A stretch of 62,160 nt of DNA from a virus, in the IMG/VR virus record IMGVR_UViG_3300032753_000025, positions 1 through 62,160 of that record; one strand, 5' to 3'. Shown piece after piece: positions 1 to 62,160 of the stretch. Made by a program: the position numbers and the translations under genes. The notes under the pieces were generated by a model that saw only the letters and a list, made by a program, of their open reading frames with translations, made no database searches and was not told the origin of the DNA. The first letter of the stretch is position 1, and each line of letters begins with the position of its first letter.

Positions 1-153
1 CTCAATGCGGATGACATTGCCTTTGTCGTCTAGCTGACGGTCTGGCTTGCCTTCTTCAATCTCAACGAGGATGTCTTCTGCGGCACCAAGGCCCGCCTGG
101 GGCTCCTCCTGCGGCATGCGGATATTTGGATTAAGCCCCGGTGTCATAGGCAT
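1..153 (-). CDS. Portal protein, N-terminal fragment (duplicate copy)
   Basis: This is the first 51 codons of the portal gene, repeated because the window covers the map junction. The full gene is at 59678-62059. The single base difference between the copies (127 versus 62033) is in this stretch. It is not a separate gene. Confidence 0.9.
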   Translation of the reverse strand, partial: MPMTPGLNPNIRMPQEEPQAGLGAAEDILVEIEEGKPDRQLDDKGNVIRIE

Positions 154-254
154 GATTAATCGCCTTGCTTCTCTACAAGCTTCCCAATCTCTTCAACGAA
201 ACGGTCAAGCCCCTCACGAGCCGCCAGATTATCAGATTTTGCGGCAATCTCATA
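1..254. repeat. Terminal direct repeat, left copy
   Basis: These 254 bases recur at 61907-62160. The only difference I found is T at 127 against C at 62033. The repeat covers the start of the portal gene and the end of the small gene before it. It shows that the sequence closes into a circle of about 61,906 bp, or that the DNA is terminally redundant. The length and the mismatch fit an assembly overlap from a mixed population at least as well as a true fixed terminal repeat. Confidence 0.95.
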
Positions 255-371
255 GACGCGCACATAGTCGTGGGGTTCTTTGCCCCAAACCTCTACGCGA
301 AACCTACTAAGTTCTTTTGATGCTGGCGCTGCCTTATGCAGCACGTCCACAATGGCGTTTGCTAAGATCAT
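156..371 (-). CDS. Small phage protein between terL and portal
   Basis: A 71-residue acidic protein of unknown function. I start it at the ATG at 371, preceded by AAAGAGATAAAC, rather than far upstream, because the longer reading would run through the end of terL. The C-terminal half is charged and likely helical (FVEEIGKLVEK). It lies between the large terminase and the portal, 2 bp before the portal ATG, so it is translated with packaging genes. A role in packaging or portal assembly is only inferred from position. Confidence 0.75.
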   Translation of the reverse strand: MILANAIVDVLHKAAPASKELSRFRVEVWGKEPHDYVRVYEIAAKSDNLAAREGLDRFVEEIGKLVEKQGD

Positions 372-384
372 GTTTATCTCTTTG

Positions 385-2016
385 CTATACTGGATAGAGC
401 GGCTCCGGCGCAGAGCCAACATGCACTCTACTGTTGTCGACCTCCGCTGTCCATTCAACGCCACGCACGAGGAGCCCGATGTCGCGCAGATGCCGCAACG
501 CCATGCTAGTCGTGTCGACAAGATCGTCATGACGGCCTTTAGGAAACACGGCGACCTGGTCGATCACCATTTGCGCGAACTCTCTGTCTGGCGCGTAGAT
601 CAACCCATCAGAAAACAAATGCTGCACGCTGTAGAGACGCGCTAGTTTGTCCTGCCCCTTAGGATCCATCAGCTGGACACCGAAATCGTCGTAACCATAA
701 ACGCGTCGCAGCTCTTGCGCAACGCTATACCCGCTTGCCTTGTTCTCGACCAGAAGCTTGTCTACGCGCCAGTCATTCATTGTCTCGCGGACTTTCTCGA
801 CAAGCTCGTGGAGCTCTAGGCGTTCAGCCCAGGCGTAGATCAGCATACACTTTGGGTGCTCTTGCTTATACGTGCGCTCCAGTGACGCCATCATGCCGTC
901 AGGCGTGTAGGTCCGCGTGACTTGCGCAGTTTGGTCTCCTCCCGTCCATATGCCCCAAACCGTCATGGCGGACGGGTCGTTCTCTGTCTTGGTGGTGTAT
1001 GCCCCGTCCACTGCGGCGACAATGTAATCAAATGGCGGGTATGTCGGCTTGTCCCACATCTGCCACCACTCAGTCAGGATGACGCCACCGCCACGCGGCT
1101 GTGGTGCCTGGGCAAACTGACCCGCGGTGGCCCACTTTCCCATGATCTCTTCGTCGCGCTCGACGACGTCTATCGGGAAGCGGGCGGGAAATAAAAGCTC
1201 TCCTGGCCGTGACCGCGGGTCTTCCATGCCAAGCATCGTCGGCATGGCGCGCGACGGGTCGTAGCGCATGGGCAGCATGATGTGATCGTATGGCAGGCCA
1301 CGCTCAATGATGGTGGCACTGACGTCGTCCTCTGCCAGGCGCTGCATGATCACTATGATGGCCGATCGCTTTGGCGAAACGAGACGCGTGGGCACCGCCT
1401 CGCAGAACCACGTATTGACCGTGTCCTTGACTTGCTGCGACATGGCGTCAGAGACAGACAGCGGGTCGTCGATGATCACGCGGTCGGCACGAGCGCCAGT
1501 GATTGAGTTCGACGCGGAGCACTGCCTGAAGCCAAGGGCTGTATTTTCGTATTTGGTTTTTTGATTTTGATCACGCGTGAGCTCGACGTGAGGCCAGCGG
1601 TCTTTATACCAAGGATCCTCAATAAGCCGGCGCATACGCAAGCCGTCGCGCACTGCAAGCTCTTGGTTGTGGCTGGCGCAGATATAGCGCAAGTGAGGCA
1701 TGTTGCACGGCCCCCACTCCCACGCGGGCCAGAACACGTTAACGAGTAAGCTCTTCATCGTGCCTGGCGGAATGTTAATCAGCAGGCGATTGTAAAGCGA
1801 TCCGTCGTCCAGCTCTTCTTCGTTTGTGATTGCCTCTAAGTGAGCAGCCAAGAAGTCTATGTGCCAAGAGTGAACGTATTCAGCTCCAGGCTCGACCAGG
1901 TGCCACGACAGACGGATAAAGTTAACGAGATCCTTGCAGTCTTCGCGATCAAGCTCAATCAGCTGCCTGTCAATGTCGAGCGGGTTTGTGTAACCGACGT
2001 CAAGGATCGCGGCCAT
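385..2016 (-). CDS. terL: Terminase large subunit
   Basis: The ATPase-nuclease motor that packages DNA into the prohead through the portal. The protein has 543 residues. A Walker A-like element, NIPPGTMKSL, is at residues 81-90 and a Walker B, VIIDD, at about 180-184. The C-terminal RNase H-like nuclease shows the acidic blocks AAVDGAYT, LVENKASG and GRHDDLVD. Length and motif order are normal for the family. Its ATG overlaps the stop of the preceding gene (TAATG), and the small terminase lies two genes upstream, so packaging genes are co-transcribed leftward. The family cannot by itself tell headful from site-specific cutting. Confidence 0.95.
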   Translation of the reverse strand: MAAILDVGYTNPLDIDRQLIELDREDCKDLVNFIRLSWHLVEPGAEYVHSWHIDFLAAHLEAITNEEELDDGSLYNRLLINIPPGTMKSLLVNVFWPAWEWGPCNMPHLRYICASHNQELAVRDGLRMRRLIEDPWYKDRWPHVELTRDQNQKTKYENTALGFRQCSASNSITGARADRVIIDDPLSVSDAMSQQVKDTVNTWFCEAVPTRLVSPKRSAIIVIMQRLAEDDVSATIIERGLPYDHIMLPMRYDPSRAMPTMLGMEDPRSRPGELLFPARFPIDVVERDEEIMGKWATAGQFAQAPQPRGGGVILTEWWQMWDKPTYPPFDYIVAAVDGAYTTKTENDPSAMTVWGIWTGGDQTAQVTRTYTPDGMMASLERTYKQEHPKCMLIYAWAERLELHELVEKVRETMNDWRVDKLLVENKASGYSVAQELRRVYGYDDFGVQLMDPKGQDKLARLYSVQHLFSDGLIYAPDREFAQMVIDQVAVFPKGRHDDLVDTTSMALRHLRDIGLLVRGVEWTAEVDNSRVHVGSAPEPLYPV

Positions 2017-2594
2017 TATTCCTCCAGGAAATAACTATCCGCGTCGCCTTCGTCGCCAAGCCATCCGTTAGGGAATGTATTAAACGCAATGTAAAGGCTT
2101 CCGTCGCCGGCAAGCGATCGATACGCCATGCGTGACGGGAATAGAAACAAGTAGCCGCTTTCTAATCCAATGTCGCACGTATTGACGTTTAGATCGCTTG
2201 GCGCATACGTCGGAATGTAAAGACCATCGCGCTGACGATCAGAGTTGAATTGCAAGACAGCATCTGCGTCAGCATGCAAATAAAATATGCCAGAAATAAA
2301 ACTATTAACTCTGAACATTGTGTGATCGTCATTACCGTGACGCGCCCACGACGTCGAAAGCTTTAAGCTTACGTCATTGCGCGGCTTCAGAACATTCTTG
2401 ACGTATAACGCAATCTGCTCTTCGACGAACGATCTGATGCCGCTTAGCTGATCGCTATCAAGGATATTGCACTCCCGATATTTTGCTGTATCAACCGCTG
2501 ATATTTCTTGCGGTTCGACATCACGCTGCATGCATGACGCGACGACGTGTTGCGGAAATAGCTTATACAAGCGTGCCCCCTCAAATATATCCAT
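2016..2594 (-). CDS. 2OG-Fe(II) oxygenase-like protein, possibly inactive
   Basis: A 192-residue protein that resembles phage double-stranded beta-helix proteins of the 2-oxoglutarate/Fe(II) oxygenase type. The core strands RVNSFISGIFYLHA and GYLFLFPSRMAYRSL match the usual NS-SGVFYL and G-LVLFPS blocks. The positions where iron-binding histidines are expected seem changed: RVNS in place of an H-NS form, and FPSRMAYRS in place of FPS--H-V. It may therefore be a non-catalytic fold. An alternative GTG start at 2612 exists; I prefer the ATG at 2594. It sits between terS and terL in the packaging operon. Confidence 0.6.
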   Translation of the reverse strand: MDIFEGARLYKLFPQHVVASCMQRDVEPQEISAVDTAKYRECNILDSDQLSGIRSFVEEQIALYVKNVLKPRNDVSLKLSTSWARHGNDDHTMFRVNSFISGIFYLHADADAVLQFNSDRQRDGLYIPTYAPSDLNVNTCDIGLESGYLFLFPSRMAYRSLAGDGSLYIAFNTFPNGWLGDEGDADSYFLEE

Positions 2595-2595
2595 T

Positions 2596-2853
2596 TCAAT
2601 GTCCCGGACCACTAACCCAAAATGTATTACCAGTTCTGTCTGCAGACTGCATTATCTGATTTACGTTATAACTAATAGCATTAAACGCGTTTTGCGCGTG
2701 TTCTTCATTGGATAAGTGATTGCACAAGATGTAAGAGATCACGCTGCTCAAGACCGCGAGCTCATCGTCGCTTGGGCCAATGCGCTCTTCGAGCATAGCA
2801 ATGATATCGACCGTTGTTTCTGCCAACATCATTGTGCGCTCGTTTTCAGTCAT
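2596..2853 (-). CDS. Small hypothetical protein in packaging operon
   Basis: An 85-residue acidic, probably helical protein that I cannot assign. Its ATG at 2853 overlaps the stop of the small terminase gene (TGATG), and its own stop lies just before the next gene's ATG, so translation is coupled across terS, this gene and the oxygenase-like gene. A GTG one codon upstream is also possible. The N-terminus has a run of methionines and acidic residues. No motif is visible. Confidence 0.7.
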   Translation of the reverse strand: MTENERTMMLAETTVDIIAMLEERIGPSDDELAVLSSVISYILCNHLSNEEHAQNAFNAISYNVNQIMQSADRTGNTFWVSGPGH

Positions 2854-3308
2854 CACTTCGCCTCTTTAGCGGCAATCAAAATTTCTCTTAATGCATTGCG
2901 CTGCTCAGGCGTCAGCGTCTTTGCGTCAAGGACATGAGACTGCACTTGCACTGGTCCGCCATTAGCGCCAGTGACCGCTGTCTCTTTGCGTTCAGTGTAA
3001 TCTTCGCGGAAGCGCGCTTGTGCGGATTTGATCCAAAGATTTGCGTTAAACTCGCGAGACCTTAAATTTTCGCGCGCCTGATCTTCCCACCATTGCTGTT
3101 CTAAAACCTTTGCGCGTGTTAAAGCTGTGGAAAATTCTTCGTGGGCGGCGGCCCAATCATACAGCGTCGCTCTATCAATTTCAAAAGTAGCCGCATAGCT
3201 TGCCCAGCCCTTTCCTTGCTTGGCCATTTCAATAACAGCCTCGCAATACTCAGGCTTGTATTTGCTTGGCCTCCCGACTGGCCGCTTCTGTTTTACTTCC
3301 TTACCCAT
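2853..3308 (-). CDS. terS: Terminase small subunit
   Basis: The DNA-recognition partner of the large terminase. The protein has 151 residues. It begins with a basic arm (KRPVGRPSKYKPEYCEAVI), typical of phage small terminases, followed by a helix-turn-helix at about residues 35-60 (YAATFEIDRATLYDWAAAH). The middle carries the ENLRSREFNANLWIKSAQ segment common in this family. It is the first gene of the leftward packaging operon, and the large subunit follows two genes later. The assignment is by motif and position. Confidence 0.88.
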   Translation of the reverse strand: MGKEVKQKRPVGRPSKYKPEYCEAVIEMAKQGKGWASYAATFEIDRATLYDWAAAHEEFSTALTRAKVLEQQWWEDQARENLRSREFNANLWIKSAQARFREDYTERKETAVTGANGGPVQVQSHVLDAKTLTPEQRNALREILIAAKEAK

Positions 3309-3362
3309 AACTCAACCCACAATATGATGACCAGGACATGATATCACATACTGGCCTGTTTG

Positions 3363-3671
3363 TCAGAACTGCTCTTCTGCGTAACCATCAGGCTTATTTA
3401 TTTTAGATATAGCCTTTACCGCGGCTTCTCCCAAGGGGGTGCCCGCCAACATCCCCAGAGCATCCATGTAAGCTGCGAGCACGGCCTGCTCTTCAGCCCT
3501 TTTCTTAGCGTCTTGCTTGCGAAGAGATACAAGCTTCTTGATGATCTTAGGATCAAAGCCACTACCTTTTGCTTCACTGTAAACCTCTTTGATGTCCTCA
3601 GCGATTATTGTCTTCTCATCTTCAAGCTTTTCGATACGCTCAACAAGAGCCTTCAGCTGATTGTTTGTCAC
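3363..3671 (-). CDS. gapR: GapR-like nucleoid-associated protein (DUF2312)
   Basis: A 102-residue protein with the GapR/DUF2312 signature: an N-terminal coiled coil (LKALVERIEKLEDEK), then DIKEVYSEAKGSGFDPK and LRKQD, then a basic turn and the end helix AAYMDALGML. Cellular GapR of alphaproteobacteria binds AT-rich, overtwisted DNA and helps topoisomerases during replication. The start is a GTG at 3671 with a good GGAGG site six bases ahead. The C-terminal tail after ALGML (about 35 residues) is longer than in the short cellular form. It is divergent from the early operon and just upstream of terS. It may remodel host or phage DNA, or silence promoters. Confidence 0.85.
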   Translation of the reverse strand: MTNNQLKALVERIEKLEDEKTIIAEDIKEVYSEAKGSGFDPKIIKKLVSLRKQDAKKRAEEQAVLAAYMDALGMLAGTPLGEAAVKAISKINKPDGYAEEQF

Positions 3672-3711
3672 TTATGCCTCCATTTCGATACGAATACATT
3701 CAGGCGCTTGC

Positions 3712-3740
3712 ACCATCAATACGACTGCCGGCCATGTCAA
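3712..3740 (-). promoter_or_regulatory. Candidate promoter for the gapR-like gene
   Basis: On the minus strand there is a perfect TTGACA (3735-3740), a 17-base spacer and a weak GATGGT (3712-3717), about 40 bases ahead of the GTG start. The region lies between two divergent genes, so a leftward promoter is expected here. The poor -10 keeps confidence low. Confidence 0.35.
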
Positions 3741-3777
3741 GCACTAATATTTTTTTGCAATGTCAGAAAAAAGCCTA

Positions 3778-3806
3778 TTGACAGTAGAAGTAACTTCCTG
3801 TAGCTT
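3778..3806 (+). promoter_or_regulatory. Early promoter P1 with internal palindrome
   Basis: TTGACA, a 17-base spacer, then TAGCTT. The spacer carries GAAGTAACTTC, an odd-centred palindrome. The same design occurs at 5458 and 7091, so this is very likely a shared promoter/operator type driving the early plus-strand genes. A protein bound at the palindrome would lie between the -35 and -10 boxes. Confidence 0.7.
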
Positions 3807-3838
3807 CTGATTATTGAGATTGATATGGAGATACTGAA

Positions 3839-4030
3839 ATGTGGAAACAAAACCCAGACCTGATGGCCCGCCTGACATCAGCGCAAAACCACGAAGCTAA
3901 CATCAATCAGGACATCATGACATTTGTCGCTTTTTTCAACACTCGCGAAGAGCTTCTCCGTCATGTTGAGCATTACGAAGACCGTGCCGCTAATTATGTT
4001 GCTCCCAAGCGTCGGAGGCGGGCTGCATAA
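3839..4030 (+). CDS. Small early protein with basic C-terminus
   Basis: A 63-residue protein of unknown function, first gene after promoter P1. The body is helical (TFVAFFNTREELLRHVEHYED) and the protein ends in a strongly basic tail, PKRRRRAA, that could bind nucleic acid. The ATG is preceded by GATTGATATGGAGATACTGAA, part of the repeated initiation element. No known family recognised. Confidence 0.75.
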   Translation: MWKQNPDLMARLTSAQNHEANINQDIMTFVAFFNTREELLRHVEHYEDRAANYVAPKRRRRAA

Positions 4031-4070
4031 GCCCGCTACTTTTTACTCGCTTATATTGATATGGAGATGA

Positions 4071-4247
4071 ATGATGAAGCTGTTAGTTGAGACTGAACTA
4101 TTTGACAATGACCCATCAGCGACCTGGGATTACTTAAACAACGAGGGCCGTTTACTGCGCGGCGCTTGGTTTAGCTATCACTTGGATTGCTGGTGCGCTG
4201 AAATTGACGAAAGAGGCGCTGTTACGAAAAGCCCACTTGAATATTGA
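4071..4247 (+). CDS. Small early protein, 58 residues
   Basis: A short gene starting ATGATGAAG, preceded by the conserved ATTGATATGGAGATGA element. The product is acidic and aromatic (ATWDYLNNEG, WFSYHLDCWCAEIDE), with no family recognised. Its stop codon lies inside the TATTGATATGGAG element used by the next gene, so the two are tightly coupled. The strong initiation site and compact fit support it as real. Confidence 0.7.
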   Translation: MMKLLVETELFDNDPSATWDYLNNEGRLLRGAWFSYHLDCWCAEIDERGAVTKSPLEY

Positions 4248-4260
4248 TATGGAGATGAAA

Positions 4261-4839
4261 ATGGAACTCGATCTTAAGCTCGTTAAAGCTGCCGCTATGT
4301 GTGCCTCAAAGGAGGAGACGCGCTACTACCTTAAAGGAGTAGCCATCCAGGCTTCTGCCAAGGGCGTGTTTATTGTGGCCACCGACGGACACCGTCTCTT
4401 GGCGCTGCGTCAGCTGCAGCCATACGACGGCCAGTCGTTCAATATCATTATACCTCTGGATATCATTGCCAAGATCAAGCTGAACAAGAAAGATCCCTTG
4501 GCGACGCTAAAGCCAGGAGATGAGTTATTCAACCAATGGTCTATAACTCACGACGGCTCTACAATTACATTTAGTGTGATAGACGGCACCTTCCCTGACT
4601 GGCAGCGCATTATCCCGAAAGAAGTCGACGGCAAAACCGCCCAGTTCAATATGACCTACCTGGGTGACTTCGCTAAAGTGGCCAAGGCGCTCACTGGCTC
4701 TGAGACGCATGTATCTATTGCCCACAATGGCGACGGCCCGGCGCTCTTGTCATTTGGTGATGAGGTAGATGGCCTTGGTGTTCTGATGCCATTTAGAAGA
4801 GCAATTCAAGTGAAAACTCCAGACTGGGTGACGGCATGA
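4261..4839 (+). CDS. Sliding clamp-like protein (DNA polymerase III beta family)
   Basis: A 193-residue protein whose N-terminal part matches a beta-clamp domain: YYLKGVAIQ, then GVFIVATDGHRLLALRQ at about residues 34-51, where ATDGHRL is the family signature. The C-terminal part has FPDWQRIIP, also typical of clamp domain junctions. Cellular clamps have three such domains in about 366 residues; this has room for one or two. No phage polymerase is present, so it could occupy host Pol III or act as a clamp decoy. The start at 4261 follows GATATGGAGATGAAA. The next gene overlaps it by ATGA. Confidence 0.82.
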   Translation: MELDLKLVKAAAMCASKEETRYYLKGVAIQASAKGVFIVATDGHRLLALRQLQPYDGQSFNIIIPLDIIAKIKLNKKDPLATLKPGDELFNQWSITHDGSTITFSVIDGTFPDWQRIIPKEVDGKTAQFNMTYLGDFAKVAKALTGSETHVSIAHNGDGPALLSFGDEVDGLGVLMPFRRAIQVKTPDWVTA

Positions 4840-5102
4840 AGCTTATAACCTTTATGAGAATGCTCGTGGACTATGAAAAGATTGGCTACGAGATCACCAG
4901 CAACAGGGAAGTCATCGTTGTTTACGGAGAGAAGGGGAAACTGGTGATCCCCTTCGCTGACATCTACAGCTGGAAAACAGGAGAGCTCAGGCGCAAAATC
5001 AGAGAACTTAAACCAAAGCAGAAATCAGACGGAGACCATTATGACGCAGGAGGAGAATATACTGACGGATCACCTGAAGGAAGTCAGGTACAAGTCAATT
5101 GA
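4836..5102 (+). CDS. Hypothetical early protein
   Basis: An 88-residue protein whose ATG overlaps the stop of the clamp-like gene, which suggests translational coupling. The first 60 residues look like a small mixed fold (EVIVVYGEKGKLVIPFADI) and the tail is low-complexity and polar. The last 62 bases overlap the next gene in another frame. No family recognised. Confidence 0.65.
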   Translation: MKLITFMRMLVDYEKIGYEITSNREVIVVYGEKGKLVIPFADIYSWKTGELRRKIRELKPKQKSDGDHYDAGGEYTDGSPEGSQVQVN

Positions 5103-5235
5103 TTTGATACGCAAGGCGGCTAACGATCTGTGGTCTGACCCAGACAACCCAACGCACTGCCGGCAGATACATGACTGCCTGCAGTCTTATATGGAAGCTC
5201 AATTACTGCTGAACCCTAACTTTTTTGGAGATTGA
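5041..5235 (+). CDS. Hypothetical early protein
   Basis: A 64-residue helical, acidic protein (DLIRKAANDLWSDPDNP, IHDCLQSYMEAQLLL). It starts within the end of the preceding gene and its stop codon is the TGA in the next gene's GGAGATTGATATG element. Both neighbours and the strong overlap pattern support it. Function is unknown. Confidence 0.6.
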   Translation: MTQEENILTDHLKEVRYKSIDLIRKAANDLWSDPDNPTHCRQIHDCLQSYMEAQLLLNPNFFGD

Positions 5236-5236
5236 T

Positions 5237-5461
5237 ATGGCTATTCTAGATAACGGCACACTGACCTCCGTCGAGTATCAAAACAAGCTTGACAGCGAGG
5301 GATACCGCAACATTGTTGAGAGGGCGGACAGACTGAAGTGGGACACTGAATACCGCGAGGAATACAAGCGCAAGTCCATGTTCGCTCAAGCCAGGCGGCG
5401 GGCGGCTGAAAAGCCAGTCAGTCTGCCAAAATTAAATTGGCTAGATAAAAATAAAGATTGA
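5237..5461 (+). CDS. Hypothetical basic early protein
   Basis: A 74-residue, charged, probably helical protein (YREEYKRKSMFAQARRRAAEK). The ATG at 5237 directly follows GGAGATTGAT. Its stop codon TGA is part of the TTGACA box of promoter P2, so the transcription unit ends exactly where the next begins. No family recognised. Confidence 0.72.
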   Translation: MAILDNGTLTSVEYQNKLDSEGYRNIVERADRLKWDTEYREEYKRKSMFAQARRRAAEKPVSLPKLNWLDKNKD

Positions 5462-5486
5462 CAAGTAGAAGTAACTTCTATACCAA
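5458..5486 (+). promoter_or_regulatory. Early promoter P2 with perfect palindrome
   Basis: TTGACA, 17-base spacer, TACCAA. The spacer contains TAGAAGTAACTTCTA, a perfect 15-base palindrome around a central A. It heads the helicase gene. Same layout as the promoters at 3778 and 7091. Confidence 0.7.
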
Positions 5487-5529
5487 TCAAAGGGCGCTAC
5501 GGCGTCCTTTAGATTTTATGGAGATTGAT

Positions 5530-7050
5530 ATGGCCTTTATCCCTTCACCACAACAAGCTGCCTTCCTAGACTGGGTTGAGACCGGCAAAGGCTCTTGCGT
5601 TCTTGAGGCTGTCGCTGGCGCTGGCAAGACCACCACACTGATCGAGGCTGTCGAGCGCACTGACAAGCCAGTCGCTATCCTTGCCTACAACCGCAAAATT
5701 GCTGATGAGATCAAAGGCAAGCTCAAGGCGCGCAAGATTGACTGGCAGAAAGCCAATGCCAATACGGTTCACGGCTTTGGCCTTGGCGCATACAAAAAAT
5801 CATTCCCAGGCGTCCGCGTCGACGGCAACAAGGTCACAGACATCCTGGTGTCTATGGGCAAGTCAGCTCACCCAGAGCATGCCGTCCGCTTGTTTTCTTC
5901 AATCGTGGCTAACCTTGTGTCTCTGGCTAAGCAGCGCGCCCTGGGTGTCTTTGGCTCTATTGACGACACCTCCCAGTGGTATGAGATTGCCGAGCACTTT
6001 GACATCCTGGCCAATGAAAAGACCGACAAGGCTGAGAAGCGCTTAGGCGATATTGTTGCCACGGCCATTGAGGTCCTCAAGAATTCTAACAGCACCACGT
6101 CGATCGTTGACTTCGACGACATGGTCTACCTGCCTGTTTTCCTGAAGCTGCGTTTCTGGACGTATCCCTGGGTGTTTGTTGACGAAGCCCAGGACACGAA
6201 CCCAGCGCGTCGCGCTTTGGTTAAGGCTTTGCTTGCGCCAGGCGGTCGGGTTGTGGCCGTTGGCGATCGTCGTCAGGCGATCTACGGCTTCACTGGCGCT
6301 GACGCTGACGCTCTTGACCTGATCAAGGCAGACTTCAATGCGGTCGACATGCCGCTCACAGTGACCTACCGCTGCCCTAAGCAAGTGGTCAGGGTGGCTC
6401 ACCAGTGGGTTAATCACATTGAGGCCCACGACAGCGCCCCTGAAGGATCTTACAGCGTTATTGACCGCGCTGACGTATTTGGCCGCAATGACCTGGATGG
6501 CTCCGCGGCTATTTTGTGCCGCAACACCAAGCCTCTTGTCTCCTTAGCCTTCGAGCTCATCCGCGCCCGTGTCGCCTGCAAGGTAGAGGGCAGAGACATT
6601 GGCAAGGGCCTGATCAACCTGGCCACCAAGTGGAAGACAGCCAAGACGCTGCACGGCCTTGAGACACGCGTCACCAATTGGTCGGAGGCTCAGATCGTCC
6701 GCGCTAAGGCCAAGGGCAATGGCGCACTGGCTCAGCAGATCAAGGACCAGGCTGACACGATCATGGTTATCACTGGCGAATGCCGCAGGGCTGGCAACGA
6801 CAGCATTGAGGCAGTGGTGGACAGCATCCAGTCTTTGTTCGAGGACAATGTCAGCAACATGCTGACGCTCAGCACCATCCACAAGGCAAAGGGCCGCGAG
6901 TGGGAGACGGTTTACTGGCTTGACCGTGAAGGCACACTGCCTAGCCCCTACGCTACGCAGAAGTGGCAGCAGGACCAGGAAGACAATCTTTGCTACGTGG
7001 CGGCAACAAGAGCCAAGTCTTCACTGATCGAAGTCATGGTCCCCCAATAA
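5530..7050 (+). CDS. UvrD/Rep-type superfamily 1 DNA helicase
   Basis: An ATP-dependent 3'-5' DNA helicase of 506 residues. Motifs appear in order: QAAFLDW (Q motif), AVAGAGKTTTL (Walker A, residues 27-37), VDEAQDTNPARR (motif II), GDRRQAIYGFTGAD (motif III), VTYRCP (motif IV), TIHKAKGREWETVYW (motif V) and YVAATRAK (motif VI). It is shorter than cellular UvrD (about 720), so the accessory subdomains are reduced. I start at the ATG at 5530 after GGAGATTGAT; a longer in-frame reading would include the promoter. It probably unwinds DNA during phage replication or recombination. Confidence 0.93.
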   Translation: MAFIPSPQQAAFLDWVETGKGSCVLEAVAGAGKTTTLIEAVERTDKPVAILAYNRKIADEIKGKLKARKIDWQKANANTVHGFGLGAYKKSFPGVRVDGNKVTDILVSMGKSAHPEHAVRLFSSIVANLVSLAKQRALGVFGSIDDTSQWYEIAEHFDILANEKTDKAEKRLGDIVATAIEVLKNSNSTTSIVDFDDMVYLPVFLKLRFWTYPWVFVDEAQDTNPARRALVKALLAPGGRVVAVGDRRQAIYGFTGADADALDLIKADFNAVDMPLTVTYRCPKQVVRVAHQWVNHIEAHDSAPEGSYSVIDRADVFGRNDLDGSAAILCRNTKPLVSLAFELIRARVACKVEGRDIGKGLINLATKWKTAKTLHGLETRVTNWSEAQIVRAKAKGNGALAQQIKDQADTIMVITGECRRAGNDSIEAVVDSIQSLFEDNVSNMLTLSTIHKAKGREWETVYWLDREGTLPSPYATQKWQQDQEDNLCYVAATRAKSSLIEVMVPQ

Positions 7051-7070
7051 GGGGGGCCAAAATATTTTTT
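7038..7070 (+). terminator. Rho-independent terminator after the helicase gene
   Basis: An 8-bp stem (7038-7045 with 7051-7058, one G-T pair) with loop AATAA, followed by AAAATATTTTTT. The loop contains the helicase stop codon TAA, so the last sense codons form the left arm. It separates the helicase unit from promoter P3. Confidence 0.72.
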
Positions 7071-7090
7071 AAAAAAACGCACTAAGTGTA

Positions 7091-7119
7091 TTGACATAGG
7101 AAGTTACTTCCTATACCTT
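7091..7119 (+). promoter_or_regulatory. Early promoter P3 with perfect palindrome
   Basis: TTGACA, 17-base spacer, TACCTT. The whole spacer, TAGGAAGTTACTTCCTA, is a 17-base palindrome around a central T. It lies just after the helicase terminator and drives the third early unit. Confidence 0.72.
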
Positions 7120-7154
7120 CAAATCATCGAAACACACATTGTATGGAGATTGAT

Positions 7155-7451
7155 ATGACAAACCTCAACATCCTCGCTGACCGTTACGCTCAAGCCAAGG
7201 TTATCGCTGACAAGGCAGCCAAAGACCTGGAGAAGATCAAGGAAGAGATCTACGCGCTCGTTAACCAGGACCCATCCCTCGACGCTATTGTTGGCCTGCA
7301 CTTCACGGTCAACATCACCAAGGCTCCACGCTCTAGCGTCAGCGCTACGCTGGTCAAGGAGCTGCTCAGCCCTGAGGATGTCGCGCTGGTCACGGAGACC
7401 AAAGTCATCACCACCCTGCGCGTCAAGGCGTCTTTAGCCGACGCGGCATAA
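7155..7451 (+). CDS. Hypothetical early protein
   Basis: A 98-residue protein starting at the ATG after ATGGAGATTGAT. The first 45 residues are a helical coiled-coil-like region (AQAKVIADKAAKDLEKIKEEI), followed by a short beta-rich part (GLHFTVNITKAPRSSVSATLV). Proteins of this shape occur in many phage early regions, but I cannot give a function. A 16-base hairpin with a TCCG tetraloop (7459-7474) follows its stop and could protect or process the mRNA. Confidence 0.75.
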   Translation: MTNLNILADRYAQAKVIADKAAKDLEKIKEEIYALVNQDPSLDAIVGLHFTVNITKAPRSSVSATLVKELLSPEDVALVTETKVITTLRVKASLADAA

Positions 7452-7516
7452 GGTCGAAACGGGGTCCGCCCCGTCTGTCCGTCACGCGGGCACTGATGAG
7501 ACCAATGGAGATTGAC

Positions 7517-7681
7517 ATGCGCGTATATCCAGAATTTCGTCTGCAGCTCATGTATAACAACAAATGGCTTGTCATCACCCACGCCTGGGACGTCAAGTCC
7601 ATTGCGTTTCAGGTGGAAGTATACAGAAAAAATAACCAGATCTTTAGAGTTCAGCGTTTAGTCAATGGTCAGTATAAATAA
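7517..7681 (+). CDS. Small hypothetical early protein
   Basis: A 54-residue, beta-rich, basic protein (RLQLMYNNKWLVITHAW, FRVQRLVNGQYK). I start it at the ATG at 7517 that follows ATGGAGATTGAC, consistent with the neighbours, not at the earlier in-frame ATGs. Its TAA overlaps the first A of the next initiation element. No family recognised. Confidence 0.7.
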   Translation: MRVYPEFRLQLMYNNKWLVITHAWDVKSIAFQVEVYRKNNQIFRVQRLVNGQYK

Positions 7682-7692
7682 TGGAGATTGAT

Positions 7693-7986
7693 ATGTCAGA
7701 CAATAAATACAACGGCTGGACAAACTACGCGACGTGGCGCGTTAACCTTGAGCTGTTCGACAGCTTTGATCCTTACGAAATACTTGGGCGTTCATTAGAT
7801 GATGACGCTTACAATATTGGGTTGTGCCTAAAAGAATACGCGGAAGAAATTATCTTATCTGGATGCGGAGACGGAGGACTGAACCAACAAAATTTAGCAG
7901 CTGAATACGCCTTGGCTTTTATTAGCCAAGTTAATTGGACAGAAATAGCTGAGCACAAAATTGACGAATATTCTGACAGAGACTGA
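7693..7986 (+). CDS. DUF7249-like phage protein
   Basis: A 97-residue protein that opens with NGWTNYATWRVNLELFD, a sequence I recognise from a common family of small phage proteins of unknown function (DUF7249-type). The rest is acidic and helical. It starts after ATGGAGATTGAT and ends at the first base of the next gene's copy of that element. Confidence 0.75.
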   Translation: MSDNKYNGWTNYATWRVNLELFDSFDPYEILGRSLDDDAYNIGLCLKEYAEEIILSGCGDGGLNQQNLAAEYALAFISQVNWTEIAEHKIDEYSDRD

Positions 7987-7997
7987 TGGAGATTGAC

Positions 7998-8252
7998 ATG
8001 ACAAATATAGATACAAGTGACGTAGACGTATTGGTTCACGCTGAGGGCTTTGCAACCATTTGGATGTTCGAACCAGTGTCAGACGCAGCCAAAGAGTTCT
8101 TTGAGAATGAGATAGAAGTAGATGAGTGGGCGCATATGAGAAACGGAATTGCAGTCGACCACCGTCCGGCTCAGCAATTGGCTACGTATCTCTACCACAA
8201 TGGCTTCAAGATCCTTAACCCACGCTACGGATTTTTTGTCGGAGACAACTGA
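7998..8252 (+). CDS. Hypothetical early protein
   Basis: An 84-residue acidic mixed-fold protein (EGFATIWMFEPVSDAAKEFFE). It starts after ATGGAGATTGAC, and its stop overlaps the ATG of the membrane micro-protein downstream (TGATG). Function unknown. Confidence 0.72.
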   Translation: MTNIDTSDVDVLVHAEGFATIWMFEPVSDAAKEFFENEIEVDEWAHMRNGIAVDHRPAQQLATYLYHNGFKILNPRYGFFVGDN

Positions 8253-8356
8253 TGTGCGAGACGCTTGCCACAATTGTAGTAGCGTTATCGTTCTTAGTGG
8301 GCGGTGTATTAAGCGCCGCCCTGGTTGTCTGGTTCATGACTAAATACGGAGACTGA
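8252..8356 (+). CDS. Membrane micro-protein, 34 residues
   Basis: A very short gene coupled to the preceding stop by TGATG. The product is almost all one hydrophobic helix (TIVVALSFLVGGVLSAALVVWF) with charged ends, so it is predicted to span the inner membrane once. The following gene starts after its GGAGACTGAT. It could modulate the membrane or a host membrane protein early in infection; nothing more can be read. Confidence 0.65.
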   Translation: MCETLATIVVALSFLVGGVLSAALVVWFMTKYGD

Positions 8357-8357
8357 T

Positions 8358-8552
8358 ATGTGCAGCGTGTCGCTAGAACCTTGCTGGGAGGTTAACCCAA
8401 ATCTTTGGAAAGAGTTTTGCAAGCTTACGCGTCGTGATCCAACTTACACCTCCCCCAATTGGACAGAGCTTGACGTCCACAACTATCTACAGGCAAAGCG
8501 GGAGGGACACGAACAAGCAAAACCAGAAGTGAGAAGGCTATGTCCCCTCTAG
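8358..8552 (+). CDS. Small hypothetical early protein
   Basis: A 64-residue protein rich in tryptophan, proline and charge (EPCWEVNPNLWKEFCKLTRRDP). It starts after GGAGACTGAT, a variant of the shared initiation site, and overlaps the HTH gene by 13 bases. No family recognised. Confidence 0.65.
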   Translation: MCSVSLEPCWEVNPNLWKEFCKLTRRDPTYTSPNWTELDVHNYLQAKREGHEQAKPEVRRLCPL

Positions 8553-8776
8553 AGCTCAAACAAGCAATGGCGGCCCAAGGTCTGTCAAATAATGACTTGG
8601 CTACCATTACAGGCAAGACACCGCGTCAGGTTACTTCCTGGCTTTCCGCGACGCACCCAGTGCCACGCCTTGTGGCCATTGTCATGCACGGCTTGAGGGA
8701 AGGCGCAATTGACAGAGGCTGGCTGCTTGAGGTGGTGTGCCACGAATTGAGACAAGAGGCTGACGCAACTATTTAG
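8540..8776 (+). CDS. Cro/XRE-like helix-turn-helix DNA-binding protein
   Basis: A 78-residue protein with a helix-turn-helix at about residues 4-38: LKQAMAAQGLSNNDLATITG, then TPRQVTSWLSATHPVPR, where the recognition helix follows the Cro/XRE pattern. The C-terminal helix could dimerise. It is the only clear small HTH protein in the early region and is a candidate for the protein that binds the GAAGT-ACTTC palindromes in P1-P3; that link is an inference from location. It overlaps the previous gene and precedes the last gene of the unit. Confidence 0.72.
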   Translation: MSPLELKQAMAAQGLSNNDLATITGKTPRQVTSWLSATHPVPRLVAIVMHGLREGAIDRGWLLEVVCHELRQEADATI

Positions 8777-8785
8777 GAGATTGAT

Positions 8786-9145
8786 ATGTCGCTAGAGAAA
8801 CTACACAAAGAGAAAATGTATGTGCTTGGTCCGCTGGAAATAAGCCCCGGAAATTTTGCGGTAGGAGAAAGATCGTATATCGCGATCAAAGACAAGATGC
8901 CGTATTACAATGACATGAGGCAGAAATTTTATTTAAATGGCGATAAAGAGTTTGGAGACGCCATTGGCGAACTTGAGACGCGAGCACTAACGGCAGAAGA
9001 CGCGCTAAAGCGTATGACGTCAGCAAAAAAATCAGCAGAAGCAAAAATAGAAACGCTTAACGATGAAATTAAAGAGCTCAAAGAAGAAATAGTGTTTTTA
9101 AAAAAGGAAAGAGAAAAGAAAAAGAAACAAGAAAAGCAGTTATAA
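8786..9145 (+). CDS. Coiled-coil protein with lysine-rich tail
   Basis: A 119-residue protein. The first 55 residues look globular; the rest is one long coiled coil (EIKELKEEIVFLKKEREKK) ending in a lysine-rich tail. It starts after GGAGATTGAT and is the last gene before the terminator at 9151. Function unknown. Confidence 0.72.
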   Translation: MSLEKLHKEKMYVLGPLEISPGNFAVGERSYIAIKDKMPYYNDMRQKFYLNGDKEFGDAIGELETRALTAEDALKRMTSAKKSAEAKIETLNDEIKELKEEIVFLKKEREKKKKQEKQL

Positions 9146-9150
9146 AAAAG

Positions 9151-9179
9151 GGCGGGGAAATCCCCGCCTTTTATTTTGG
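9151..9179 (+). terminator. Rho-independent terminator of early unit 3
   Basis: Perfect stem GGCGGGG/CCCCGCC (9151-9157 and 9162-9168), loop AAAT, followed by TTTTATTTT and preceded by AAAAAAG. It ends the early plus-strand transcription. The A-run before it means it may also work leftward. Confidence 0.88.
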
Positions 9180-9342
9180 ATCAGGTCCCTCCAGGAATTT
9201 AACCCTGGGTAATGACATTGGGATCTTTCGTCTGCTTGACGACGTTGTCGGCAGCATGTCCTCATCTACTCGCGCGTGTCCAACAAAGTGATTGATCGAT
9301 TTTCTGATATTTTTTCACATCAAGCCCCGTTGATAAGGACTA

Positions 9343-9376
9343 CAAAACAAAACACCCGCAGCGGTTAAGCTACGGG
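9343..9376 (-). terminator. Rho-independent terminator after the methyltransferase gene
   Basis: On the minus strand, an 8-bp stem CCCGTAGC/GCTGCGGG (9369-9376 with 9355-9362, one G-T pair) with loop TTAACC, followed by TGTTTTGTTTTG. It lies about 70 bases past the methyltransferase stop and ends the leftward transcript. Confidence 0.78.
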
Positions 9377-9447
9377 CGCAACAATCCAATTCTTGGTATT
9401 TTTCGTAGCATGATTTGGTAAATTTGTCAATTACAATGTGTTAATAA

Positions 9448-10020
9448 CTATGCAGTCGAAGCTAATTGGTTAGACCATTGCGCAACCATTGCAGCAGCTA
9501 TGCCTTCATATGTCCTGCTTCGTTCTTTCCACCTGTCTGGGCTTGGCGGCATTTTATGAATACGTTGTTCACGCCCATCAACAATATTTGTGGGTTGTAG
9601 TTTTGGTAGCCCTTTTAGCCACAAACAGGTAGCTTTTGTTTCACCATGTCCAAATTGCCACGGTTGTATAATTTGATCTGGTTTGCGGTAAATAGACGAC
9701 ATTATTGAAATGGGATTTTCAATAGCAATCATCGGTATGTCGGCTTTAGCCAACATCATGAAAAACGATACGCTAAAATATTGACGGCCATTTATTTTCT
9801 TAGCGTCAAAATGACGGGCGCCACTGACAGATAAATCAGTGCATGGCGGGTGCGCAATCATTAAATCCCAAGGATAATGCAATAAATCTCTGACATCGCC
9901 TTGATAATGCGGCCCTAGACTTTCGCTAGGCAATAAATCGCAGCTAAGAGCTTCATGCCCCCCCCAGATAAATGCGTCCCTAACAACGCCAGAATATTCG
10001 CAGGCGACTAATACACGCAC
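9448..10020 (-). CDS. DNA cytosine-C5 methyltransferase-like protein
   Basis: A 190-residue protein with the start of a class I methyltransferase (RVLVACEYSGVVRDAF, the SAM-binding motif I region), GDVRDLL, AHPPCTDLSVSGA containing the PPC catalytic cysteine motif IV, and IENPISIM matching motif VI (EN). Near the end, ETKATCLWLKGLP resembles motif VIII. It is far shorter than Dcm-type enzymes and has little room for a target recognition domain, but this compact form is frequent in phages. It would methylate phage DNA, most likely against restriction. It is the last gene of the leftward block. Confidence 0.8.
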   Translation of the reverse strand: MRVLVACEYSGVVRDAFIWGGHEALSCDLLPSESLGPHYQGDVRDLLHYPWDLMIAHPPCTDLSVSGARHFDAKKINGRQYFSVSFFMMLAKADIPMIAIENPISIMSSIYRKPDQIIQPWQFGHGETKATCLWLKGLPKLQPTNIVDGREQRIHKMPPSPDRWKERSRTYEGIAAAMVAQWSNQLASTA

Positions 10021-10105
10021 AGATCAAACTTCCCCCGTCGCTTTACCTCAGGCCAAAACTATTTTTGTCACCTTCTCAATTTTAAATGGCATCTTTTCTT
10101 CTTCG

Positions 10106-10810
10106 TCAGAAGGGCACTTCATCCCCATACTCCCAGTCTGAAAAGCCTTGTATGCCGTCAATCGGCACACTGACGTCTATTACTCCATCCTCAGTTTTAC
10201 GCAAAGATGGCTGCAGGGGATCTATTATCCGTGACCTGGCCTCAACTGCCGCCCCCGGAAACGACTGGCGTATCTGCAGCAAGTCGTGGTCCATGCTGAT
10301 GTGATGCGCAATGTCTTTGAGCGTCATGACGACAACATTCCTGCCGTCAACAGTCTTCGTGACTTTAGGAATAGCCTCCTCATTCTTCACAATGACCAAT
10401 ACAGTGCCTTCCATTACTCCGTGGGGGATAGTAGCCTCCCACGTCTCATCGTCTACTGGTGACGCTCCTACGGCCTTTGCAGCACTATCCAGCGCGCGGT
10501 ATGCCTTCACCATGCGTCCAGCTTCTCGCTTGACGTCTTCCAACTGACCCTCCCAGCGGGCCTGAGCCGTCAGGTATCTCTGACGGTCAAACCTTTCCGC
10601 GAGCTCCTTATTGACCAGGAGCCTCAGACGCCCGCGGCCCCAATACCTCTCCATCTCCTCGCCAAGATGATCTGCCTCGTCGAGCGCCTCCTTGCCGGCA
10701 AGGTAGCAGCCCTCAGTGCATTGCCACGGCGGTGGCGTGTAGGCAGAGACGGGGACGCCTCTGTCTGCCTTAGTGGGGGGTGTTTTGCTCTTCCGTGGAC
10801 GCGAAGCCAT
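10106..10810 (-). CDS. Hypothetical protein
   Basis: A 234-residue protein with a proline/lysine-rich N-terminus (SRPRKSKTPPTKADRG), a long central helical region and a mixed C-terminal part (GTVLVIVKNEEAIPKVTKTV, VVVMTLKDIAHHI). No family recognised. Its start overlaps the end of the upstream gene by 41 bases. It might be an accessory replication or DNA-binding protein, given the basic N-terminus, but that is a guess. Confidence 0.75.
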   Translation of the reverse strand: MASRPRKSKTPPTKADRGVPVSAYTPPPWQCTEGCYLAGKEALDEADHLGEEMERYWGRGRLRLLVNKELAERFDRQRYLTAQARWEGQLEDVKREAGRMVKAYRALDSAAKAVGASPVDDETWEATIPHGVMEGTVLVIVKNEEAIPKVTKTVDGRNVVVMTLKDIAHHISMDHDLLQIRQSFPGAAVEARSRIIDPLQPSLRKTEDGVIDVSVPIDGIQGFSDWEYGDEVPF

Positions 10811-10994
10811 TTCTTATCTCCTCATATATCAAATCAGACATCAATTTGTGCTGCTCAAACCAAAACTCTTTTGTGTCATACAATGCCGCAATAAGATCTG
10901 CGGCTTCATCCATCAATTCTCTTGTAGGCTCTTCGTATACCATACGGCTAAGAAACGCCTTTATTGCAATTCCTCTGTGATCTATCTCAGACAT
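10770..10994 (-). CDS. Small hypothetical protein
   Basis: A 74-residue acidic, helical protein (PTRELMDEAADLIAALYDTKEFW). It overlaps the genes on both sides (8 bases with the upstream gene, 41 with the downstream), as is common in this block. No function can be assigned. Confidence 0.65.
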   Translation of the reverse strand: MSEIDHRGIAIKAFLSRMVYEEPTRELMDEAADLIAALYDTKEFWFEQHKLMSDLIYEEIRNGFASTEEQNTPH

Positions 10995-11589
10995 TGTATC
11001 TTGTTACCTTTGCGTCCCAACGTGATGTTGTAATGAGCTTTGTTCTGTCTGTCGCGTCTTGCGTGATGAATTGCGTGGCGATTGGGCCAATGCCTAACGC
11101 CATCCAGTATCTCGCGCCTGTTGCTGGCTTGCCGTTCCACGATTGCAGATAAGAGAAGACAATAACGTCGTCGTAATGGACGTTTTGCACGATCATTGAC
11201 GTCTGCTCTTCAAACGCAACAATCTGTTCTCCTGACCCAAACGCGGGCGGCCAACACATCAATGGATTAAACTGCGGCTTACTCTCGTATAGCGAGGGTA
11301 TCCCCTGAAACTCTCCCCAGCCAATTGGCGGCAGCATGACAACCTTCTTGTCTCCCGGATAGTCGTCACGCCACTCATTTATCCCTGACCCAACATTATA
11401 CCGGTAATACCACTTGTTAAGCCAAACGCCGTCTCTGTCGTAATTATTGTAAAGCATACTGTCGCTGCCAGTGTCATACGAAAACACTGACGTAAATGAC
11501 GGTTCGTCTGAAGACGTATAATCAAACCGTCTTAGCTCATGCGTCTTAAACAACGGCCAGTATGCCGGGACAAATATTGGATTGCTCAT
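10987..11589 (-). CDS. Hypothetical aromatic-rich protein
   Basis: A 200-residue protein rich in Trp, Tyr and Pro (WLNKWYYRYNVGSG, LMCWPPAFGSGEQ), predicted beta-rich. I do not recognise it. Upstream lies a copy of the AATATGACGCACGAAG sequence, which reads as the start of a short leader frame (MTHEAY...). It heads a run of overlapping minus-strand genes ending at the methyltransferase. Confidence 0.72.
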   Translation of the reverse strand: MSNPIFVPAYWPLFKTHELRRFDYTSSDEPSFTSVFSYDTGSDSMLYNNYDRDGVWLNKWYYRYNVGSGINEWRDDYPGDKKVVMLPPIGWGEFQGIPSLYESKPQFNPLMCWPPAFGSGEQIVAFEEQTSMIVQNVHYDDVIVFSYLQSWNGKPATGARYWMALGIGPIATQFITQDATDRTKLITTSRWDAKVTRYNV

Positions 11590-11607
11590 TTGATTGCCTT
11601 TTGTAAG

Positions 11608-11623
11608 CTTCGTGCGTCATATT
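11608..11623 (-). repeat. AATATGACGCACGAAG repeat upstream of an unknown gene
   Basis: This 16-base sequence on the minus strand is identical to one at 16450-16465, with a variant at 16481-16497. In each the internal ATG opens a short frame reading M-T/D-H-E. It may be a leader peptide, a small gene start or a regulatory site. Confidence 0.5.
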
Positions 11624-11638
11624 ATGGAAATGTGTAGC

Positions 11639-11839
11639 CTATGGGCTACGTTTATGGTTATCTAGTTCATAAAAAAACTTATAGTCTTCAGCCTCTTTTT
11701 TAAAATGTTCAATTTTCCCATCTTTTGTCTGCAAGCAGTATAAAGCGTTGACACATACTTTTGCATCTTCTGGCCTTCCTTCTTTTTGAAGGCGTATAAT
11801 TAATTCAATTAGTTCTGAATATTTCTTTTCTCTCGTCAT
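11639..11839 (-). CDS. Small hypothetical protein
   Basis: A 66-residue helical, charged protein (KYSELIELIIRLQKEGRPEDAKV). Its ATG overlaps the stop of the upstream 37-residue gene (ATGA). No family recognised. Confidence 0.65.
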   Translation of the reverse strand: MTREKKYSELIELIIRLQKEGRPEDAKVCVNALYCLQTKDGKIEHFKKEAEDYKFFYELDNHKRSP

Positions 11840-11949
11840 TTCTTTATTCCCCTCACGGCATGCTTCAATTTCTTAATCTTCTTGCGTAACTTCTTAATCT
11901 CCTGCGCCAGTAAGGCGATAGGGTCTTCCTTCGTTTCTGACATCGACAT
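11836..11949 (-). CDS. Micro-protein, basic coiled coil
   Basis: A 37-residue protein, one helix with heptad pattern and a strongly basic second half (IKKLRKKIKKLKHAVRGIKK). It overlaps the upstream gene by TGATG and the downstream gene by ATGA. A nucleic-acid or membrane-surface role is possible. The exact fit between neighbours supports it as a real gene. Confidence 0.6.
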   Translation of the reverse strand: MSMSETKEDPIALLAQEIKKLRKKIKKLKHAVRGIKK

Positions 11950-12380
11950 CAACCCTCAATTTCTTCTAACCACTCGTCATATTCTTCAGGCGACATAAAA
12001 TAATTAAGGATTACACCTGCCGCTTCCAATACTTTTTTGTCTCCTGTTTCTGTGTCTAACTTGCAAAGCAAATACGTGCCTTTCATTTCTTGAATGATAA
12101 TTGCATCAATCTGTTCTAGCGTCATCTCAATCAAATAGGATTTTGTTGCCGGCGGCCTCTCGACAAGAAGCTCAAAGTCCTCTTCCTTCTCGCCTTCGTC
12201 AGTAACTTCGTCTACGTCGAACTCTTCGCAGTTTGCCTCTTGCGCCTCTATGGCGGCGTTGAGGATCTTCCTAAAGTCTTCGCGGCATTTCAGGCGATTG
12301 CCCCAAGACAGGCGGGGATACGATCCCTCACCCATTGCCATTACCGCCGCGTCAAGTGCCTTGTCTGTCCAGTCAATCAT
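11949..12380 (-). CDS. Hypothetical acidic protein
   Basis: A 143-residue acidic protein. I start it at the ATG at 12380 (after GGGGAAAAAACT), which overlaps the stop of the membrane micro-gene upstream by ATGA, and not at a start 54 bases earlier. The N-terminal half (WTDKALDAAVMAMGEG) is helical; a stretch of acidic residues follows, then a helical end (SPEEYDEWLEEIEG). Unknown function. Confidence 0.68.
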   Translation of the reverse strand: MIDWTDKALDAAVMAMGEGSYPRLSWGNRLKCREDFRKILNAAIEAQEANCEEFDVDEVTDEGEKEEDFELLVERPPATKSYLIEMTLEQIDAIIIQEMKGTYLLCKLDTETGDKKVLEAAGVILNYFMSPEEYDEWLEEIEG

Positions 12381-12493
12381 AGTTTTTTCCCCTTCCAATG
12401 CATTTGAAAGATTAGCCCGACAACCAATACCCAAATCACCACTAATGCTATCGCAAAGCCGACGGCGTCAAACAGCCTTTTCAATATCGCCAT
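12377..12493 (-). CDS. Membrane micro-protein C, 38 residues
   Basis: One hydrophobic helix (FAIALVVIWVLVVGLIF) flanked by basic residues (MAILKRLF and HWKGKKL), so a single-span inner-membrane protein. It overlaps the upstream micro-gene by TGATG and the downstream gene by ATGA. Third of three adjacent one-helix genes. Confidence 0.65.
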   Translation of the reverse strand: MAILKRLFDAVGFAIALVVIWVLVVGLIFQMHWKGKKL

Positions 12494-12588
12494 CAGTCCC
12501 ACCCATTAAGCAAACCGTCCGCAAGGTAGGCGACGAATGCTGCGATAATAATACAAATCGCGTATCCCATAACATCTTCGCCGGTCAT
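12493..12588 (-). CDS. Membrane micro-protein B, 31 residues
   Basis: One hydrophobic helix (AICIIIAAFVAYLADGLL) with acidic residues at the ends. Its ATG overlaps the stop of micro-protein A (TAATG) and its stop overlaps the ATG of C (TGATG). The tight overlaps support real coding despite the tiny size. Confidence 0.62.
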   Translation of the reverse strand: MTGEDVMGYAICIIIAAFVAYLADGLLNGWD

Positions 12589-12683
12589 TACCACCTCCCC
12601 TTGACTAAGAACCCCCAGGTGATGCCGGCGATAAGCCAAGACACAAAAAAGAATGATACAAGTCCACACTCAGCTGAGCTCAT
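12588..12683 (-). CDS. Membrane micro-protein A, 31 residues
   Basis: One hydrophobic helix (LVSFFFVSWLIAGITWGFLV) ending KGRW. Its ATG overlaps the stop of the 130-residue gene upstream (ATGA). First of three tandem one-helix genes. Function unknown; pinholin-like, pump-modulating or exclusion roles are possible. Confidence 0.62.
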   Translation of the reverse strand: MSSAECGLVSFFFVSWLIAGITWGFLVKGRW

Positions 12684-13072
12684 TGCGTATCCTCCTTGAT
12701 CTTGTCAAGCACCCACGCCGACACCTCAGGCCAGTGCTCTGACAGCTTCCACCAATACAAGTTCCTGGCCACGCGCCCTTGCGCCGTGTTGTATCCAATC
12801 TGATACACCCGCATGCGGGGCGTCCCATTACCCCTCGGTCTGTCCGTCCTCGCGTCCAACACGCGTAAGCTTAACCAACCGTCCCTCGACCACGCCGTCA
12901 GCTCACTCAACTCCCAACCGTCACGTTCGCCGATGAGCCTCTCGTCCGACCTAATCTTATACGACCGATTGCCAATCATCCGGCTTCCCACCGTCTGAAC
13001 TCCCGCCGGCCCATTGTCCGTTTTGCCCATCACCCAATGATCCTTCCTACTAAGTCCATTTTTGTCAACCAC
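12680..13072 (-). CDS. Hypothetical protein, first gene after the repeat array
   Basis: A 130-residue basic protein with many Arg, Trp and Gly residues (GSRMIGNRSYKIRSDERLIGE, LYWWKLSEHWPE). No family recognised. The start is uncertain: a GTG at 13072 gives the length used here, and an ATG at codon 15 is possible. It lies just downstream, in its own direction, of the GCGGAAGT repeat array, so its expression is probably controlled by whatever binds there. Confidence 0.6.
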   Translation of the reverse strand: MVDKNGLSRKDHWVMGKTDNGPAGVQTVGSRMIGNRSYKIRSDERLIGERDGWELSELTAWSRDGWLSLRVLDARTDRPRGNGTPRMRVYQIGYNTAQGRVARNLYWWKLSEHWPEVSAWVLDKIKEDTQ

Positions 13073-13123
13073 CCTGTGTGTCGGCGAGCGGGCGCGCGAC
13101 CCTGAGGGAGCGCCCCGCGAAGC

Positions 13124-13147
13124 CCTTATACACTAATGTGTATAAGG
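13124..13147. promoter_or_regulatory. Perfect inverted repeat next to the repeat array
   Basis: Two perfect 10-base arms, CCTTATACAC and GTGTATAAGG, around TAAT. It is adjacent to the GCGGAAGT repeats. It could be an operator, an origin-associated hairpin or a DNA unwinding element. No T-run follows, so it is not a good terminator. Confidence 0.6.
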
Positions 13148-13151
13148 CCCC

Positions 13152-13331
13152 ACTTCCGCAAATTACTTCCGCAAGTTAAGTCTTTGATTTTAAATGTTTT
13201 GAGAAAGTGACCGGAAGTATTTGCGGAAGTAATTTGCGGAAGTGAGTATTTCATTTGTTTTCAGTGCCTTATTTGCGGAAGTAATTTTTTTCTGGTTAAT
13301 TTGCGGAAGTGTCTTTTGGTTACTTCCGCAA
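13152..13331. repeat. Iteron-like array of ACTTCCGCAA / TTGCGGAAGT
   Basis: Seven perfect copies of a 10-base unit: ACTTCCGCAA at 13152, 13165 and 13322; TTGCGGAAGT at 13221, 13234, 13273 and 13301. A partial copy (CGGAAGT) is at 13212. The pairs at 13152/13165 and 13221/13234 are 13 bases apart. The array fills the gap after the primase-helicase gene and is A+T-rich between the units. It resembles replication-origin iterons or a cluster of operators. The core GGAAGTAA is shared with the early-promoter palindromes. Confidence 0.8.
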
Positions 13332-15584
13332 TTACCGGTCGTATTTTTTACGCTTAAAGTCGGGCAGCCAATTGTCACCAAGCTTGTAGCTCGTGACCTT
13401 TGTGTTCTTGTTATACTCTTCGGAAATGATACGGCGCACATACCAGTCGTCTATGATTTCTTCCGCTTCCTTGTGTTCAATTTTAAAGAGTGTGTGCATG
13501 TTCTTCCTGAAGTCCCTGGACGTGTTCTTTGCCATAGACCAACCACGACCGTCCTCAAAGTCATCTTGAAGGGCGTTCAAGATGTTGAAGCACAGGACGG
13601 CGTCCCTCTTCTTTCCGCCGACGTGGATGCGTCCAGTCTCCTGGGCATTGCCAAAGTCAGCATGAGAACGAACCGGTTCATTATCTTTTTTTGTCGTTGC
13701 GTCGAACATTCGCGTAACAGTCAGTGACGTGTTTCCTGATATCAGTGGCGTCAAGTGAATGCCAAAGTCCCACGTCCACCCGTCAGGCGCAGATTTGATC
13801 TTCTTGGCCATGATCTGGCCTTCCATTGCACCCTCCTCACGAGCGATCAGGAAAGACCCGTCGGCGGCACCGTCAAATACCGTTGAGCCTCTCATATTTG
13901 CCCCCTGACGGCCCGTGTGATGCACGCCAAGAGTGCAGCAGCCGAACTTGGATTTGATGCGGTCGCACGCCCGGATAAAGAGCGTCATGTCCTTTTGCAG
14001 GTTTTCGTCTGCGCCAGGCAGGACACGAGAGACAGTGTCGATGACGATAAGGACCGGCACCTCGCCTTCCATGCCTTGGATAGCCTTGTCGATTGTGCGT
14101 ATGAGCTTGTCGATGTCCTCCTCATTCATAAAGTTCATGCTCTCATCAAGCAGGCGAAAAGGAAGAGGGGGAGCGCCAAGACCGTTGTTTTCCGACCACG
14201 CCTTGATGCGGAATTTCATGTCAGTGACGCCTTCAGAGCTGATGTATAGGACCGGCCCAGACCGCTCTATAGGCTTCTCCCACCAGTCAGGAAGGCCAGC
14301 AGCAATGGAAAGCGCCATATCCAGCACGATAAAGGTTTTGCAGCATCCGGGAGCTCCGTAGACGAAGCAAAGGCCATTCTCGATTAAGAGATCCTTGATC
14401 AAGTAACGTGGATCAGGGAGATCATATATCTCCTGGATGGTCAGCGTCCTGAAGACGCTGGGGTCCCTCATCAGGGTGGATATTTGCTCAGGCTTGAGAT
14501 TAAACTCTTCCTCGTCGGGATTAACGCTGTCTGTTGCGTCTTGTCTGTGCTCAAGCCTCTCATGCTTTGGGGGAGGGCCGGCCTCCGCGTATTGCTTGAT
14601 CTTCGTGTCCCACTTGCGCAGGGCGTCGTGTATCTTCTCCGTGAAGAGCGTAAGGCCGCGGCCCTCGCGCTCAAGCAAGTCATGCTTTTTCGCAATGGGA
14701 TCATCAATGCGCGTCTTAACCAGCGACACGTATTGCTTGAACAAATCAATCGCTATGCGCTGTATGCGGTTAGGGTCGGGGTATGTTGGGTCCTTGCGCC
14801 GCTCGTCTAGCATACGGCCAAAGATCATCTTGGCCATCTGGCTTTCGCGCCCGTCGGTTATCATACCGAACTCGTTCTTTTGGACACCCGTCATGCCGTG
14901 ACCAGAAACCGGCGGCAATATTTCATAGGTTCTTGGATTGACGGCCTCGTGAGGCATGTTGCCGCCGTTTTCTAATACAAGACGCTCGACCTCCTCGCAC
15001 AGCCACGTCGTGGCGACCGCGACCTCTATGTTCCAGGGCTCGAAGCCTTCGTCCCATATGTAATTATTGCCGGTCTCGTGCAGTGACGGCGCAGACACCA
15101 CAAATCCGCCGCGGCCTCTAATGTCGATGCCTTGAGGCGTCTTTATTGTGGGCGGAACCCATCCCGGAGGAGCTCTGAAAAAATAATGCTTACCACCCCC
15201 GCCAGTCGTCGCCCTTGGCGTGTCAGGGAGTATGCCGCCCGCGTGATCGTCGTGAATGCCTTGCCACCACACCGCAGGGAATGTGTTCTTGTGTAGGTCT
15301 AGATCGATGACGAATAAAGACTGCGAGCACTCGCCAGTGACGATGCCCATATTAATGCGCTTACAGTAAAGACCGTCAGCGCCATACCACTTGTTGAATA
15401 ATTCGTCTGACGTAAGTTCGCGCTCGTGCTCCGCCCACTTTACAATAGGCTGCTTGCAGCTCTTGCCTGGCTTTGCCTCTGACGGCAGCATGACAGGAAC
15501 AACCTGCCACCCAAGTGATCGATACATACGCGCCCACTGTGATGGTGACGCGTATTCTTGCTCAAAAGCTTCCATATGTTCCAT
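13332..15584 (-). CDS. Primase-helicase (Prim-Pol domain plus RecA-like helicase)
   Basis: A 750-residue replication protein. Residues about 15-200 match the bifunctional primase-polymerase fold: GWQVVPVMLP, NMGIVTGECSQSLFVIDLDLHKN with the DLD metal-binding acids, and GGGGKHYFFRAP. The C-terminal half is a RecA-like ATPase of the AAA_25/RepA type: FVYGAPGCCKTF (Walker A, about 409-418), LIVIDTVSR (Walker B) and LGVHHTGRQGANMRGS. It probably primes synthesis and unwinds the fork for a host polymerase. The start follows GAGGTGATAAA. Its stop abuts the iteron-like array, a usual arrangement for an initiator and its origin. Confidence 0.9.
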   Translation of the reverse strand: MEHMEAFEQEYASPSQWARMYRSLGWQVVPVMLPSEAKPGKSCKQPIVKWAEHERELTSDELFNKWYGADGLYCKRINMGIVTGECSQSLFVIDLDLHKNTFPAVWWQGIHDDHAGGILPDTPRATTGGGGKHYFFRAPPGWVPPTIKTPQGIDIRGRGGFVVSAPSLHETGNNYIWDEGFEPWNIEVAVATTWLCEEVERLVLENGGNMPHEAVNPRTYEILPPVSGHGMTGVQKNEFGMITDGRESQMAKMIFGRMLDERRKDPTYPDPNRIQRIAIDLFKQYVSLVKTRIDDPIAKKHDLLEREGRGLTLFTEKIHDALRKWDTKIKQYAEAGPPPKHERLEHRQDATDSVNPDEEEFNLKPEQISTLMRDPSVFRTLTIQEIYDLPDPRYLIKDLLIENGLCFVYGAPGCCKTFIVLDMALSIAAGLPDWWEKPIERSGPVLYISSEGVTDMKFRIKAWSENNGLGAPPLPFRLLDESMNFMNEEDIDKLIRTIDKAIQGMEGEVPVLIVIDTVSRVLPGADENLQKDMTLFIRACDRIKSKFGCCTLGVHHTGRQGANMRGSTVFDGAADGSFLIAREEGAMEGQIMAKKIKSAPDGWTWDFGIHLTPLISGNTSLTVTRMFDATTKKDNEPVRSHADFGNAQETGRIHVGGKKRDAVLCFNILNALQDDFEDGRGWSMAKNTSRDFRKNMHTLFKIEHKEAEEIIDDWYVRRIISEEYNKNTKVTSYKLGDNWLPDFKRKKYDR

Positions 15585-15599
15585 TTTATCACCTCAATA

Positions 15600-16160
15600 T
15601 CAAACAATACGTAAGAAAACGCCGTGTAATTCCATAGACGCTTTTTTATATGCCTCAGAAGCTTCTTCAGGAGATGAAAAATAACCAAGAAGTCTTGTTT
15701 TCCCATTAACGTGAATTGCAGCACGCCATTTATTTTTTTCGGTGTTAAAAGAAACTCCTTTATAACCACTATTATTTCTGGAGCTCTTTTTCGCATTCCA
15801 CCCATTTTGATGAATGGTGGCTTCCCTTAAGTTTTCTATTTTATTATTTGTGCCATCTCCATCTACGTGATCAATAATCAAAGGTGGCTCGGTGCCGTAA
15901 TGTAGTTTCCAAACAATTCTATGGGCAAGTGTGCTTTTACCAAGTAAACTAATTTCAATATAACAATTTTCAGATTGTTTTCTTTTAATACTCCCTGCCC
16001 TTTCACCTGCAAACTGAGTATTAAAAATATTAAAAGATCTTTTATCAACAAACATAGATAAAGGTCTGCTTTTCCAAAAAAGCCAACCGCTTTCTTTGTC
16101 ATAGTCAAATAGTTGACTAAGTAAACAAGTGTCTGGTAATATCCTAACTGACATAGCCAT
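15600..16160 (-). CDS. HNH homing endonuclease with AP2-like domain
   Basis: A 186-residue DNA endonuclease. The HNH part is seen in LAHRIVWKLHYG, IIDHVDGDGTNNKIENLREAT and QNGWNAK; the C-terminal AP2-like DNA-binding part in GYKGVSFNTEKNKWRAAIHVNGK and LGYFSSPEEASEAY. Such genes are selfish elements that spread by cutting uninvaded alleles. I start at 16160 (after AAAAGGAA) because the longer frame would include the hairpin at 16201. It sits between the primase-helicase and a small gene. A+T-rich codons set it apart from neighbours. Confidence 0.88.
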   Translation of the reverse strand: MAMSVRILPDTCLLSQLFDYDKESGWLFWKSRPLSMFVDKRSFNIFNTQFAGERAGSIKRKQSENCYIEISLLGKSTLAHRIVWKLHYGTEPPLIIDHVDGDGTNNKIENLREATIHQNGWNAKKSSRNNSGYKGVSFNTEKNKWRAAIHVNGKTRLLGYFSSPEEASEAYKKASMELHGVFLRIV

Positions 16161-16200
16161 TTCCTTTTTGGTGATGTCTCTTCCAATGGTTAACTTTTTA

Positions 16201-16230
16201 GGCCCGGTTGCAGCCGGGTCTTTTTTTATT
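16201..16230 (+). terminator. Terminator-like hairpin, oriented against the local genes
   Basis: A 7-bp stem (16201-16207 with 16214-16220, one G-T pair), loop TTGCAG, followed on the plus strand by TTTTTTTATT. All nearby genes run leftward, so as a terminator it would act on rightward antisense transcripts. On the minus strand the hairpin is not followed by a T-run. Confidence 0.6.
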
Positions 16231-16411
16231 CTTTTTGATCTGTTCGTTTTGGCATTAATGGCTCCCCCTCGCCAATCCATCTGTATAAGCATGCATAGAA
16301 GCAATGCGGCGGCGGCAATTCACTTTCGAACTCCCAACCAATTTCAACATACGCATCAACACGAGAGTGCGGCACGTAAGCATAATATTGCTCAGGAAGC
16401 TTGGTGTTCAT
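16226..16411 (-). CDS. Small hypothetical protein
   Basis: A 61-residue protein (YYAYVPHSRVDAYVEIGWEFE, FYACLYRWIGEGEP) resembling small phage proteins that sit near homing endonucleases, of unknown function. The ATG follows GGGAGACAACC and overlaps the stop of a short vestigial frame (ATGA). Just downstream lie a hairpin and the HNH gene. Confidence 0.65.
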   Translation of the reverse strand: MNTKLPEQYYAYVPHSRVDAYVEIGWEFESELPPPHCFYACLYRWIGEGEPLMPKRTDQKE

Positions 16412-16437
16412 TGGTTGTCTCCCAATATTTTACGGGC
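16408..16437 (-). pseudogene. Vestigial 3' end of a sixth array paralogue
   Basis: On the minus strand this reads ARKILGDNQ then stop, matching the ARKVLGE(K) endings of the tandem paralogues at 16760-17648. Its stop overlaps the next ATG (ATGA), exactly as in the intact copies. The codon before is a stop, so the body of the gene is lost. This suggests a deleted member of the family. Confidence 0.6.
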
Positions 16438-16449
16438 TTATCGTGTGAA

Positions 16450-16497
16450 CTTCGTGCGTCATATTTGGTTCGTATGTAGGCTTCGTGATCCATATTT
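16450..16497 (-). repeat. Two copies of the ATATG-CACGAAG sequence
   Basis: AATATGACGCACGAAG (16450-16465) is identical to 11608-11623; a variant, AAATATGGATCACGAAG, lies at 16481-16497. The second opens a 33-codon frame (16392-16493, beginning MDHEAY) and the first a 10-codon frame (MTHEV). Whether these peptides are made is unclear, since no good ribosome site precedes them. Confidence 0.5.
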
Positions 16498-16548
16498 AGA
16501 CGTATGTGAAATTCGACATAATTCTCAATTATGAGGGATTTGTAATAT

Positions 16549-16767
16549 TTACTGCTCAGTAAAATTTTTATCTTTTTTCATTTGGGAACTATTGTATTTA
16601 CCGTTCGGTAAAATCTGCCAAAAATGTTCACACGGGCCTTTGTAATCATCAGGCCAGATGAAATATGATTGCCAGTATTCACAAGGCTTTGTGCCGCTAT
16701 CTTTGTGTCGGTAACATTCGTTCGACTTTGGACAATCAGTTACAGCGCACATGCTGATGTCAGGCAT
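16549..16767 (-). CDS. Cysteine-rich small protein
   Basis: A 72-residue protein with five cysteines arranged CAVTDCPKSNECYRH, KPCEYWQSYF and GPCEHFW. I have seen similar small proteins in other phages, but no function is known. The pattern suggests metal binding. It overlaps the next upstream gene by 8 bases. Confidence 0.7.
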   Translation of the reverse strand: MPDISMCAVTDCPKSNECYRHKDSGTKPCEYWQSYFIWPDDYKGPCEHFWQILPNGKYNSSQMKKDKNFTEQ

Positions 16768-17086
16768 TTTCTAATACCTTACGGGCTTGGCGTGGGTCTT
16801 TAATAGTTATGCCAAACGCTATCGACATATCGTCGTTGCCAAGGTGAACATCGCTGGCATCAGCAAATGGTTTAAGCGCCGCCTTTAATTCAGCGACACG
16901 GTCTGTCAGGGCAACCATTGCGTCCGTAACCAAAACGGCGTCCCGTTCTAATACCTCGATAACGTCGGCGGCTTTAAGCGCATCTTCTGGGTCAACCGTA
17001 GGCGCCATTTCCACACATTTCAATGTGTCTCGGGCAGCAATACCGTCACGACGCAATCGCTTCACGAGGTCTGAATAGTCACTCAT
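16760..17086 (-). CDS. Tandem paralogue 1
   Basis: A 108-residue member of a local family. Shared layout: N-terminal SDYSDLVKRLR, a helical middle (DRVAELKAALKPFADAS) and a terminal PRQARKVLEN. The family resembles phage Ea22-type helical proteins of unknown function. Its ATG overlaps the stop of the upstream copy (ATGA). Confidence 0.72.
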   Translation of the reverse strand: MSDYSDLVKRLRRDGIAARDTLKCVEMAPTVDPEDALKAADVIEVLERDAVLVTDAMVALTDRVAELKAALKPFADASDVHLGNDDMSIAFGITIKDPRQARKVLENA

Positions 17087-17340
17087 TCCTTCTCTCCCAA
17101 TACCTTACGGGCTTGGCGTACTACGCCAAGCGTAAAAGCAAACGTGCGGTCATCCTCTGGGACGAAGTCAGAGTATCTTTGTTCGCAAGCTGTTGCCTTA
17201 TCAGCAAACGGTCGTAGTGCTGCCTCTAACTCAGCAATCCGCTTTGCTTGCGCCTCAATAGCGTTTGCTGCATCGTGGCAGTCACCAGTCCATACTGGAT
17301 AGTCACGCAACCGCTTCACAAGGTCGGTGTAATCTGTCAT
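17083..17340 (-). CDS. Tandem paralogue 2
   Basis: An 85-residue copy: MTDYTDLVKRLRDY, then AANAIEAQAKRIAELEAALRPFADKA, then VVRQARKVLGEKE. It is the most compact version of the family. It overlaps its neighbours by ATGA at both ends, so the array is translated as a coupled series. Confidence 0.75.
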   Translation of the reverse strand: MTDYTDLVKRLRDYPVWTGDCHDAANAIEAQAKRIAELEAALRPFADKATACEQRYSDFVPEDDRTFAFTLGVVRQARKVLGEKE

Positions 17341-17633
17341 TCCTCCTCTCCCAATGCCTTACGAGCGGCCTCAAACTCATGTAGCCGTTCTTTTATGCAA
17401 TTGTAATTAGTATTACCTATGTCCATACGTAAATCATGCTCAAAAGCATCAAGAGAACCATTGACACTGTTATATAACTTATGAGCCAATTCTAGCGCCG
17501 ACTCTAGTTCAGAAATGCGCATATTCAACATTGCAATTTCAGCTTCCAGATACCATTCTCTCGTTCGTGCATCTGTCATCGCTACTAGTTCTCTCTGTGC
17601 GTCGGTTACTGGCGGCCCGTCAAATAATCCCAT
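17337..17633 (-). CDS. Tandem paralogue 3, divergent N-terminus
   Basis: A 98-residue protein. The start MGLFDGPPVTDAQREL differs from the family, but the middle (MRISELESALELAHKLY) and the end (FEAARKALGEEE) match it, so it looks like a recombinant of a family tail with another head. I start at 17633, where the ATG overlaps the stop of the upstream copy (TAATG), not at 17648. Confidence 0.7.
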   Translation of the reverse strand: MGLFDGPPVTDAQRELVAMTDARTREWYLEAEIAMLNMRISELESALELAHKLYNSVNGSLDAFEHDLRMDIGNTNYNCIKERLHEFEAARKALGEEE

Positions 17634-17869
17634 TACTTCTCTCCCCACTCTTCTCCCAATACCTCACGGGCGTAGCGTAGGTCGCCAACAGTTCCCGAGG
17701 CAGATGCCGTATCGCTAACATCAGCAGGTATCTGTTCCGCGTAGTAGGCAAATGGCTTGAGTGCCGCTTCAAGTTTCTTAATTCTCCTTGCCTGCGCTTC
17801 AATTGCGCAAGCCGCCTCTATATTCCAACTTCCGTAAAGAATTTTTACGATGTCGCTATAGTCAGTCAT
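17633..17869 (-). CDS. Tandem paralogue 4
   Basis: A 78-residue copy: MTDYSDIVKILYGSW, then CAIEAQARRIKKLEAALKPFAYYA, then LRYAREVLGEEW. It overlaps both neighbours. The repeat of the EAQARRI-LEAALKPFA core, almost unchanged while the flanks vary, points to recent duplication with recombination. Confidence 0.74.
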   Translation of the reverse strand: MTDYSDIVKILYGSWNIEAACAIEAQARRIKKLEAALKPFAYYAEQIPADVSDTASASGTVGDLRYAREVLGEEWGEK

Positions 17870-18267
17870 TCCCCCTTCTCCAAATCTGATCTTTCCTCAA
17901 GATGCTGCAGAATATCCTCGCCCTCTCTAATAAAACTGTCAGGTATCTCTGTCGTCATTGTCAGTTCATTGCGTCTTGCCTCCGGCGAACTGCCGTATTT
18001 AAACAACTTTTCCATCCAATATTCTAACATCGCAATACGTCTCGACATTCGTTTACGGCTCCAAAGATAGGTATCACACTCGAATTTCATTTGATGTTCT
18101 AGTTCCTCAATCCGTTTTGCTTGCGCCTCAATAGCGTCTGCGGCTTCATCACAAGAACTTTCAGGCCAATATGTATCGCAACAACATTCACTGGCTGACT
18201 TAGCGGCACAAGTGCAGTTTAACTTTATGCCACGCAATCGCTTCACGAGGTCTGAATATTCACTCAC
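17866..18267 (-). CDS. Tandem paralogue 5, long form
   Basis: A 133-residue copy starting at a GTG (18267): SEYSDLVKRLRGI, a cysteine-rich insertion (CTCAAKSASECCCDTYWP), then EAADAIEAQAKRIEELEHQ and a long helical tail without the usual ARKVLGE end. The upstream ATGGAGATTGAC is the conserved initiation element; by analogy with its paralogues the GTG, not the ATG at 18279, is the start. First in the transcribed order of the array. Confidence 0.7.
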   Translation of the reverse strand: MSEYSDLVKRLRGIKLNCTCAAKSASECCCDTYWPESSCDEAADAIEAQAKRIEELEHQMKFECDTYLWSRKRMSRRIAMLEYWMEKLFKYGSSPEARRNELTMTTEIPDSFIREGEDILQHLEERSDLEKGE

Positions 18268-18278
18268 GTCAATCTCCA

Positions 18279-18737
18279 TTACATTTGTGTTTGAGCACCA
18301 TACAAAGCTAGTAACGCCGCCTCTGCCCTGCCGTGATCTTTCTTGCGGCGAAAATGTTCGCTCTTAGGCCACTGGCTAATTGCTAATGCGCGAGCCGCTT
18401 CTTTATCCGCCGAAAGGCCAAAGTGCCTTTTCCATTTACCGGGAGAGACATCAACGCGCCTAATGCCTGCAGAGCCAATAACGCCTTTCGCGACGCCATA
18501 TGCCATACCAAAATTGAAGACCGAACTAACGCCTTGCTTGGGCATGGCGTGAACAGCCTCAACAACAGCCATATCTGGCGCGTGATGCTTAATGAGCTCA
18601 AACAATGCCGTCGCATTTATTTCTTTTCCTATAATCGGCACGTCATACGCCGCAATGAGGTGGATGTCGTTTGTGTAGTAAAACGCCACGGCTCCTGACG
18701 CGCCAGGATCAACGCCCATTATGCATTTGTATGTCAT
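18279..18737 (-). CDS. RuvC-like Holliday junction resolvase
   Basis: A 152-residue endonuclease of the RuvC/RNase H fold that would cut branched DNA from replication and recombination before packaging. Acidic residues are in place: D10 in MGVDPGASG, E60 in VVEAVHAMPKQG, and D134 and E139 in KKDHGRAEAALLA. SSVFNFGMAYG is a common conserved stretch. It ends four bases after the next upstream gene's stop overlap and is followed by the paralogue array. Confidence 0.9.
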   Translation of the reverse strand: MTYKCIMGVDPGASGAVAFYYTNDIHLIAAYDVPIIGKEINATALFELIKHHAPDMAVVEAVHAMPKQGVSSVFNFGMAYGVAKGVIGSAGIRRVDVSPGKWKRHFGLSADKEAARALAISQWPKSEHFRRKKDHGRAEAALLALYGAQTQM

Positions 18738-19225
18738 TCTTTTTCCTTTGGCCTGATGGCGGTTTTTAACTCATTTGAAATATCATCAAGCATAGAAGCA
18801 AATTTAATTATATGCTCTTCATATTCGTCGCTGACGTATCCATCTGTGTCTTGGCGACAAGCGTCTATAAGAAGTTCATGAATAGCTTTTTTTATGTCTA
18901 CGTGGACGTGATAGCCGTCTTCTGCAAACTCAGATAAATAGATCGTTAATTTCTCAGGATGTTCTGATATTTCCCAAAACCCTACAGTAAGATCTTCCTC
19001 TAACGCTATCTGAAGAACGTCGCTTGATATTTCTCTGACGCGGTCTTCCGTTTTTCCAATTGCCTTTTCTATATTATCCCTGGCTTTTTGGATTGTTCGT
19101 TCCATCATTGTTTCAAAATCATCAAAAGCATCTTCAATTTTTTTATCTATAGAAAAAAGATCCCAATGAGATAAATCGACCTTTCCTTCAAATGTAAGAC
19201 CCTTATTTCCATCGCGCTTATTCAT
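18734..19225 (-). CDS. Hypothetical helical protein
   Basis: A 163-residue acidic protein with a long coiled-coil-like stretch (FDDFETMMERTIQKARDNIEK) followed by a more globular half. Unknown family. Its ATG follows GGGGAAATTGAT, a minus-strand form of the shared initiation site, and its stop overlaps the resolvase start (ATGA). It is divergent from the nuclease gene at 19351. Confidence 0.7.
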   Translation of the reverse strand: MNKRDGNKGLTFEGKVDLSHWDLFSIDKKIEDAFDDFETMMERTIQKARDNIEKAIGKTEDRVREISSDVLQIALEEDLTVGFWEISEHPEKLTIYLSEFAEDGYHVHVDIKKAIHELLIDACRQDTDGYVSDEYEEHIIKFASMLDDISNELKTAIRPKEKE

Positions 19226-19350
19226 ATCAATTTCCCCTTAGTGCATATTTTGACGCTCAAGCTGCCCTCCCGGATTTTTTTTGTCAAGTGGGTTGACGGG
19301 GCGGTTTTGTGTAGTCAGGGTGACACAAATCAAAATTGAGATTGGATATT

Positions 19351-20103
19351 ATGAAAAACCCGTTTGAAATCCACGGCATACCACACCTATCACCGTCAAC
19401 CTGCAACACATACGTCGGAAGCCCCGCCTCCTTTGTCCTTGAGAAATGCTTGAAGCAACGAGGCCAGGTAGGCTGCGCCGCATTCAGGGGGACCGCGGTA
19501 GAGGCCGGCATTGCTCACGGCCTAGAGACAGGAGCCTTAGACGATGAATGCATCCGCGTCGCAAATGAAAAGTTTTATGAGCTTTCTGCGATCTCCCAAG
19601 ACCCGCAAAAAGAAAAAGAGCGTGCAGCTGTTGCAGATATGGTCCGCGTCGGCCTCAAAGAGCTTAGACCTTATGGGCCTCCGACTGGCGCGCAAGGAAA
19701 GATCGAGTATCGGTTTGAGGGTCTCCTCGTCCCATTCATTGGTTACTTTGATTTTGAATGGCAAAATCACAAAATTATCGTAGACCTTAAAACGACACAC
19801 GCCATTCCGTCTAAGATAAAGACGAACCACGCGCGACAAGTGGCGTTATACACTGCCGCAAAGGGTAACGACCTTGATCCGCGTTTGGCTTACGTAAGCA
19901 CTAAAAAAAGCGCAGTTTATCGCTTGGAGAATGTTGAGGAGCACGTCGCGACGTTAGGCAGAATAGGACTTGCAATTCAAAAATTTCTATCTATCAGTGA
20001 CGATCCGATGGAACTTGCCGCGCTTGTTGTTCCTGATGTTGACAGCTTTTATTTTAATGATCCCTTTGCGCGACAGGCAGTCTTTGACATCTGGAAAATG
20101 TGA
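19351..20103 (+). CDS. PD-(D/E)XK nuclease (RecB/Cas4-like)
   Basis: A 250-residue nuclease. The N-terminal LSPSTCNTYVGSPASFVL resembles the helical opening of RecB-family exonucleases, H56 lies in EAGIAHG, and the core is GYFDFEW (D134) followed by IIVDLKTTH with D145 and K147. The set fits the RecB-type motif. It probably trims DNA ends for recombination alongside the SSB-like protein encoded next. I start at the ATG at 19351 after GAGATTGGATATT; upstream in-frame TTGs are less likely. Confidence 0.86.
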   Translation: MKNPFEIHGIPHLSPSTCNTYVGSPASFVLEKCLKQRGQVGCAAFRGTAVEAGIAHGLETGALDDECIRVANEKFYELSAISQDPQKEKERAAVADMVRVGLKELRPYGPPTGAQGKIEYRFEGLLVPFIGYFDFEWQNHKIIVDLKTTHAIPSKIKTNHARQVALYTAAKGNDLDPRLAYVSTKKSAVYRLENVEEHVATLGRIGLAIQKFLSISDDPMELAALVVPDVDSFYFNDPFARQAVFDIWKM

Positions 20104-20167
20104 GAGCTTCGTCCATTAAGGACAAGAGCAAGCGGCGGGCTAGATCGTCGCACAATGGAGAATAGTT

Positions 20168-20803
20168 ATGGCATTAGGCATTAATTACGAGAGCGCAGGC
20201 GGTGGTGATTTTTTACCTATCGTTAAATATGATGCCCGCGCCGGAAAGATGTTTCGCGTCGATCGCGTAAATGGCGAGAGCCAAAATACAGACATCTCAA
20301 GAACATTTAAGGCTGTCTTTGACCTGGAGAACCTTGAGACTGGTTGGATTGATTTTGAGAGCGGGGCTCCGCAGTTTGCAATGGCAGTCCTTGGGTCTGG
20401 CCCAAAGCCAGAGCAGCCAGGCGACACTTTCCGCGAAGGCGTCCGCTTCATTGTTAAGCTTGGCAAGGATTGCGGCGGCGACATTAGAGAGTTTGTGTCA
20501 ACCGCTAAGGCGTTCATGCGTGGCCTTGACCAGCTGCACGACGAATACAAGTCTCAGTCTTCTGCCAATGCAGGCAAATTGCCAATTGTATCACTTGAGG
20601 ATACAGTAGCAATCACTTCGGGTGAAGGGGCCCGTAAGTCGACGAACTACGCGCCAAAGTTCAAGATCACGGGTTGGGTTTCTCGTCCTGATGATCTTGT
20701 CCACAAGGAGCGTAGCTCGTCGGCTAAAGTATCAACAACGCCGCCGTCAACTGGCTCTACTAAAGTTTCGGCTCCCGCGGGTGGGGATGATGACTTTGGT
20801 TGA
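20168..20803 (+). CDS. Single-stranded DNA-binding-like protein
   Basis: A 211-residue protein with a beta-rich N-terminal body (GKMFRVDRVNGE, RTFKAVFDLENLETGWI) and a disordered Ser/Thr/Pro-rich end finishing in GGDDDFG, the acidic hydrophobic tip used by SSB proteins to recruit partners. It lies directly after the RecB-like nuclease, supporting a role in recombination or replication. The assignment rests on this tail and context; the fold is not the classic bacterial SSB sequence. Confidence 0.72.
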   Translation: MALGINYESAGGGDFLPIVKYDARAGKMFRVDRVNGESQNTDISRTFKAVFDLENLETGWIDFESGAPQFAMAVLGSGPKPEQPGDTFREGVRFIVKLGKDCGGDIREFVSTAKAFMRGLDQLHDEYKSQSSANAGKLPIVSLEDTVAITSGEGARKSTNYAPKFKITGWVSRPDDLVHKERSSSAKVSTTPPSTGSTKVSAPAGGDDDFG

Positions 20804-20839
20804 TAAGAAAGATTAGGTGGATTGTTTCCATCTAATAAA

Positions 20840-20877
20840 GGGGTGTGGTGTTACAACGCAAAGCCGCATCACACCCC
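20840..20877 (+). other. Stable intercistronic hairpin after the SSB-like gene
   Basis: An 11-bp stem (20840-20850 with 20867-20877, one G-T pair) and a 16-base loop, followed by GGCTTAATAGGG and not by a T-run. It sits between the SSB-like gene and the next initiation site. It may stabilise the upstream mRNA or limit read-through. Confidence 0.6.
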
Positions 20878-20896
20878 GGCTTAATAGGGAATTGAT

Positions 20897-21142
20897 ATGC
20901 GATTTTTAATAACGATGAACATGCCGTCTTACACAGATAACCTTGTTCACCAAATGCATGTCGAGCACAAATCATCAAACAGTCTTGAGGATTTTGTTCG
21001 CGCTCTTAACGAGAATGACTACGTAGTCGTTGAAGAGTTTTATAAAGATCGCTATTCGGCAAACTATATTAGTCGTGGCAATGTCGCGATTAATCATCGC
21101 TATGTGGGCAAGGTTAAAGTTTTTACCAATCAATATGTGTGA
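20897..21142 (+). CDS. Small hypothetical protein
   Basis: An 81-residue mixed alpha-beta protein (LEDFVRALNENDYVVVEEFY) with no family recognised. Its ATG follows GGGAATTGAT, a variant of the shared initiation element. Part of the plus-strand replication block. Confidence 0.7.
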   Translation: MRFLITMNMPSYTDNLVHQMHVEHKSSNSLEDFVRALNENDYVVVEEFYKDRYSANYISRGNVAINHRYVGKVKVFTNQYV

Positions 21143-21158
21143 GAAATAGGAGATAGAT

Positions 21159-21548
21159 ATGCATCACAAGGAAGCATTACTCACTGCCGCAAAAATCGTT
21201 GACGACAGATCAAAGCAATACGGATCACCTGACGCATGCTTTGAAATCATTGCGCGCATTGCAACGGCGACAATGGGTGAGGAATACACGCCTTACGATA
21301 TTGCAATGATCTTGCATTGCGTGAAGCTTGGCCGCATGCAGGAGAAGCGTGCGTATGAAGATAATTACGTTGACGCTATGAACTATTTGGCGTTTGCCGG
21401 TCAGTTTGCTGCCGGTCACGTCGCGTCAGAGATAGGCATGAAGGGCGTTGGGCTTCCGGGCAATACGCTTTCTTTTACGAAGAAAACAAAAAACGTCCCG
21501 GTAGACTTGGATGCTTTGTCCGATGAAATACTTGGCCCCGCCGAGTAA
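21159..21548 (+). CDS. DUF6378-like phage protein
   Basis: A 129-residue protein with the pattern DRSKQYGSPDACFEIIARI ... YTPYDIAMILHCVKLGRMQE ... DNYVDAMNYLAFA, which I recognise from a widespread phage family (DUF6378-type) of unknown function. The acidic and histidine residues in helices recall nucleotide-processing folds, but no activity is established. The ATG follows GGAGATAGAT. Confidence 0.78.
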   Translation: MHHKEALLTAAKIVDDRSKQYGSPDACFEIIARIATATMGEEYTPYDIAMILHCVKLGRMQEKRAYEDNYVDAMNYLAFAGQFAAGHVASEIGMKGVGLPGNTLSFTKKTKNVPVDLDALSDEILGPAE

Positions 21549-21555
21549 TAACAAT

Positions 21556-21579
21556 GGCCGCACACGTTGCGGCCTTTTT
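21556..21579 (+). terminator. Rho-independent terminator after the DUF6378-like gene
   Basis: Perfect 7-bp stem GGCCGCA/TGCGGCC (21556-21562 and 21568-21574), loop CACGT, followed by TTTTTC. It lies just after the gene stop. An upstream in-frame ATG of the next gene (21554) falls at this hairpin and is therefore not a start. Confidence 0.78.
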
Positions 21580-21595
21580 CACTGCAGGAGATAAT

Positions 21596-21793
21596 ATGTC
21601 TGACGATCCATACGCCGACGGCTACGCTGCCGGCACAAAAGCAGAATGGTCTAAGTGCGTTCAGGTTTGTGAAGCTTGGCAATCACAGACCTATATTCAG
21701 TCGAATTACGGTAATTATGGCGACTATGACCTGAAGGTCATTTTAAAGGTGGTTGGTCTTATCAAGCAGGACATTGAGAAGACAATACTTTAA
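21596..21793 (+). CDS. Small hypothetical protein
   Basis: A 65-residue protein (DPYADGYAAGTKAEWSKCVQV) of unknown function. It starts at the ATG at 21596 after GCAGGAGATAAT; the longer frame from 21554 would begin in a terminator. Similar short proteins with a DGYAAG motif occur in phages. Confidence 0.7.
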   Translation: MSDDPYADGYAAGTKAEWSKCVQVCEAWQSQTYIQSNYGNYGDYDLKVILKVVGLIKQDIEKTIL

Positions 21794-21803
21794 TGGAGGC
21801 TGC

Positions 21804-21989
21804 ATGCGCTCAATACTTTTGAGAGCTGACAAAATAGCATTCACTCTGGTAATATCGACCCTAATTATATTGCCAGTAATTGGATGCAGTGTAGACACAA
21901 ATGGGTATGAGTATAAGTCAAATGGTGTATACCGACCAGTGAAGTGCGAACCTACTTCGCCAATTGTAATAAAGTGTTACTCCAAATAG
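21804..21989 (+). CDS. Small lipoprotein
   Basis: A 61-residue protein with a basic start, a hydrophobic signal (FTLVISTLIILPVIGC) and a lipobox VIGC, so it should be lipid-modified at C29. The mature part is only about 33 residues with two further cysteines. It lies in the early/middle region, away from the lysis cassette, so a superinfection-exclusion or surface-masking role is more likely than a spanin; this is an inference. It starts after GGAGGCTGC, a strong ribosome site. Confidence 0.72.
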   Translation: MRSILLRADKIAFTLVISTLIILPVIGCSVDTNGYEYKSNGVYRPVKCEPTSPIVIKCYSK

Positions 21990-21998
21990 GAACGGAAA

Positions 21999-22301
21999 AT
22001 GAGCTGGCCAGGTAGAGACATTGTTAAGCGTCTTAACGAATTGGCCAAGAGAGAGAGTAAGCTTTACCGCGTTATGTGCGGGCCTGTAATGATTGAGGCC
22101 GCGGAAGAAATTGTGCGGCTTCGCGAAGAAGTAAAAATATTAAGTGAAAGAATAACGCACGACGCAATTGGCTACGAGGCTGAGTGCGACAGACTGCAGA
22201 ATGAAATTGCGCGCGTAAATAACACGATATTTAAAATTAGCCATTACGCCGCTGACTTTGAGGAAGTTTTAGATATTATTAGAGCAGAGGCAAAGAGGTA
22301 A
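21999..22301 (+). CDS. Coiled-coil protein
   Basis: A 100-residue helical protein (EAAEEIVRLREEVKILSERI, ECDRLQNEIARVNNTIF). The opening GRDIVKRLNELAK and the AAEEIVRLREE stretch recall the tandem paralogues at 16760-18267, suggesting a distant relative on the other strand. It faces the minus-strand gene at 22302, with the two stops adjacent. Confidence 0.68.
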   Translation: MSWPGRDIVKRLNELAKRESKLYRVMCGPVMIEAAEEIVRLREEVKILSERITHDAIGYEAECDRLQNEIARVNNTIFKISHYAADFEEVLDIIRAEAKR

Positions 22302-22547
22302 TTACTTATCTATCTTGCCGCCTGGTATTGACGTTATCTCGTCTGCCGTTGGTATTGTCTTGAACGAGCGACGAACGGCCTTCAGCATCATGACTGCTTC
22401 CTTCTGCGCTTCGTCGTGCTTGATGTGATCCACCAAGGCAATAAGCTTTGTGAAGGAAATTACTCTTGCCGCGACTGCGTCTAGCGGAAATTCATCCACG
22501 TCTGACGTGTCGATCTCTGGGATATCGTCGTCGTCATATTCGCTCAT
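22302..22547 (-). CDS. Small acidic protein
   Basis: An 81-residue protein with a very acidic start (SEYDDDDIPEIDTSDVDEFP) and a helical second half. The ATG follows AAGGGGCAAGTC. Acidic N-termini of this sort can mimic DNA, but nothing further supports that. It is the last gene of a short leftward unit with the phosphoesterase. Confidence 0.65.
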   Translation of the reverse strand: MSEYDDDDIPEIDTSDVDEFPLDAVAARVISFTKLIALVDHIKHDEAQKEAVMMLKAVRRSFKTIPTADEITSIPGGKIDK

Positions 22548-22573
22548 GACTTGCCCCTTAAAACGGACGCTTC

Positions 22574-23890
22574 TTACGCCCTTCCCTTATATATACTTCC
22601 CTCATCCGGGGTCCCGACGACAAGTTTCCAGCGGCGAGCAACGCCGTGATCAGGATGAACGGAAATAAGCCACTGACAAGCAGGATGACTACGCATACGG
22701 CCAGAGCGAGAGTATTCAGAAGGGCCTGATAAACACCCATTGGCAAACCCCTGTTCTAGTTCCACAGGAGTGTGGAAGTGACCAACCATCACCCAGTCTA
22801 CCACAACTTGCTCAGATGCATAATCTTGTATGATACGCTGCATGCCCCTGGCGATCGTGGCGGAGGGGCCAATCATGCCCATGCCGCCCCGGCTGCCTAT
22901 TCTGTCGCCATGCGTGAAGAGAAAATTCCAGCCTGCTATATTGATTAATGCGTCGCCAGATATGGGAGCGGAGAAAGATATCCGCTTTGTTTGTCTTCCA
23001 GTAAACCAGCTCTCGACAAGCCAAGCGACCAAAGTATCATATGAGTTGACAACAAATCCTTTGGCTTCCGGTTTCTTAGTCGTTCGACCGTGATTTCCTG
23101 GGACGGAGACGACACGGATTTCACAGTCAAAGGAAGAGAGTAGAAGCTCCAGACCGGATATGAGATGCTGAGAAAGCTCACGCACAGCAGGAATAGCCAA
23201 AAGATCATTGGTTTTTGCCAGCTCTTCATGTATTTCCCCGGAGATTAAATCTCCGCAAAGTATAACGTATATGATGGCAGGAGGAGGGCCGGACCAATGA
23301 ACCGTGCCCATTTTGACGACGCTTTGAAATAGCCTCTGCAAGCGCTTTCCGCATATTTCTTTGCTGTAGGAGTTCCTGCCGCCCATTTGGTCTTTGTCGA
23401 TATACTCGCCCATGTGGACGTCGGATATCTGAAGAATAAGCGCCTCTTTTCTGACGCGTCCCGCCGTGTCCTTGGATGGCTTCCAGGGCTGAGGGTATAG
23501 TGGAGTAGCGGTAAGATTAAATACGCCCTCCCTGAGGGCCTCTGCGCTAATTGTAGTGCGCTCTGCGGCGGCTGCCCTGGCTTCAGCGCTGGCAAGCTTA
23601 TCCTTTAAGCGGCGGACCGTTAAGTGCTCCGCAGACTTCTCCTCTCCAGAAGAAGCAGGATCCTTGTAAAGAGACCAGTCTGGCTCAAGGCCGTATTCTG
23701 TTTCGGCGATTGCCAGTCTTCGGTGAACCGTTTGCGCGTGGACGCCCATCTTCTTCGCGGCAGTCGATATCGCCGTCCGCTCGTGGCTATTTGTTGGAAT
23801 GCCTTGTGGCTTGCAGCCTTCCTGCAGAAGGCTTTCTATTAATTTAATTAATTTTTTTAGGTCATCTTTTGAGGGGATTTCTCGCGCCAC
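22574..23890 (-). CDS. Metallophosphoesterase with N-terminal HTH region
   Basis: A 438-residue protein. Residues about 38-65 look like a helix-turn-helix (AISTAAKKMGVHAQTVHRRL). The calcineurin-like core follows: LQISDVHMGEY (D157, H159), CGDLISGEIHEEL (D213), VPGNHGR (N266, H267), FTHGDR and VGHFHTPVEL. This is a complete dinuclear metal site. Phage proteins of this shape may be nucleases or phosphatases acting on nucleic acids; the exact substrate is unknown. An out-of-frame hydrophobic frame in its 3' end is probably a shadow. Confidence 0.88.
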   Translation of the reverse strand: MAREIPSKDDLKKLIKLIESLLQEGCKPQGIPTNSHERTAISTAAKKMGVHAQTVHRRLAIAETEYGLEPDWSLYKDPASSGEEKSAEHLTVRRLKDKLASAEARAAAAERTTISAEALREGVFNLTATPLYPQPWKPSKDTAGRVRKEALILQISDVHMGEYIDKDQMGGRNSYSKEICGKRLQRLFQSVVKMGTVHWSGPPPAIIYVILCGDLISGEIHEELAKTNDLLAIPAVRELSQHLISGLELLLSSFDCEIRVVSVPGNHGRTTKKPEAKGFVVNSYDTLVAWLVESWFTGRQTKRISFSAPISGDALINIAGWNFLFTHGDRIGSRGGMGMIGPSATIARGMQRIIQDYASEQVVVDWVMVGHFHTPVELEQGFANGCLSGPSEYSRSGRMRSHPACQWLISVHPDHGVARRWKLVVGTPDEGSIYKGRA

Positions 23891-24016
23891 TGTATTGACC
23901 TTTGGTTAAGTCTTACTAATGTTTGATTTGCGCATGAGGGGACGTCACAGAATTGTCAATAACGTCAATATGTTGCGCATCATACGTTAGAAATAGATAT
24001 ATAGCAAGGTGATGAA

Positions 24017-24505
24017 ATGATCGACGACGCAGCTAAAAATAAAATTATAGAAATGTGGAACGCCGGCAGTAGCGGCAGTGAAATAGCCACCGCCCTTAAC
24101 TTAACCAGGAACGCAATTCTTGGATTTATTCACAGACAAAGACGGAGCGGCGTTTTTGTGGAGGAAAGAACGTCTGGAAGAAATAACGAAAAAGAAAAGG
24201 CAGAGAAGAAAAAGGTTAAGATTGAAAAGAAAATAGAAGTAAAGCCAAAGATAAGAATGGAGATGCCAAGAGTAGATATAACAAGTGCCTTTGACATAAA
24301 CGAATACTTTAGCAAACCAATTACAGGCGTGTCACTGCTTGATCTGAGTTATTACTCATGCCGATTTATTGTAACAACAGAAAACGACAAGCCGCCAGTG
24401 TATTGTGGGGAGCGTGTTGACCGCGGTTCTTACTGCAAGCCTCACGCCGATCGTTGCTACATACCTGCCAGGGTTAAATTGGAGAAACTACTCGATCGCA
24501 GATAA
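24017..24505 (+). CDS. gcrA: GcrA-like cell-cycle regulator
   Basis: A 162-residue protein. The N-terminus (IIEMWNAGSSGSEIATALNLTRNAILGFIHRQR) is the helix-turn-helix that defines GcrA, and the C-terminus has the matching end pattern (SYYSCRF...YCGERVDRGSYCKPHADRCY). A lysine/glutamate-rich linker joins them. GcrA in Caulobacter and relatives binds sigma-70 RNA polymerase and activates genes with methylated GANTC sites. A phage copy could redirect host transcription or serve late phage promoters. It stands alone on the plus strand between two leftward blocks. Confidence 0.88.
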   Translation: MIDDAAKNKIIEMWNAGSSGSEIATALNLTRNAILGFIHRQRRSGVFVEERTSGRNNEKEKAEKKKVKIEKKIEVKPKIRMEMPRVDITSAFDINEYFSKPITGVSLLDLSYYSCRFIVTTENDKPPVYCGERVDRGSYCKPHADRCYIPARVKLEKLLDRR

Positions 24506-24598
24506 TACGCCGTGAAACACGGCGCTTAAGCATCTGACAGTAAAAATCACAATGAGCAACGCGACAAAGGCCCGGAGAAGCATGTAGATCTTATTCAT
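24488..24598 (-). CDS. Membrane micro-protein at the end of the late operon
   Basis: A 36-residue protein with one hydrophobic helix (LLRAFVALLIVIFTV) after a short basic start. The ATG follows CCCGGAGGAC, an excellent ribosome site, just after the glycine-rich fibre gene. Its last codons overlap the 3' end of the GcrA gene on the other strand. As the final late gene it could be a second holin or a membrane accessory; unproven. Confidence 0.62.
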   Translation of the reverse strand: MNKIYMLLRAFVALLIVIFTVRCLSAVFHGVLSAIE

Positions 24599-24614
24599 GT
24601 CCTCCGGGTGCATA

Positions 24615-25415
24615 TTAGTTCCAGGATATTGTTATTGACCCGTCGCCGCCCTTGTCGCCACCGCCTCCATAATAACTACCGTCGTTATAGCATTGAAATA
24701 AATAATTTATATTCCTACCAACTCCTTGCCCCCCAGTTGAGCCGCCGCCGCCAACTGAATAGTTAATAACAGTTCCTACTGCTAAGCCACTGCCCCCAAG
24801 CAAAGGATTTGATAATGTTGCCGTAATTAATTGCCCAGCGCCACCGCTACCGCCATGAGATCCGCCACCAGTGCCTCCACCGCCATAAGAACCTCCATTT
24901 TTACCGTTATAGTTAGGGCTCCCTGTTGATCCAGCAGAGGAACATTTGACGGCTCCGCACCCACCACCACCACCACCACCGGCATTTGCTACATAACCAG
25001 ACCACCCAGAAGCAGTAAGGCTTGATTTCGTTCCATCTCCGCCGGAACCGCCGTTATCTCCTTGACAATAATTAGTATTAGCGGTTCCGCCACCACCTCC
25101 TCCGCCACCACCACCACCAGCCAATACGCTGAATGTGATTGTGTTGTAGGGAGGAATAGTAAATGTGCCAGAACCTGGCGTATACATTATTGATCCTGAC
25201 GGTATTTTTCTTGAGTTATAAAAAGAATAACCAGTTCCGCTAGGTATAGAAATACTGTTTGGCGCAAATGGAAATGCACTTGTCGTCGTGCCTGCGTCAT
25301 TTGTGTAAAGCTTGTTGCGATAGTCCCCAAGATTTGCGCCATACCCAAATTCATTGTTGATAGAATTGGATGCAGAGCCACCTAATGATAATGGGCCGCT
25401 CGCGGGCAGTGTCAT
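24615..25415 (-). CDS. Glycine-rich receptor-binding protein (polyglycine-type)
   Basis: A 266-residue virion protein. The N-terminal 100 residues are Ser/Asn/Pro-rich; the rest is dominated by glycine runs (an 11-Gly stretch, and GGGGTGGGSHGGSGGAG). Such sequences form polyglycine-II sheets in the tip adhesins of some T-even-like phages (gp38 type), with variable loops that bind the host. It follows an S74-protease fibre, as expected for a tail tip. Four cysteines in the loops are unusual. It overlaps the upstream fibre gene by ATGA. Confidence 0.78.
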   Translation of the reverse strand: MTLPASGPLSLGGSASNSINNEFGYGANLGDYRNKLYTNDAGTTTSAFPFAPNSISIPSGTGYSFYNSRKIPSGSIMYTPGSGTFTIPPYNTITFSVLAGGGGGGGGGGGTANTNYCQGDNGGSGGDGTKSSLTASGWSGYVANAGGGGGGGCGAVKCSSAGSTGSPNYNGKNGGSYGGGGTGGGSHGGSGGAGQLITATLSNPLLGGSGLAVGTVINYSVGGGGSTGGQGVGRNINYLFQCYNDGSYYGGGGDKGGDGSITISWN

Positions 25416-26254
25416 TGATTATCCTCCAGCTCCATAACGCGTTCTTCAAGATTTGCTACTTCGTCAGTTAACTCCTGTATTGCATTCACAAGAAGACCGA
25501 CGATGTTTCCGTATGCAATGTGAAGCATTCCCTTATCGTCGTGATGAACAACAGACGGAAGAACGCCCATCACTTCTTGCGCAATAAGACCAATGTTTGG
25601 CCTGCCTGTTTCCTTGCTTGTATATTTAACGCCGCGCATTTGATTAACGATCATCAAGGCGTCGTCTAATGTTTCAATATTGTCCTTTAGTCTCTCGTCA
25701 GAGTAGGCAGTCACATTTCCTGTGGCAGTAATATTTCCACTTGTCGTGACGTTGCCGCCTGTTACTTGCAGCTGACCTGAGCCAACATTTAATCCATTTG
25801 ACGGCAAGTTAAGATTGCCAATCATTGTGCCGCCCGCAATCGATAAACGATCGCTAAGCGCGTAAAATATATTTCCAGTGACGCTAACATTGCCAGTGCT
25901 GTAAACAAGTGTCGCGTAGCCGCGTGTTAATAGAACGCCAGTTCCGCTTACAGTTTTCACTGTTACAGTGTATCCAGCGCCAGTGTCTGTCGTGTTGTTT
26001 GTGAATATCCAAAATCCGCCAGTGTTGTTTGGAATATTAACATTAAGATTTGTAGTAATTGCTCCGCTAAGATCAACGCGTGCATTTTGCACATCAGAGG
26101 CGGACATCGTGTAATCTGAGCTAGTAAGAGATATCGGCAAGCCAGAACCAAGACATGCGTCTAGATATCCAAAATTAAGATTAAGAGGAATATCCCACGT
26201 TGGCGACGTCTGATTGTATGTAGGTTGATACAAGCCCTTATTCTGCGTAGTCAT
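25412..26254 (-). CDS. Tail fibre with S74 intramolecular chaperone
   Basis: A 280-residue protein ending in a Peptidase_S74 domain: AYSDERLKDNIETL (S185, D186, K190), then NIGLIAQEVMGVLPSVVHHD, YGNIVGLLVNAIQEL and a coiled-coil end. This domain helps trimeric fibres fold and then cuts itself off next to the serine. The body in front (residues 1-180) is a repetitive beta-structured shaft. It precedes the polyglycine protein, forming the distal receptor-binding pair. Confidence 0.88.
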   Translation of the reverse strand: MTTQNKGLYQPTYNQTSPTWDIPLNLNFGYLDACLGSGLPISLTSSDYTMSASDVQNARVDLSGAITTNLNVNIPNNTGGFWIFTNNTTDTGAGYTVTVKTVSGTGVLLTRGYATLVYSTGNVSVTGNIFYALSDRLSIAGGTMIGNLNLPSNGLNVGSGQLQVTGGNVTTSGNITATGNVTAYSDERLKDNIETLDDALMIVNQMRGVKYTSKETGRPNIGLIAQEVMGVLPSVVHHDDKGMLHIAYGNIVGLLVNAIQELTDEVANLEERVMELEDNQ

Positions 26255-26263
26255 TGTCTATCC

Positions 26264-28981
26264 TCAAATGTGTCTGTTTGCGACTTCAAGCGCCTTAACG
26301 ACGTGTTCGTCAGGCGCGTTTAATATCTGCTTTGTGCCGTCATTTATACGCTTTCTGGATCGATCAACAGCCTTCATGAGCATGTCGGCAGTCATCTCTC
26401 CCGGAATACGTCCGCCAGCTTTTCTCTGTAAGCGAGGGGGCTGCCCGGCTTGCTCAATAGCGGCGGGATAACCAACTTGCGGAATTGTCTTGCCTGTTTC
26501 TTCTGCCACCTTAGCAATTGCGCCAGACAAAGAAGAGAAAGCCTCAGGTGACGGCTTGCGCATTAGCTGAGCCATTAGCTTAGGGTCATGCATCGCCTCT
26601 TGCAGAAGCTTCATTGCGGCGTCTTTTGTCGTCCCATATAAAAATGAGTTCATGCCAGAAACAATTGGCGCAGTAAGACCTTTGCCGACGCCCAGGAAGC
26701 GGGCAGCGGCAGCGCCAAAGGGCGCACCGCTTGCCGCCGTAGAAACGCCCTCAGCTATGTGTCCAAGAAGAGCCGCGGCGGCCACGTCAGGTATTGCGCC
26801 AGTCGCCCTGCCGTAAAGGATCGACATAATGTTGTTGTTGGCAAGCTTGTCTAACGTCTTCGTGCTTGTCAGGTTGCCGTGAGGAAGCTGAGACACGACC
26901 TTTGACGAACGATGCAAGGCGTCAATATAATTTTGTAGGTCATGATCGCCCGCGGCAATGTCCTTTATCTTGTCTTTGTTTCTATCGAGAAAGTTAGACA
27001 AGCGCTTTGGATTATTGCTGTCGGCTTCGCGCTGGAATGCTTCAGTCAATTGGCGCTTCTGCGCTGCCTCGACGCTTTCACCCGCACGTTGCGCAATATT
27101 CTCTACCCTTCCCCGCAACCCAGGAATTTCGTCAATCACTGACGCCATTTTAGGATCAGAGATAAATTTCTGGACGTCTTTTGGCGTCACATTAAAGTTC
27201 GTGCCGTTCTTCGTTAACTTGCCAATAACCCAATTGGTTGTTGGCTCGTCAATGTTAACGCCAGGGAGCTCGCGGACCATGCGCAAGTTTTGCGCGGCAT
27301 TTGGCCCTGAAAACATTTTGTCAAAAACAGCTTCACCCGCGATACGTTCGCCACCGCCTTGCATATCAGCCACAAGTTCCGACAGGAATTTTGGACCAAA
27401 TGTATCGTGGTAATCTTTTGTCGCGGCGCGAGCCGTGTTCCACGCATTACGCTGAGCACCTGTCTTGTCACCAAAGAGAATATTCTTCTCGTTGTTGAGC
27501 ATTTCAGCAAGCTTTGCTGCCACTTCGTTATTCGCGTGCTGCGTAAAATAATCACCCTTCTCGCCAGCACTGCGCGCCGCAGAAAGGATTTGCGAGCGAA
27601 GATCCTGAAAGTGCAAGAGAGGAATGTTTTTACCTTCAGTCTGGCTAAGAGCCTCAACGACAGACATGGCGTCAGCGTCGAGAGCCTTGCGCTTTGATGG
27701 AGACATTGAATTGATGAAGTCGGCGAGCTCATTCATCGTTTTTGTTTTGTAGATCGCGGCAGACTGAAGTCCGGGATGCGCCCACGCGGTCTTCTCTGCT
27801 TCTGCTTTTTGCTTCTCCAGGGCGGACACAACATTTTTAACTTGTATTGCCGCGTCGCCTTGTGGGTTTAAGGACGGAGGAAGGCCGGCAGCAGTCTCCA
27901 TGTCGACTGGCTTAATGTGCGTTCCGACTTCACCAGGAACGCGAGGAGCCGCGGCAGTCGTTGCCTCAAGCGATCTGGCCTCTTGCGCCTTGCGTCGCGC
28001 AATATCTTCCTCACCTTCCTTGCGGCCCATGCCTTCCAGCCTGGTCTCAAGCGCCTTTGCCTCGCCACCGCCAAGGACTTGCGCAGTTGTTGGCTGCACT
28101 TCTTCGACGTAACGACCTGGCTGTCCTTGTAGCGTTAACTCAGTCTCTAAGCGCGACGCCGCTTTTTCAGGCTCAGCAAAAGCTTCCCGTGCGACTTGTC
28201 CCGCAATTTTACTAGCGCGCTCCGCAACAGCGGGGGCCGCCCGTGCCTCAAGAAGTTTAGAAATTCCTGCCGCGCCTGCGGCGCCAGGAAGCGCGCCAAG
28301 AAGGCGGGCAGGCATCTCATACTTTGTGCCATGCGTTAGTTCGCCTGCAATCCCTGAACCAAGGCCGCCCAGTGCGCCTGCGGCTAGTCTGGTGCCAATA
28401 CCTCCAGGTCCAGCCAAAGAGCCGCCAGTAAGCTCGCCTGTTGCTTCTGCGACACGTCCCGGAAGTGTTTGTGGGTGATATTCAGGCATGCCGGCGCGAA
28501 TTGCTGCTTGCTGCATGCCGTGAGCTGTCGGGACTGGAAGGCCACCGATCGTTGTTACTTCACCGGCGAGCTCGCGCTCAGACGGCTTGTAGAACTCCTG
28601 GCCAAGTTTCTTGCCGGCTTCCATAAACTGCTCGGCAGTTTGCGGCTGGCCTGCTTTTGTTGGCGGTATAAGGCCAAGAGCCTCAGCGCCCTCAGCTAGT
28701 TTGCGCGTGCCATACTCGCCGGCAATATCATACAGCTGAGCCAAAGACCCAGGCATTCCGGGGATGCCGACTGCGCCCTTGGCGGCCCCAGATACAAACC
28801 CTTTGCCAATGTCTTCACCAAATCCTGGTGGCGTTGGCTTACGCGCCGATGGCGGGTTGAACTTAAATTCAGGCGTAGAGGTCGCGCTTCTTTCTGCCTC
28901 AACAAATGCAGGGGTTGGGGCTTCCTTTCTCCGCAAGCTTGGCGGAGAAAAGACAAAATCCTTCTTCTCTTCCTCTGCCAT
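26264..28981 (-). CDS. Large virion protein, probable ejection protein
   Basis: A 905-residue protein. The N-terminus is polar and proline-rich with a repeat-like FxFxPPS motif (FVFSPPSLRR, FKFNPPSARK); then come Gly/Ala-rich hydrophobic stretches, long helical regions (residues about 370-650) and, near 760-800, another hydrophobic segment. The end carries RKAGGRIPGEM followed by a helical tail. Size, Ala-rich helices and place between tail hub and fibre genes fit a podovirus internal protein that enters the host with the DNA. No enzyme motif is visible. Confidence 0.68.
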   Translation of the reverse strand: MAEEEKKDFVFSPPSLRRKEAPTPAFVEAERSATSTPEFKFNPPSARKPTPPGFGEDIGKGFVSGAAKGAVGIPGMPGSLAQLYDIAGEYGTRKLAEGAEALGLIPPTKAGQPQTAEQFMEAGKKLGQEFYKPSERELAGEVTTIGGLPVPTAHGMQQAAIRAGMPEYHPQTLPGRVAEATGELTGGSLAGPGGIGTRLAAGALGGLGSGIAGELTHGTKYEMPARLLGALPGAAGAAGISKLLEARAAPAVAERASKIAGQVAREAFAEPEKAASRLETELTLQGQPGRYVEEVQPTTAQVLGGGEAKALETRLEGMGRKEGEEDIARRKAQEARSLEATTAAAPRVPGEVGTHIKPVDMETAAGLPPSLNPQGDAAIQVKNVVSALEKQKAEAEKTAWAHPGLQSAAIYKTKTMNELADFINSMSPSKRKALDADAMSVVEALSQTEGKNIPLLHFQDLRSQILSAARSAGEKGDYFTQHANNEVAAKLAEMLNNEKNILFGDKTGAQRNAWNTARAATKDYHDTFGPKFLSELVADMQGGGERIAGEAVFDKMFSGPNAAQNLRMVRELPGVNIDEPTTNWVIGKLTKNGTNFNVTPKDVQKFISDPKMASVIDEIPGLRGRVENIAQRAGESVEAAQKRQLTEAFQREADSNNPKRLSNFLDRNKDKIKDIAAGDHDLQNYIDALHRSSKVVSQLPHGNLTSTKTLDKLANNNIMSILYGRATGAIPDVAAAALLGHIAEGVSTAASGAPFGAAAARFLGVGKGLTAPIVSGMNSFLYGTTKDAAMKLLQEAMHDPKLMAQLMRKPSPEAFSSLSGAIAKVAEETGKTIPQVGYPAAIEQAGQPPRLQRKAGGRIPGEMTADMLMKAVDRSRKRINDGTKQILNAPDEHVVKALEVANRHI

Positions 28982-31900
28982 TACTTTTCTCCAAGGAGGA
29001 TCGCCGCGACGCCTTTACCATACATTTTATCAATTTCGCCTTTACTGGATTTTACTTGGTCTTTTGTTAAAGACTTCAAGTAACCCATGTCGTCCTTGTC
29101 GATTGCTTCAAGGATGGCGCGATTAACGTATCTCTCTGGAGGATTAAATTTTCTGAATGTTGCGTCAGCGCCGGTAAGCGTTCCAAAGCGCGCCGCATAG
29201 TCTTCCATAAACGCAAGTCGGTCTTGCTGATACTTTGCAGCCTCGCGTAAGCCTGAGCTAATACGCTTATATGCAATTGGACTATTTTCCATGCCAGGAT
29301 TTGCTTTTACCGCGCTCTGCACAATGAAGCCTGGCTCGTGGCCAAGAGATCTGGCGACATCAAAGCCAAGACGCGTGGTGTCTTTTGACAAGGCTTCTGC
29401 CGCCGCAACATTGTTTGGATCAAACAAAGGCTGGCCGCCAAGCATTGTCGTTATTTCATTTGCAGTCTTGGCAAGGTCTGTTCTTGCTTGAGATGCAGGG
29501 CCTGGCTCTAAGAAGTTTGCCTCTTTAGGCAATTGATCAAATTGATGCTCCATTTCGTCGAGACGGTAGAGCTGATCAAATGCTGCCTTCGATGTTGTGC
29601 GAAGCCCTTCTACTTCTTTCTTAGCCGCTTCTTGCTGCTTAGGAAGATCGCCGCTCATTGCAATGTTAAGAGCGCCAGGGATCTTTGTGTCTTTTGGTGC
29701 GGCAAGCGTCGGCTGCCAGTCAATGGCGTCACCAACTTTACGCTCTTTTCCTTGAACCTTTTCTTGAAGAGACTTCTTGCCAATATCTTCAATTCTTTCA
29801 CCACCGCCGCGTGTTGGTATTTTATTAACGTCGACGTTTTTAGTTGGATTACCATCAGCGTCAGAAATCTGAACAGGCGTCTTGTATGGCTGCGTCTTGT
29901 CGTAGACCATCCAGCCAACATTCGGCACCCACTGCTTCTCGTAGAGAGTAGAAAGTTTTTCTTTTGTCTCTGCCGCAGCGCGTGCCGCGAGGTTCTCGCG
30001 CTCTTTAGTTTCAGCGGCAAGTTTTGGAACTTCAGCCTTGAGTTTCTCAATCTCTGGGATCTGTTTTCCGACATCCATGTAAGACTTAGCGCCAGCGCCA
30101 AGACCCGCACCCGCGCCTCTCAGCATTGCGCCGCCAAGGCTTGTGGTCGGAGACGAAACCATCCCCTCAAGTGCAGCGCCAAGACCTGAAAGCAACGGCA
30201 CCACTGTTTGACGGTTAAGGCCAAATCCTTCTTCAGATGGCTTAACACCTCCTGAAAGATTTACTGTCGACCCTTCTTCAGGAAGATTTGCCTGAGCGTA
30301 ATAGCTTCTTGCATTTGGCGGCAAGTTAGAAAGAGCGTCTCCGACACCGCCGCGTAGTGCTTCATTTCTATTTGCCCAAGCTTTTTCGTATTTTCCGTAT
30401 TTTTCAGGATCGCGAGCAACTAAATTATTAAGAAACGCCTCGCGTGCCGCCATGAACTTTTCAGGATCGTTGCCTGATTGCTTTAGGAACTGACGCGCAC
30501 GTCCCGGACCAGCCATGACTGCAGTGTCGTAGGCCATGCCGCGAACGCCTTCAGGAAGCTGATCGGCATTAATGCCTTGCCAGTATTCTTTGCGGTAGAT
30601 GTCTTTTGCTTGATCGCGGGTGAGGTTTCTAACATCAATACCCGGATGCGCGGCTTGATTGATGCCATACATAGACGGAGTTTTGTTCGTGTCGCTTGGG
30701 TTCAGTCCGCCTTCAAACTTAAATGTCTGCTCTACATTTCGCTCGAAATCGTCGTCTGATGGCTTAACAAAACCTTCGCCTTCATACCCACGGCGGCCAA
30801 CTAATCCGCCATCGTAATAGCCGACACGACCGCCGTCCTTTAGAGCAAAAGGAAGTAACGATGAAAGAAAACTTAATATCCCACCAGAACCTGCGGCGTC
30901 TGCCGCTGTTCCAATAGTTGGGACAGCCATATTTCCAGCCGCCCCCACAACACCATATGCAGGAGCGGTTGTCGGTGCAGACGCAGAGCCTAATCCACTA
31001 AACAAACTACCAATGCCAAGGTCTTTACCAAGCTTGGTGGCCTGATCTGCTAATCCTAATAAACCAGAAAGAGACGTTCCTTGTTTAGCGCCGCTCCCGC
31101 CTCCAAGGCCGCCTGGCGTTAAACCATGAGACCCTTGGATCTGGCCGGTAGGCATCGCTTGAGCCTTCTCAGCCTTGTCCATGTCCTCATACATTTTGGC
31201 TTGTTCTTGGGCTAACGCGGCAGGATCCGTGTCTACGGCACCAGTGAGATTGTATCCCTTACGACCGACAACTCCGCCGCGGTAATAATCTTTACCTGGC
31301 GTTAGATCGATTACAGCGCCGCCCATACGCTCCTTGCCTTTGGCGCGACCGCCACGAGCCAGGAACATGCCAAATGGATTTTGAGCTTGAGCTTGATACG
31401 TCTGTTGACCAGTAAGCGGGCCAAGGCCGCCGGCAAGTCCGCCAAGAAACTGCGCCTGCATGTATGGCCACATTTGCTGCTGCTGGAACTGATTGTAGAG
31501 GGCGTTGATGCCAGCTTGCTGCGTTTGCTGGCCAAGAGTGCCTGCCCCCAATTGTGCTTGAGCTTGACCAAGCGCCGCCTGCTGCGCGGCAGTCCCGATG
31601 TTGCCAAGCTGCTGCGCGCCTTGAAGGCCATATTGCTGTTGGTTCTGAGCAGCCTGAAGGGCCTGGCCGTATCCTGTCTGATACAGTGGGCTCAATGCTT
31701 GGCCTAATCCAAGGTTTTGCTGACCCATAAGCGTCGCACGTGTAAGGGCGTCACGCTGTCCGCCAAAAGCGCCGCCTTGTATTGCTTGTTGTTGCTGTTG
31801 AGCTAATTGCTGACCTTGCTGCTGTTGAACTGCCTGCTGAACCGGGCTGACAACCTGGTTCATGTAAGGGTTCATGTAGTTCCCAACCGTATTGTAGGCA

Positions 31901-32205
31901 GGGTTCAAGGCATTCATTGTCGCGCCAGTGGCCATATTGTAATACGGCTGCGCCATGCCTTGCGTATTCGTAATATTTTGAATAGCGCCGGTTTGGGTAG
32001 GATTTAACTGCGCGACAAATTGTTCTGGCGTAGTGCCAAACTGCTGGTATGGCTGGGCAACGGCATTCTGCGCCATGCCCATTGCCTGATTATACCAGCC
32101 AAGCGCCTGCGGAGATGCCGTTGTAGTGGCCTGCTGCGCGGGGGCTAATCCGCCCCATCCAAGAGCCCCTTGGCCTCCACCACTTTGGCTACCCTTGCCG
32201 CACAT
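28981..32205 (-). CDS. Ejection protein with GH108-like muramidase domain
   Basis: A 1074-residue protein. Residues 1-270 are extremely Gln/Ala/Gly-rich (AQQQQQAIQGGAFGGQRDAL). Residues about 270-470 carry several GG motifs (ARGGRAKG, LKDGGRVGYYDGG). At about 485-620 a muramidase-like domain of the GH108 type appears: KFEGGLNPSD with the catalytic Glu, PSMYGINQAA, LTRDQAKDIYRKEYW and MAYDTAVMAGPGRA. The rest is helical. A virion-borne wall-cutting protein like this opens peptidoglycan during DNA entry. Length fits podovirus core proteins. Confidence 0.82.
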   Translation of the reverse strand: MCGKGSQSGGGQGALGWGGLAPAQQATTTASPQALGWYNQAMGMAQNAVAQPYQQFGTTPEQFVAQLNPTQTGAIQNITNTQGMAQPYYNMATGATMNALNPAYNTVGNYMNPYMNQVVSPVQQAVQQQQGQQLAQQQQQAIQGGAFGGQRDALTRATLMGQQNLGLGQALSPLYQTGYGQALQAAQNQQQYGLQGAQQLGNIGTAAQQAALGQAQAQLGAGTLGQQTQQAGINALYNQFQQQQMWPYMQAQFLGGLAGGLGPLTGQQTYQAQAQNPFGMFLARGGRAKGKERMGGAVIDLTPGKDYYRGGVVGRKGYNLTGAVDTDPAALAQEQAKMYEDMDKAEKAQAMPTGQIQGSHGLTPGGLGGGSGAKQGTSLSGLLGLADQATKLGKDLGIGSLFSGLGSASAPTTAPAYGVVGAAGNMAVPTIGTAADAAGSGGILSFLSSLLPFALKDGGRVGYYDGGLVGRRGYEGEGFVKPSDDDFERNVEQTFKFEGGLNPSDTNKTPSMYGINQAAHPGIDVRNLTRDQAKDIYRKEYWQGINADQLPEGVRGMAYDTAVMAGPGRARQFLKQSGNDPEKFMAAREAFLNNLVARDPEKYGKYEKAWANRNEALRGGVGDALSNLPPNARSYYAQANLPEEGSTVNLSGGVKPSEEGFGLNRQTVVPLLSGLGAALEGMVSSPTTSLGGAMLRGAGAGLGAGAKSYMDVGKQIPEIEKLKAEVPKLAAETKERENLAARAAAETKEKLSTLYEKQWVPNVGWMVYDKTQPYKTPVQISDADGNPTKNVDVNKIPTRGGGERIEDIGKKSLQEKVQGKERKVGDAIDWQPTLAAPKDTKIPGALNIAMSGDLPKQQEAAKKEVEGLRTTSKAAFDQLYRLDEMEHQFDQLPKEANFLEPGPASQARTDLAKTANEITTMLGGQPLFDPNNVAAAEALSKDTTRLGFDVARSLGHEPGFIVQSAVKANPGMENSPIAYKRISSGLREAAKYQQDRLAFMEDYAARFGTLTGADATFRKFNPPERYVNRAILEAIDKDDMGYLKSLTKDQVKSSKGEIDKMYGKGVAAILLGEK

Positions 32206-32218
32206 GCATTTTCTCCGC

Positions 32219-32734
32219 TTATTGCTGGGCTTCTATAACTGGTGTCTGCCAGTCCCCAGTTTTTACGCCGTATAAGAAGAAAGCACCAGCAGGAGCGCCA
32301 AATACTCTCTCATAAAGCTTAACCTTGCTCTCAGTCCGGTGTGTTGATAGCACGCCAATAATGAGAGGCATTCCAAGCTCATCCGCCACTTGCTTGCTAA
32401 ATTCGCAAAGCTTTCTTGCCCTGCCGCCGCTTGCACCCCTGTGCTTTGGATGAACAAAAACTGTCTTTTCTTCTATTATCGGAGCGTCAGAATACCACAT
32501 ATTGCCCACGCGTAGCAAAACGAAGCCCTCAACCATCTCCCCAGGATTTCCAATGACGCCAACTAGGCCGTGGTCTTGGTGCAGCGACATCCAAATATCC
32601 CACAAAATCTTATCGACATTTGGCTTAAAAATTCCGTTTTCCTTGCACACCATAAGCGCCAATTCCATGACGCCGTCGACATCTTGCGGCACGCCAACTC
32701 TTATCTTTACCTCTTCTATAGGTTTTCGCGGCAT
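32219..32734 (-). CDS. GNAT-like acetyltransferase in the late operon
   Basis: A 171-residue protein with N-terminal IRVGVPQDVDGVMELAL, a central sheet (VEGFVLLRVGNMWY, EKTVFVHPKHRGASGGRARKL) where HRGASGGRARKL is the acetyl-CoA-binding loop, and the end helix-strand (YERVFGAPAGAFFLYG). GNAT-fold proteins are frequent next to tail and ejection genes in podoviruses. The substrate is unknown; it could modify a virion or host protein. Confidence 0.8.
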   Translation of the reverse strand: MPRKPIEEVKIRVGVPQDVDGVMELALMVCKENGIFKPNVDKILWDIWMSLHQDHGLVGVIGNPGEMVEGFVLLRVGNMWYSDAPIIEEKTVFVHPKHRGASGGRARKLCEFSKQVADELGMPLIIGVLSTHRTESKVKLYERVFGAPAGAFFLYGVKTGDWQTPVIEAQQ

Positions 32735-32743
32735 CGTTCCCCC

Positions 32744-33250
32744 TTAGTCGCGTTTTGGCCCTGGAAGTTTTTTCAGTGTCTGAACAGTTTTTGCGCGGTA
32801 ATCTGTAACGAAGTCATCAAGTGTGTGATGGCCTCTATCAATATCCCCACCGCCAATACGAGAGACATTAAAAGGCGTAATAACATACTCGCCCCCTGCC
32901 ACGATAACTTCTACTGGCGGCTCTTCGCCAACATGCTGCGTCCCAAACACGTCATTGGCGATACGAAACCCCGCCATTGTGTTGCCTTCACCCATTGCGG
33001 AGATAATGTCCGCGGGGATGACGTAAGACCCAGAGTGAACATTTACTGGCAAATGGTCCGTGCGACCGGCTACCGGACTGTGTATGGGGCCGACGTGGAT
33101 CTTATTTGATATTTCTCCGCCCATAGCACGTCTTTGGCGAGACTGATTAAGCGCGGCGGCTACTGCTTGTTTCTGGGGATGGCCTGCCTTGACCATCTCA
33201 GAAATATTTTTGCTGATTGTTTTCTGGCTTGATCCTTTAAGTAACGGCAT
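32744..33250 (-). CDS. Conserved phage protein with GG-I motif
   Basis: A 168-residue protein starting with LLKGSSQKTISKNISEMVKAGHPQ...AVAAALN, an N-terminal motif I know from many phage structural operons, followed by RRAMGGEISNKIHVG and a beta-rich body (HSGSYVIPADIISAMGEGN, EVIVAGGEYVITPFNV). Function unknown; the body could be a small protease or an assembly factor. It is placed between the GNAT protein and tail genes. Confidence 0.7.
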   Translation of the reverse strand: MPLLKGSSQKTISKNISEMVKAGHPQKQAVAAALNQSRQRRAMGGEISNKIHVGPIHSPVAGRTDHLPVNVHSGSYVIPADIISAMGEGNTMAGFRIANDVFGTQHVGEEPPVEVIVAGGEYVITPFNVSRIGGGDIDRGHHTLDDFVTDYRAKTVQTLKKLPGPKRD

Positions 33251-33258
33251 GTGTCACC

Positions 33259-33873
33259 TCAACCAAGCGAGTAAGTGATGGAGATTGTCTGTCCAGTCCC
33301 GATAACGACGTAAAGACCGTATGAGAATTGAGCGCCAATTTGATACGTGCCAATTGTTGTAGGGGCCGCCGCTATTTTATTTGCCGTATTCAAATTAAAC
33401 ACAGTGCCGGCAACAGTCTGAGTGCCAGACGTGCTATTTGTGAAAGAAAAGGCAGTTGTCGTTGGCGCGGGAGAAGCGGAGACAGACGTAGTAGATCCGG
33501 GAGTAGTGTTAAATCCTGTAGGGACAACGCCTGATATAATCACCGTGTCTGTTGCTGCAAATGTAGGAGTAGTTGTGGAACCGCCGCTGTATCCAATTGT
33601 CGCTGTTCCTGAACTGCTTGCGGCGGATATCGTCGGATAAGTGCGGTAATCATAAAACACGCTCGCCCCAGTGCCGGCAACAATTGTGTTAATACTTACA
33701 AGTCTTCCAGCTGATAAAGATATGATTGCCCCAGTCGCTGATATGCCATCAGAAGTATATTGCCCGACTGCATAGGCGTAGTTTTTCTGAAACGTGGTCA
33801 GCGTTTGATTAAGGTTGTTGATGGCAATGACGCCATTCTTTTGTGTTGTGAGGGTGTCGTCGAGCGTTGCCAC
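33259..33873 (-). CDS. Putative tail-associated structural protein
   Basis: A 204-residue Thr/Ser/Ala-rich protein with beta-strand patterns and an Ig-like look (VISGVVPTGFNTTPGSTTS, FSFTNSTSGTQTVAGTVFN). An N-terminal helix (QTLTTFQKNYAYAVGQY) may trimerise it. It overlaps the tail hub gene (the TAA/ATG share bases at 33873). Function is inferred from composition and position only. Confidence 0.65.
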   Translation of the reverse strand: MATLDDTLTTQKNGVIAINNLNQTLTTFQKNYAYAVGQYTSDGISATGAIISLSAGRLVSINTIVAGTGASVFYDYRTYPTISAASSSGTATIGYSGGSTTTPTFAATDTVIISGVVPTGFNTTPGSTTSVSASPAPTTTAFSFTNSTSGTQTVAGTVFNLNTANKIAAAPTTIGTYQIGAQFSYGLYVVIGTGQTISITYSLG

Positions 33874-36182
33874 TAGAATTTCCCATCTTGTTCATAGCGG
33901 TAACGTATAGCACCAAGACGCCAGAAAGTCCCGATTTCAGTAGGAGAGCTGTCTATTCTTAATGCCATTAGACGTGCACGAAAACGCGGAGTTATGTATG
34001 TCGTCGCAGTGCTTAAGTCATAAGGACCATAAACCTTTGGCGTATCTGTTGGGTAATCGGCAGTATAAAAGGATAACTCTACGTGAGCAGTCTGCGACTG
34101 ACCATAGTATCCCCACTTCATGTCAGGCCAAACCTGATCAACAAAGACCTTAACTTCAGCGTCAGACATTGCAAAATATCCAGTCTGGAAGAACGACTGC
34201 ATTACTGCCCCGTCAGCGTCTGGGGATGTTTCGTGCTGATAAACGTAATAGTTTTGAGACGATATTCCTGCACCAATTGGCGGACCAAGAACGGATTGAT
34301 TAATCCACGCCGTTCTCGTTAGAGTTCCAAAGTCCCACTGATCAAGCGTGACATTATATTTGACGTATTTAGATACTTCGCCACCGTCTGTTGTTGTTGG
34401 GTAATACCAGGATATTTCACCAAACTGTGAATTGGCGGCAATTCTAATTTTATCGACATTATTTAGATCAAGGTCCTGGAAAATAACGTCCCATATCGGG
34501 CATCTAATTATCTCTACGCCATTATTGCCGAGTTTGAAGAACTGGCTTTGCCCCATCCAATAAACGACGCCATTCATTGATGTGGCGGCTTTGCGCGAGA
34601 TAAGTCCGCAGCCAGTGCCAATTTCGTTAAACTGGTAGACGTATGGCGGACCAGAGTATTGCATTGCCCAAATTGCAAGGTCTGTCCAAACAAGTCCCTG
34701 TTGCGGACCCTGAATGCACCCAACAATTTTTGACCCACGCGGGAGACGATAAGAGCCGGCCTGATTTGTTATCTGTGGTATCCAGGAAGTAAAATCATTA
34801 ACGTCAGACCAATTAATTAGTAGCGGATCTTGTATGCCGGTAAATGTTGACCCCCACGCAATAACTTGGCGTTGAGGCATTGCGACAAACATGCCGTCAT
34901 TTACTATTGGTGCATTTGCAATGACAGACGCGACAACGGCACCAGTATTTGGTTGCCATGTATAAATTCCGCCACCTACTGGACACGAAACAAATATTTG
35001 TCCCCAATTGTCGAGCGTCCAATCATTCACAGTAATTGGCGACCCTTGAATAATCGCCGGAGGAAGAACGCCAGTGCCGTAGCCGCCAGCTCCGTATCCG
35101 CCGACGCCGTATCCTATGCCTGTTGGAAGAGGTGCCGGAGTTCTATAAAATTGATATTGAGCCTTGCCTGCATTTAAAGATGCAGAGCTATTTAACACGG
35201 TCCCTACAGCGCCAATTGATGCCGCCGCGCCGTGCGCAAACGATACGCTGCTAGATGTCGCCGCAGTTACCGTATACGTTCCGTCATATGTCGTCGTGCC
35301 CGATACTGTTACTATATCCCCGACGTGAAAAGTATAAGTTCCACTGAATATTACGGTAGCAGTTCCAGACGTAACACTGGCGCTTACAATAGAGGCGGTT
35401 GTCGCGGTAGATCCGGCGATAAACGTAAAAGTATTTGCGTCACTAACTGAATTTACTGTGTAGTTTCCGTATAATGTTACTGACCCGTAAGTCCCGCTTA
35501 TAACAATTGGAAATGTGCTTCCAACTGAATAGCCGTGATTATTTAATACAACACTTACTTGAGCTTGATTGCTTGTAAAAGAAAAGAAAGAAAAGACGGG
35601 GACAGCGCCGCTTGGAGACGTTATTGTTGACGTCGCCGCTAATGGGTTCCCCAGCGCATCTTTTGCAACAATTTGAAACTGATCAACACCTAAAAACAAA
35701 CACTGGTATGTGCCAAACAACACCAGTCCGTCTACTGCTATTTGAGTTTTTATGTATACGGTGTCATACGCACTGACATTAGAGCCAACTGCGTAAATAG
35801 TTATTGTGCTTGATCCTGCAGGTGTCGTTATTCCATTACTTGCGTCAAATGCATAATTTAATGTATCCGTCCTGGGCGTAATTACTTGCCTATTCCCGCT
35901 AAATATAACAGAAAGCCCATTACCATTTACTGACGTGCTTTGCTGCCCAAGACCTAGATAAGTATTGGCGTTCGTGTCTTCCCATGCCCACAATGCGCGG
36001 ACAATGTCTCCGACGGAGTTCGCGAAGAACTTTGTCCATCCGCCAAGCTTTTGGACAAGCGCGACGCCCTGGCGATCGGGGACGAACCGTATGAGGTTTG
36101 TTTGAGATATCGCCGCCTCGTTGAACGTCGTTGTGCGGTTTTGATCGACGCCAGGGATAAGCTTGAGTGTTTGATGCGGCAT
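33873..36182 (-). CDS. Tail hub / P22 gp10-like stabilisation protein
   Basis: A 769-residue beta-rich protein. It begins MPHQTLKLIPGVDQNRTTTFNEAAISQTNLIRF, close to the openings of P22 gp10-type tail needle hub proteins, and continues with many short strands and Ig-like repeats of bacteriophage type at about 200-340 (VVLNNHGYSVGSTFPI, GTYTVTAATSSSVSF). I start at 36182, where the ATG overlaps the homing endonuclease stop (TAATG) and GGGAGG lies ahead. It probably plugs or joins the portal-tail channel. Confidence 0.75.
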   Translation of the reverse strand: MPHQTLKLIPGVDQNRTTTFNEAAISQTNLIRFVPDRQGVALVQKLGGWTKFFANSVGDIVRALWAWEDTNANTYLGLGQQSTSVNGNGLSVIFSGNRQVITPRTDTLNYAFDASNGITTPAGSSTITIYAVGSNVSAYDTVYIKTQIAVDGLVLFGTYQCLFLGVDQFQIVAKDALGNPLAATSTITSPSGAVPVFSFFSFTSNQAQVSVVLNNHGYSVGSTFPIVISGTYGSVTLYGNYTVNSVSDANTFTFIAGSTATTASIVSASVTSGTATVIFSGTYTFHVGDIVTVSGTTTYDGTYTVTAATSSSVSFAHGAAASIGAVGTVLNSSASLNAGKAQYQFYRTPAPLPTGIGYGVGGYGAGGYGTGVLPPAIIQGSPITVNDWTLDNWGQIFVSCPVGGGIYTWQPNTGAVVASVIANAPIVNDGMFVAMPQRQVIAWGSTFTGIQDPLLINWSDVNDFTSWIPQITNQAGSYRLPRGSKIVGCIQGPQQGLVWTDLAIWAMQYSGPPYVYQFNEIGTGCGLISRKAATSMNGVVYWMGQSQFFKLGNNGVEIIRCPIWDVIFQDLDLNNVDKIRIAANSQFGEISWYYPTTTDGGEVSKYVKYNVTLDQWDFGTLTRTAWINQSVLGPPIGAGISSQNYYVYQHETSPDADGAVMQSFFQTGYFAMSDAEVKVFVDQVWPDMKWGYYGQSQTAHVELSFYTADYPTDTPKVYGPYDLSTATTYITPRFRARLMALRIDSSPTEIGTFWRLGAIRYRYEQDGKF

Positions 36183-36844
36183 TAAGCGGCCTCCCACATT
36201 AAATGCAAAAGTTCCGCTGGTATTTTATTTCCCTTACTAAGATTTTCTTCTGCCTTAATCACTCTTAAATTCCAAGGAACATGAAGACCAGTAAATCCGT
36301 TACCCTGTATGGGGTGGATATGATCAACATGATGAAGAACGCCAGTTGTTTCTGACATCATTTTCGCGGCAGCATAATACCATTGTATTTGAATATGATG
36401 AATTTCGTTAAGCCATTCTGGTGTCGCATTAAGTTTTGCTGCTCTGCGCGTTGCGCTTCTAGCCATATAATCCGTTTTGTTATTTTGATAATGTTTTTTG
36501 CGTGCTTTTCTATTAACCTCCCTATTTTCACGCTGATATTTTCCGACACGCTCTATTATCATCTCTCTATTGTTTTCATAATGTTCTTCTCTTTGTTTCA
36601 AAATATTTTCTTTGTCGTTGTAATATCTATCTCTATCTTTTTGAAGAACATGCTCTCTATTTTCTTCGCGGTATTTTTTTGCCCTAGCCCTTGATTTTTC
36701 TTGATTGTTTGCGTGCCATTTTCTGGCTTTGGCTGCATCGCAATCTTTACAAATACTCATGCGGCCATCCTTTGATGCTTTCTTAATAGAAAACATATCA
36801 ATTGTTTTTGTTTTGCCGCATTTGTTGCATTTTTTAAATTGCAT
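36182..36844 (-). CDS. HNH homing endonuclease with zinc-ribbon start
   Basis: A 220-residue endonuclease. The start (FKKCNKCGKTKTIDMFSIKK...ICKDCDAAKARKWH) is a four-cysteine zinc element, the middle is a long charged helix with repeated RENRE-like units, and the end is an HNH site: EIHHIQIQWYY, HHVDHIHPIQG and HVPWNLRVIKAEENLSKGN. It sits between two tail genes with overlapping ends, so it invaded without breaking either. A+T-rich codons mark it as foreign. I start at 36844, not in the preceding gene. Confidence 0.88.
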   Translation of the reverse strand: MQFKKCNKCGKTKTIDMFSIKKASKDGRMSICKDCDAAKARKWHANNQEKSRARAKKYREENREHVLQKDRDRYYNDKENILKQREEHYENNREMIIERVGKYQRENREVNRKARKKHYQNNKTDYMARSATRRAAKLNATPEWLNEIHHIQIQWYYAAAKMMSETTGVLHHVDHIHPIQGNGFTGLHVPWNLRVIKAEENLSKGNKIPAELLHLMWEAA

Positions 36845-36848
36845 AATA

Positions 36849-37655
36849 TTAACCGCGAGTTGGGGTAGCAAATCTTGAAGCGCCCTGTGAAGACCACGCA
36901 GCAGCTTCCATCTTTTTGCGCGCCTCTTCTTCAAGAGCGCTCTTTAAGAGTGCTTGATACTGTGTCTCATAGGTCACAGGCATTTGTGGATCATTGCCCA
37001 TAGCACTTGAGAAATTACGCTGATAAGCAGAAATGTAGATCATGCTTGCCATGATAAATAGATCAGGCAAATACAGGCTAATGAATGTGTTCGTCGTTGT
37101 GTATGCCGCATTTGGATAGCCTGGATAATTAGGATCCCCGGACGCACTAGGGCCAAGGCTTTGAGGTCGATACGTTCCAACGAACTCTACCGTATAAGAG
37201 TTGTCTGGATAAGGACCAACTAAGAACGTGTAGTCGTCAAAGGGACACCAATATTTTGGCTGTCCCGTTGCTGTCGAGTTACCGTAAACGGCGTCAAGAA
37301 ACTCTTTTGTCGTCGGCAAAAGCGGGACGCGTGTCCCAAGATCTGGGTTCGTTTGTCCGGCAGGCGTGATGAGGTTTATTTGCTCTGGGACGACAAACGG
37401 GCCAGGCGTCATTGTCGGAGAAATGTATATATCTAGCTGTCGACTTCCGGTTGTTAATGAATAAGAAGTAGTGGACAGAGACGTGAAGAGAAAATCTAGA
37501 TCGCGATATATGCGGTTTTCTGCATATGTGATCATTTGAGGCAGGATCGTAACAAAAGCATCGTCCAGGGGGTCGACAACCGCCATCGTCGATATTTGTG
37601 CGACGTAGCTAGACGTCCCCGCGTCACTTCCGTTAAAGCTTAACCCCGTCGTCAT
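36849..37655 (-). CDS. Putative tail tube or adaptor protein
   Basis: A 268-residue protein with N-terminal helical part (VTILPQMITYAENRIYRDLDFLF) and a beta-rich body (RVPLLPTTKEFLDAVYG, YTFLVGPYPDNSYTVEFVG), ending in a helical, charged tail. The pattern resembles podovirus head-tail adaptors and T7-like tail tubular proteins. It lies directly after the lysis cassette and before the tail hub gene; the spanin gene upstream overlaps it by ATGA. Confidence 0.68.
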   Translation of the reverse strand: MTTGLSFNGSDAGTSSYVAQISTMAVVDPLDDAFVTILPQMITYAENRIYRDLDFLFTSLSTTSYSLTTGSRQLDIYISPTMTPGPFVVPEQINLITPAGQTNPDLGTRVPLLPTTKEFLDAVYGNSTATGQPKYWCPFDDYTFLVGPYPDNSYTVEFVGTYRPQSLGPSASGDPNYPGYPNAAYTTTNTFISLYLPDLFIMASMIYISAYQRNFSSAMGNDPQMPVTYETQYQALLKSALEEEARKKMEAAAWSSQGASRFATPTRG

Positions 37656-37882
37656 TTCTTAATCCACCCACACTTTAGAGCCACGCCTACCGCATTGTGC
37701 TCGCGTATCTGGGCCCTAGTGGGGGCCGTGTCGTGCCTCGAATAGTATATAGCACGAGCCGCCTCGCAGAAAGAAACGTGGCTAGTCTCTGAGGAAAGGG
37801 TCGTTGACTGGCACGCTGTCAGGCTTAGAGGCAACATCAGCGCGAACAGCTTCGCGGGCAGCGATAGCAAGTTGAGCTTCAT
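37652..37882 (-). CDS. Outer-membrane spanin lipoprotein (Rz1-like)
   Basis: A 76-residue protein with a signal peptide (LFALMLPLSLTAC) and lipobox LTAC at about residue 24, followed by a short periplasmic part. It starts inside the inner-membrane spanin gene in another frame, the classic Rz/Rz1 arrangement. As o-spanin it would pair with the i-spanin to fuse inner and outer membranes at lysis, which tells that the host is Gram-negative. Confidence 0.82.
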   Translation of the reverse strand: MKLNLLSLPAKLFALMLPLSLTACQSTTLSSETSHVSFCEAARAIYYSRHDTAPTRAQIREHNAVGVALKCGWIKK

Positions 37883-38030
37883 TGGCTTGCGCCTTCATGC
37901 TTTCTAATTGAGCCTGTGCAATACCTGACTGCACAAGCTGTTGCTCGTGCAGCCAGTTAAAAAAGTTAACAACCGCAGACATAAAGCCGCCAAGGAGGCT
38001 TACAATTGCGGCTATTAACGCGGCACTCAT
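37782..38030 (-). CDS. Inner-membrane spanin (Rz-like)
   Basis: An 82-residue protein with an N-terminal membrane segment (ALIAAIVSLLGGFMSAVVNFF) and a helical periplasmic part (SGIAQAQLESMKAQANEAQLAI). It overlaps the o-spanin gene by 101 bases and the holin by ATGA. The order holin, i-spanin, o-spanin is standard. It is shorter than lambda Rz, which is acceptable for this class. Confidence 0.8.
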   Translation of the reverse strand: MSAALIAAIVSLLGGFMSAVVNFFNWLHEQQLVQSGIAQAQLESMKAQANEAQLAIAAREAVRADVASKPDSVPVNDPFLRD

Positions 38031-38245
38031 TTACCGGGGACGCCGACCGTTGAGGCGTCTTTAGCCGAGGTAAGGCCAATGGCCGCAAGGACCATAGCAA
38101 TCTGAGAGCCGACGTCTGACGGAATAACAACGCCGGGTATGTTGATGCCAAAGTAGTTCAGAACAACAAGGAGGCCCAACAGAACGCCAGACGCAGTCGT
38201 TTTCCAGTTTGCTACAAAGTATGTTTGAATAAGGCTACCCATCAT
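38027..38245 (-). CDS. Holin
   Basis: A 72-residue protein with two hydrophobic segments (TASGVLLGLLVVLNYFGI and QIAMVLAAIGLTSA) separated by a short turn (PGVVIPSDVG), as in two-helix holins. It starts ATGATG at 38245 after AGGAGAGA and precedes the spanins. It would form the membrane lesion that times lysis. The neighbouring endolysin gene upstream is separated from it by an antisense homing endonuclease. Confidence 0.8.
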   Translation of the reverse strand: MMGSLIQTYFVANWKTTASGVLLGLLVVLNYFGINIPGVVIPSDVGSQIAMVLAAIGLTSAKDASTVGVPGK

Positions 38246-38311
38246 TCTCTCCTCTTAGTTATTGATATTCTTAACTACAGATGGTATGCATTGCAGCAAT
38301 AGGAGCTCCGC

Positions 38312-38809
38312 ATGACAATCTGGAAAGAAATATCTGATCATACTTCATATGAAGTATCTACTTCTGGCGAAGTCAGATTTATTGGTGGATGGAGAAAATT
38401 TGGAAAAACCAAAAGATACGCTCCGCCAAGCATGAGATCGCCTCAGCCTCATTCCGGAGGCTATTTGCAACTTAGACTAAACAAAATAAACTTTTATGTC
38501 CACATTCTTGTGGCAACACATTTTATCCCTAATCCTAATAAACTTCCAGAAGTAAATCATAAGGATGGGAATAAGCATAATAATAATGTCGATAATCTAG
38601 AATGGTGCGATAGAAGAACAAATCAAATTCACAATTCAAGAGAATTAGGAAAAAATAAACACTCAAGGGTCGGAAGAAAAATATCTGAGAAAGAATTTAA
38701 TTCTATAAAAAAAGAAGAAGGATCACTGAAACAAGTTGCAGAAAAATACAACGTAAGCATCACAAGAGTTTTAAGGATACGCAACGGGCTTACTGCCCGT
38801 TGGTATTGA
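38312..38809 (+). CDS. HNH homing endonuclease with NUMOD4, antisense
   Basis: A 165-residue endonuclease on the plus strand, opposite to all late genes. The start IWKEISDHTSYEVSTSGEVR is NUMOD4, the core YLQLRLNKINFYVHILVATHF, EVNHKDGNKHNNNVDNLEW is HNH, and the end (SLKQVAEKYNVSITRVLRIRNG) is a DNA-binding helix. It splits the lysis cassette between holin and endolysin. A possible own promoter is TTGATA, 17 bases, TATGCA just upstream (about 38262-38290). Its codons are A+T-rich relative to neighbours. Confidence 0.9.
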   Translation: MTIWKEISDHTSYEVSTSGEVRFIGGWRKFGKTKRYAPPSMRSPQPHSGGYLQLRLNKINFYVHILVATHFIPNPNKLPEVNHKDGNKHNNNVDNLEWCDRRTNQIHNSRELGKNKHSRVGRKISEKEFNSIKKEEGSLKQVAEKYNVSITRVLRIRNGLTARWY

Positions 38810-38823
38810 TTTTCCTACCTTTG

Positions 38824-38856
38824 GCCCGTGTAGCTGTAGGACTAACCTACACGGGC
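38824..38856. other. Perfect hairpin at the end of the endolysin gene
   Basis: A 10-bp perfect stem GCCCGTGTAG/CTACACGGGC (38824-38833 and 38847-38856) with a 13-base loop. The right arm contains the endolysin stop codon. It lies between the two convergent genes, endolysin and homing endonuclease, and may limit read-through in both directions. No T-run follows either side. Confidence 0.6.
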
Positions 38857-39335
38857 TGCTTGAAATGCATCCCGTCCTTACTTCGCCCCGACCAATCTCC
38901 ACCCCAAACCCAACCCTCATCCTTGAAGGCTTTTACGACTTGTGGGACGTGGGCAAAGTGGGGATCTTGGTCGTGAAAGAAATTTCTGGGAGCATCTAGA
39001 TCAATTGCACAGCCATAGGCGTGCATACTCAAAACAGCGCCCCCACGCATAACACGATAGTTGTATGACCCAGAAAAGACAGAAACGCCCCAGTTGTCGA
39101 TTGTCTTTTGGTCTTTTCCTGCTGCTTCCCAGATAGCCGCGAATACGCGAGACAGGCTGTCGGCGCATTTCTTATTGATAGAAATTGACGTTACAGGCTT
39201 GCCAGCAAAATACATTTTGAAAGGAGGGGAAATCCTTGTCAGGTTCGCCTTTTCCCATTGTGCCGAGGCATTGCCGTTGCGCCCGCGAGGGTTGCCGTAG
39301 TAGCTATCGCACTGTGATTGTAATGGCCAAGTCAT
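38847..39335 (-). CDS. Endolysin, M15-type peptidase
   Basis: A 162-residue peptidoglycan peptidase. Motifs of the M15/VanY type: LSMHAYGCAIDLDAPRN, where H and D bind zinc, and WGGDWSGRSKDGMHFKQPV with the last histidine ligand and the catalytic acid nearby. This would cut the peptide stems of the cell wall. I start at 39335, where the ATG overlaps the stop of the membrane protein upstream (ATGA). Holin and spanins follow beyond the antisense homing endonuclease. Confidence 0.88.
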   Translation of the reverse strand: MTWPLQSQCDSYYGNPRGRNGNASAQWEKANLTRISPPFKMYFAGKPVTSISINKKCADSLSRVFAAIWEAAGKDQKTIDNWGVSVFSGSYNYRVMRGGAVLSMHAYGCAIDLDAPRNFFHDQDPHFAHVPQVVKAFKDEGWVWGGDWSGRSKDGMHFKQPV

Positions 39336-39580
39336 TTGCCCCCCCAAGGTTTGTCTGCTTTTCCGTCCATTTTATCAAAGATCTGCCGCAGCATCTCTTT
39401 TATCTCTTTCATGCCTTCAGAAAACTCGTCCCGCCTAATGTAATTTGTCGGCATTTCTATCTCTATGCGGTGAAGGTCGGCCCTTAATTCTTTAACTGCA
39501 ACCCATAATTCTCTGGCTAACCAGCCTACAACCATTAAAACTGAGCCCGCGACAAGATTAATGATCGTTTGCGGTTCCAT
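39332..39580 (-). CDS. Lysis-associated membrane protein with coiled coil
   Basis: An 82-residue protein with an N-terminal membrane segment (IINLVAGSVLMVVGWLARELW) and a long amphipathic helix (VKELRADLHRIEI, FSEGMKEIKEMLRQIFDKMD). It could be a second holin, an antiholin or an accessory spanin. Its place directly before the endolysin supports a lysis role. Exact function is not clear. Confidence 0.72.
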   Translation of the reverse strand: MEPQTIINLVAGSVLMVVGWLARELWVAVKELRADLHRIEIEMPTNYIRRDEFSEGMKEIKEMLRQIFDKMDGKADKPWGGK

Positions 39581-39581
39581 T

Positions 39582-40694
39582 TTACTCGCCTTTTTCGCCT
39601 AAATACCAAGACAGGTTCTCTTTCAGTCTATCATCTTCAGGGGCTAATTCCAACGCCAAGCGGCCCTGTTCTGCAGCTATTTCCTTTAAACCCATATTCC
39701 ACGCGGCAATAGCGGCAAAGTCGTGCGGCAAATACCCCCAAGAAGCCTCTTCTGTCGTATAAACCAGCTCTCTATGGGTAATACTTAGAGCCCGCATTGC
39801 GGCCCCATAACTTTCAGGCCATTTATTTTGGTCATAATATAATCTGGCTAATGAAACCCACGGTTCTCTTGTATGAGGAGCTTCTGCCGCGGCTCTGTGG
39901 AAACAGGCCTCTGCCGAATAATGGTTATTAAGAGCCTGATAGCACTCTCCCATAATCCGCATCGCATAGCATCTGTCATTGACCCACGTTGCTTCTGGCA
40001 TTTTTAGGTAACGATCAAGAGCATCAATTGCATCCTGATGGCGACCATAAAAATAGAGCTCACGAGCATAATAAAATGCATTTCTTGGGCAGTGAGGATC
40101 TTCTTTTACTGATAGCTCCAAGGTTTCCATATAATGACCCCTACTTTTACTTGGGTCAGGATGATGCGTTATGAGCATAAAGTCTGTGTGCGCCCACACC
40201 TCCTGTATGCGGAGGTCTGCCCTTATGTGCTCGTGGCAGGGATGGTGCCAGTAATAGCCGTGGCGGGCGTGGATTTTTTCTGAGTAAAAAACTATGCCGC
40301 AACTCCAATCAAATTTATAACGAAGATGCGTTGTCCCCGGTGTCCATACGCGCTCAATTTCCTCCCGCCACCCCGGCTCCATAATCTCATCGGCATCTAA
40401 ACAAATACAAATATCTATATCTCTAGGAATAAGAGCAATAGAGGCGTTTCTGGCGTGGTCAAAGCGCCAAGGCGTGATACAGATATTATGGGTCTGAACA
40501 CCACATTCTTTTGCTATTTCTACTGTTCTGTCAGTGCTCCCAGTATCAGCTATCAAGAGTAAGTCAGCATCTTTTGCCGAAGATGCCCATCTTTTTATAA
40601 ACATCTCTTCATTTTTGGTGATCGTATAAACGCAGATTTTTAGAGGCTTTTTCTCTGGCAAAATCTCTGTAGCGGTTAATTCTAATATCTCCAT
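39582..40694 (-). CDS. GT-A glycosyltransferase with TPR-like tail
   Basis: A 370-residue protein. The N-terminal domain is a family 2 glycosyltransferase: ICVYTITKNEEMFIKRW, LIADTGSTDRTVEIAKE, FDHARNASI and ICLDADEIM with the DxD metal site. The C-terminal half has TPR-like helices (AFYYARELYFYGRHQDAIDAL, CYQALNNHYSAEACFHRAA). It may transfer sugar to a host surface glycan or to a virion protein. It is followed upstream by a methyltransferase and a second glycosyltransferase, forming a compact cassette inside the late operon. Confidence 0.86.
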   Translation of the reverse strand: MEILELTATEILPEKKPLKICVYTITKNEEMFIKRWASSAKDADLLLIADTGSTDRTVEIAKECGVQTHNICITPWRFDHARNASIALIPRDIDICICLDADEIMEPGWREEIERVWTPGTTHLRYKFDWSCGIVFYSEKIHARHGYYWHHPCHEHIRADLRIQEVWAHTDFMLITHHPDPSKSRGHYMETLELSVKEDPHCPRNAFYYARELYFYGRHQDAIDALDRYLKMPEATWVNDRCYAMRIMGECYQALNNHYSAEACFHRAAAEAPHTREPWVSLARLYYDQNKWPESYGAAMRALSITHRELVYTTEEASWGYLPHDFAAIAAWNMGLKEIAAEQGRLALELAPEDDRLKENLSWYLGEKGE

Positions 40695-40707
40695 TTTAAT
40701 CCCCTAA

Positions 40708-41232
40708 TTATTCAGGTTTAATCCAATACCAGACGTCATTATCTGTTTGTGAAATAGTTGCACCAACAGACGCGGCAAATTCATTAACGGCGCGATTTAC
40801 GCCTTCAATGACGTTGTAATCGTGGCCAGAAAAAACGCCGCCTTTTTTGATTTTTGGGTAATAGTTCTGGCAATCCTTCAAGACTTGGTCGTAGGTGTGA
40901 AGTCCGTCAATGAAGATAAAATCAAATGCCTCATTTGGAAGCATAGGTGCGGCATCGTCTGACAGCATTCTGTGGTGTATTATTCTATCTCTGTATAAAA
41001 ATGTATTGTTGAGAAAGAATTGATATGTCCAATTTCTTTCGTTTGGAGTTAATATATTTCCGTCCCAATCTTCATAAGCAAAATATGGATCAATTCCGTG
41101 CAGGACAAGTCCGGGCAGGTTTTTAAATAAGTGCTGTGTCGTCTCACCGCGATTAAGTCCTATCTCAATGCCGATAAGGTCGATTTTATAAGACAATACG
41201 GATGGCAAGCCTATTCCAGATATAAAACTCAT
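40708..41232 (-). CDS. SAM-dependent methyltransferase
   Basis: A 174-residue class I methyltransferase. IGIEIGLNRGETTQHL is motif I and VLHGIDPYFAYED and FDFIFIDGLHTYDQVLKD mark the SAM-binding core of the small sugar/natural-product type (Methyltransf_24); KIKKGGVFSGHDY follows. It lies between two glycosyltransferase genes, so its substrate is probably a sugar. Confidence 0.84.
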   Translation of the reverse strand: MSFISGIGLPSVLSYKIDLIGIEIGLNRGETTQHLFKNLPGLVLHGIDPYFAYEDWDGNILTPNERNWTYQFFLNNTFLYRDRIIHHRMLSDDAAPMLPNEAFDFIFIDGLHTYDQVLKDCQNYYPKIKKGGVFSGHDYNVIEGVNRAVNEFAASVGATISQTDNDVWYWIKPE

Positions 41233-41237
41233 TTTAT

Positions 41238-41846
41238 TTACCTCTTAAAAATGGCCACATATTCTGGCCTATTAATCTCAATCCAATTTATAGCGTCGAG
41301 ATATAATTGATATATATCTGATCCCACGGTTTGAGATCCTGCATGATGCACATACGCCCTAGAGGCGTAGTTCGCAAATCCCCTCCTGTTTAAATCCTCA
41401 CACATTAAATCGTCTGAAAACCAGTTTGTGTTAGGGAACTGAGCGGCTTCAAAAGCATGTTTTGAAACCCAAGCAAATAAGGGAGATACGGCCTGAGATC
41501 TGATGCACTTATCTAAGGGATTATATCTAATATTTTGTATATTTCTGACATTATCAGAGCAAGCGGCAACGAGACCAAGGAGCTTGCCGTGATGGTCTTT
41601 TAGCATTTCAACATCTTCTATCAATGTCTCATAGGTATTTGGATTTAATACCACGTCATCATTAGCAATGATTATTTCATCGTAATCTTTAAAAGCTTGA
41701 GCCATTGCGTGGTTATAACACTCGCCAAAAGTCGAGCGTTCAACGTGATGAGATATAAGTTGAGACTGGGGCGCATACGCCTTAACGCTTGCCTCTAATA
41801 CAGGCAGGCACTTACCGGATACGGTGCAAACAACAATCGGTAGCAT
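41238..41846 (-). CDS. Glycosyltransferase-like protein
   Basis: A 202-residue protein with a GT-A-like layout: MLPIVVCTVSGKCLPVLEASV, RSTFGECYNHAM, YDEIIIANDDVVLNP with the NDD metal-binding acids, and WFSDDLMCEDLNRRGF. I start at 41846 after AAGGGGGGACTT. It is the first of three sugar-modification genes following the beta-solenoid fibre gene. Confidence 0.8.
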   Translation of the reverse strand: MLPIVVCTVSGKCLPVLEASVKAYAPQSQLISHHVERSTFGECYNHAMAQAFKDYDEIIIANDDVVLNPNTYETLIEDVEMLKDHHGKLLGLVAACSDNVRNIQNIRYNPLDKCIRSQAVSPLFAWVSKHAFEAAQFPNTNWFSDDLMCEDLNRRGFANYASRAYVHHAGSQTVGSDIYQLYLDAINWIEINRPEYVAIFKR

Positions 41847-41871
41847 AAGTCCCCCCTTCAAAGACTATGCA

Positions 41872-44613
41872 TTATGTAAAGAACTGACCGCCTCCAGCAG
41901 TATATACCATTGGCACAAAAATCCACCCTAGATTATTGCCGCCGTTAACATTGCCATTGCTTTGATATGCCCGCCAATAGGCATTTTCATAACCAATACA
42001 ATCCGTAATAGACGTGTAGCTTAAGCTAGATGTCGTCGTGGATACTGGATAAGTAAAGGTATATCGCGTTCCGGGCGTTGAGCTTGAAAGTGTTATAAGG
42101 TTTCCAGCCGTTCCGGCAAGCGTTGCAGCTCCCGTGAAGGTCGTGGTAGTCCCTGCCGTAAATGTGATCGTTGCTGGCTGGGTCGTGTTCGACAGCCCAG
42201 AGAAGCCATTGCTGCCTGTTACCGTCAGCGCGCCAGCACCGCCTTGGTTTAATGTTGCAGCATAAGTAAAACCACCGCCTGCAAAGGTCTTTGCTGTCGC
42301 AGCGGTCATCGTGATGATGCCGGTGCCGGTAGTCGTCAGGTTTGACCCAGAAGCGGTAAAGGCAGATGTAGATGAACCAGAGATAGTCAGCTTGCCGGTA
42401 GTGCCGAAAGATATTGCTCTAGTGCCAGTGCCAGTTGAGCCAAATGTGTTTATCGTTGCTGTGTTATTATTAAGGTCTAATGTTCCGCTTAAATGACCAA
42501 ATGTGCGGGTTGAACCCATTGTAAAATTGTCTTGGAGTTGGAGTGTATTTGATGATGTTCCAGTTCCTAATGTTATTGGAAAATCTAATGTTAAAGCTGC
42601 TGTTGTTATTGTTTGAGTTGCCGTAGCTGCTGCAAATGTCAAAACGCTTGCTGAAGCAGATATAGTCATTCCAGATTTAAATAAAACATTGCCATATGTT
42701 GTTGTTGCAGCGTTTAAATAAAATCCAGTAAATGCCCCCGCGCCAGCATAATAAAAATCAATATTTTTAACATTAGAGCCACCAGCAAAAGTAACAGTGT
42801 CAGAACCCTGTGTAACTATAAATGATACTGCTAAACTTTCACTACCTCCAGATGTTCCGTGGCTAATCGTTCGCGTATTTGCGGTTGAATTGCCCGTAAT
42901 ATAGACATTCGGAGTTCCGGTATAAGTAAAAGCAGCTGTCTGACCAAACGCCCATACAGTAGCATTACCCGCTGTTGATGTGCCTGTAATCGTAATATTG
43001 CCAGCACCAAACGTAATTGAACGAGTGTTTGCGTTTGATGAAGAAAATATCCCCGTCGATAACGTATAGTTACCAGCGCCGTTGTTGGTGAGGTCTAGGG
43101 TACCAGCGGTGAGCGTTGTTGTGAGCGTTGAGCCAACCGTTGTATTTGAAGCAATTGCTACTGTGCCAGTTGGGGCGTTAATTATTAATCCTTGCGTAAA
43201 CACAACACCAGAAGAGTTAATTAATACTGTTTTACCTTGTCCAGAAAAAAACCAAGCCCCTGTTCCAGATAATGTTAGGTTTGAATTAAACGTCAAGTTT
43301 CCATACATAACTGGGCTTGTTGTGCCAGTTGCAAGCGTAATGGCGTTTGTTCTGTAGGTATTAAAATCGAGCGTTCCAATCCACCAAGCGTAAGTAATAG
43401 TAAGCGTATTGCTAGCACTCATACTGTTATTATCGACATAAACAGTATCTTGAGGTAATGGAAAATTAGCCGTTAATCCTCCTGCGGTAGTGGAAGATAA
43501 CGCCCAAATATTAGCCGCTTCCCAAGTCGTAGATGCGCCGCCGGAAACACTTAGATAAACTGTTTTAGCTGTAGCAAAACTAATGTTGCTATTGTTCGTT
43601 CCGTTACCGATATTTGTCCCAGACCAAGGCGCAGATGCTCCCGCAGCAACAATATCTTTGAAATTAACCTGACCAAACGCAGCCATCGTAGCTACAGTTA
43701 AAGTTATCTGTGTGCCTACATTAGATGAATATACGCTTGTTCTAAATCTTGCGTCAGACGGGTTGCCTAATGTTAGAGTTCCGCTAACAGTCTGATTAAC
43801 TGTAAATACTAAATTTCTAGGTGCAGCACCTGAAGCAGCAGTAAATGTTAAATTTGTAAACGTATTAGCACCACTTATTATTGTAGTGCCCAATGCGCCG
43901 GAACTAAACGTCACATTATAAAACGTCTTGCCGTTGCCAGCTAATGTCGGGCTGCCGTTGGAACAGGTAATTGTGGAGGTTCCGGCGTTGAGGGTAAAGC
44001 CGCCTGTAGAACTGTCTGTGTATGGACTAGCACCAGATAACGTAACTGAAGATGCGTTTAGAGCTAATGTTCTGGTATTAGAATTTGCGGCGACTGTTAT
44101 AGAACCAGCAGTTAAAGCATAATTTCCTGTCGAACTTGTATCAAAAGTGCCATTTGTTAATGTTACAGGAAAACCGCTTGTGAATGTCCCTGCTAATGTA
44201 ACTGTTATACCAGCACCAGCTATATTAATAGCGGCGGAAAATGAAACAGAATTTGTGGTAATAGTTCCTGACGCAGAAAAATTTACCTGCGCACTTGTCC
44301 AGTTAGTAATTGCATAATATGTGGATGCTGGGTTTATCCAATTACCGTTTACCGTCAACTGACCAACAGAAGCAGTTCCCGTCAGCGTCATCTTACGCGC
44401 TGCGTTGGTTATCCCACTCGCATCAAACGCGCCGCAAACAGCCGAGGTCGTATCAATCGTAACCGTAAACGTGCCAGCCGCAGAGTTGTTATCAAAAAAC
44501 ACATTGTCTGCGCTAGTAGGAACAGACGCGCCAGAAGACCCGCCAGAGGCCGTTGACCAGCTTGCAGTCGTGTTCCAGTTACCAGTGCCGCCGACCCAAT
44601 AACGATTAGCCAT
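41872..44613 (-). CDS. Large beta-solenoid-like tail fibre or spike
   Basis: A 913-residue protein that opens ANRYWVGGTGNWNTTASWSTASGG, a motif common in surface and phage adhesins, and is then almost wholly Thr/Ser/Asn/Gly/Ala in short strand repeats (for example STGNYALTAGSITVAANSN and related units), as in beta-solenoids. No glycan-hydrolase signature is visible. The C-terminus (GYENAYWRAYQSNGNVNGGNN) looks globular. It probably contacts the host surface. Repeats raise the chance of length variation between relatives. Confidence 0.72.
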   Translation of the reverse strand: MANRYWVGGTGNWNTTASWSTASGGSSGASVPTSADNVFFDNNSAAGTFTVTIDTTSAVCGAFDASGITNAARKMTLTGTASVGQLTVNGNWINPASTYYAITNWTSAQVNFSASGTITTNSVSFSAAINIAGAGITVTLAGTFTSGFPVTLTNGTFDTSSTGNYALTAGSITVAANSNTRTLALNASSVTLSGASPYTDSSTGGFTLNAGTSTITCSNGSPTLAGNGKTFYNVTFSSGALGTTIISGANTFTNLTFTAASGAAPRNLVFTVNQTVSGTLTLGNPSDARFRTSVYSSNVGTQITLTVATMAAFGQVNFKDIVAAGASAPWSGTNIGNGTNNSNISFATAKTVYLSVSGGASTTWEAANIWALSSTTAGGLTANFPLPQDTVYVDNNSMSASNTLTITYAWWIGTLDFNTYRTNAITLATGTTSPVMYGNLTFNSNLTLSGTGAWFFSGQGKTVLINSSGVVFTQGLIINAPTGTVAIASNTTVGSTLTTTLTAGTLDLTNNGAGNYTLSTGIFSSSNANTRSITFGAGNITITGTSTAGNATVWAFGQTAAFTYTGTPNVYITGNSTANTRTISHGTSGGSESLAVSFIVTQGSDTVTFAGGSNVKNIDFYYAGAGAFTGFYLNAATTTYGNVLFKSGMTISASASVLTFAAATATQTITTAALTLDFPITLGTGTSSNTLQLQDNFTMGSTRTFGHLSGTLDLNNNTATINTFGSTGTGTRAISFGTTGKLTISGSSTSAFTASGSNLTTTGTGIITMTAATAKTFAGGGFTYAATLNQGGAGALTVTGSNGFSGLSNTTQPATITFTAGTTTTFTGAATLAGTAGNLITLSSSTPGTRYTFTYPVSTTTSSLSYTSITDCIGYENAYWRAYQSNGNVNGGNNLGWIFVPMVYTAGGGQFFT

Positions 44614-44850
44614 CGACTATAACCTCCGATGGAGGATTAACGATAGCAATCCATTCATCCCAACGACGTTGTTCTTCAGCCTGTATATCGGTAGGCGTCA
44701 TCGCCGCATATTGCTCGGCCAACACAACAATGGCATCGTTTAACGTGTATGTGCCGTCCGTCGCTGAATATGTTATCGACACCAAATTGTTTATCTCCGA
44801 AATAGTTCCGGCTGGATAATCAATCGGATCGTGCGTTGTGAAGTCAACCA

Positions 44851-44851
<1 letters not shown>
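44606..44851 (-). CDS. Small fibre-associated protein
   Basis: An 81-residue acidic protein (DYPAGTISEINNLVSITYSA, IQAEEQRRWDEWIAIVNPP) lying between two fibre genes and overlapping both (1 and 8 bases). The end resembles tail fibre assembly proteins, so it may be a fibre chaperone. Not certain. Confidence 0.6.
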
Positions 44852-47609
<2,758 letters not shown>

Positions 47610-47804
47610 TTATGCCCCCCAATATTGCATGGACAATAATTTATTTATTTTACGTTTTTTGTGACCATTCTTTACAATTAAACTTCTTTCTTTATGCCAA
47701 GAAGAGCGGCCCCTCATATCAAAAGCGCGTTTTTTTGTTCGGCCAATTCCAACATAGAATGGCTCCATATCATCTTCCTTAAAATGGCAATAAACATAAG
47801 CCAT
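47610..47804 (-). pseudogene. Truncated GIY-YIG homing endonuclease remnant
   Basis: A 64-residue frame with AYVYCHFKEDDMEPFYVGIGRTKKRAFDMRGR, the Y-Y and YVGIG pattern of a GIY-YIG nuclease N-terminus, including the arginine of the R-x-x motif. A normal enzyme continues through a conserved Glu and a DNA-binding part; here it ends after a short lysine-rich stretch. It fills the space between two tail genes exactly, its stop next to one and its start overlapping the other. It looks like a decaying homing gene, though a short active form cannot be excluded. Confidence 0.68.
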
Positions 47805-48490
47805 TACCTGAAATACCCACTAATTTGTGGCGAAATATACTGTTGCGCCGTTTCTATGTTCTGAGCTGCAGCTATTGAATAAGCCTCATCAGCGACTGCC
47901 TTTAATGGGAGAGCCTTGTCTGGTGCCCATATCATAGCCAGGCGATACGCTAATCCGTAAGCAAACGCCTCTAGCCATATCGGCGGGATATCTACTTGCT
48001 CCGTGCCATTCATGTTAGCGTCCTGAATGCGCAGAACGCTGTAATACGTTAGTGACGCCTCGTTCCCGTCAGGAACCGGCCAAAGCGTAATGGTTGGAGA
48101 TAAAAGGCGGTCAAACCAAAATACAGTAGGAAATCCTTGCTGCGTTTTATTTGGGTATGACGCGTATTCAGTGCGGCTAATGGGTAAAATAATACGGTCA
48201 GTTGATACGCCGCCTGATGACACTGTGACATAGGCATCCAAAACAACAACTGTATTAGCGGCGACACTATATTGAGACGTTCCTTGCGTTAACGTCTGCG
48301 TCGTTGATGTAACTTGCCAAAGATTAACGCCGCGGTTGCTCCAATTGGCAAACATCATGTTTGTCGCAGTGCGCGACGCGTCGATGTGCTCCTGAAGCAA
48401 TGCCGTAGGGCGAACGCCAATCAGTTGGTAGGCGTAAATGGTGAGTTCGCCGAGCGAAGGATTGAACGTGTATGCGTTCGAGGTCGACAT
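47804..48490 (-). CDS. Head-tail adaptor (P22 gp4-like)
   Basis: A 228-residue protein with ELTIYAYQLIGVRPTALLQEHIDASRTATNMMF, VNLWQVTSTTQTLTQG, and the end helix AVADEAYSIAAAQNIETAQ. This pattern matches podovirus head-completion/adaptor proteins that bind below the portal (P22 gp4 type). It carries aromatic blocks in mid-region. It sits between a fibre and the zinc-ribbon tail protein in the late operon. Confidence 0.78.
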   Translation of the reverse strand: MSTSNAYTFNPSLGELTIYAYQLIGVRPTALLQEHIDASRTATNMMFANWSNRGVNLWQVTSTTQTLTQGTSQYSVAANTVVVLDAYVTVSSGGVSTDRIILPISRTEYASYPNKTQQGFPTVFWFDRLLSPTITLWPVPDGNEASLTYYSVLRIQDANMNGTEQVDIPPIWLEAFAYGLAYRLAMIWAPDKALPLKAVADEAYSIAAAQNIETAQQYISPQISGYFR

Positions 48491-48499
48491 TACTCATCC

Positions 48500-49450
48500 T
48501 TAGTTAGACGCCATTATTACCCAGTTTGTTCCGTCAGACTGTAGCATTGCCCACTTGCCGGCACTAGCAGACAATATTGCTGTTCCGGCTGATGCAGATG
48601 CAATAGGAACGATATTTGATGACGCGCTATCTACAGTAATAGCAGAAATATTCTTAACATAAAGGATTCTGCCCGGATATGCAGAAGCCGAAGGCATTGT
48701 TACTGTGCAATTGTTAGTAGAGAAAATTAAAGAAGAATCGTTTGATACTACCGTATATGTTGTAGACGTTACTGTGCTTGGCTTATTGACAGAAATAGGA
48801 CCAGCAACTGTTAAGAGCGTTGCCGGCGCTGTTGTCCCAACGCCTAAATTGCCCGCGCTTGATAGGCGCATTTTTTCATAAGGTGTCGTTGTTGTTGAGC
48901 CACCTACAGGAAGACCTTGTGTCATAAATACAATGGCAGAAGGCGTCAGTGCAGAGCTCGTTCCTGTTCCAGTAGGTGTTGCATCAACAATAGCAGCTAT
49001 TGCCGTGCTGTAATCAAATCCATTAAATGCATTAGGGCTGGTTGAATTGCTATATGCGCCCCAGCCAAAGTATCCAAGAGTATCCAATACTTGCGTAACT
49101 GCAGGAGATGAATAAGAACCTCTTCCGTAAGAGCTATAAAAGCCCTCACCATATCCCTGAGTATTTATATTCCGTAATTCTGAATAATAGTGGTAGACGC
49201 TACTGTCTTGGTATGAATCAGAATAAAAACCAGACAGGCCAGTTTCTAAAGTTACTTGAAATTGTGCTTGCGGGCTTGATGTTCCGACGCCAACATTGCC
49301 TGTAAAATAAGGCGACGCGCTCATAAATGTCTTGAGCTGAGCCGCCGTTGTCTGGACCGGGCCGACACCTGTAGTCTGAACATTAGGGACGACATCTGTG
49401 GCAGATACAGCTGCACCCGCCGCTAATCCTGATATCGGAAGGTTAGACAT
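48500..49450 (-). CDS. Tail fibre-like protein
   Basis: A 316-residue protein starting NLPISGLAAGAAVSATDVVPNV, a frequent opening of fibre proteins, followed by two GNVGVGTSSPQAQFQV/GNLGVGTTAPATLLTV repeats, the common fibre shaft motif, and a C-terminal Ala/Ser-rich beta domain (TYTVVSNDSSLIFSTNNCTVTMP). Probably trimeric. Confidence 0.75.
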   Translation of the reverse strand: MSNLPISGLAAGAAVSATDVVPNVQTTGVGPVQTTAAQLKTFMSASPYFTGNVGVGTSSPQAQFQVTLETGLSGFYSDSYQDSSVYHYYSELRNINTQGYGEGFYSSYGRGSYSSPAVTQVLDTLGYFGWGAYSNSTSPNAFNGFDYSTAIAAIVDATPTGTGTSSALTPSAIVFMTQGLPVGGSTTTTPYEKMRLSSAGNLGVGTTAPATLLTVAGPISVNKPSTVTSTTYTVVSNDSSLIFSTNNCTVTMPSASAYPGRILYVKNISAITVDSASSNIVPIASASAGTAILSASAGKWAMLQSDGTNWVIMASN

Positions 49451-49462
49451 CTGTTCCCCTTA

Positions 49463-49561
49463 TTAATTTGTTAACCCGCCGCCGACAGATGTCCCAGTCG
49501 TTTGAGTAAGACCCGAACCGTTAGGAAGGCCGGTTGTCGTAGATAGTCCGCCCGTGGCCAT
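49463..49561 (-). CDS. Micro-protein rich in Gly and Thr
   Basis: A 32-residue protein (GGLSTTTGLPNGSG, QTTGTSVGGGLTN), overlapping the upstream gene by TAATG. Its sequence resembles a fibre spacer. It is small but fits exactly between its neighbours. No function can be given. Confidence 0.5.
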   Translation of the reverse strand: MATGGLSTTTGLPNGSGLTQTTGTSVGGGLTN

Positions 49562-50202
49562 TAGTATGGTCCATTACTATCTTGAACAAACGTCGTCGTC
49601 ACTGAACCAGTGCCACTGTTTATAACAACACGGGCATAAACTGGCGCGAACAAGAAGTTTGATTGCTTTGTAGCACTTGCACTAACAACAGCGGTGTCAG
49701 ATGAGTTAACCCAGGTCACTGAACCAATTGCTACAGGATTTGTCGCGCTATTTGGATCATCAAGGGTAGACTGCAGCGTGTAGTTAACAGTGCCGCTTAC
49801 GGTGCATTGAATTGAAATGTTAGACGGAGACCACTCGTCAAAGCGCACCCAACTGCTTCCTGCCACGCCATTTGTGCCGGCAGACGCGCCGCTTGCACTC
49901 GTTGAGCCGCTTGTCTTGATGCTTGTGACGGTAGCAAAGTCGTTATTTGTTGCGACAGAGCTGCCGCTTGTGCCTGTCACTGTCTCAGAAATAACAACAC
50001 CCCAAAACGTCGTGCCCGTAATCGTAAAGGTTATGTACGTATCATTGCCGACGTTGGTAATTAACACACGGCGAGGAACGTCAAGGGTGACAGTAGAGGA
50101 AGTAAGCGTCATATTTGCCGCGCCAGTCACCACCTGGTTGGCGGCAATGCCTACTGCAGAGGCGGCGGCAAGAGGGCCGGCAGTGATAACGATAGGACGC
50201 AT
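49561..50202 (-). CDS. Structural beta-rich protein
   Basis: A 213-residue Thr/Ser/Val/Ala-rich protein (RPIVITAGPLAAASAVGIAANQVV; VDVPRRVLITNVGNDTYITFTI is the fold-like part). Ig-like composition suggests a virion or head-decoration protein. Its ATG overlaps the stop of the small basic gene upstream (TAATG). Confidence 0.65.
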   Translation of the reverse strand: MRPIVITAGPLAAASAVGIAANQVVTGAANMTLTSSTVTLDVPRRVLITNVGNDTYITFTITGTTFWGVVISETVTGTSGSSVATNNDFATVTSIKTSGSTSASGASAGTNGVAGSSWVRFDEWSPSNISIQCTVSGTVNYTLQSTLDDPNSATNPVAIGSVTWVNSSDTAVVSASATKQSNFLFAPVYARVVINSGTGSVTTTFVQDSNGPY

Positions 50203-50375
50203 TAGTGCTTTTCCTTTTTATTCTGGGCCCGCGCAGCCGCAATATTATCAACAGCATTCGGGTAAGGACGACCCGCCGCCCGTGCCCTAGCTTTTGCCAT
50301 TCTAACACCTTTTGCGCTTAAAGCCTTATGCTTTGCGTCTTTAGGTGCATCTTTTTCCCAAAATGGCTTGCTCAT
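50202..50375 (-). CDS. Small basic protein, 57 residues
   Basis: A Lys/Arg/Ala-rich protein (DAKHKALSAKGVRMAKARARAAGRP, ending KKEKH). Like the neighbours upstream it looks like a small DNA-condensing or packaged protein. It overlaps the next gene by TAATG. Unknown family. Confidence 0.62.
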   Translation of the reverse strand: MSKPFWEKDAPKDAKHKALSAKGVRMAKARARAAGRPYPNAVDNIAAARAQNKKEKH

Positions 50376-50376
50376 T

Positions 50377-50646
50377 TTAGCAATCCCATTTTTTTAACGA
50401 TAGATTTACACGGCTATTTGGGTCGGCGGCAGCAGCTGCCCCAGTAAGTTTTTTCTTTAATCCTGTCATTCTAGCACAGAATGACTTACGTCGAGAGGCC
50501 GACTTATCGCTTTTAGCGGCCTGCTCTTTCGAGACCGGCGGCTTCAGGTTGTGACCCTCAGCCTTGGCGGAGGCCCTTCCCTTAGCATTAAGTCCACCAG
50601 ATTTGCTTTTGCCTTCTGATCTCTGCCAAGTGGGCGTTTTCGCCAT
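50377..50646 (-). CDS. Small basic phage protein
   Basis: An 89-residue, lysine-rich protein: WQRSEGKSKSGGLNAKGRAS, GHNLKPPV, RRKSFCARMTGLKKKLTGA. This layout is common in phages near the capsid genes (DUF6321-like), with unknown function. It starts at 50646 after GGAGATTAGAT, a late-strand form of the conserved initiation element. It may bind DNA in the head. Confidence 0.75.
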   Translation of the reverse strand: MAKTPTWQRSEGKSKSGGLNAKGRASAKAEGHNLKPPVSKEQAAKSDKSASRRKSFCARMTGLKKKLTGAAAAADPNSRVNLSLKKWDC

Positions 50647-50665
50647 ATCTAATCTCCAAGAATAA

Positions 50666-50691
50666 GACGAGGGTTCCAAAAAACCCTCGTC
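50666..50691 (-). other. Perfect hairpin after the basic KGG protein gene
   Basis: On the minus strand a 10-bp perfect stem GACGAGGGTT/AACCCTCGTC with loop TTTTGG, followed by TTATTCTT. It could be a partial terminator lowering expression of genes after the capsid block. Confidence 0.55.
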
Positions 50692-50711
50692 GACTTTAGC
50701 ACCGACAAATC

Positions 50712-50969
50712 TCAGTAATGAGAAGCTTTGCCGCGTGGTTCGCCTTGAGCCGCTGAAGAAAACACGCCACCGCCGCCTGCGCGAGCTGGACGCTTACCTT
50801 TAGCGGCTGAGGACATTACGCCACAGCCACCAGCAGCTTTTTTAGCACGACCGCCTTTTTTGAAGCCGTCTGTGCCTTGCTCTGCTTCAGCCGCAACGTG
50901 GCTGTTTTGAGCATTGTAAAGGCTCTTGCGGGAGCCCTTAGCATCTGGATCTTTAGTCTGAGATACCAT
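50712..50969 (-). CDS. Small basic Gly/Ala/Lys-rich protein
   Basis: An 85-residue protein with FKKGGRAKKAAGG, GVMSSAAKGKRPARAGGGGVFSSAAQG: two GV-SSAA repeats, and the GG motif seen in other virion proteins of this phage. It lies directly downstream of the structural genes. It may be packaged in the head; unproven. Confidence 0.7.
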   Translation of the reverse strand: MVSQTKDPDAKGSRKSLYNAQNSHVAAEAEQGTDGFKKGGRAKKAAGGCGVMSSAAKGKRPARAGGGGVFSSAAQGEPRGKASHY

Positions 50970-50983
50970 TTTAGAGCCCTTTC

Positions 50984-52171
50984 TTAAGCCTGAGTAAGGC
51001 CGAACAAGCCAGTTGCGTAAGGCACCATATAAGCTTGTGGTGACTGACGAACGATTAGCTTGTTTGCCCCGCTGCTTGAAGTAGCAGCAAAGGTTCCACG
51101 AACATCGTTTGTTGTCGAGCTAGGCGTTGTTCTATCTGCAGGCAGATAGTTTGTGGCGGCAGTGATCAATGTCGTGCCAACCAGTGACGCTGCATAGTTA
51201 ATGATAACGTCACCAAACGTATCAGACCGCAGTGGGAACCCAAACACATCAGCCGTTCCTACAGAGTAGTTATGGCCAGAGTCAGCAGCATTAAGAACAA
51301 CTGACTTGATGTATTTGAACGCCTTTGTGCTGGTAACAACACCACCCGCAGAGATCGTAAGAGCCTGCGTCATTGGGTATCCGTAGATGTCATAGCCAGA
51401 GACAGTTGCTGTCGTAGCTGTAGCACCTGAAGCAGCCGTAACAGAGACCGCACGACCAAGAAGAGCCTGTGGGCTCCAATTGTAGATACCCGGTGTCTGA
51501 GCATTATTAGGAACTGCACACTGGCCGGGCGTCTGATAGGCAAGTGTTACCGTGCCAGAAGTCGCCGTCAAAATGCCGTTCGTCTGATAAGTGCCCGTCG
51601 TGCCCTGAGAAACCGTCGAGTATGTGCCGGTTGTCGTCAGCTGCGATACGATCTGCGTTCCAGCAACAGTTCCCTGAGAAACCGTTCCCGAAGTCGTCAG
51701 AACAACCATACCGGGACCAATTGGCATCTGGTTGGTGGAAGTGGTGATCGTGAGAACACCATTGCTGAATGAGCCCGTTACTGATGCATAAGCATCAAGA
51801 GCGAGAACAGAGTCAGTCGCACCAGTATCTGCACGAACAAACACCGTCGAAGGATATACGCCGGTAGTTGAAGATGCAGCAGAGACCAAAGTAAGCGTTG
51901 CACTTGTAGCAGCAGCTGACGCGACAATTGCCGTAGCAGATGCAGTGTAAGGAACAGCACTCAAGGTCGTGATGTTGTCAACACCAAGCCACCCAAAGTC
52001 CGGTGCAGACTGAGCTTCACCGGGGATGTAGGTGTATACTTGACGTGGATCTAAGATACCCGTCCCTGCATTAAACAGGGACGAGCCACCGATGTCTGGG
52101 TTGTAGTCACCCGGCTGTGTTGGGTTTTGCCCAAACACAATTAATGGACCGGAGAAAGCAGCATTAGCCAT
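50984..52171 (-). CDS. Structural protein, probable head decoration
   Basis: A 395-residue protein rich in Thr, Ser, Ala and Val with strand repeats (GTVTLAYQTPGQCAVPNNAQTPGIYN, AVSVTAASGATATTATVSGYDIYGYP). It starts with a short N-terminal arm (LIVFGQNPTQPGDYNPDIGGSSLFN) and ends in a globular part. It is next to the capsid gene, 12 bases away, so a capsid-decorating or tail protein is likely. Confidence 0.7.
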   Translation of the reverse strand: MANAAFSGPLIVFGQNPTQPGDYNPDIGGSSLFNAGTGILDPRQVYTYIPGEAQSAPDFGWLGVDNITTLSAVPYTASATAIVASAAATSATLTLVSAASSTTGVYPSTVFVRADTGATDSVLALDAYASVTGSFSNGVLTITTSTNQMPIGPGMVVLTTSGTVSQGTVAGTQIVSQLTTTGTYSTVSQGTTGTYQTNGILTATSGTVTLAYQTPGQCAVPNNAQTPGIYNWSPQALLGRAVSVTAASGATATTATVSGYDIYGYPMTQALTISAGGVVTSTKAFKYIKSVVLNAADSGHNYSVGTADVFGFPLRSDTFGDVIINYAASLVGTTLITAATNYLPADRTTPSSTTNDVRGTFAATSSSGANKLIVRQSPQAYMVPYATGLFGLTQA

Positions 52172-52183
52172 ATTACTTCCTCC

Positions 52184-53098
52184 TTACGACGTTGGGAAGT
52201 TGCCGTAAATTGAGCGCCAGTTGTAATAGCCGAAACTGTAGCGTTCATAACCCTTTACGAGTAAGTTGTCAGTCACGAAATCTACCTGCATGTCGGTTTC
52301 GAACTTAACTCTTTCCATGTAAGACAGACCGTCAATGTTGGTTAACAAGAACCAAGCATACGATGACGTCAAGAAGTCGCTGGTCATGAAACCTTCCGGC
52401 AATCCGCCGGCTGTCATCATGATTGCGTTGACGTCATTGTCTGACGTTCCTGGGCGGAGCTCCGTCTTTGTGAGACGGATTGCTACAGGCTCAAGCTGAG
52501 CAGGAACAACCAAACGGCGACCGCGGGCGAAGATCTTCAGGCCAGCCTGGTCTTTGAAGTTTGTTCTGATAGCAATCATGCTGTTCAGAAGCGTGGCTTC
52601 GTTAAGATCAACCTGAACCGTAGGCGTATTCGCTACAGTAGCGCCATCGATTGGATGCGCCGTGGAGCAAAGAGCGACACCGTCACCGCCGACAGACGCG
52701 TTATACGTCGTCGCCGTGTTAAGCACGTTCGCGCCGTAGATCTCTTTGGTCTGGTGGAAGCTTTCCATCAAGCCAAGGTTCGAAGGCATGAACTGTGATT
52801 TGTAGAGGTTGTCGTCGATAGCTTTGCGTGTAATCGCGTAACCCAGAGCAATTTCAGTGTGCTCCTGGTTATAGATGTAACGCTCACCGGCGCTGTTGTC
52901 GAATGCGGTCTGACCACCTTCTGTTTTCAGCTGAGCAAGACCCAGGAAGCGCATTTCAGCAGTGCGCTCAAGCGCCATCTTACTGTCGTGCTTCGTGAAG
53001 ATCTTATCATACTGAGATGGGATCATCTCGTATTTACCCTCAATCCCCCGGAGGCCCGGAAGGAGGAGGTCTTTAATGGCAGAGAGATTAACAGCCAT
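52184..53098 (-). CDS. Major capsid protein (Mu gpT-like)
   Basis: The main head subunit, 304 residues. Recognised by the LLLPGLRGIEGKYEMIPSQ opening, YNQEHTEIALGYAITRKAIDD, NVLNTA, CSTAHP in the E-loop/P-domain region, GRRLVVPAQLEPVA and the C-terminal NLLVKGYERYSFGYYNWRSIYG, all in the order seen in Mu gpT-like, HK97-fold capsid proteins. No cleavage protease is evident nearby. It lies between a probable decoration gene and a possible head accessory. Confidence 0.9.
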   Translation of the reverse strand: MAVNLSAIKDLLLPGLRGIEGKYEMIPSQYDKIFTKHDSKMALERTAEMRFLGLAQLKTEGGQTAFDNSAGERYIYNQEHTEIALGYAITRKAIDDNLYKSQFMPSNLGLMESFHQTKEIYGANVLNTATTYNASVGGDGVALCSTAHPIDGATVANTPTVQVDLNEATLLNSMIAIRTNFKDQAGLKIFARGRRLVVPAQLEPVAIRLTKTELRPGTSDNDVNAIMMTAGGLPEGFMTSDFLTSSYAWFLLTNIDGLSYMERVKFETDMQVDFVTDNLLVKGYERYSFGYYNWRSIYGNFPTS

Positions 53099-53114
53099 TG
53101 GTCCTTACTCCTTG

Positions 53115-53720
53115 TTAGACGCCTTGGAAGTTGCGGGTGTAGACGTTGTTGAACATGACGATAGCATTGTCATATGCCTGTCCGTTCGACAGCGTGCCTT
53201 GAGCTCCCGGCGGATCGTTGATGACACCAACAATCTTAAATGGGTAGTTCGCGAGCGTGCCAGTCTGCAACGTGGAGGTATCGAGATAAGCGCCAGAAAT
53301 ACCCGTTGAGGTATTGCCTGTGCCAATCAAGAAGCCGATTGTTGCGTTTACGTCAGCAAGAGCAATGCCCGTGCTGTCGGACTGAACAACGAACTTAGCG
53401 TTAGGGTCGTTTACGATGTAGGCATAGATCGAACCAGAAACTGGATCGGTGCCGCCCGGATAGTAGTTTGACCAAACAGTTCTTTTCTGAACCGTGGACA
53501 AATACTGACAGCCAACAAATACGCCAGCGATGCCGAGAGCAGCTGGTGTGCTGGTGCTGGCAGACTGAGTAACTGTGCCGTCGCTGACAGCCGTTACTGG
53601 GTCGCCAAAAAAGATATTTGTAGAGTTATATGCGATAGGAAAGCGAACTTGCTCATACGTCGGAGCAGATCCGTTTCCTGCATATTGTCTAAAACCGAAA
53701 GGCGCACTTGTATTCGCCAT
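53115..53720 (-). CDS. Head-associated structural protein
   Basis: A 201-residue protein starting ANTSAPFGFRQYAGNGSAP, with repeated beta segments (VGCQYLSTVQKRTVWSNYYPGG, AYIVNDPNAKFVVQSD). I recognise this as a common partner gene of gpT-like capsid proteins, likely a head accessory or decoration protein. It is the first gene after the promoter at 53836. Confidence 0.74.
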   Translation of the reverse strand: MANTSAPFGFRQYAGNGSAPTYEQVRFPIAYNSTNIFFGDPVTAVSDGTVTQSASTSTPAALGIAGVFVGCQYLSTVQKRTVWSNYYPGGTDPVSGSIYAYIVNDPNAKFVVQSDSTGIALADVNATIGFLIGTGNTSTGISGAYLDTSTLQTGTLANYPFKIVGVINDPPGAQGTLSNGQAYDNAIVMFNNVYTRNFQGV

Positions 53721-53835
53721 GACGGGTTCTCCTTATTCAGGAGTTCCTTCATCGCGCGCCGGGGCGATTATACGGAACAGAAAAAGTTAACGCCTCGCGC
53801 CGGGGAGGCCCAGGCCATCAGTGTGGCTTGCCTTC

Positions 53836-53865
53836 ATTATCGCATATTTGCAAACTAAAAGTAAA
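53836..53865 (-). promoter_or_regulatory. Candidate capsid promoter
   Basis: On the minus strand TTTACT (53860-53865), 18 bases, GATAAT (53836-53841), about 115 bases ahead of the head-associated gene. It lies just after a terminator-like hairpin, in the only sizeable gap of the structural block (53721-53911). Confidence 0.45.
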
Positions 53866-53888
53866 GGGGCCGCACGAGGCGACCCCTT
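53864..53888 (-). terminator. Terminator-like hairpin before the capsid genes
   Basis: A 10-bp stem (AAGGGGTCGC/GCGGCCCCTT, one G-T pair) with loop CTCGT, followed on the minus strand by TACTTTTAGTTTG. It follows the 186-residue gene. With the adjacent promoter it would allow capsid genes to be set at their own level. Confidence 0.6.
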
Positions 53889-53911
53889 GGACTAGCTTAC
53901 TGCCAGAGAAC

Positions 53912-54472
53912 TTACTTCTCAGGGACCGGCATAGCCTCGTATGACTTCTTGATTTGAGGACGCGCTTGCGCGTGATCTCTCGTCATTGTGCCGTCAGGCG
54001 TGCCGGCAAGTTGGTTTTCCTTGTGCATGACCTGCATGCGCGCCTTTCTTTTATCTGCGTCGATACGCTCAAGGACAATCTCAGACGGGCATTCCATGAG
54101 GACCATGCCTTTTCTGGTAATTACTTTGTCTGCTGTGTTTTGAGGCATCATAGACGGATGGCGAGACACCGGGACAGCCGTCCACCCAGAACGCGCTAAG
54201 TGAACCTGATAAGACGGGTCCTCAGCGCCGTATGTCGTGAAGCGTTTCCACTCATACGTCCAGCCATCTGGAATAATGTCCTGAGGAACATAGAAGTCAT
54301 CAGTGCCGTCGACGACTTCCTCTAAGTGGTTACGCAGTTCAGCTGCACGCTGCCTTGCTCTTTCTCTTGGGTCGTCTTCACGCATTGCGGGCCTCATTGG
54401 CGGCGCTTCATCAATAGGGGCTCCGGCTGCCGCTTTCGCAAACATGCCCTTCTTTACCGTAGGCGTATTCAT
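53912..54472 (-). CDS. Conserved virion-associated protein
   Basis: A 186-residue protein (GMFAKAAAGAPIDEAPPMRP, then DDFYVPQDIIPDGWTYEWKRFTTYGAEDPSYQV and MECPSEIVLERIDADKRKARMQV). The middle matches a small protein found beside scaffold and capsid genes in related phages; function unknown. It starts at 54472 after ATGGAGATTGTT, a late copy of the conserved initiation element. Confidence 0.74.
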   Translation of the reverse strand: MNTPTVKKGMFAKAAAGAPIDEAPPMRPAMREDDPRERARQRAAELRNHLEEVVDGTDDFYVPQDIIPDGWTYEWKRFTTYGAEDPSYQVHLARSGWTAVPVSRHPSMMPQNTADKVITRKGMVLMECPSEIVLERIDADKRKARMQVMHKENQLAGTPDGTMTRDHAQARPQIKKSYEAMPVPEK

Positions 54473-54483
54473 AACAATCTCCA

Positions 54484-55407
54484 TCAGTTTGCAATTTTGC
54501 CTTCTTTGCGAAGGTCAAGCATGTGTTTCGCGTATTCCTTGTCAGTCATGCCAAGCATTGACGCCATCTCCGCCTGGTCCTTAGTTAGACGGACGACATT
54601 TGACCGTTGAGGGCTACGTGATACGGGCGCAGGCGGTGGCTGCGGTGCGCGTCTAGGCGCAGGAGCCGCGGCTTCTGACATAACATCTTCTTCAACCTGC
54701 TTATTGAGCCCCAGGCGGCTTTCAATGAAGCTAAAATACTCGTCGCTGTCTGTCTTAAGCCCATCATCCACTGCGTCTTCGTGAGCGCGAAACATTTTGC
54801 GTATTTCACGCTCGCCAGACAGATGTTCTTTGTTTTTGAGCAGCCAAGACGCTGATTTTGGCGATACCGTTTGAGCCATTTGCTCAATAATGTCGCCAGG
54901 GAGCTCTGTTTGACGTGGAGGCTGGCGCTTAGCTGCCTCTTCTTCCGCCTGCATCTGCTCTTTTAATGCTCTCTCGCCGCGTTTCAGCTCATTCATCTGA
55001 TACGCATTGATTGACATGGCTTCTTGAAGCTCAGCGACCTTGTCGTAGTCGCCAACACTCATTGCTTCCTTATGCGCAGCCTTCAAAGCATCTGAACGCT
55101 CCTTAACAGTCTCAAGCGCATTCACGACGAGCTGATAATTTGCGTCTTTTGCATTATCGCGGGCGCGATCAGCGTGAAAGTTAGCCTCTCGTGCGCGTTT
55201 TTCTGCGTCTATGCGTGCCGCTTTCTCAGCTTCCAGGCGTTTTTTAAGCTCTTGGATGCCTTCTTGCGGCTCAATAATCGGCGCTTTTTCTATTTCAGGT
55301 TCTTTTTCAGCCTTTTCGTCGATTATTTCTATTTCAGGCTCGTCTTTTTTCGTCTCTTCAGGCTTATCAAGCTCTACTTCGACGTGATCTTGTTCGTCAG
55401 ACATCAA
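54484..55407 (-). CDS. Scaffolding protein
   Basis: A 307-residue, highly charged protein: an acidic N-terminus (KPEETKKDEPEIEIIDEKAEK), a long coiled coil (IQELKKRLEAEKAARIDAEKR), and a Pro/Ala-rich linker before a basic C-terminal helix (MLGMTDKEYAKHMLDLRKEGK) like the capsid-binding end of scaffolds. It precedes the capsid gene. It would guide prohead assembly and leave before packaging. Confidence 0.82.
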   Translation of the reverse strand: MMSDEQDHVEVELDKPEETKKDEPEIEIIDEKAEKEPEIEKAPIIEPQEGIQELKKRLEAEKAARIDAEKRAREANFHADRARDNAKDANYQLVVNALETVKERSDALKAAHKEAMSVGDYDKVAELQEAMSINAYQMNELKRGERALKEQMQAEEEAAKRQPPRQTELPGDIIEQMAQTVSPKSASWLLKNKEHLSGEREIRKMFRAHEDAVDDGLKTDSDEYFSFIESRLGLNKQVEEDVMSEAAAPAPRRAPQPPPAPVSRSPQRSNVVRLTKDQAEMASMLGMTDKEYAKHMLDLRKEGKIAN

Positions 55408-55416
55408 TTTTCTCCA

Positions 55417-55809
55417 TTACCATGCTGTATCAGGTGACGGGATGCGCATTTTTACCTGCGTGTCAGATAAAACTCTGCACAGAACGCCATTTATTGTAAT
55501 GCTCCAGCCGTCAGATGGGCGATAAACAAGCCAGTCATGCAGATTAAAGCTTGTATCATTAAACCACTGACCACTTTCATCATTAAACGCAGCCGGGCCC
55601 ATGCCAATGAGTAGGCCAACCTTACCCTGGAACCTATCTTCGTCTGCATATTTATCAGTCAAATACAGTCCGCTTTTTGTTTTTGTCGGACGCACGTAGA
55701 CGGCGCACAGTATCTGATTGTTAAACAGTTCAATTTTAGATAAATCGCCAATTTCATTTATTATTTTCTGTTTTGGATCCTCTGCGTGATCCATTACCAA
55801 GTTAGTCAT
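55417..55809 (-). CDS. GroES-like co-chaperonin
   Basis: A 130-residue protein with the GroES fold signs: NQILCAVYVRPTKTKSGLYL, VGLLIGMGPAAF and DWLVYRPSDGWSITINGVLCRVL. Phage GroES-like proteins such as T4 gp31 replace host GroES for capsid folding. I start at 55809 (after AGGGGACGTTA). It lies among capsid assembly genes, which supports this role. Confidence 0.82.
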   Translation of the reverse strand: MTNLVMDHAEDPKQKIINEIGDLSKIELFNNQILCAVYVRPTKTKSGLYLTDKYADEDRFQGKVGLLIGMGPAAFNDESGQWFNDTSFNLHDWLVYRPSDGWSITINGVLCRVLSDTQVKMRIPSPDTAW

Positions 55810-55819
55810 TAACGTCCCC

Positions 55820-56035
55820 TTAGTGTTCGCGCGGTTTACCATCACATATGGCTGATGCCTCAGCCATTAAGTCGATCGCCGTGCGCAACCCGGCGACCTT
55901 TCCTGCAACGAACCTGTATTCGTTGAAGTCTTCTAGAAATCCAAGTGCAAGATTGTCCTTCATTCTCTCGACTTCAATTTCAATCAAACGCTCAAGCTCG
56001 TGAGCAAACATATGGCTACGCGTTAGTGTTCCCAC
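55820..56035 (-). CDS. Small conserved phage protein
   Basis: A 71-residue helical protein (MFAHELERLIEIEVERMKDNLALGFLEDFNEYRFVAGKV) of a type common beside scaffold genes in podoviruses, function unknown. A GTG at 56035 with AAGGGGG ahead gives this length; an ATG at 56011 is also possible. Confidence 0.7.
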   Translation of the reverse strand: MGTLTRSHMFAHELERLIEIEVERMKDNLALGFLEDFNEYRFVAGKVAGLRTAIDLMAEASAICDGKPREH

Positions 56036-56070
56036 AACCCACCCCCTTGGGCTCCCCTTATGATGTAAGA

Positions 56071-56104
56071 GGACTGGACGCCATAAGGGGGTGACGCCCA
56101 GTCC
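56071..56104 (-). other. Stem-loop in the gap after the basic protein
   Basis: A 7-bp stem GGACTGG/CCAGTCC with a 20-base loop in the 80-bp gap after the 452-residue protein gene. On the minus strand it is followed by TCTTACATC, a poor terminator. Probably an mRNA end or processing structure. Confidence 0.4.
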
Positions 56105-56115
56105 ATGCGCAGTAA

Positions 56116-57474
56116 TTACTTACCGCGACCCTTTTTCGCTTTAGCGATATCTTCTTTCTGCAATCTGCCTTCGCCTGATCCAGCTCCGGCCTCCATGTCC
56201 TTGTAAGACTTGGCTACTTTGCTGATGCGTCCGCCTGCCTTGCGACCTGGAGCTCCAGGCATTGGCATGCCACCAGGGCCGCCAGGGATAGGCATTGTTG
56301 GAGGTGCGGGAGGAGGAGCGCCAGCGCCGGGAGGCGCAACAGGAGGCATTGGCGGCACCATTGGCGGCTTCATAATGTCAGCGGGAGAAACGGGTGGTTT
56401 GTTCCCGGTTTCTTTTCCAATGTTGACTGAAATCAGCGTGACCTTCTTTGGCTCTTTTGTTTTAGATGCTGATTTTTTTTCGCCGCCAGCGGCGTCAAGG
56501 CTAAGAGATCCGCCGCCGTATTTATTGATGCGCTTTAACGTTTCAGCTAAATGGGCGCGCTTGCCAAGCTTGCCGCCTTTTTTCTCTGCAGCCTCAAGCT
56601 TTTTTTCAGGTATCTTTTCGCCCTTTGGCACGCCAAGCTGCTTGTGAAGAGCTCCTGGCTTTTTAATAGCCTTCTGGATCCACTTACCGCCAGCTTCACC
56701 GCCATCTTTCTTGCCGGTCAGTGCGGTCTTCTTAACCATTTTCTTTACGAGTGAACGATCCTCACGCTCGTCGGGATGCATTTCCGTCTTGCCGCCCTTA
56801 GCGTGAGCTTTACGCTTCACCATGCCGCCGCGCTTGTCGCCCGTGCGTGCAGCGCTTTCTGCCGCTTCTGCTGGAGCCGGAAGGGCGTCGTTCTCTCGAA
56901 GAGCGCGGTCAAGAGCTCCTTTGTCTTCTTGGCTGTAGCGTGCAGTGCCCATTTTTCCGACTTGGCTCATGTCGCTGCCGGTCTTTGGCTTGCCAACCAT
57001 TTTCTCAAGCCAGCTGCCACCACCGCCTGCTTTTTTGACCATCCCACCTTTTTTATAGTGCTCAGCTTTTGAACGAACTGGCGTTGGGTCGATTGCGCCA
57101 AGCGCTTTCTTGTCCTTGATGCCACCGCCCGTGGCATATTTAGCTTTGCCGCCATGCTTAAGAGCGCCGACGTGCTTTACGCCATCGCGCTTCTCGTTGG
57201 CTTCCTTTAAATTCTTGTTCATCATTGCGGTTGCAATTTCACCGCCCGTTGCGCGAGATGGCTTGTCAGCGCGCTTGCGTGCCTCTTGGCCAACAACTTT
57301 GCCGCCTTTCTTATAGGTGCGGCGAGATACTGGGCGCATGCCAGTCTTTGCTTCCGCATTTAGCGGAGGCGCGGGCGACCAGTCAGAGCTGTCGACCTTT
57401 TGGTCTTTCTCGCCTGCCAATCGGCGGGCTTTAGACTTCATGGCCTCACGGCCCTTTTTTGCCATCTCATACAT
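56116..57474 (-). CDS. Highly basic Lys/Gly-rich virion protein
   Basis: A 452-residue, strongly basic, mostly disordered protein. It has many KKGG or KxGG motifs (YKKGGKVVG, KHGGKAKYATGGGIKD, HAKGGKTEMH), a helical stretch at about 290-330 and a proline-rich segment (PPMVPPMPPVAPPGAGAPPPAP) before GRKAGGRISKVAKSYKD. The charge suggests DNA condensation in the head, and the repeated motifs suggest binding to other virion proteins. No enzyme motif. It lies two genes before the scaffold gene. Confidence 0.7.
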   Translation of the reverse strand: MYEMAKKGREAMKSKARRLAGEKDQKVDSSDWSPAPPLNAEAKTGMRPVSRRTYKKGGKVVGQEARKRADKPSRATGGEIATAMMNKNLKEANEKRDGVKHVGALKHGGKAKYATGGGIKDKKALGAIDPTPVRSKAEHYKKGGMVKKAGGGGSWLEKMVGKPKTGSDMSQVGKMGTARYSQEDKGALDRALRENDALPAPAEAAESAARTGDKRGGMVKRKAHAKGGKTEMHPDEREDRSLVKKMVKKTALTGKKDGGEAGGKWIQKAIKKPGALHKQLGVPKGEKIPEKKLEAAEKKGGKLGKRAHLAETLKRINKYGGGSLSLDAAGGEKKSASKTKEPKKVTLISVNIGKETGNKPPVSPADIMKPPMVPPMPPVAPPGAGAPPPAPPTMPIPGGPGGMPMPGAPGRKAGGRISKVAKSYKDMEAGAGSGEGRLQKEDIAKAKKGRGK

Positions 57475-57494
57475 TCAATTTCTCCGGCCAGATA

Positions 57495-59675
57495 TTAAGC
57501 GGCGTCCCGCTTTCCGCTATGCGGAATGTTGGATACTACATCAAGTGCGTGATCAATAACAGAGCCGCCGTCTTTACGAAGAGACGTTTTTTCCTGAATG
57601 AAACTATTTAATACGTCTTGCGGGTCCATATTTGTTTTACGCGCCGTGTCGTAGATTTTATCTTGGAAGAACCCAAGAAATGGTTTTGTCTCGTCTGACT
57701 TAAGGCCAGTGATATCATGGCCGCCTACCCATGCAGACGCCTGGGCTTGTGCAGGCGTTAGTCCGCTTTCTAACCCAAGTCTTTTATACAGCCCTTCAAG
57801 GGCCCCGTATTCATTGTCTCTAGGGAATGCCGACCATGCCACTGGGTCAGATACAAGGTCTTCCATAGACCTTTCACCGCTTTTAAAAAGATCTTGATAG
57901 TTAATCGGCGTAATTGCTTTGGCTATAGCTCCGCCTTTGTCATACCCGCGGCGTCTTTCTGCTAACGCCTGGCGTCCTGAAAACAATGGCGCGACTGAGT
58001 AGGTCCAAAGCGCCAGGCGGCGGAAGAAAGCTTCGTCGTCAGCGCGTGGGATAGCACCACCCGCGGCGTAGCCAGAGCCTGGCGGCATAAGTTTGCCAAG
58101 TAGTTTAGCGACTGCGCCGCCTTTGTCTTTGTGTGGGATCGGATTTTTTTGCAACTCTCTGGCTAACTCAACAGCACGGTCTCGCTCTGCTTCCCACTTT
58201 GGATTTGCAACTTGATGCATTAAGTCACGCGCTGGGGCCCTAACAATAACTGGATAGTCCGGATCAAATGGATAGGCGTTTCTTCTTTCTGCCGCGGACA
58301 TGCCCAGACGCTCTCCAGGCAGCCTGGCTGTGTATTCTCCTAATGACCTAAGATATTCTTGAAATGGATCTGGGGCAGTCTGTCTTGCAGTAACAATTTT
58401 ATTTTGAGTGTCCCTCATGTCGTCGAAAAGACTTTCTATATCTTTCTTTACATAAGGCAACGGCTGAGGGCCAATGTCTATATTATGCTGCTTGGCAAAC
58501 ATAATTGCTGATATTGGATCGCTTAATTCTGGGTTTTGTTTCATTAGCGATCGGAGCGTAATAGCGCCTTGCATGGACCGCAATTTTTCCTCAAGCGGGA
58601 TCATTATTGATTGATGAGCACGCTGAAAGTCTTCTGAGTTTTGACCGGGAGACATGCCTTCAACGCGCTGTATTCGATGCTGATGCTCGTGAAGTAAATT
58701 TTCCAGCAAGTCTCTTTCACTCAGTCGTATGTTAGAGCCAATCTGATCCCCTGTGGCATTGAAATATCCACGCTCTTTCTCCGGGTTTGTCCGTGGAAGA
58801 TACGGAGTGAGCTTTGTAGAATAGGAAGACGGATAAAGGTCAAACAAATCAGGGTGAGACAATACGTCTCCCAGAGATAGATTTGTATTCCCAGCCCTGA
58901 ACTTCTCAAGTCCTTCTGGAATTATTCTTGCGCCCTCATCCGACAGTTCGCTAACCATGTGACCAGATGGATCTGGCGTCCATCCGTGTTCCTTGAAAAC
59001 CTCGTGAGGATTTCTGCCGTGTATGAGAGTAGCCGCCTCCGCCTCTCTCATTGCCTTTTGAATAGCGGGAGACATAAATGCTCTTTTACTAAAGAAGCTT
59101 GCCTCTGCGTCTTCTGGCGTCATGCCTGCGGCTGCGGCTGCACCTGCCGCTGCTGCCTTGCCCGGTGCGCCAAGGATAGCCTTGCCAACGCTCTGAGCTG
59201 CGCCTTTAGCAGCCTTCCACGGCACGCCAAGGGCTGACAACGCAAGGTTAGCCACGTCCAGCCCTGACGTTAGATAATCGCCTTTATTTACTGCCTCACG
59301 AAACTCCGGCGACGCAATGTCATGAACCGCATTCGCCATGTCGTATAGCGCTAATCCTTCACCTACGACTGGGATGTTATACGCGGCGAGATGGCCAAGA
59401 CCTTTTGCGCCCTCCTGCCACGCCTTCACTGCCTCACGGTCGTATTGCGGCAGCTGCGGCTCGTCTTTGTTTAGCTGATGCTGAACGAACTCATGCGCGC
59501 TAGAAAATGGTCTGTCTCTATTTCTCTCCAGCGCGGCGCTGGCGGTCTTGTAAAGATTTTGATCGATTATCGGAGACACGTCGTAGGCCGACCGTGCCTG
59601 AACCTGCGGGTCGTCAGGGCCAAACGATACTTCGCCCGTCAATCCGTCTTGTGGCTTCTCCGATAGATCGTCCAT
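57495..59675 (-). CDS. Large virion protein with metallopeptidase-like HExxH
   Basis: A 726-residue protein directly after the portal. It has a hydrophobic Ala/Gly-rich stretch at about 140-185 (LGAPGKAAAAGAAAAAG), a zinc-peptidase-like HEHQH at residues 329-333 in ENLLHEHQHRIQRVEG, and a C-terminal half with four GG motifs (KDKGGAVAKLL, AAGGAIPRADD, YDKGGAIAKAI and RKDGGSVIDHALDVV). The HExxH helix suits a polyvalent head protein that is injected with DNA and acts on host proteins, or a prohead maturation protease. Only one metal motif is visible; the third ligand is not located. Confidence 0.7.
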   Translation of the reverse strand: MDDLSEKPQDGLTGEVSFGPDDPQVQARSAYDVSPIIDQNLYKTASAALERNRDRPFSSAHEFVQHQLNKDEPQLPQYDREAVKAWQEGAKGLGHLAAYNIPVVGEGLALYDMANAVHDIASPEFREAVNKGDYLTSGLDVANLALSALGVPWKAAKGAAQSVGKAILGAPGKAAAAGAAAAAGMTPEDAEASFFSKRAFMSPAIQKAMREAEAATLIHGRNPHEVFKEHGWTPDPSGHMVSELSDEGARIIPEGLEKFRAGNTNLSLGDVLSHPDLFDLYPSSYSTKLTPYLPRTNPEKERGYFNATGDQIGSNIRLSERDLLENLLHEHQHRIQRVEGMSPGQNSEDFQRAHQSIMIPLEEKLRSMQGAITLRSLMKQNPELSDPISAIMFAKQHNIDIGPQPLPYVKKDIESLFDDMRDTQNKIVTARQTAPDPFQEYLRSLGEYTARLPGERLGMSAAERRNAYPFDPDYPVIVRAPARDLMHQVANPKWEAERDRAVELARELQKNPIPHKDKGGAVAKLLGKLMPPGSGYAAGGAIPRADDEAFFRRLALWTYSVAPLFSGRQALAERRRGYDKGGAIAKAITPINYQDLFKSGERSMEDLVSDPVAWSAFPRDNEYGALEGLYKRLGLESGLTPAQAQASAWVGGHDITGLKSDETKPFLGFFQDKIYDTARKTNMDPQDVLNSFIQEKTSLRKDGGSVIDHALDVVSNIPHSGKRDAA

Positions 59676-59677
59676 GA

Positions 59678-62059
59678 TTATTGACCCTCAAACGGCGGTT
59701 CGTCTTCTTTACTCTCAAGGACCTTCATCATGTTCGGGTCAATAACCTTCTTCATGATCTGAAGACCATTAGGCGTCTTCATCACGTCTTGCGCAAGTTT
59801 AACTGCCGCAATGCGTTCAGCGCTTTCGCGGTCTTTGCGACGGTTCCAATTGTCCAGCGCGTTTTCTTTGTCGTTCATCATTTCGGTGCGCATGTCCGAC
59901 ATGATGTCCATTTTCTTCATCTGCAGGTCAGCGTCTTTTTGCTTCAGCTCTGCCTGCTTCAGTTGCGCGTCAATCAGTTTGTTCGGGTCAAGCGGCACGC
60001 CTTGCTGTCCTTGACCGTCTTTTGCAATGTTGGCTTGCGTCTCTGCAATCTTGGCTTGCGCAAGCATTTGCTTGGTGTTCGCGTCTTGCTGCTTAACCTT
60101 GATCTCTTCCATTGCAACCATAAGCTCAGGCGGTGGCGGTGGAGGCGGTTGAGGCGCGGCCATAAATTGCTCTGGATTACTCCAGCCAATTGCCTTCATT
60201 GCGGCGCGGTCAATTGCAATAGCGTCAAACATCCCAGGGTTTGATTGCTGCAATTGTTTGAGCGCCATGACCTTCATCACGCGCTGCGTGTGTGACGCTG
60301 TATTCGGATCTGCCTGCGGCACTAGCTCGTAATTGTTGATCGCTTGAGAAAAGATCTGCTCGTTCCACTGAAGCGACGGTCCCTTTAACTTCTTCCAGAA
60401 ACTGTCTGGATGCTCCCGAAAGCATCGAACCAAAAGCTGGAACTCGTCTGCCTGCGCCGAATGCATTCTCTTGTGAACGGCGTTTAATACTTTTGTCGCT
60501 TGATCGATGAGCGCCAGTGTTGTGCCTACAGGCGCATCCTGCCTGCCCTCGCCAACATTCAGTTCGCTTGTGCCGCCAACCCTCTGGCCAGTCTCGACAA
60601 CATTTTGAACTAAGTTCATCAGCGCTTGGCCCGGCTCCTTGTAAGGAAGCGGCATGATCGCTTGACTGATTGGCAGTCCGCCCGTCTTCACTAATGCTCC
60701 GCCGCCCGGAGGCACGCGGAATATGTTGGTGTTTTGTCTCGCGCCCGTGTCGGCCATGAGAAAGCCGGGGAAATTCGCATACATTCCCGCGTCGAGCATC
60801 TCTCGCCATGCGGCGGTTACGGCGTTAGTCGTATTGCCAAGAATGTGCAAGAGACCAATGTCATAAAAACCCAAGCCTGGAACAAATGTGAACTTGACGA
60901 AGTTGCTGCGCGCTTCAGGCAGCTCGTTGCCTTCTTCACCGTTTGGCTCATCGTAGTTCCTTACAATCGAAAGGATCTGTCTGGTCGACACATCGATTGT
61001 AACACGATAAGGGATCTCAAGTCCTGTAATCTTTCCTTTATATTTATGCTCAAAGCCAGGAATATCTAACTCGCAATAGATCTCGTAGATCTCTCTGTCG
61101 CGATCGTCTGGATTTGCTGCCTCAACAGATATGCCTTGCTGGTCTGCTTTCTCACGCTGCACGGCGTCTTTCTGCTCCATGCGCGGCGTGGACAAGTCAA
61201 TGTCGCGATAAACGCCAAGGATCTGCAAACGCTTTACTGTTGATGATCGCATGTAGACGCGGTGTGTGATGCGCTTTGCGTCTTCCAATGTTGTCGCGGC
61301 GTTATTGACGATCAGGTCGTCAGCGTCGACCGTCTCGCTGACTGGACGTCCGCGCAACGGACAGAAGTAAACCTTCTTAAATGCCGTGCCGCCAAAGCCT
61401 AGCATGAACAACATGCGGTCAGTATCTGGGTAATACTCTTTGGCAACCGCGGTCAGGTAATGATTAAGATCCTTCTCTAATGCGTCTGCCAAGCTGTCTT
61501 CTTGAATTGACGTATTGACGCTGTCAACGCGGACCTTGACCGGCCCGTCTGTCGGCAGCATCTCGCTGCGGCTGTTGGCCTGGAAGCGCAGCACTGCCTC
61601 AAGCAGTAGCGGGTGACGCACGCGGCTCATGCCGTCGACTGGAGCTCCGTCTGCCGCGCCTTGCAATTGCGGGACCTCTATCTTGAGGCCAAGAAGCTTG
61701 ATGCCTTGCGCGCGGTCTTCAATCCAGTCCTGCCGGCTATCCATGTCGTCCTGGACGCCACGGAGCAGTTCGTCGGCGATTGTGCCAAGAGCCCCGTCGT
61801 CGATGTCGTCGACCAGGTTCTCAAACCATTCGCGGGCACGCTCTGCCTCTGACGTCTCTTCGACCGCCCGCCCATCCAGCGATATGCTGACAGAGCCGTC
61901 TTCGTGCTCAATGCGGATGACATTGCCTTTGTCGTCTAGCTGACGGTCTGGCTTGCCTTCTTCAATCTCAACGAGGATGTCTTCTGCGGCACCAAGGCCC
62001 GCCTGGGGCTCCTCCTGCGGCATGCGGATATTCGGATTAAGCCCCGGTGTCATAGGCAT
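59678..62059 (-). CDS. Portal protein
   Basis: A 793-residue portal, the dodecameric ring through which DNA enters and leaves. Support: size, position after terL, the long N-terminal acidic part, a central body (HPLLLEAVLRFQANSRSEMLP, VRVDSVNTS...LDHYL-like helices and GTSELNVGEGRQDAPVGTT), and the C-terminal coiled-coil barrel (IDAQLKQAELKQKDADLQMKKMDIM). Length is like P22-type portals with a barrel. It is the first structural gene and crosses the map junction; see the terminal repeat. Confidence 0.92.
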   Translation of the reverse strand: MPMTPGLNPNIRMPQEEPQAGLGAAEDILVEIEEGKPDRQLDDKGNVIRIEHEDGSVSISLDGRAVEETSEAERAREWFENLVDDIDDGALGTIADELLRGVQDDMDSRQDWIEDRAQGIKLLGLKIEVPQLQGAADGAPVDGMSRVRHPLLLEAVLRFQANSRSEMLPTDGPVKVRVDSVNTSIQEDSLADALEKDLNHYLTAVAKEYYPDTDRMLFMLGFGGTAFKKVYFCPLRGRPVSETVDADDLIVNNAATTLEDAKRITHRVYMRSSTVKRLQILGVYRDIDLSTPRMEQKDAVQREKADQQGISVEAANPDDRDREIYEIYCELDIPGFEHKYKGKITGLEIPYRVTIDVSTRQILSIVRNYDEPNGEEGNELPEARSNFVKFTFVPGLGFYDIGLLHILGNTTNAVTAAWREMLDAGMYANFPGFLMADTGARQNTNIFRVPPGGGALVKTGGLPISQAIMPLPYKEPGQALMNLVQNVVETGQRVGGTSELNVGEGRQDAPVGTTLALIDQATKVLNAVHKRMHSAQADEFQLLVRCFREHPDSFWKKLKGPSLQWNEQIFSQAINNYELVPQADPNTASHTQRVMKVMALKQLQQSNPGMFDAIAIDRAAMKAIGWSNPEQFMAAPQPPPPPPPELMVAMEEIKVKQQDANTKQMLAQAKIAETQANIAKDGQGQQGVPLDPNKLIDAQLKQAELKQKDADLQMKKMDIMSDMRTEMMNDKENALDNWNRRKDRESAERIAAVKLAQDVMKTPNGLQIMKKVIDPNMMKVLESKEDEPPFEGQ

Positions 62060-62160
62060 GATTAATCGCCTTGCTTCTCTACAAGCTTCCCAATCTCTTC
62101 AACGAAACGGTCAAGCCCCTCACGAGCCGCCAGATTATCAGATTTTGCGGCAATCTCATA
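61907..62160. repeat. Terminal direct repeat, right copy
   Basis: The same 254 bases as at 1-254, with C at 62033 where the left copy has T. See the left copy for the meaning. It contains the start of the portal gene and the end of the small gene before it. Confidence 0.95.
62062..62160 (-). CDS. Small packaging-region protein, 3' fragment (duplicate copy)
   Basis: The last part of the gene at 156-371, repeated because the window passes the map junction. Not an extra gene. Confidence 0.85.
   Translation of the reverse strand, partial: YEIAAKSDNLAAREGLDRFVEEIGKLVEKQGD

Follow-up and report, generated by a model that had tools for sequence, protein, structure and literature searches.

The three-gene cassette GT1, MT and ORF3, carried in the stretch of viral DNA analysed here (62,160 nucleotides, IMG/VR record IMGVR_UViG_3300032753_000025; this whole stretch is referred to as the window), is quite probably a phage-encoded glycosylation module with the phage's own threonine-rich collagen-like fibre as its main target. 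All three open reading frames were confirmed, on the minus strand and separated by 5 and 13 bp, and they stand in a row of genes (Table 1) transcribed in the order collagen fibre, 81-aa protein, 913-aa repetitive protein, ORF3, MT, GT1, 82-aa protein and M15 endolysin, neighbouring genes from fibre to endolysin lying 1-26 bp apart or overlapping slightly. Shine-Dalgarno-like purine runs precede ORF3 and GT1 (aagggggg, aggggatt). Promoter-like sites in the region were found at chance level (27 against 27.0 expected) and so the cassette probably shares one operon with the structural genes; the position of the genes also suggests that the cassette is expressed late. The 913-aa protein was without a family match. 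The window also encodes an SU10-type adaptor, a portal and a terminase, and a near-identity search of phage records with its positions 30000-54000 gave no match. Two ORFs on opposite strands inside the lysis/structural block, 38312-38809 (+) and 36182-36934 (-), look HNH/homing-endonuclease-like by eye, the latter having no match in a Pfam scan.

Table 1. Genes of the cassette and its surroundings in the window
Feature	Position	Strand	Description
GT1	39582-40694	-	370 aa; GT2-type GT-A glycosyltransferase with C-terminal TPR array; proposed collagen-Thr O-glycosyltransferase
MT	40708-41232	-	174 aa; class I SAM methyltransferase, Methyltransf_24/TylF-like; proposed sugar O-methyltransferase
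ORF3	41238-41846	-	202 aa from ATG; weakly GT-A-like; proposed second (elongating) glycosyltransferase
Collagen-like fibre	44851-47004	-	717 aa; Pfam Collagen 1.2e-38, PHROG tail fibre; proposed acceptor
913-aa repetitive Ser/Thr-rich protein	41872-44613	-	fibre-like; alternative acceptor; separates fibre from cassette
81-aa small protein	44606-44851	-	flanked by fibre and 913-aa protein
82-aa small protein	39332-39580	-	downstream neighbour of GT1, conserved in 47 loci
Endolysin, M15 peptidase	38847-39347	-	Pfam Peptidase_M15_4 1.7e-14; PHROG endolysin/lysis

The GT1 locus is conserved in 70 viral loci, and this, together with purifying selection between the window and the related locus L022, argues that the ORFs are not chance ones; in this pair the identity of the three cassette proteins is 75-83% and synonymous sites are saturated, so that the comparison yields no dN/dS ratio. 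In the flanking proteins, close relatives match the window at 95-100% identity; in the cassette they either drop to 68-83% or differ in make-up. In L022, ORF3 is 75%, MT 83% and GT1 76% identical and the next gene 100%; in L029, GT1 is 68% identical and the next two genes 100%; and in L066 several upstream genes are 95-100% identical and GT1, here with a fused methyltransferase, 68%. Such divergence of the cassette is as expected for a swapped, surface-related module, and ordinary mosaicism could produce it too.

GT1 matches Pfam Glycos_transf_2 (1.2e-7, passing the cut-off) as well as TPRs, and its D100/D102 (DxD) and E103 are invariant in 28 sequences, so that it has both the domain and the motif of a GT2/GT-A enzyme. 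Its match to PHROG 13126, ‘beta-1,4-glycosyltransferase’, scored 347 bits, and distant homologues carry the annotation LOS beta-1,4-glucosyltransferase. The best six Foldseek matches of the AlphaFold2 model (pLDDT 89.7) were SunS/ThuS peptide S-glycosyltransferases (E 1e-13 to 1e-15), followed by the TPRs of O-GlcNAc transferase and by the flagellin glycosyltransferase GmaR. Against the SunS family TIGR04195 GT1 reached 25.5 bits, clearly missing the curated cut-off of 350, and it is therefore SunS-like rather than a member of that family.

The MT protein scored well over the threshold for Methyltransf_24 in Pfam (9.6e-17; 62 bits, cut-off 26 bits) and barely over that for TylF, macrocin O-methyltransferase (3.7e-5; 23.6 bits, cut-off 23 bits); its weak sequence matches in the PDB were to NovP and other O-methyltransferases (E 0.05-0.11), which with the TylF match suggests sugar methylation, and it also matches a PHROG labelled DNA methyltransferase. 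For ORF3, no significant family match was obtained in a Pfam/NCBIfam search, and hhalign found it unrelated to GT1. Its model is of medium confidence (pLDDT 71) with weak GT-A/nucleotidyltransferase fold matches (GtrB, TM 0.52, E 2e-3), and its homologues have D63-D64 invariant, plus further acidic/His residues. A single-sequence search with ORF3 returned near-identical copies of the window phage and nothing else from viral contigs, and nothing from phage records; more distant relatives were obtained via GT1 loci.

The best functional evidence for ORF3 is fusion, as a homologue is joined N-terminally to GT1 in 14 loci and to MT in L070. With the weak GT-A matches of its model, the GT1 fusions make it plausible that ORF3 is a second glycosyltransferase. 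The sequence-only reading had counted two glycosyltransferase-like genes and a methyltransferase here: the three ORFs and the GT1 and MT families stand, while the second glycosyltransferase is less secure, ORF3 belonging to no family recognised in the search. A Methyltransf_11-type domain precedes GT1 in one ORF in 20 of the 70 viral loci, two of which add a GT32-like domain (MT-GT32-GT1 in L031, MT-GT1-GT32 in L024). Since two different methyltransferase families have joined GT1, glycosylation and methylation may be one process, and we lean towards ORF3, MT and GT1 all acting on one glycan.

The fibre of the window contains 107 Gly-X-Y triplets, 92 of them with Thr at Y (42 GYT, 28 GPT, 14 GAT), and GT1 lies near it there without being its immediate neighbour. 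At all 15 viral loci with at least 9 kb of upstream sequence a collagen gene was found upstream of GT1, in which Y is Thr more often than any other residue. In L055, L056, L058 and L059 the fibre ORF runs right up to GT1 or into it, and the 913-aa protein is missing from the collagen-GT1 interval in L034, L055, L058 and L059. In the sequenced phage DSL-LC01 (OQ999401, L463) two collagens are followed by a GT1 homologue (44%); a gene annotated as tryptophan halogenase (L463:5433-7004) lies between them and overlaps the start of GT1.

Because GT1-bearing phages are related, collagens were sampled independently by DNA pattern, from (GPT)4 and (GPQ)3 scans, and called Thr-rich at 50% or more Thr at Y. 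A GT1 homologue was nearby at 18 of 89 Thr-rich and 3 of 114 Thr-poor collagens (Fisher p = 4e-5; flank lengths similar) and at 27 of 111 collagens of a (GYT)3 sample (p = 8e-7 against Thr-poor; mostly distant GT2 homologues, ~100 bits), these p-values ignoring relatedness. Clustering of the GT1 matches of the pattern samples gives 38 groups at 70% identity and 14 groups at 50%, and thus the association of GT1 with Thr-collagens is not that of a single lineage. Counting against it, ~70-80% of Thr-rich phage collagens were without a GT1 homologue in the sequenced fragment, and the related contig of L354, with a fragment of a collagen at its edge, lacks GT1. Near distant homologues of jumbo phages (PaBG, Lu11, HRDY3 and an Erwinia phage; ~27-35%) a collagen was not found. 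A Pfam survey of two random neighbours per Thr-rich or Thr-poor collagen, which was underpowered, gave a handful each of glycosyltransferase and 2OG-oxygenase families.

The target that had been suggested from the sequence, a Tyr/Thr-rich collagen-like fibre, is supported, with Thr and not Tyr as the likely acceptor. An earlier sample had shown GYT triplets as seemingly ORF3-specific, with a pattern that was biased to GPT; Tyr as acceptor, or ORF3 as an enzyme specific for Tyr, was rejected when the (GYT)3 scan found ORF3 at only 1 of 92 Tyr-rich collagens. Tyr does occupy X in the GYT triplets of the window fibre, and Tyr-rich GYT collagens are common, with at least 120 matches in viral contigs.

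A GT1 profile search of GTDB genomes gave 80 loci, mostly in Firmicutes and at 39-46% identity, and in a quick tree the bacterial homologues form a supported clade apart from the phage ones. The density of collagen ORFs around bacterial GT1 falls from 0.41/kb within 500 bp to 0.17/kb at 0.5-1 kb and ~0.01/kb beyond 3 kb, a ~40-fold fall from nearest to farthest, and hence the pairing of GT1 with collagen exists outside phage structural operons. A collagen ORF was present at 17 of the 31 bacterial loci of at least 20 kb and absent at the other 14, so the GT1 family is not exclusive to collagen. In Lacrimispora/Clostridium-type loci (L411, L402, L418, L439 and L443) two GT1 homologues stand in tandem, and their surroundings contain no collagen gene. 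Three GTDB MAG contigs (L383, L384 and L385; Anaerolineales, Gammaproteobacteria and Opitutae) have an SU10-type adaptor and cluster with phage GT1; these are phage contigs or prophages binned as bacteria.

A mechanism for GT1 acting on collagen Thr is offered by the precedent of C. difficile SgtA, a 358-aa protein that combines a GT-A domain with four TPRs, encoded beside bclA3, which adds beta-O-GlcNAc to Thr of the GPT collagen region of BclA3, as found in vitro and with a mutant (PMC7157674). GT1 is likewise of SgtA-type architecture (~360 aa, N-terminal GT-A and C-terminal TPRs) and likewise has a Thr-rich collagen neighbour, the likeness being one to the architecture and gene neighbourhood described in that paper, where a GPT/GXT-rich collagen-like surface-protein gene adjoins; that its bacterial clade is mostly from Firmicutes is a further resemblance. 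Unlike SgtA, GT1 is phage-encoded and would act on a virion fibre, and methyltransferases and putative second glycosyltransferases accompany it or are fused to it. SunS/ThuS and GmaR, its best structural and sequence matches, share with it the GT2 GT-A fold, a TPR-like C-terminal part and peptide or protein acceptors but are only ~18% identical, and they modify a bacteriocin Cys or flagellin. The exosporium glycoprotein BclA of Bacillus is, like the proposed fibre, a glycan-bearing collagen-like protein, but it is a host spore protein whose sugar comes from a multi-gene pathway.

Among viruses, the collagen bifunctional lysyl hydroxylase/glycosyltransferase of mimivirus (Luther et al. 2011, cited in PMC8968730) is also a virus-encoded collagen modifier, differing in being bifunctional, in acting on Lys and in belonging to a eukaryotic giant virus. 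Capsid and tail tube of mycobacteriophage virions are reported to be glycosylated (Freeman et al. 2023, cited in PMC12619734), so that glycans on virion structural proteins have a parallel there, though on capsid and tail tube and with no collagen fibre. It had been remarked from the sequence that glycosylated phage fibres of this kind are little known; a search of open-licence literature indeed turned up no account of a cassette for collagen glycosylation in phages, whereas glycosylation of virions as such is known from the mycobacteriophages. Glycosylation of Thr is accepted as a means of stabilising collagen (Bann et al. 2000, cited in PMC3368898), and in recombinant E. coli prophage collagens glycosylation was not found (PMC3368898).

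On this basis the GT-A domain of GT1 would transfer a sugar from a nucleotide-sugar to the Thr hydroxyl at Y in the Gly-X-Thr triplets of freshly synthesised fibre chains, with the TPR array gripping the repetitive acceptor, ORF3 may then attach a second sugar, extending the glycan, and MT may cap the glycan by O-methylation of a sugar. Confidence in any specific sugar is low, GlcNAc being favoured solely by analogy with SgtA. The resulting sugar coat could stabilise a triple helix that is free of hydroxyproline, hydrate the fibre and protect it from proteases, and give a surface that varies between phage strains.

Clear 2OG-Fe(II) oxygenases (Oxy_3 or Oxy_5) were found in the collagen-GT1 interval of three loci (L021:8693-9316, L037:2449-3090 and L042:9384-9992) and are candidate phage collagen hydroxylases. 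A 2OG oxygenase was near 13 of 89 Thr-rich and 6 of 114 Thr-poor collagens (p = 0.03, with single-sequence HMMs), a linkage that is suggestive only. The window has a weak 2OG-Fe(II) oxygenase beside the terminase (2016-2612, -; PHROG 81 2.4e-8, Pfam 2OG-FeII_Oxy_5 under the cut-off), relatives of which were found upstream of GT1 in L005, L007, L013 and L015.

Other roles for the cassette were weighed against decoration of the collagen fibre. GT1 and MT could glycosylate and methylate LPS or envelope glycans of the host, blocking superinfection or aiding lysis; the LOS annotation of distant homologues points this way and phage glycosyltransferases near tail genes were so interpreted by the authors of PMC7029224 and PMC10202952, but the folds nearest to GT1 are those of peptide glycosyltransferases, members of its family neighbour collagen genes in Firmicutes and its position is fixed in the structural/lysis block near a Thr-rich collagen, and we regard modification of the host surface as unlikely. 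The sequence-only reading had likewise preferred decoration of virion proteins, perhaps the fibre, to an early change of the host surface, a preference upheld by the Thr-rich collagens upstream of GT1 at every locus with long enough sequence, the pairing in bacteria, both pattern samples, the peptide-glycosyltransferase folds and the precedent of SgtA.

Just as improbable is that the sugar is placed on another structural protein of the virion, be it the 913-aa repetitive protein or one of capsid or tail: the former is Ser/Thr-rich and sits between cassette and collagen, and the mycobacteriophage capsid and tail tube show that such proteins can be glycosylated, but in several relatives GT1 comes right after the collagen, with the 913-aa protein missing there, and collagen is the neighbour that phages and bacteria have in common. 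Hypermodification of DNA with glycosylated or methylated bases is very improbable. The PHROG match of MT would fit it, and genome protection was proposed for freshwater actinophage glycosyltransferases in PMC10202952; against this, MT resembles O-methyltransferases of the TylF/NovP type, GT1 is SunS-like with TPRs and of a family paired with collagens in bacteria, and genes for base hydroxymethylation were not recognised among the proteins scanned.

Phage glycosyltransferases near tail genes are usually read as modifying LPS or DNA, and the linkage reported here suggests instead that they decorate the collagen fibres of the virion itself; a GT2-TPR gene beside a Gly-X-Thr collagen would be a testable rule for many uncultured phages and bacteria. 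More tentatively, the cassette may be one form of a widespread, exchangeable module for collagen decoration in tailed phages, consisting of a Thr-collagen fibre and a GT2-TPR glycosyltransferase with interchangeable methyltransferases, second glycosyltransferases and 2OG-Fe(II) oxygenases, a possible counterpart of the hydroxylation and glycosylation of animal collagen that is diversified like a surface antigen. If fibre glycosylation is true, it would show how long phage collagens free of hydroxyproline might be stabilised, extend the range of virion parts known to carry glycans to fibres, and provide enzymes for making glycosylated recombinant collagens.
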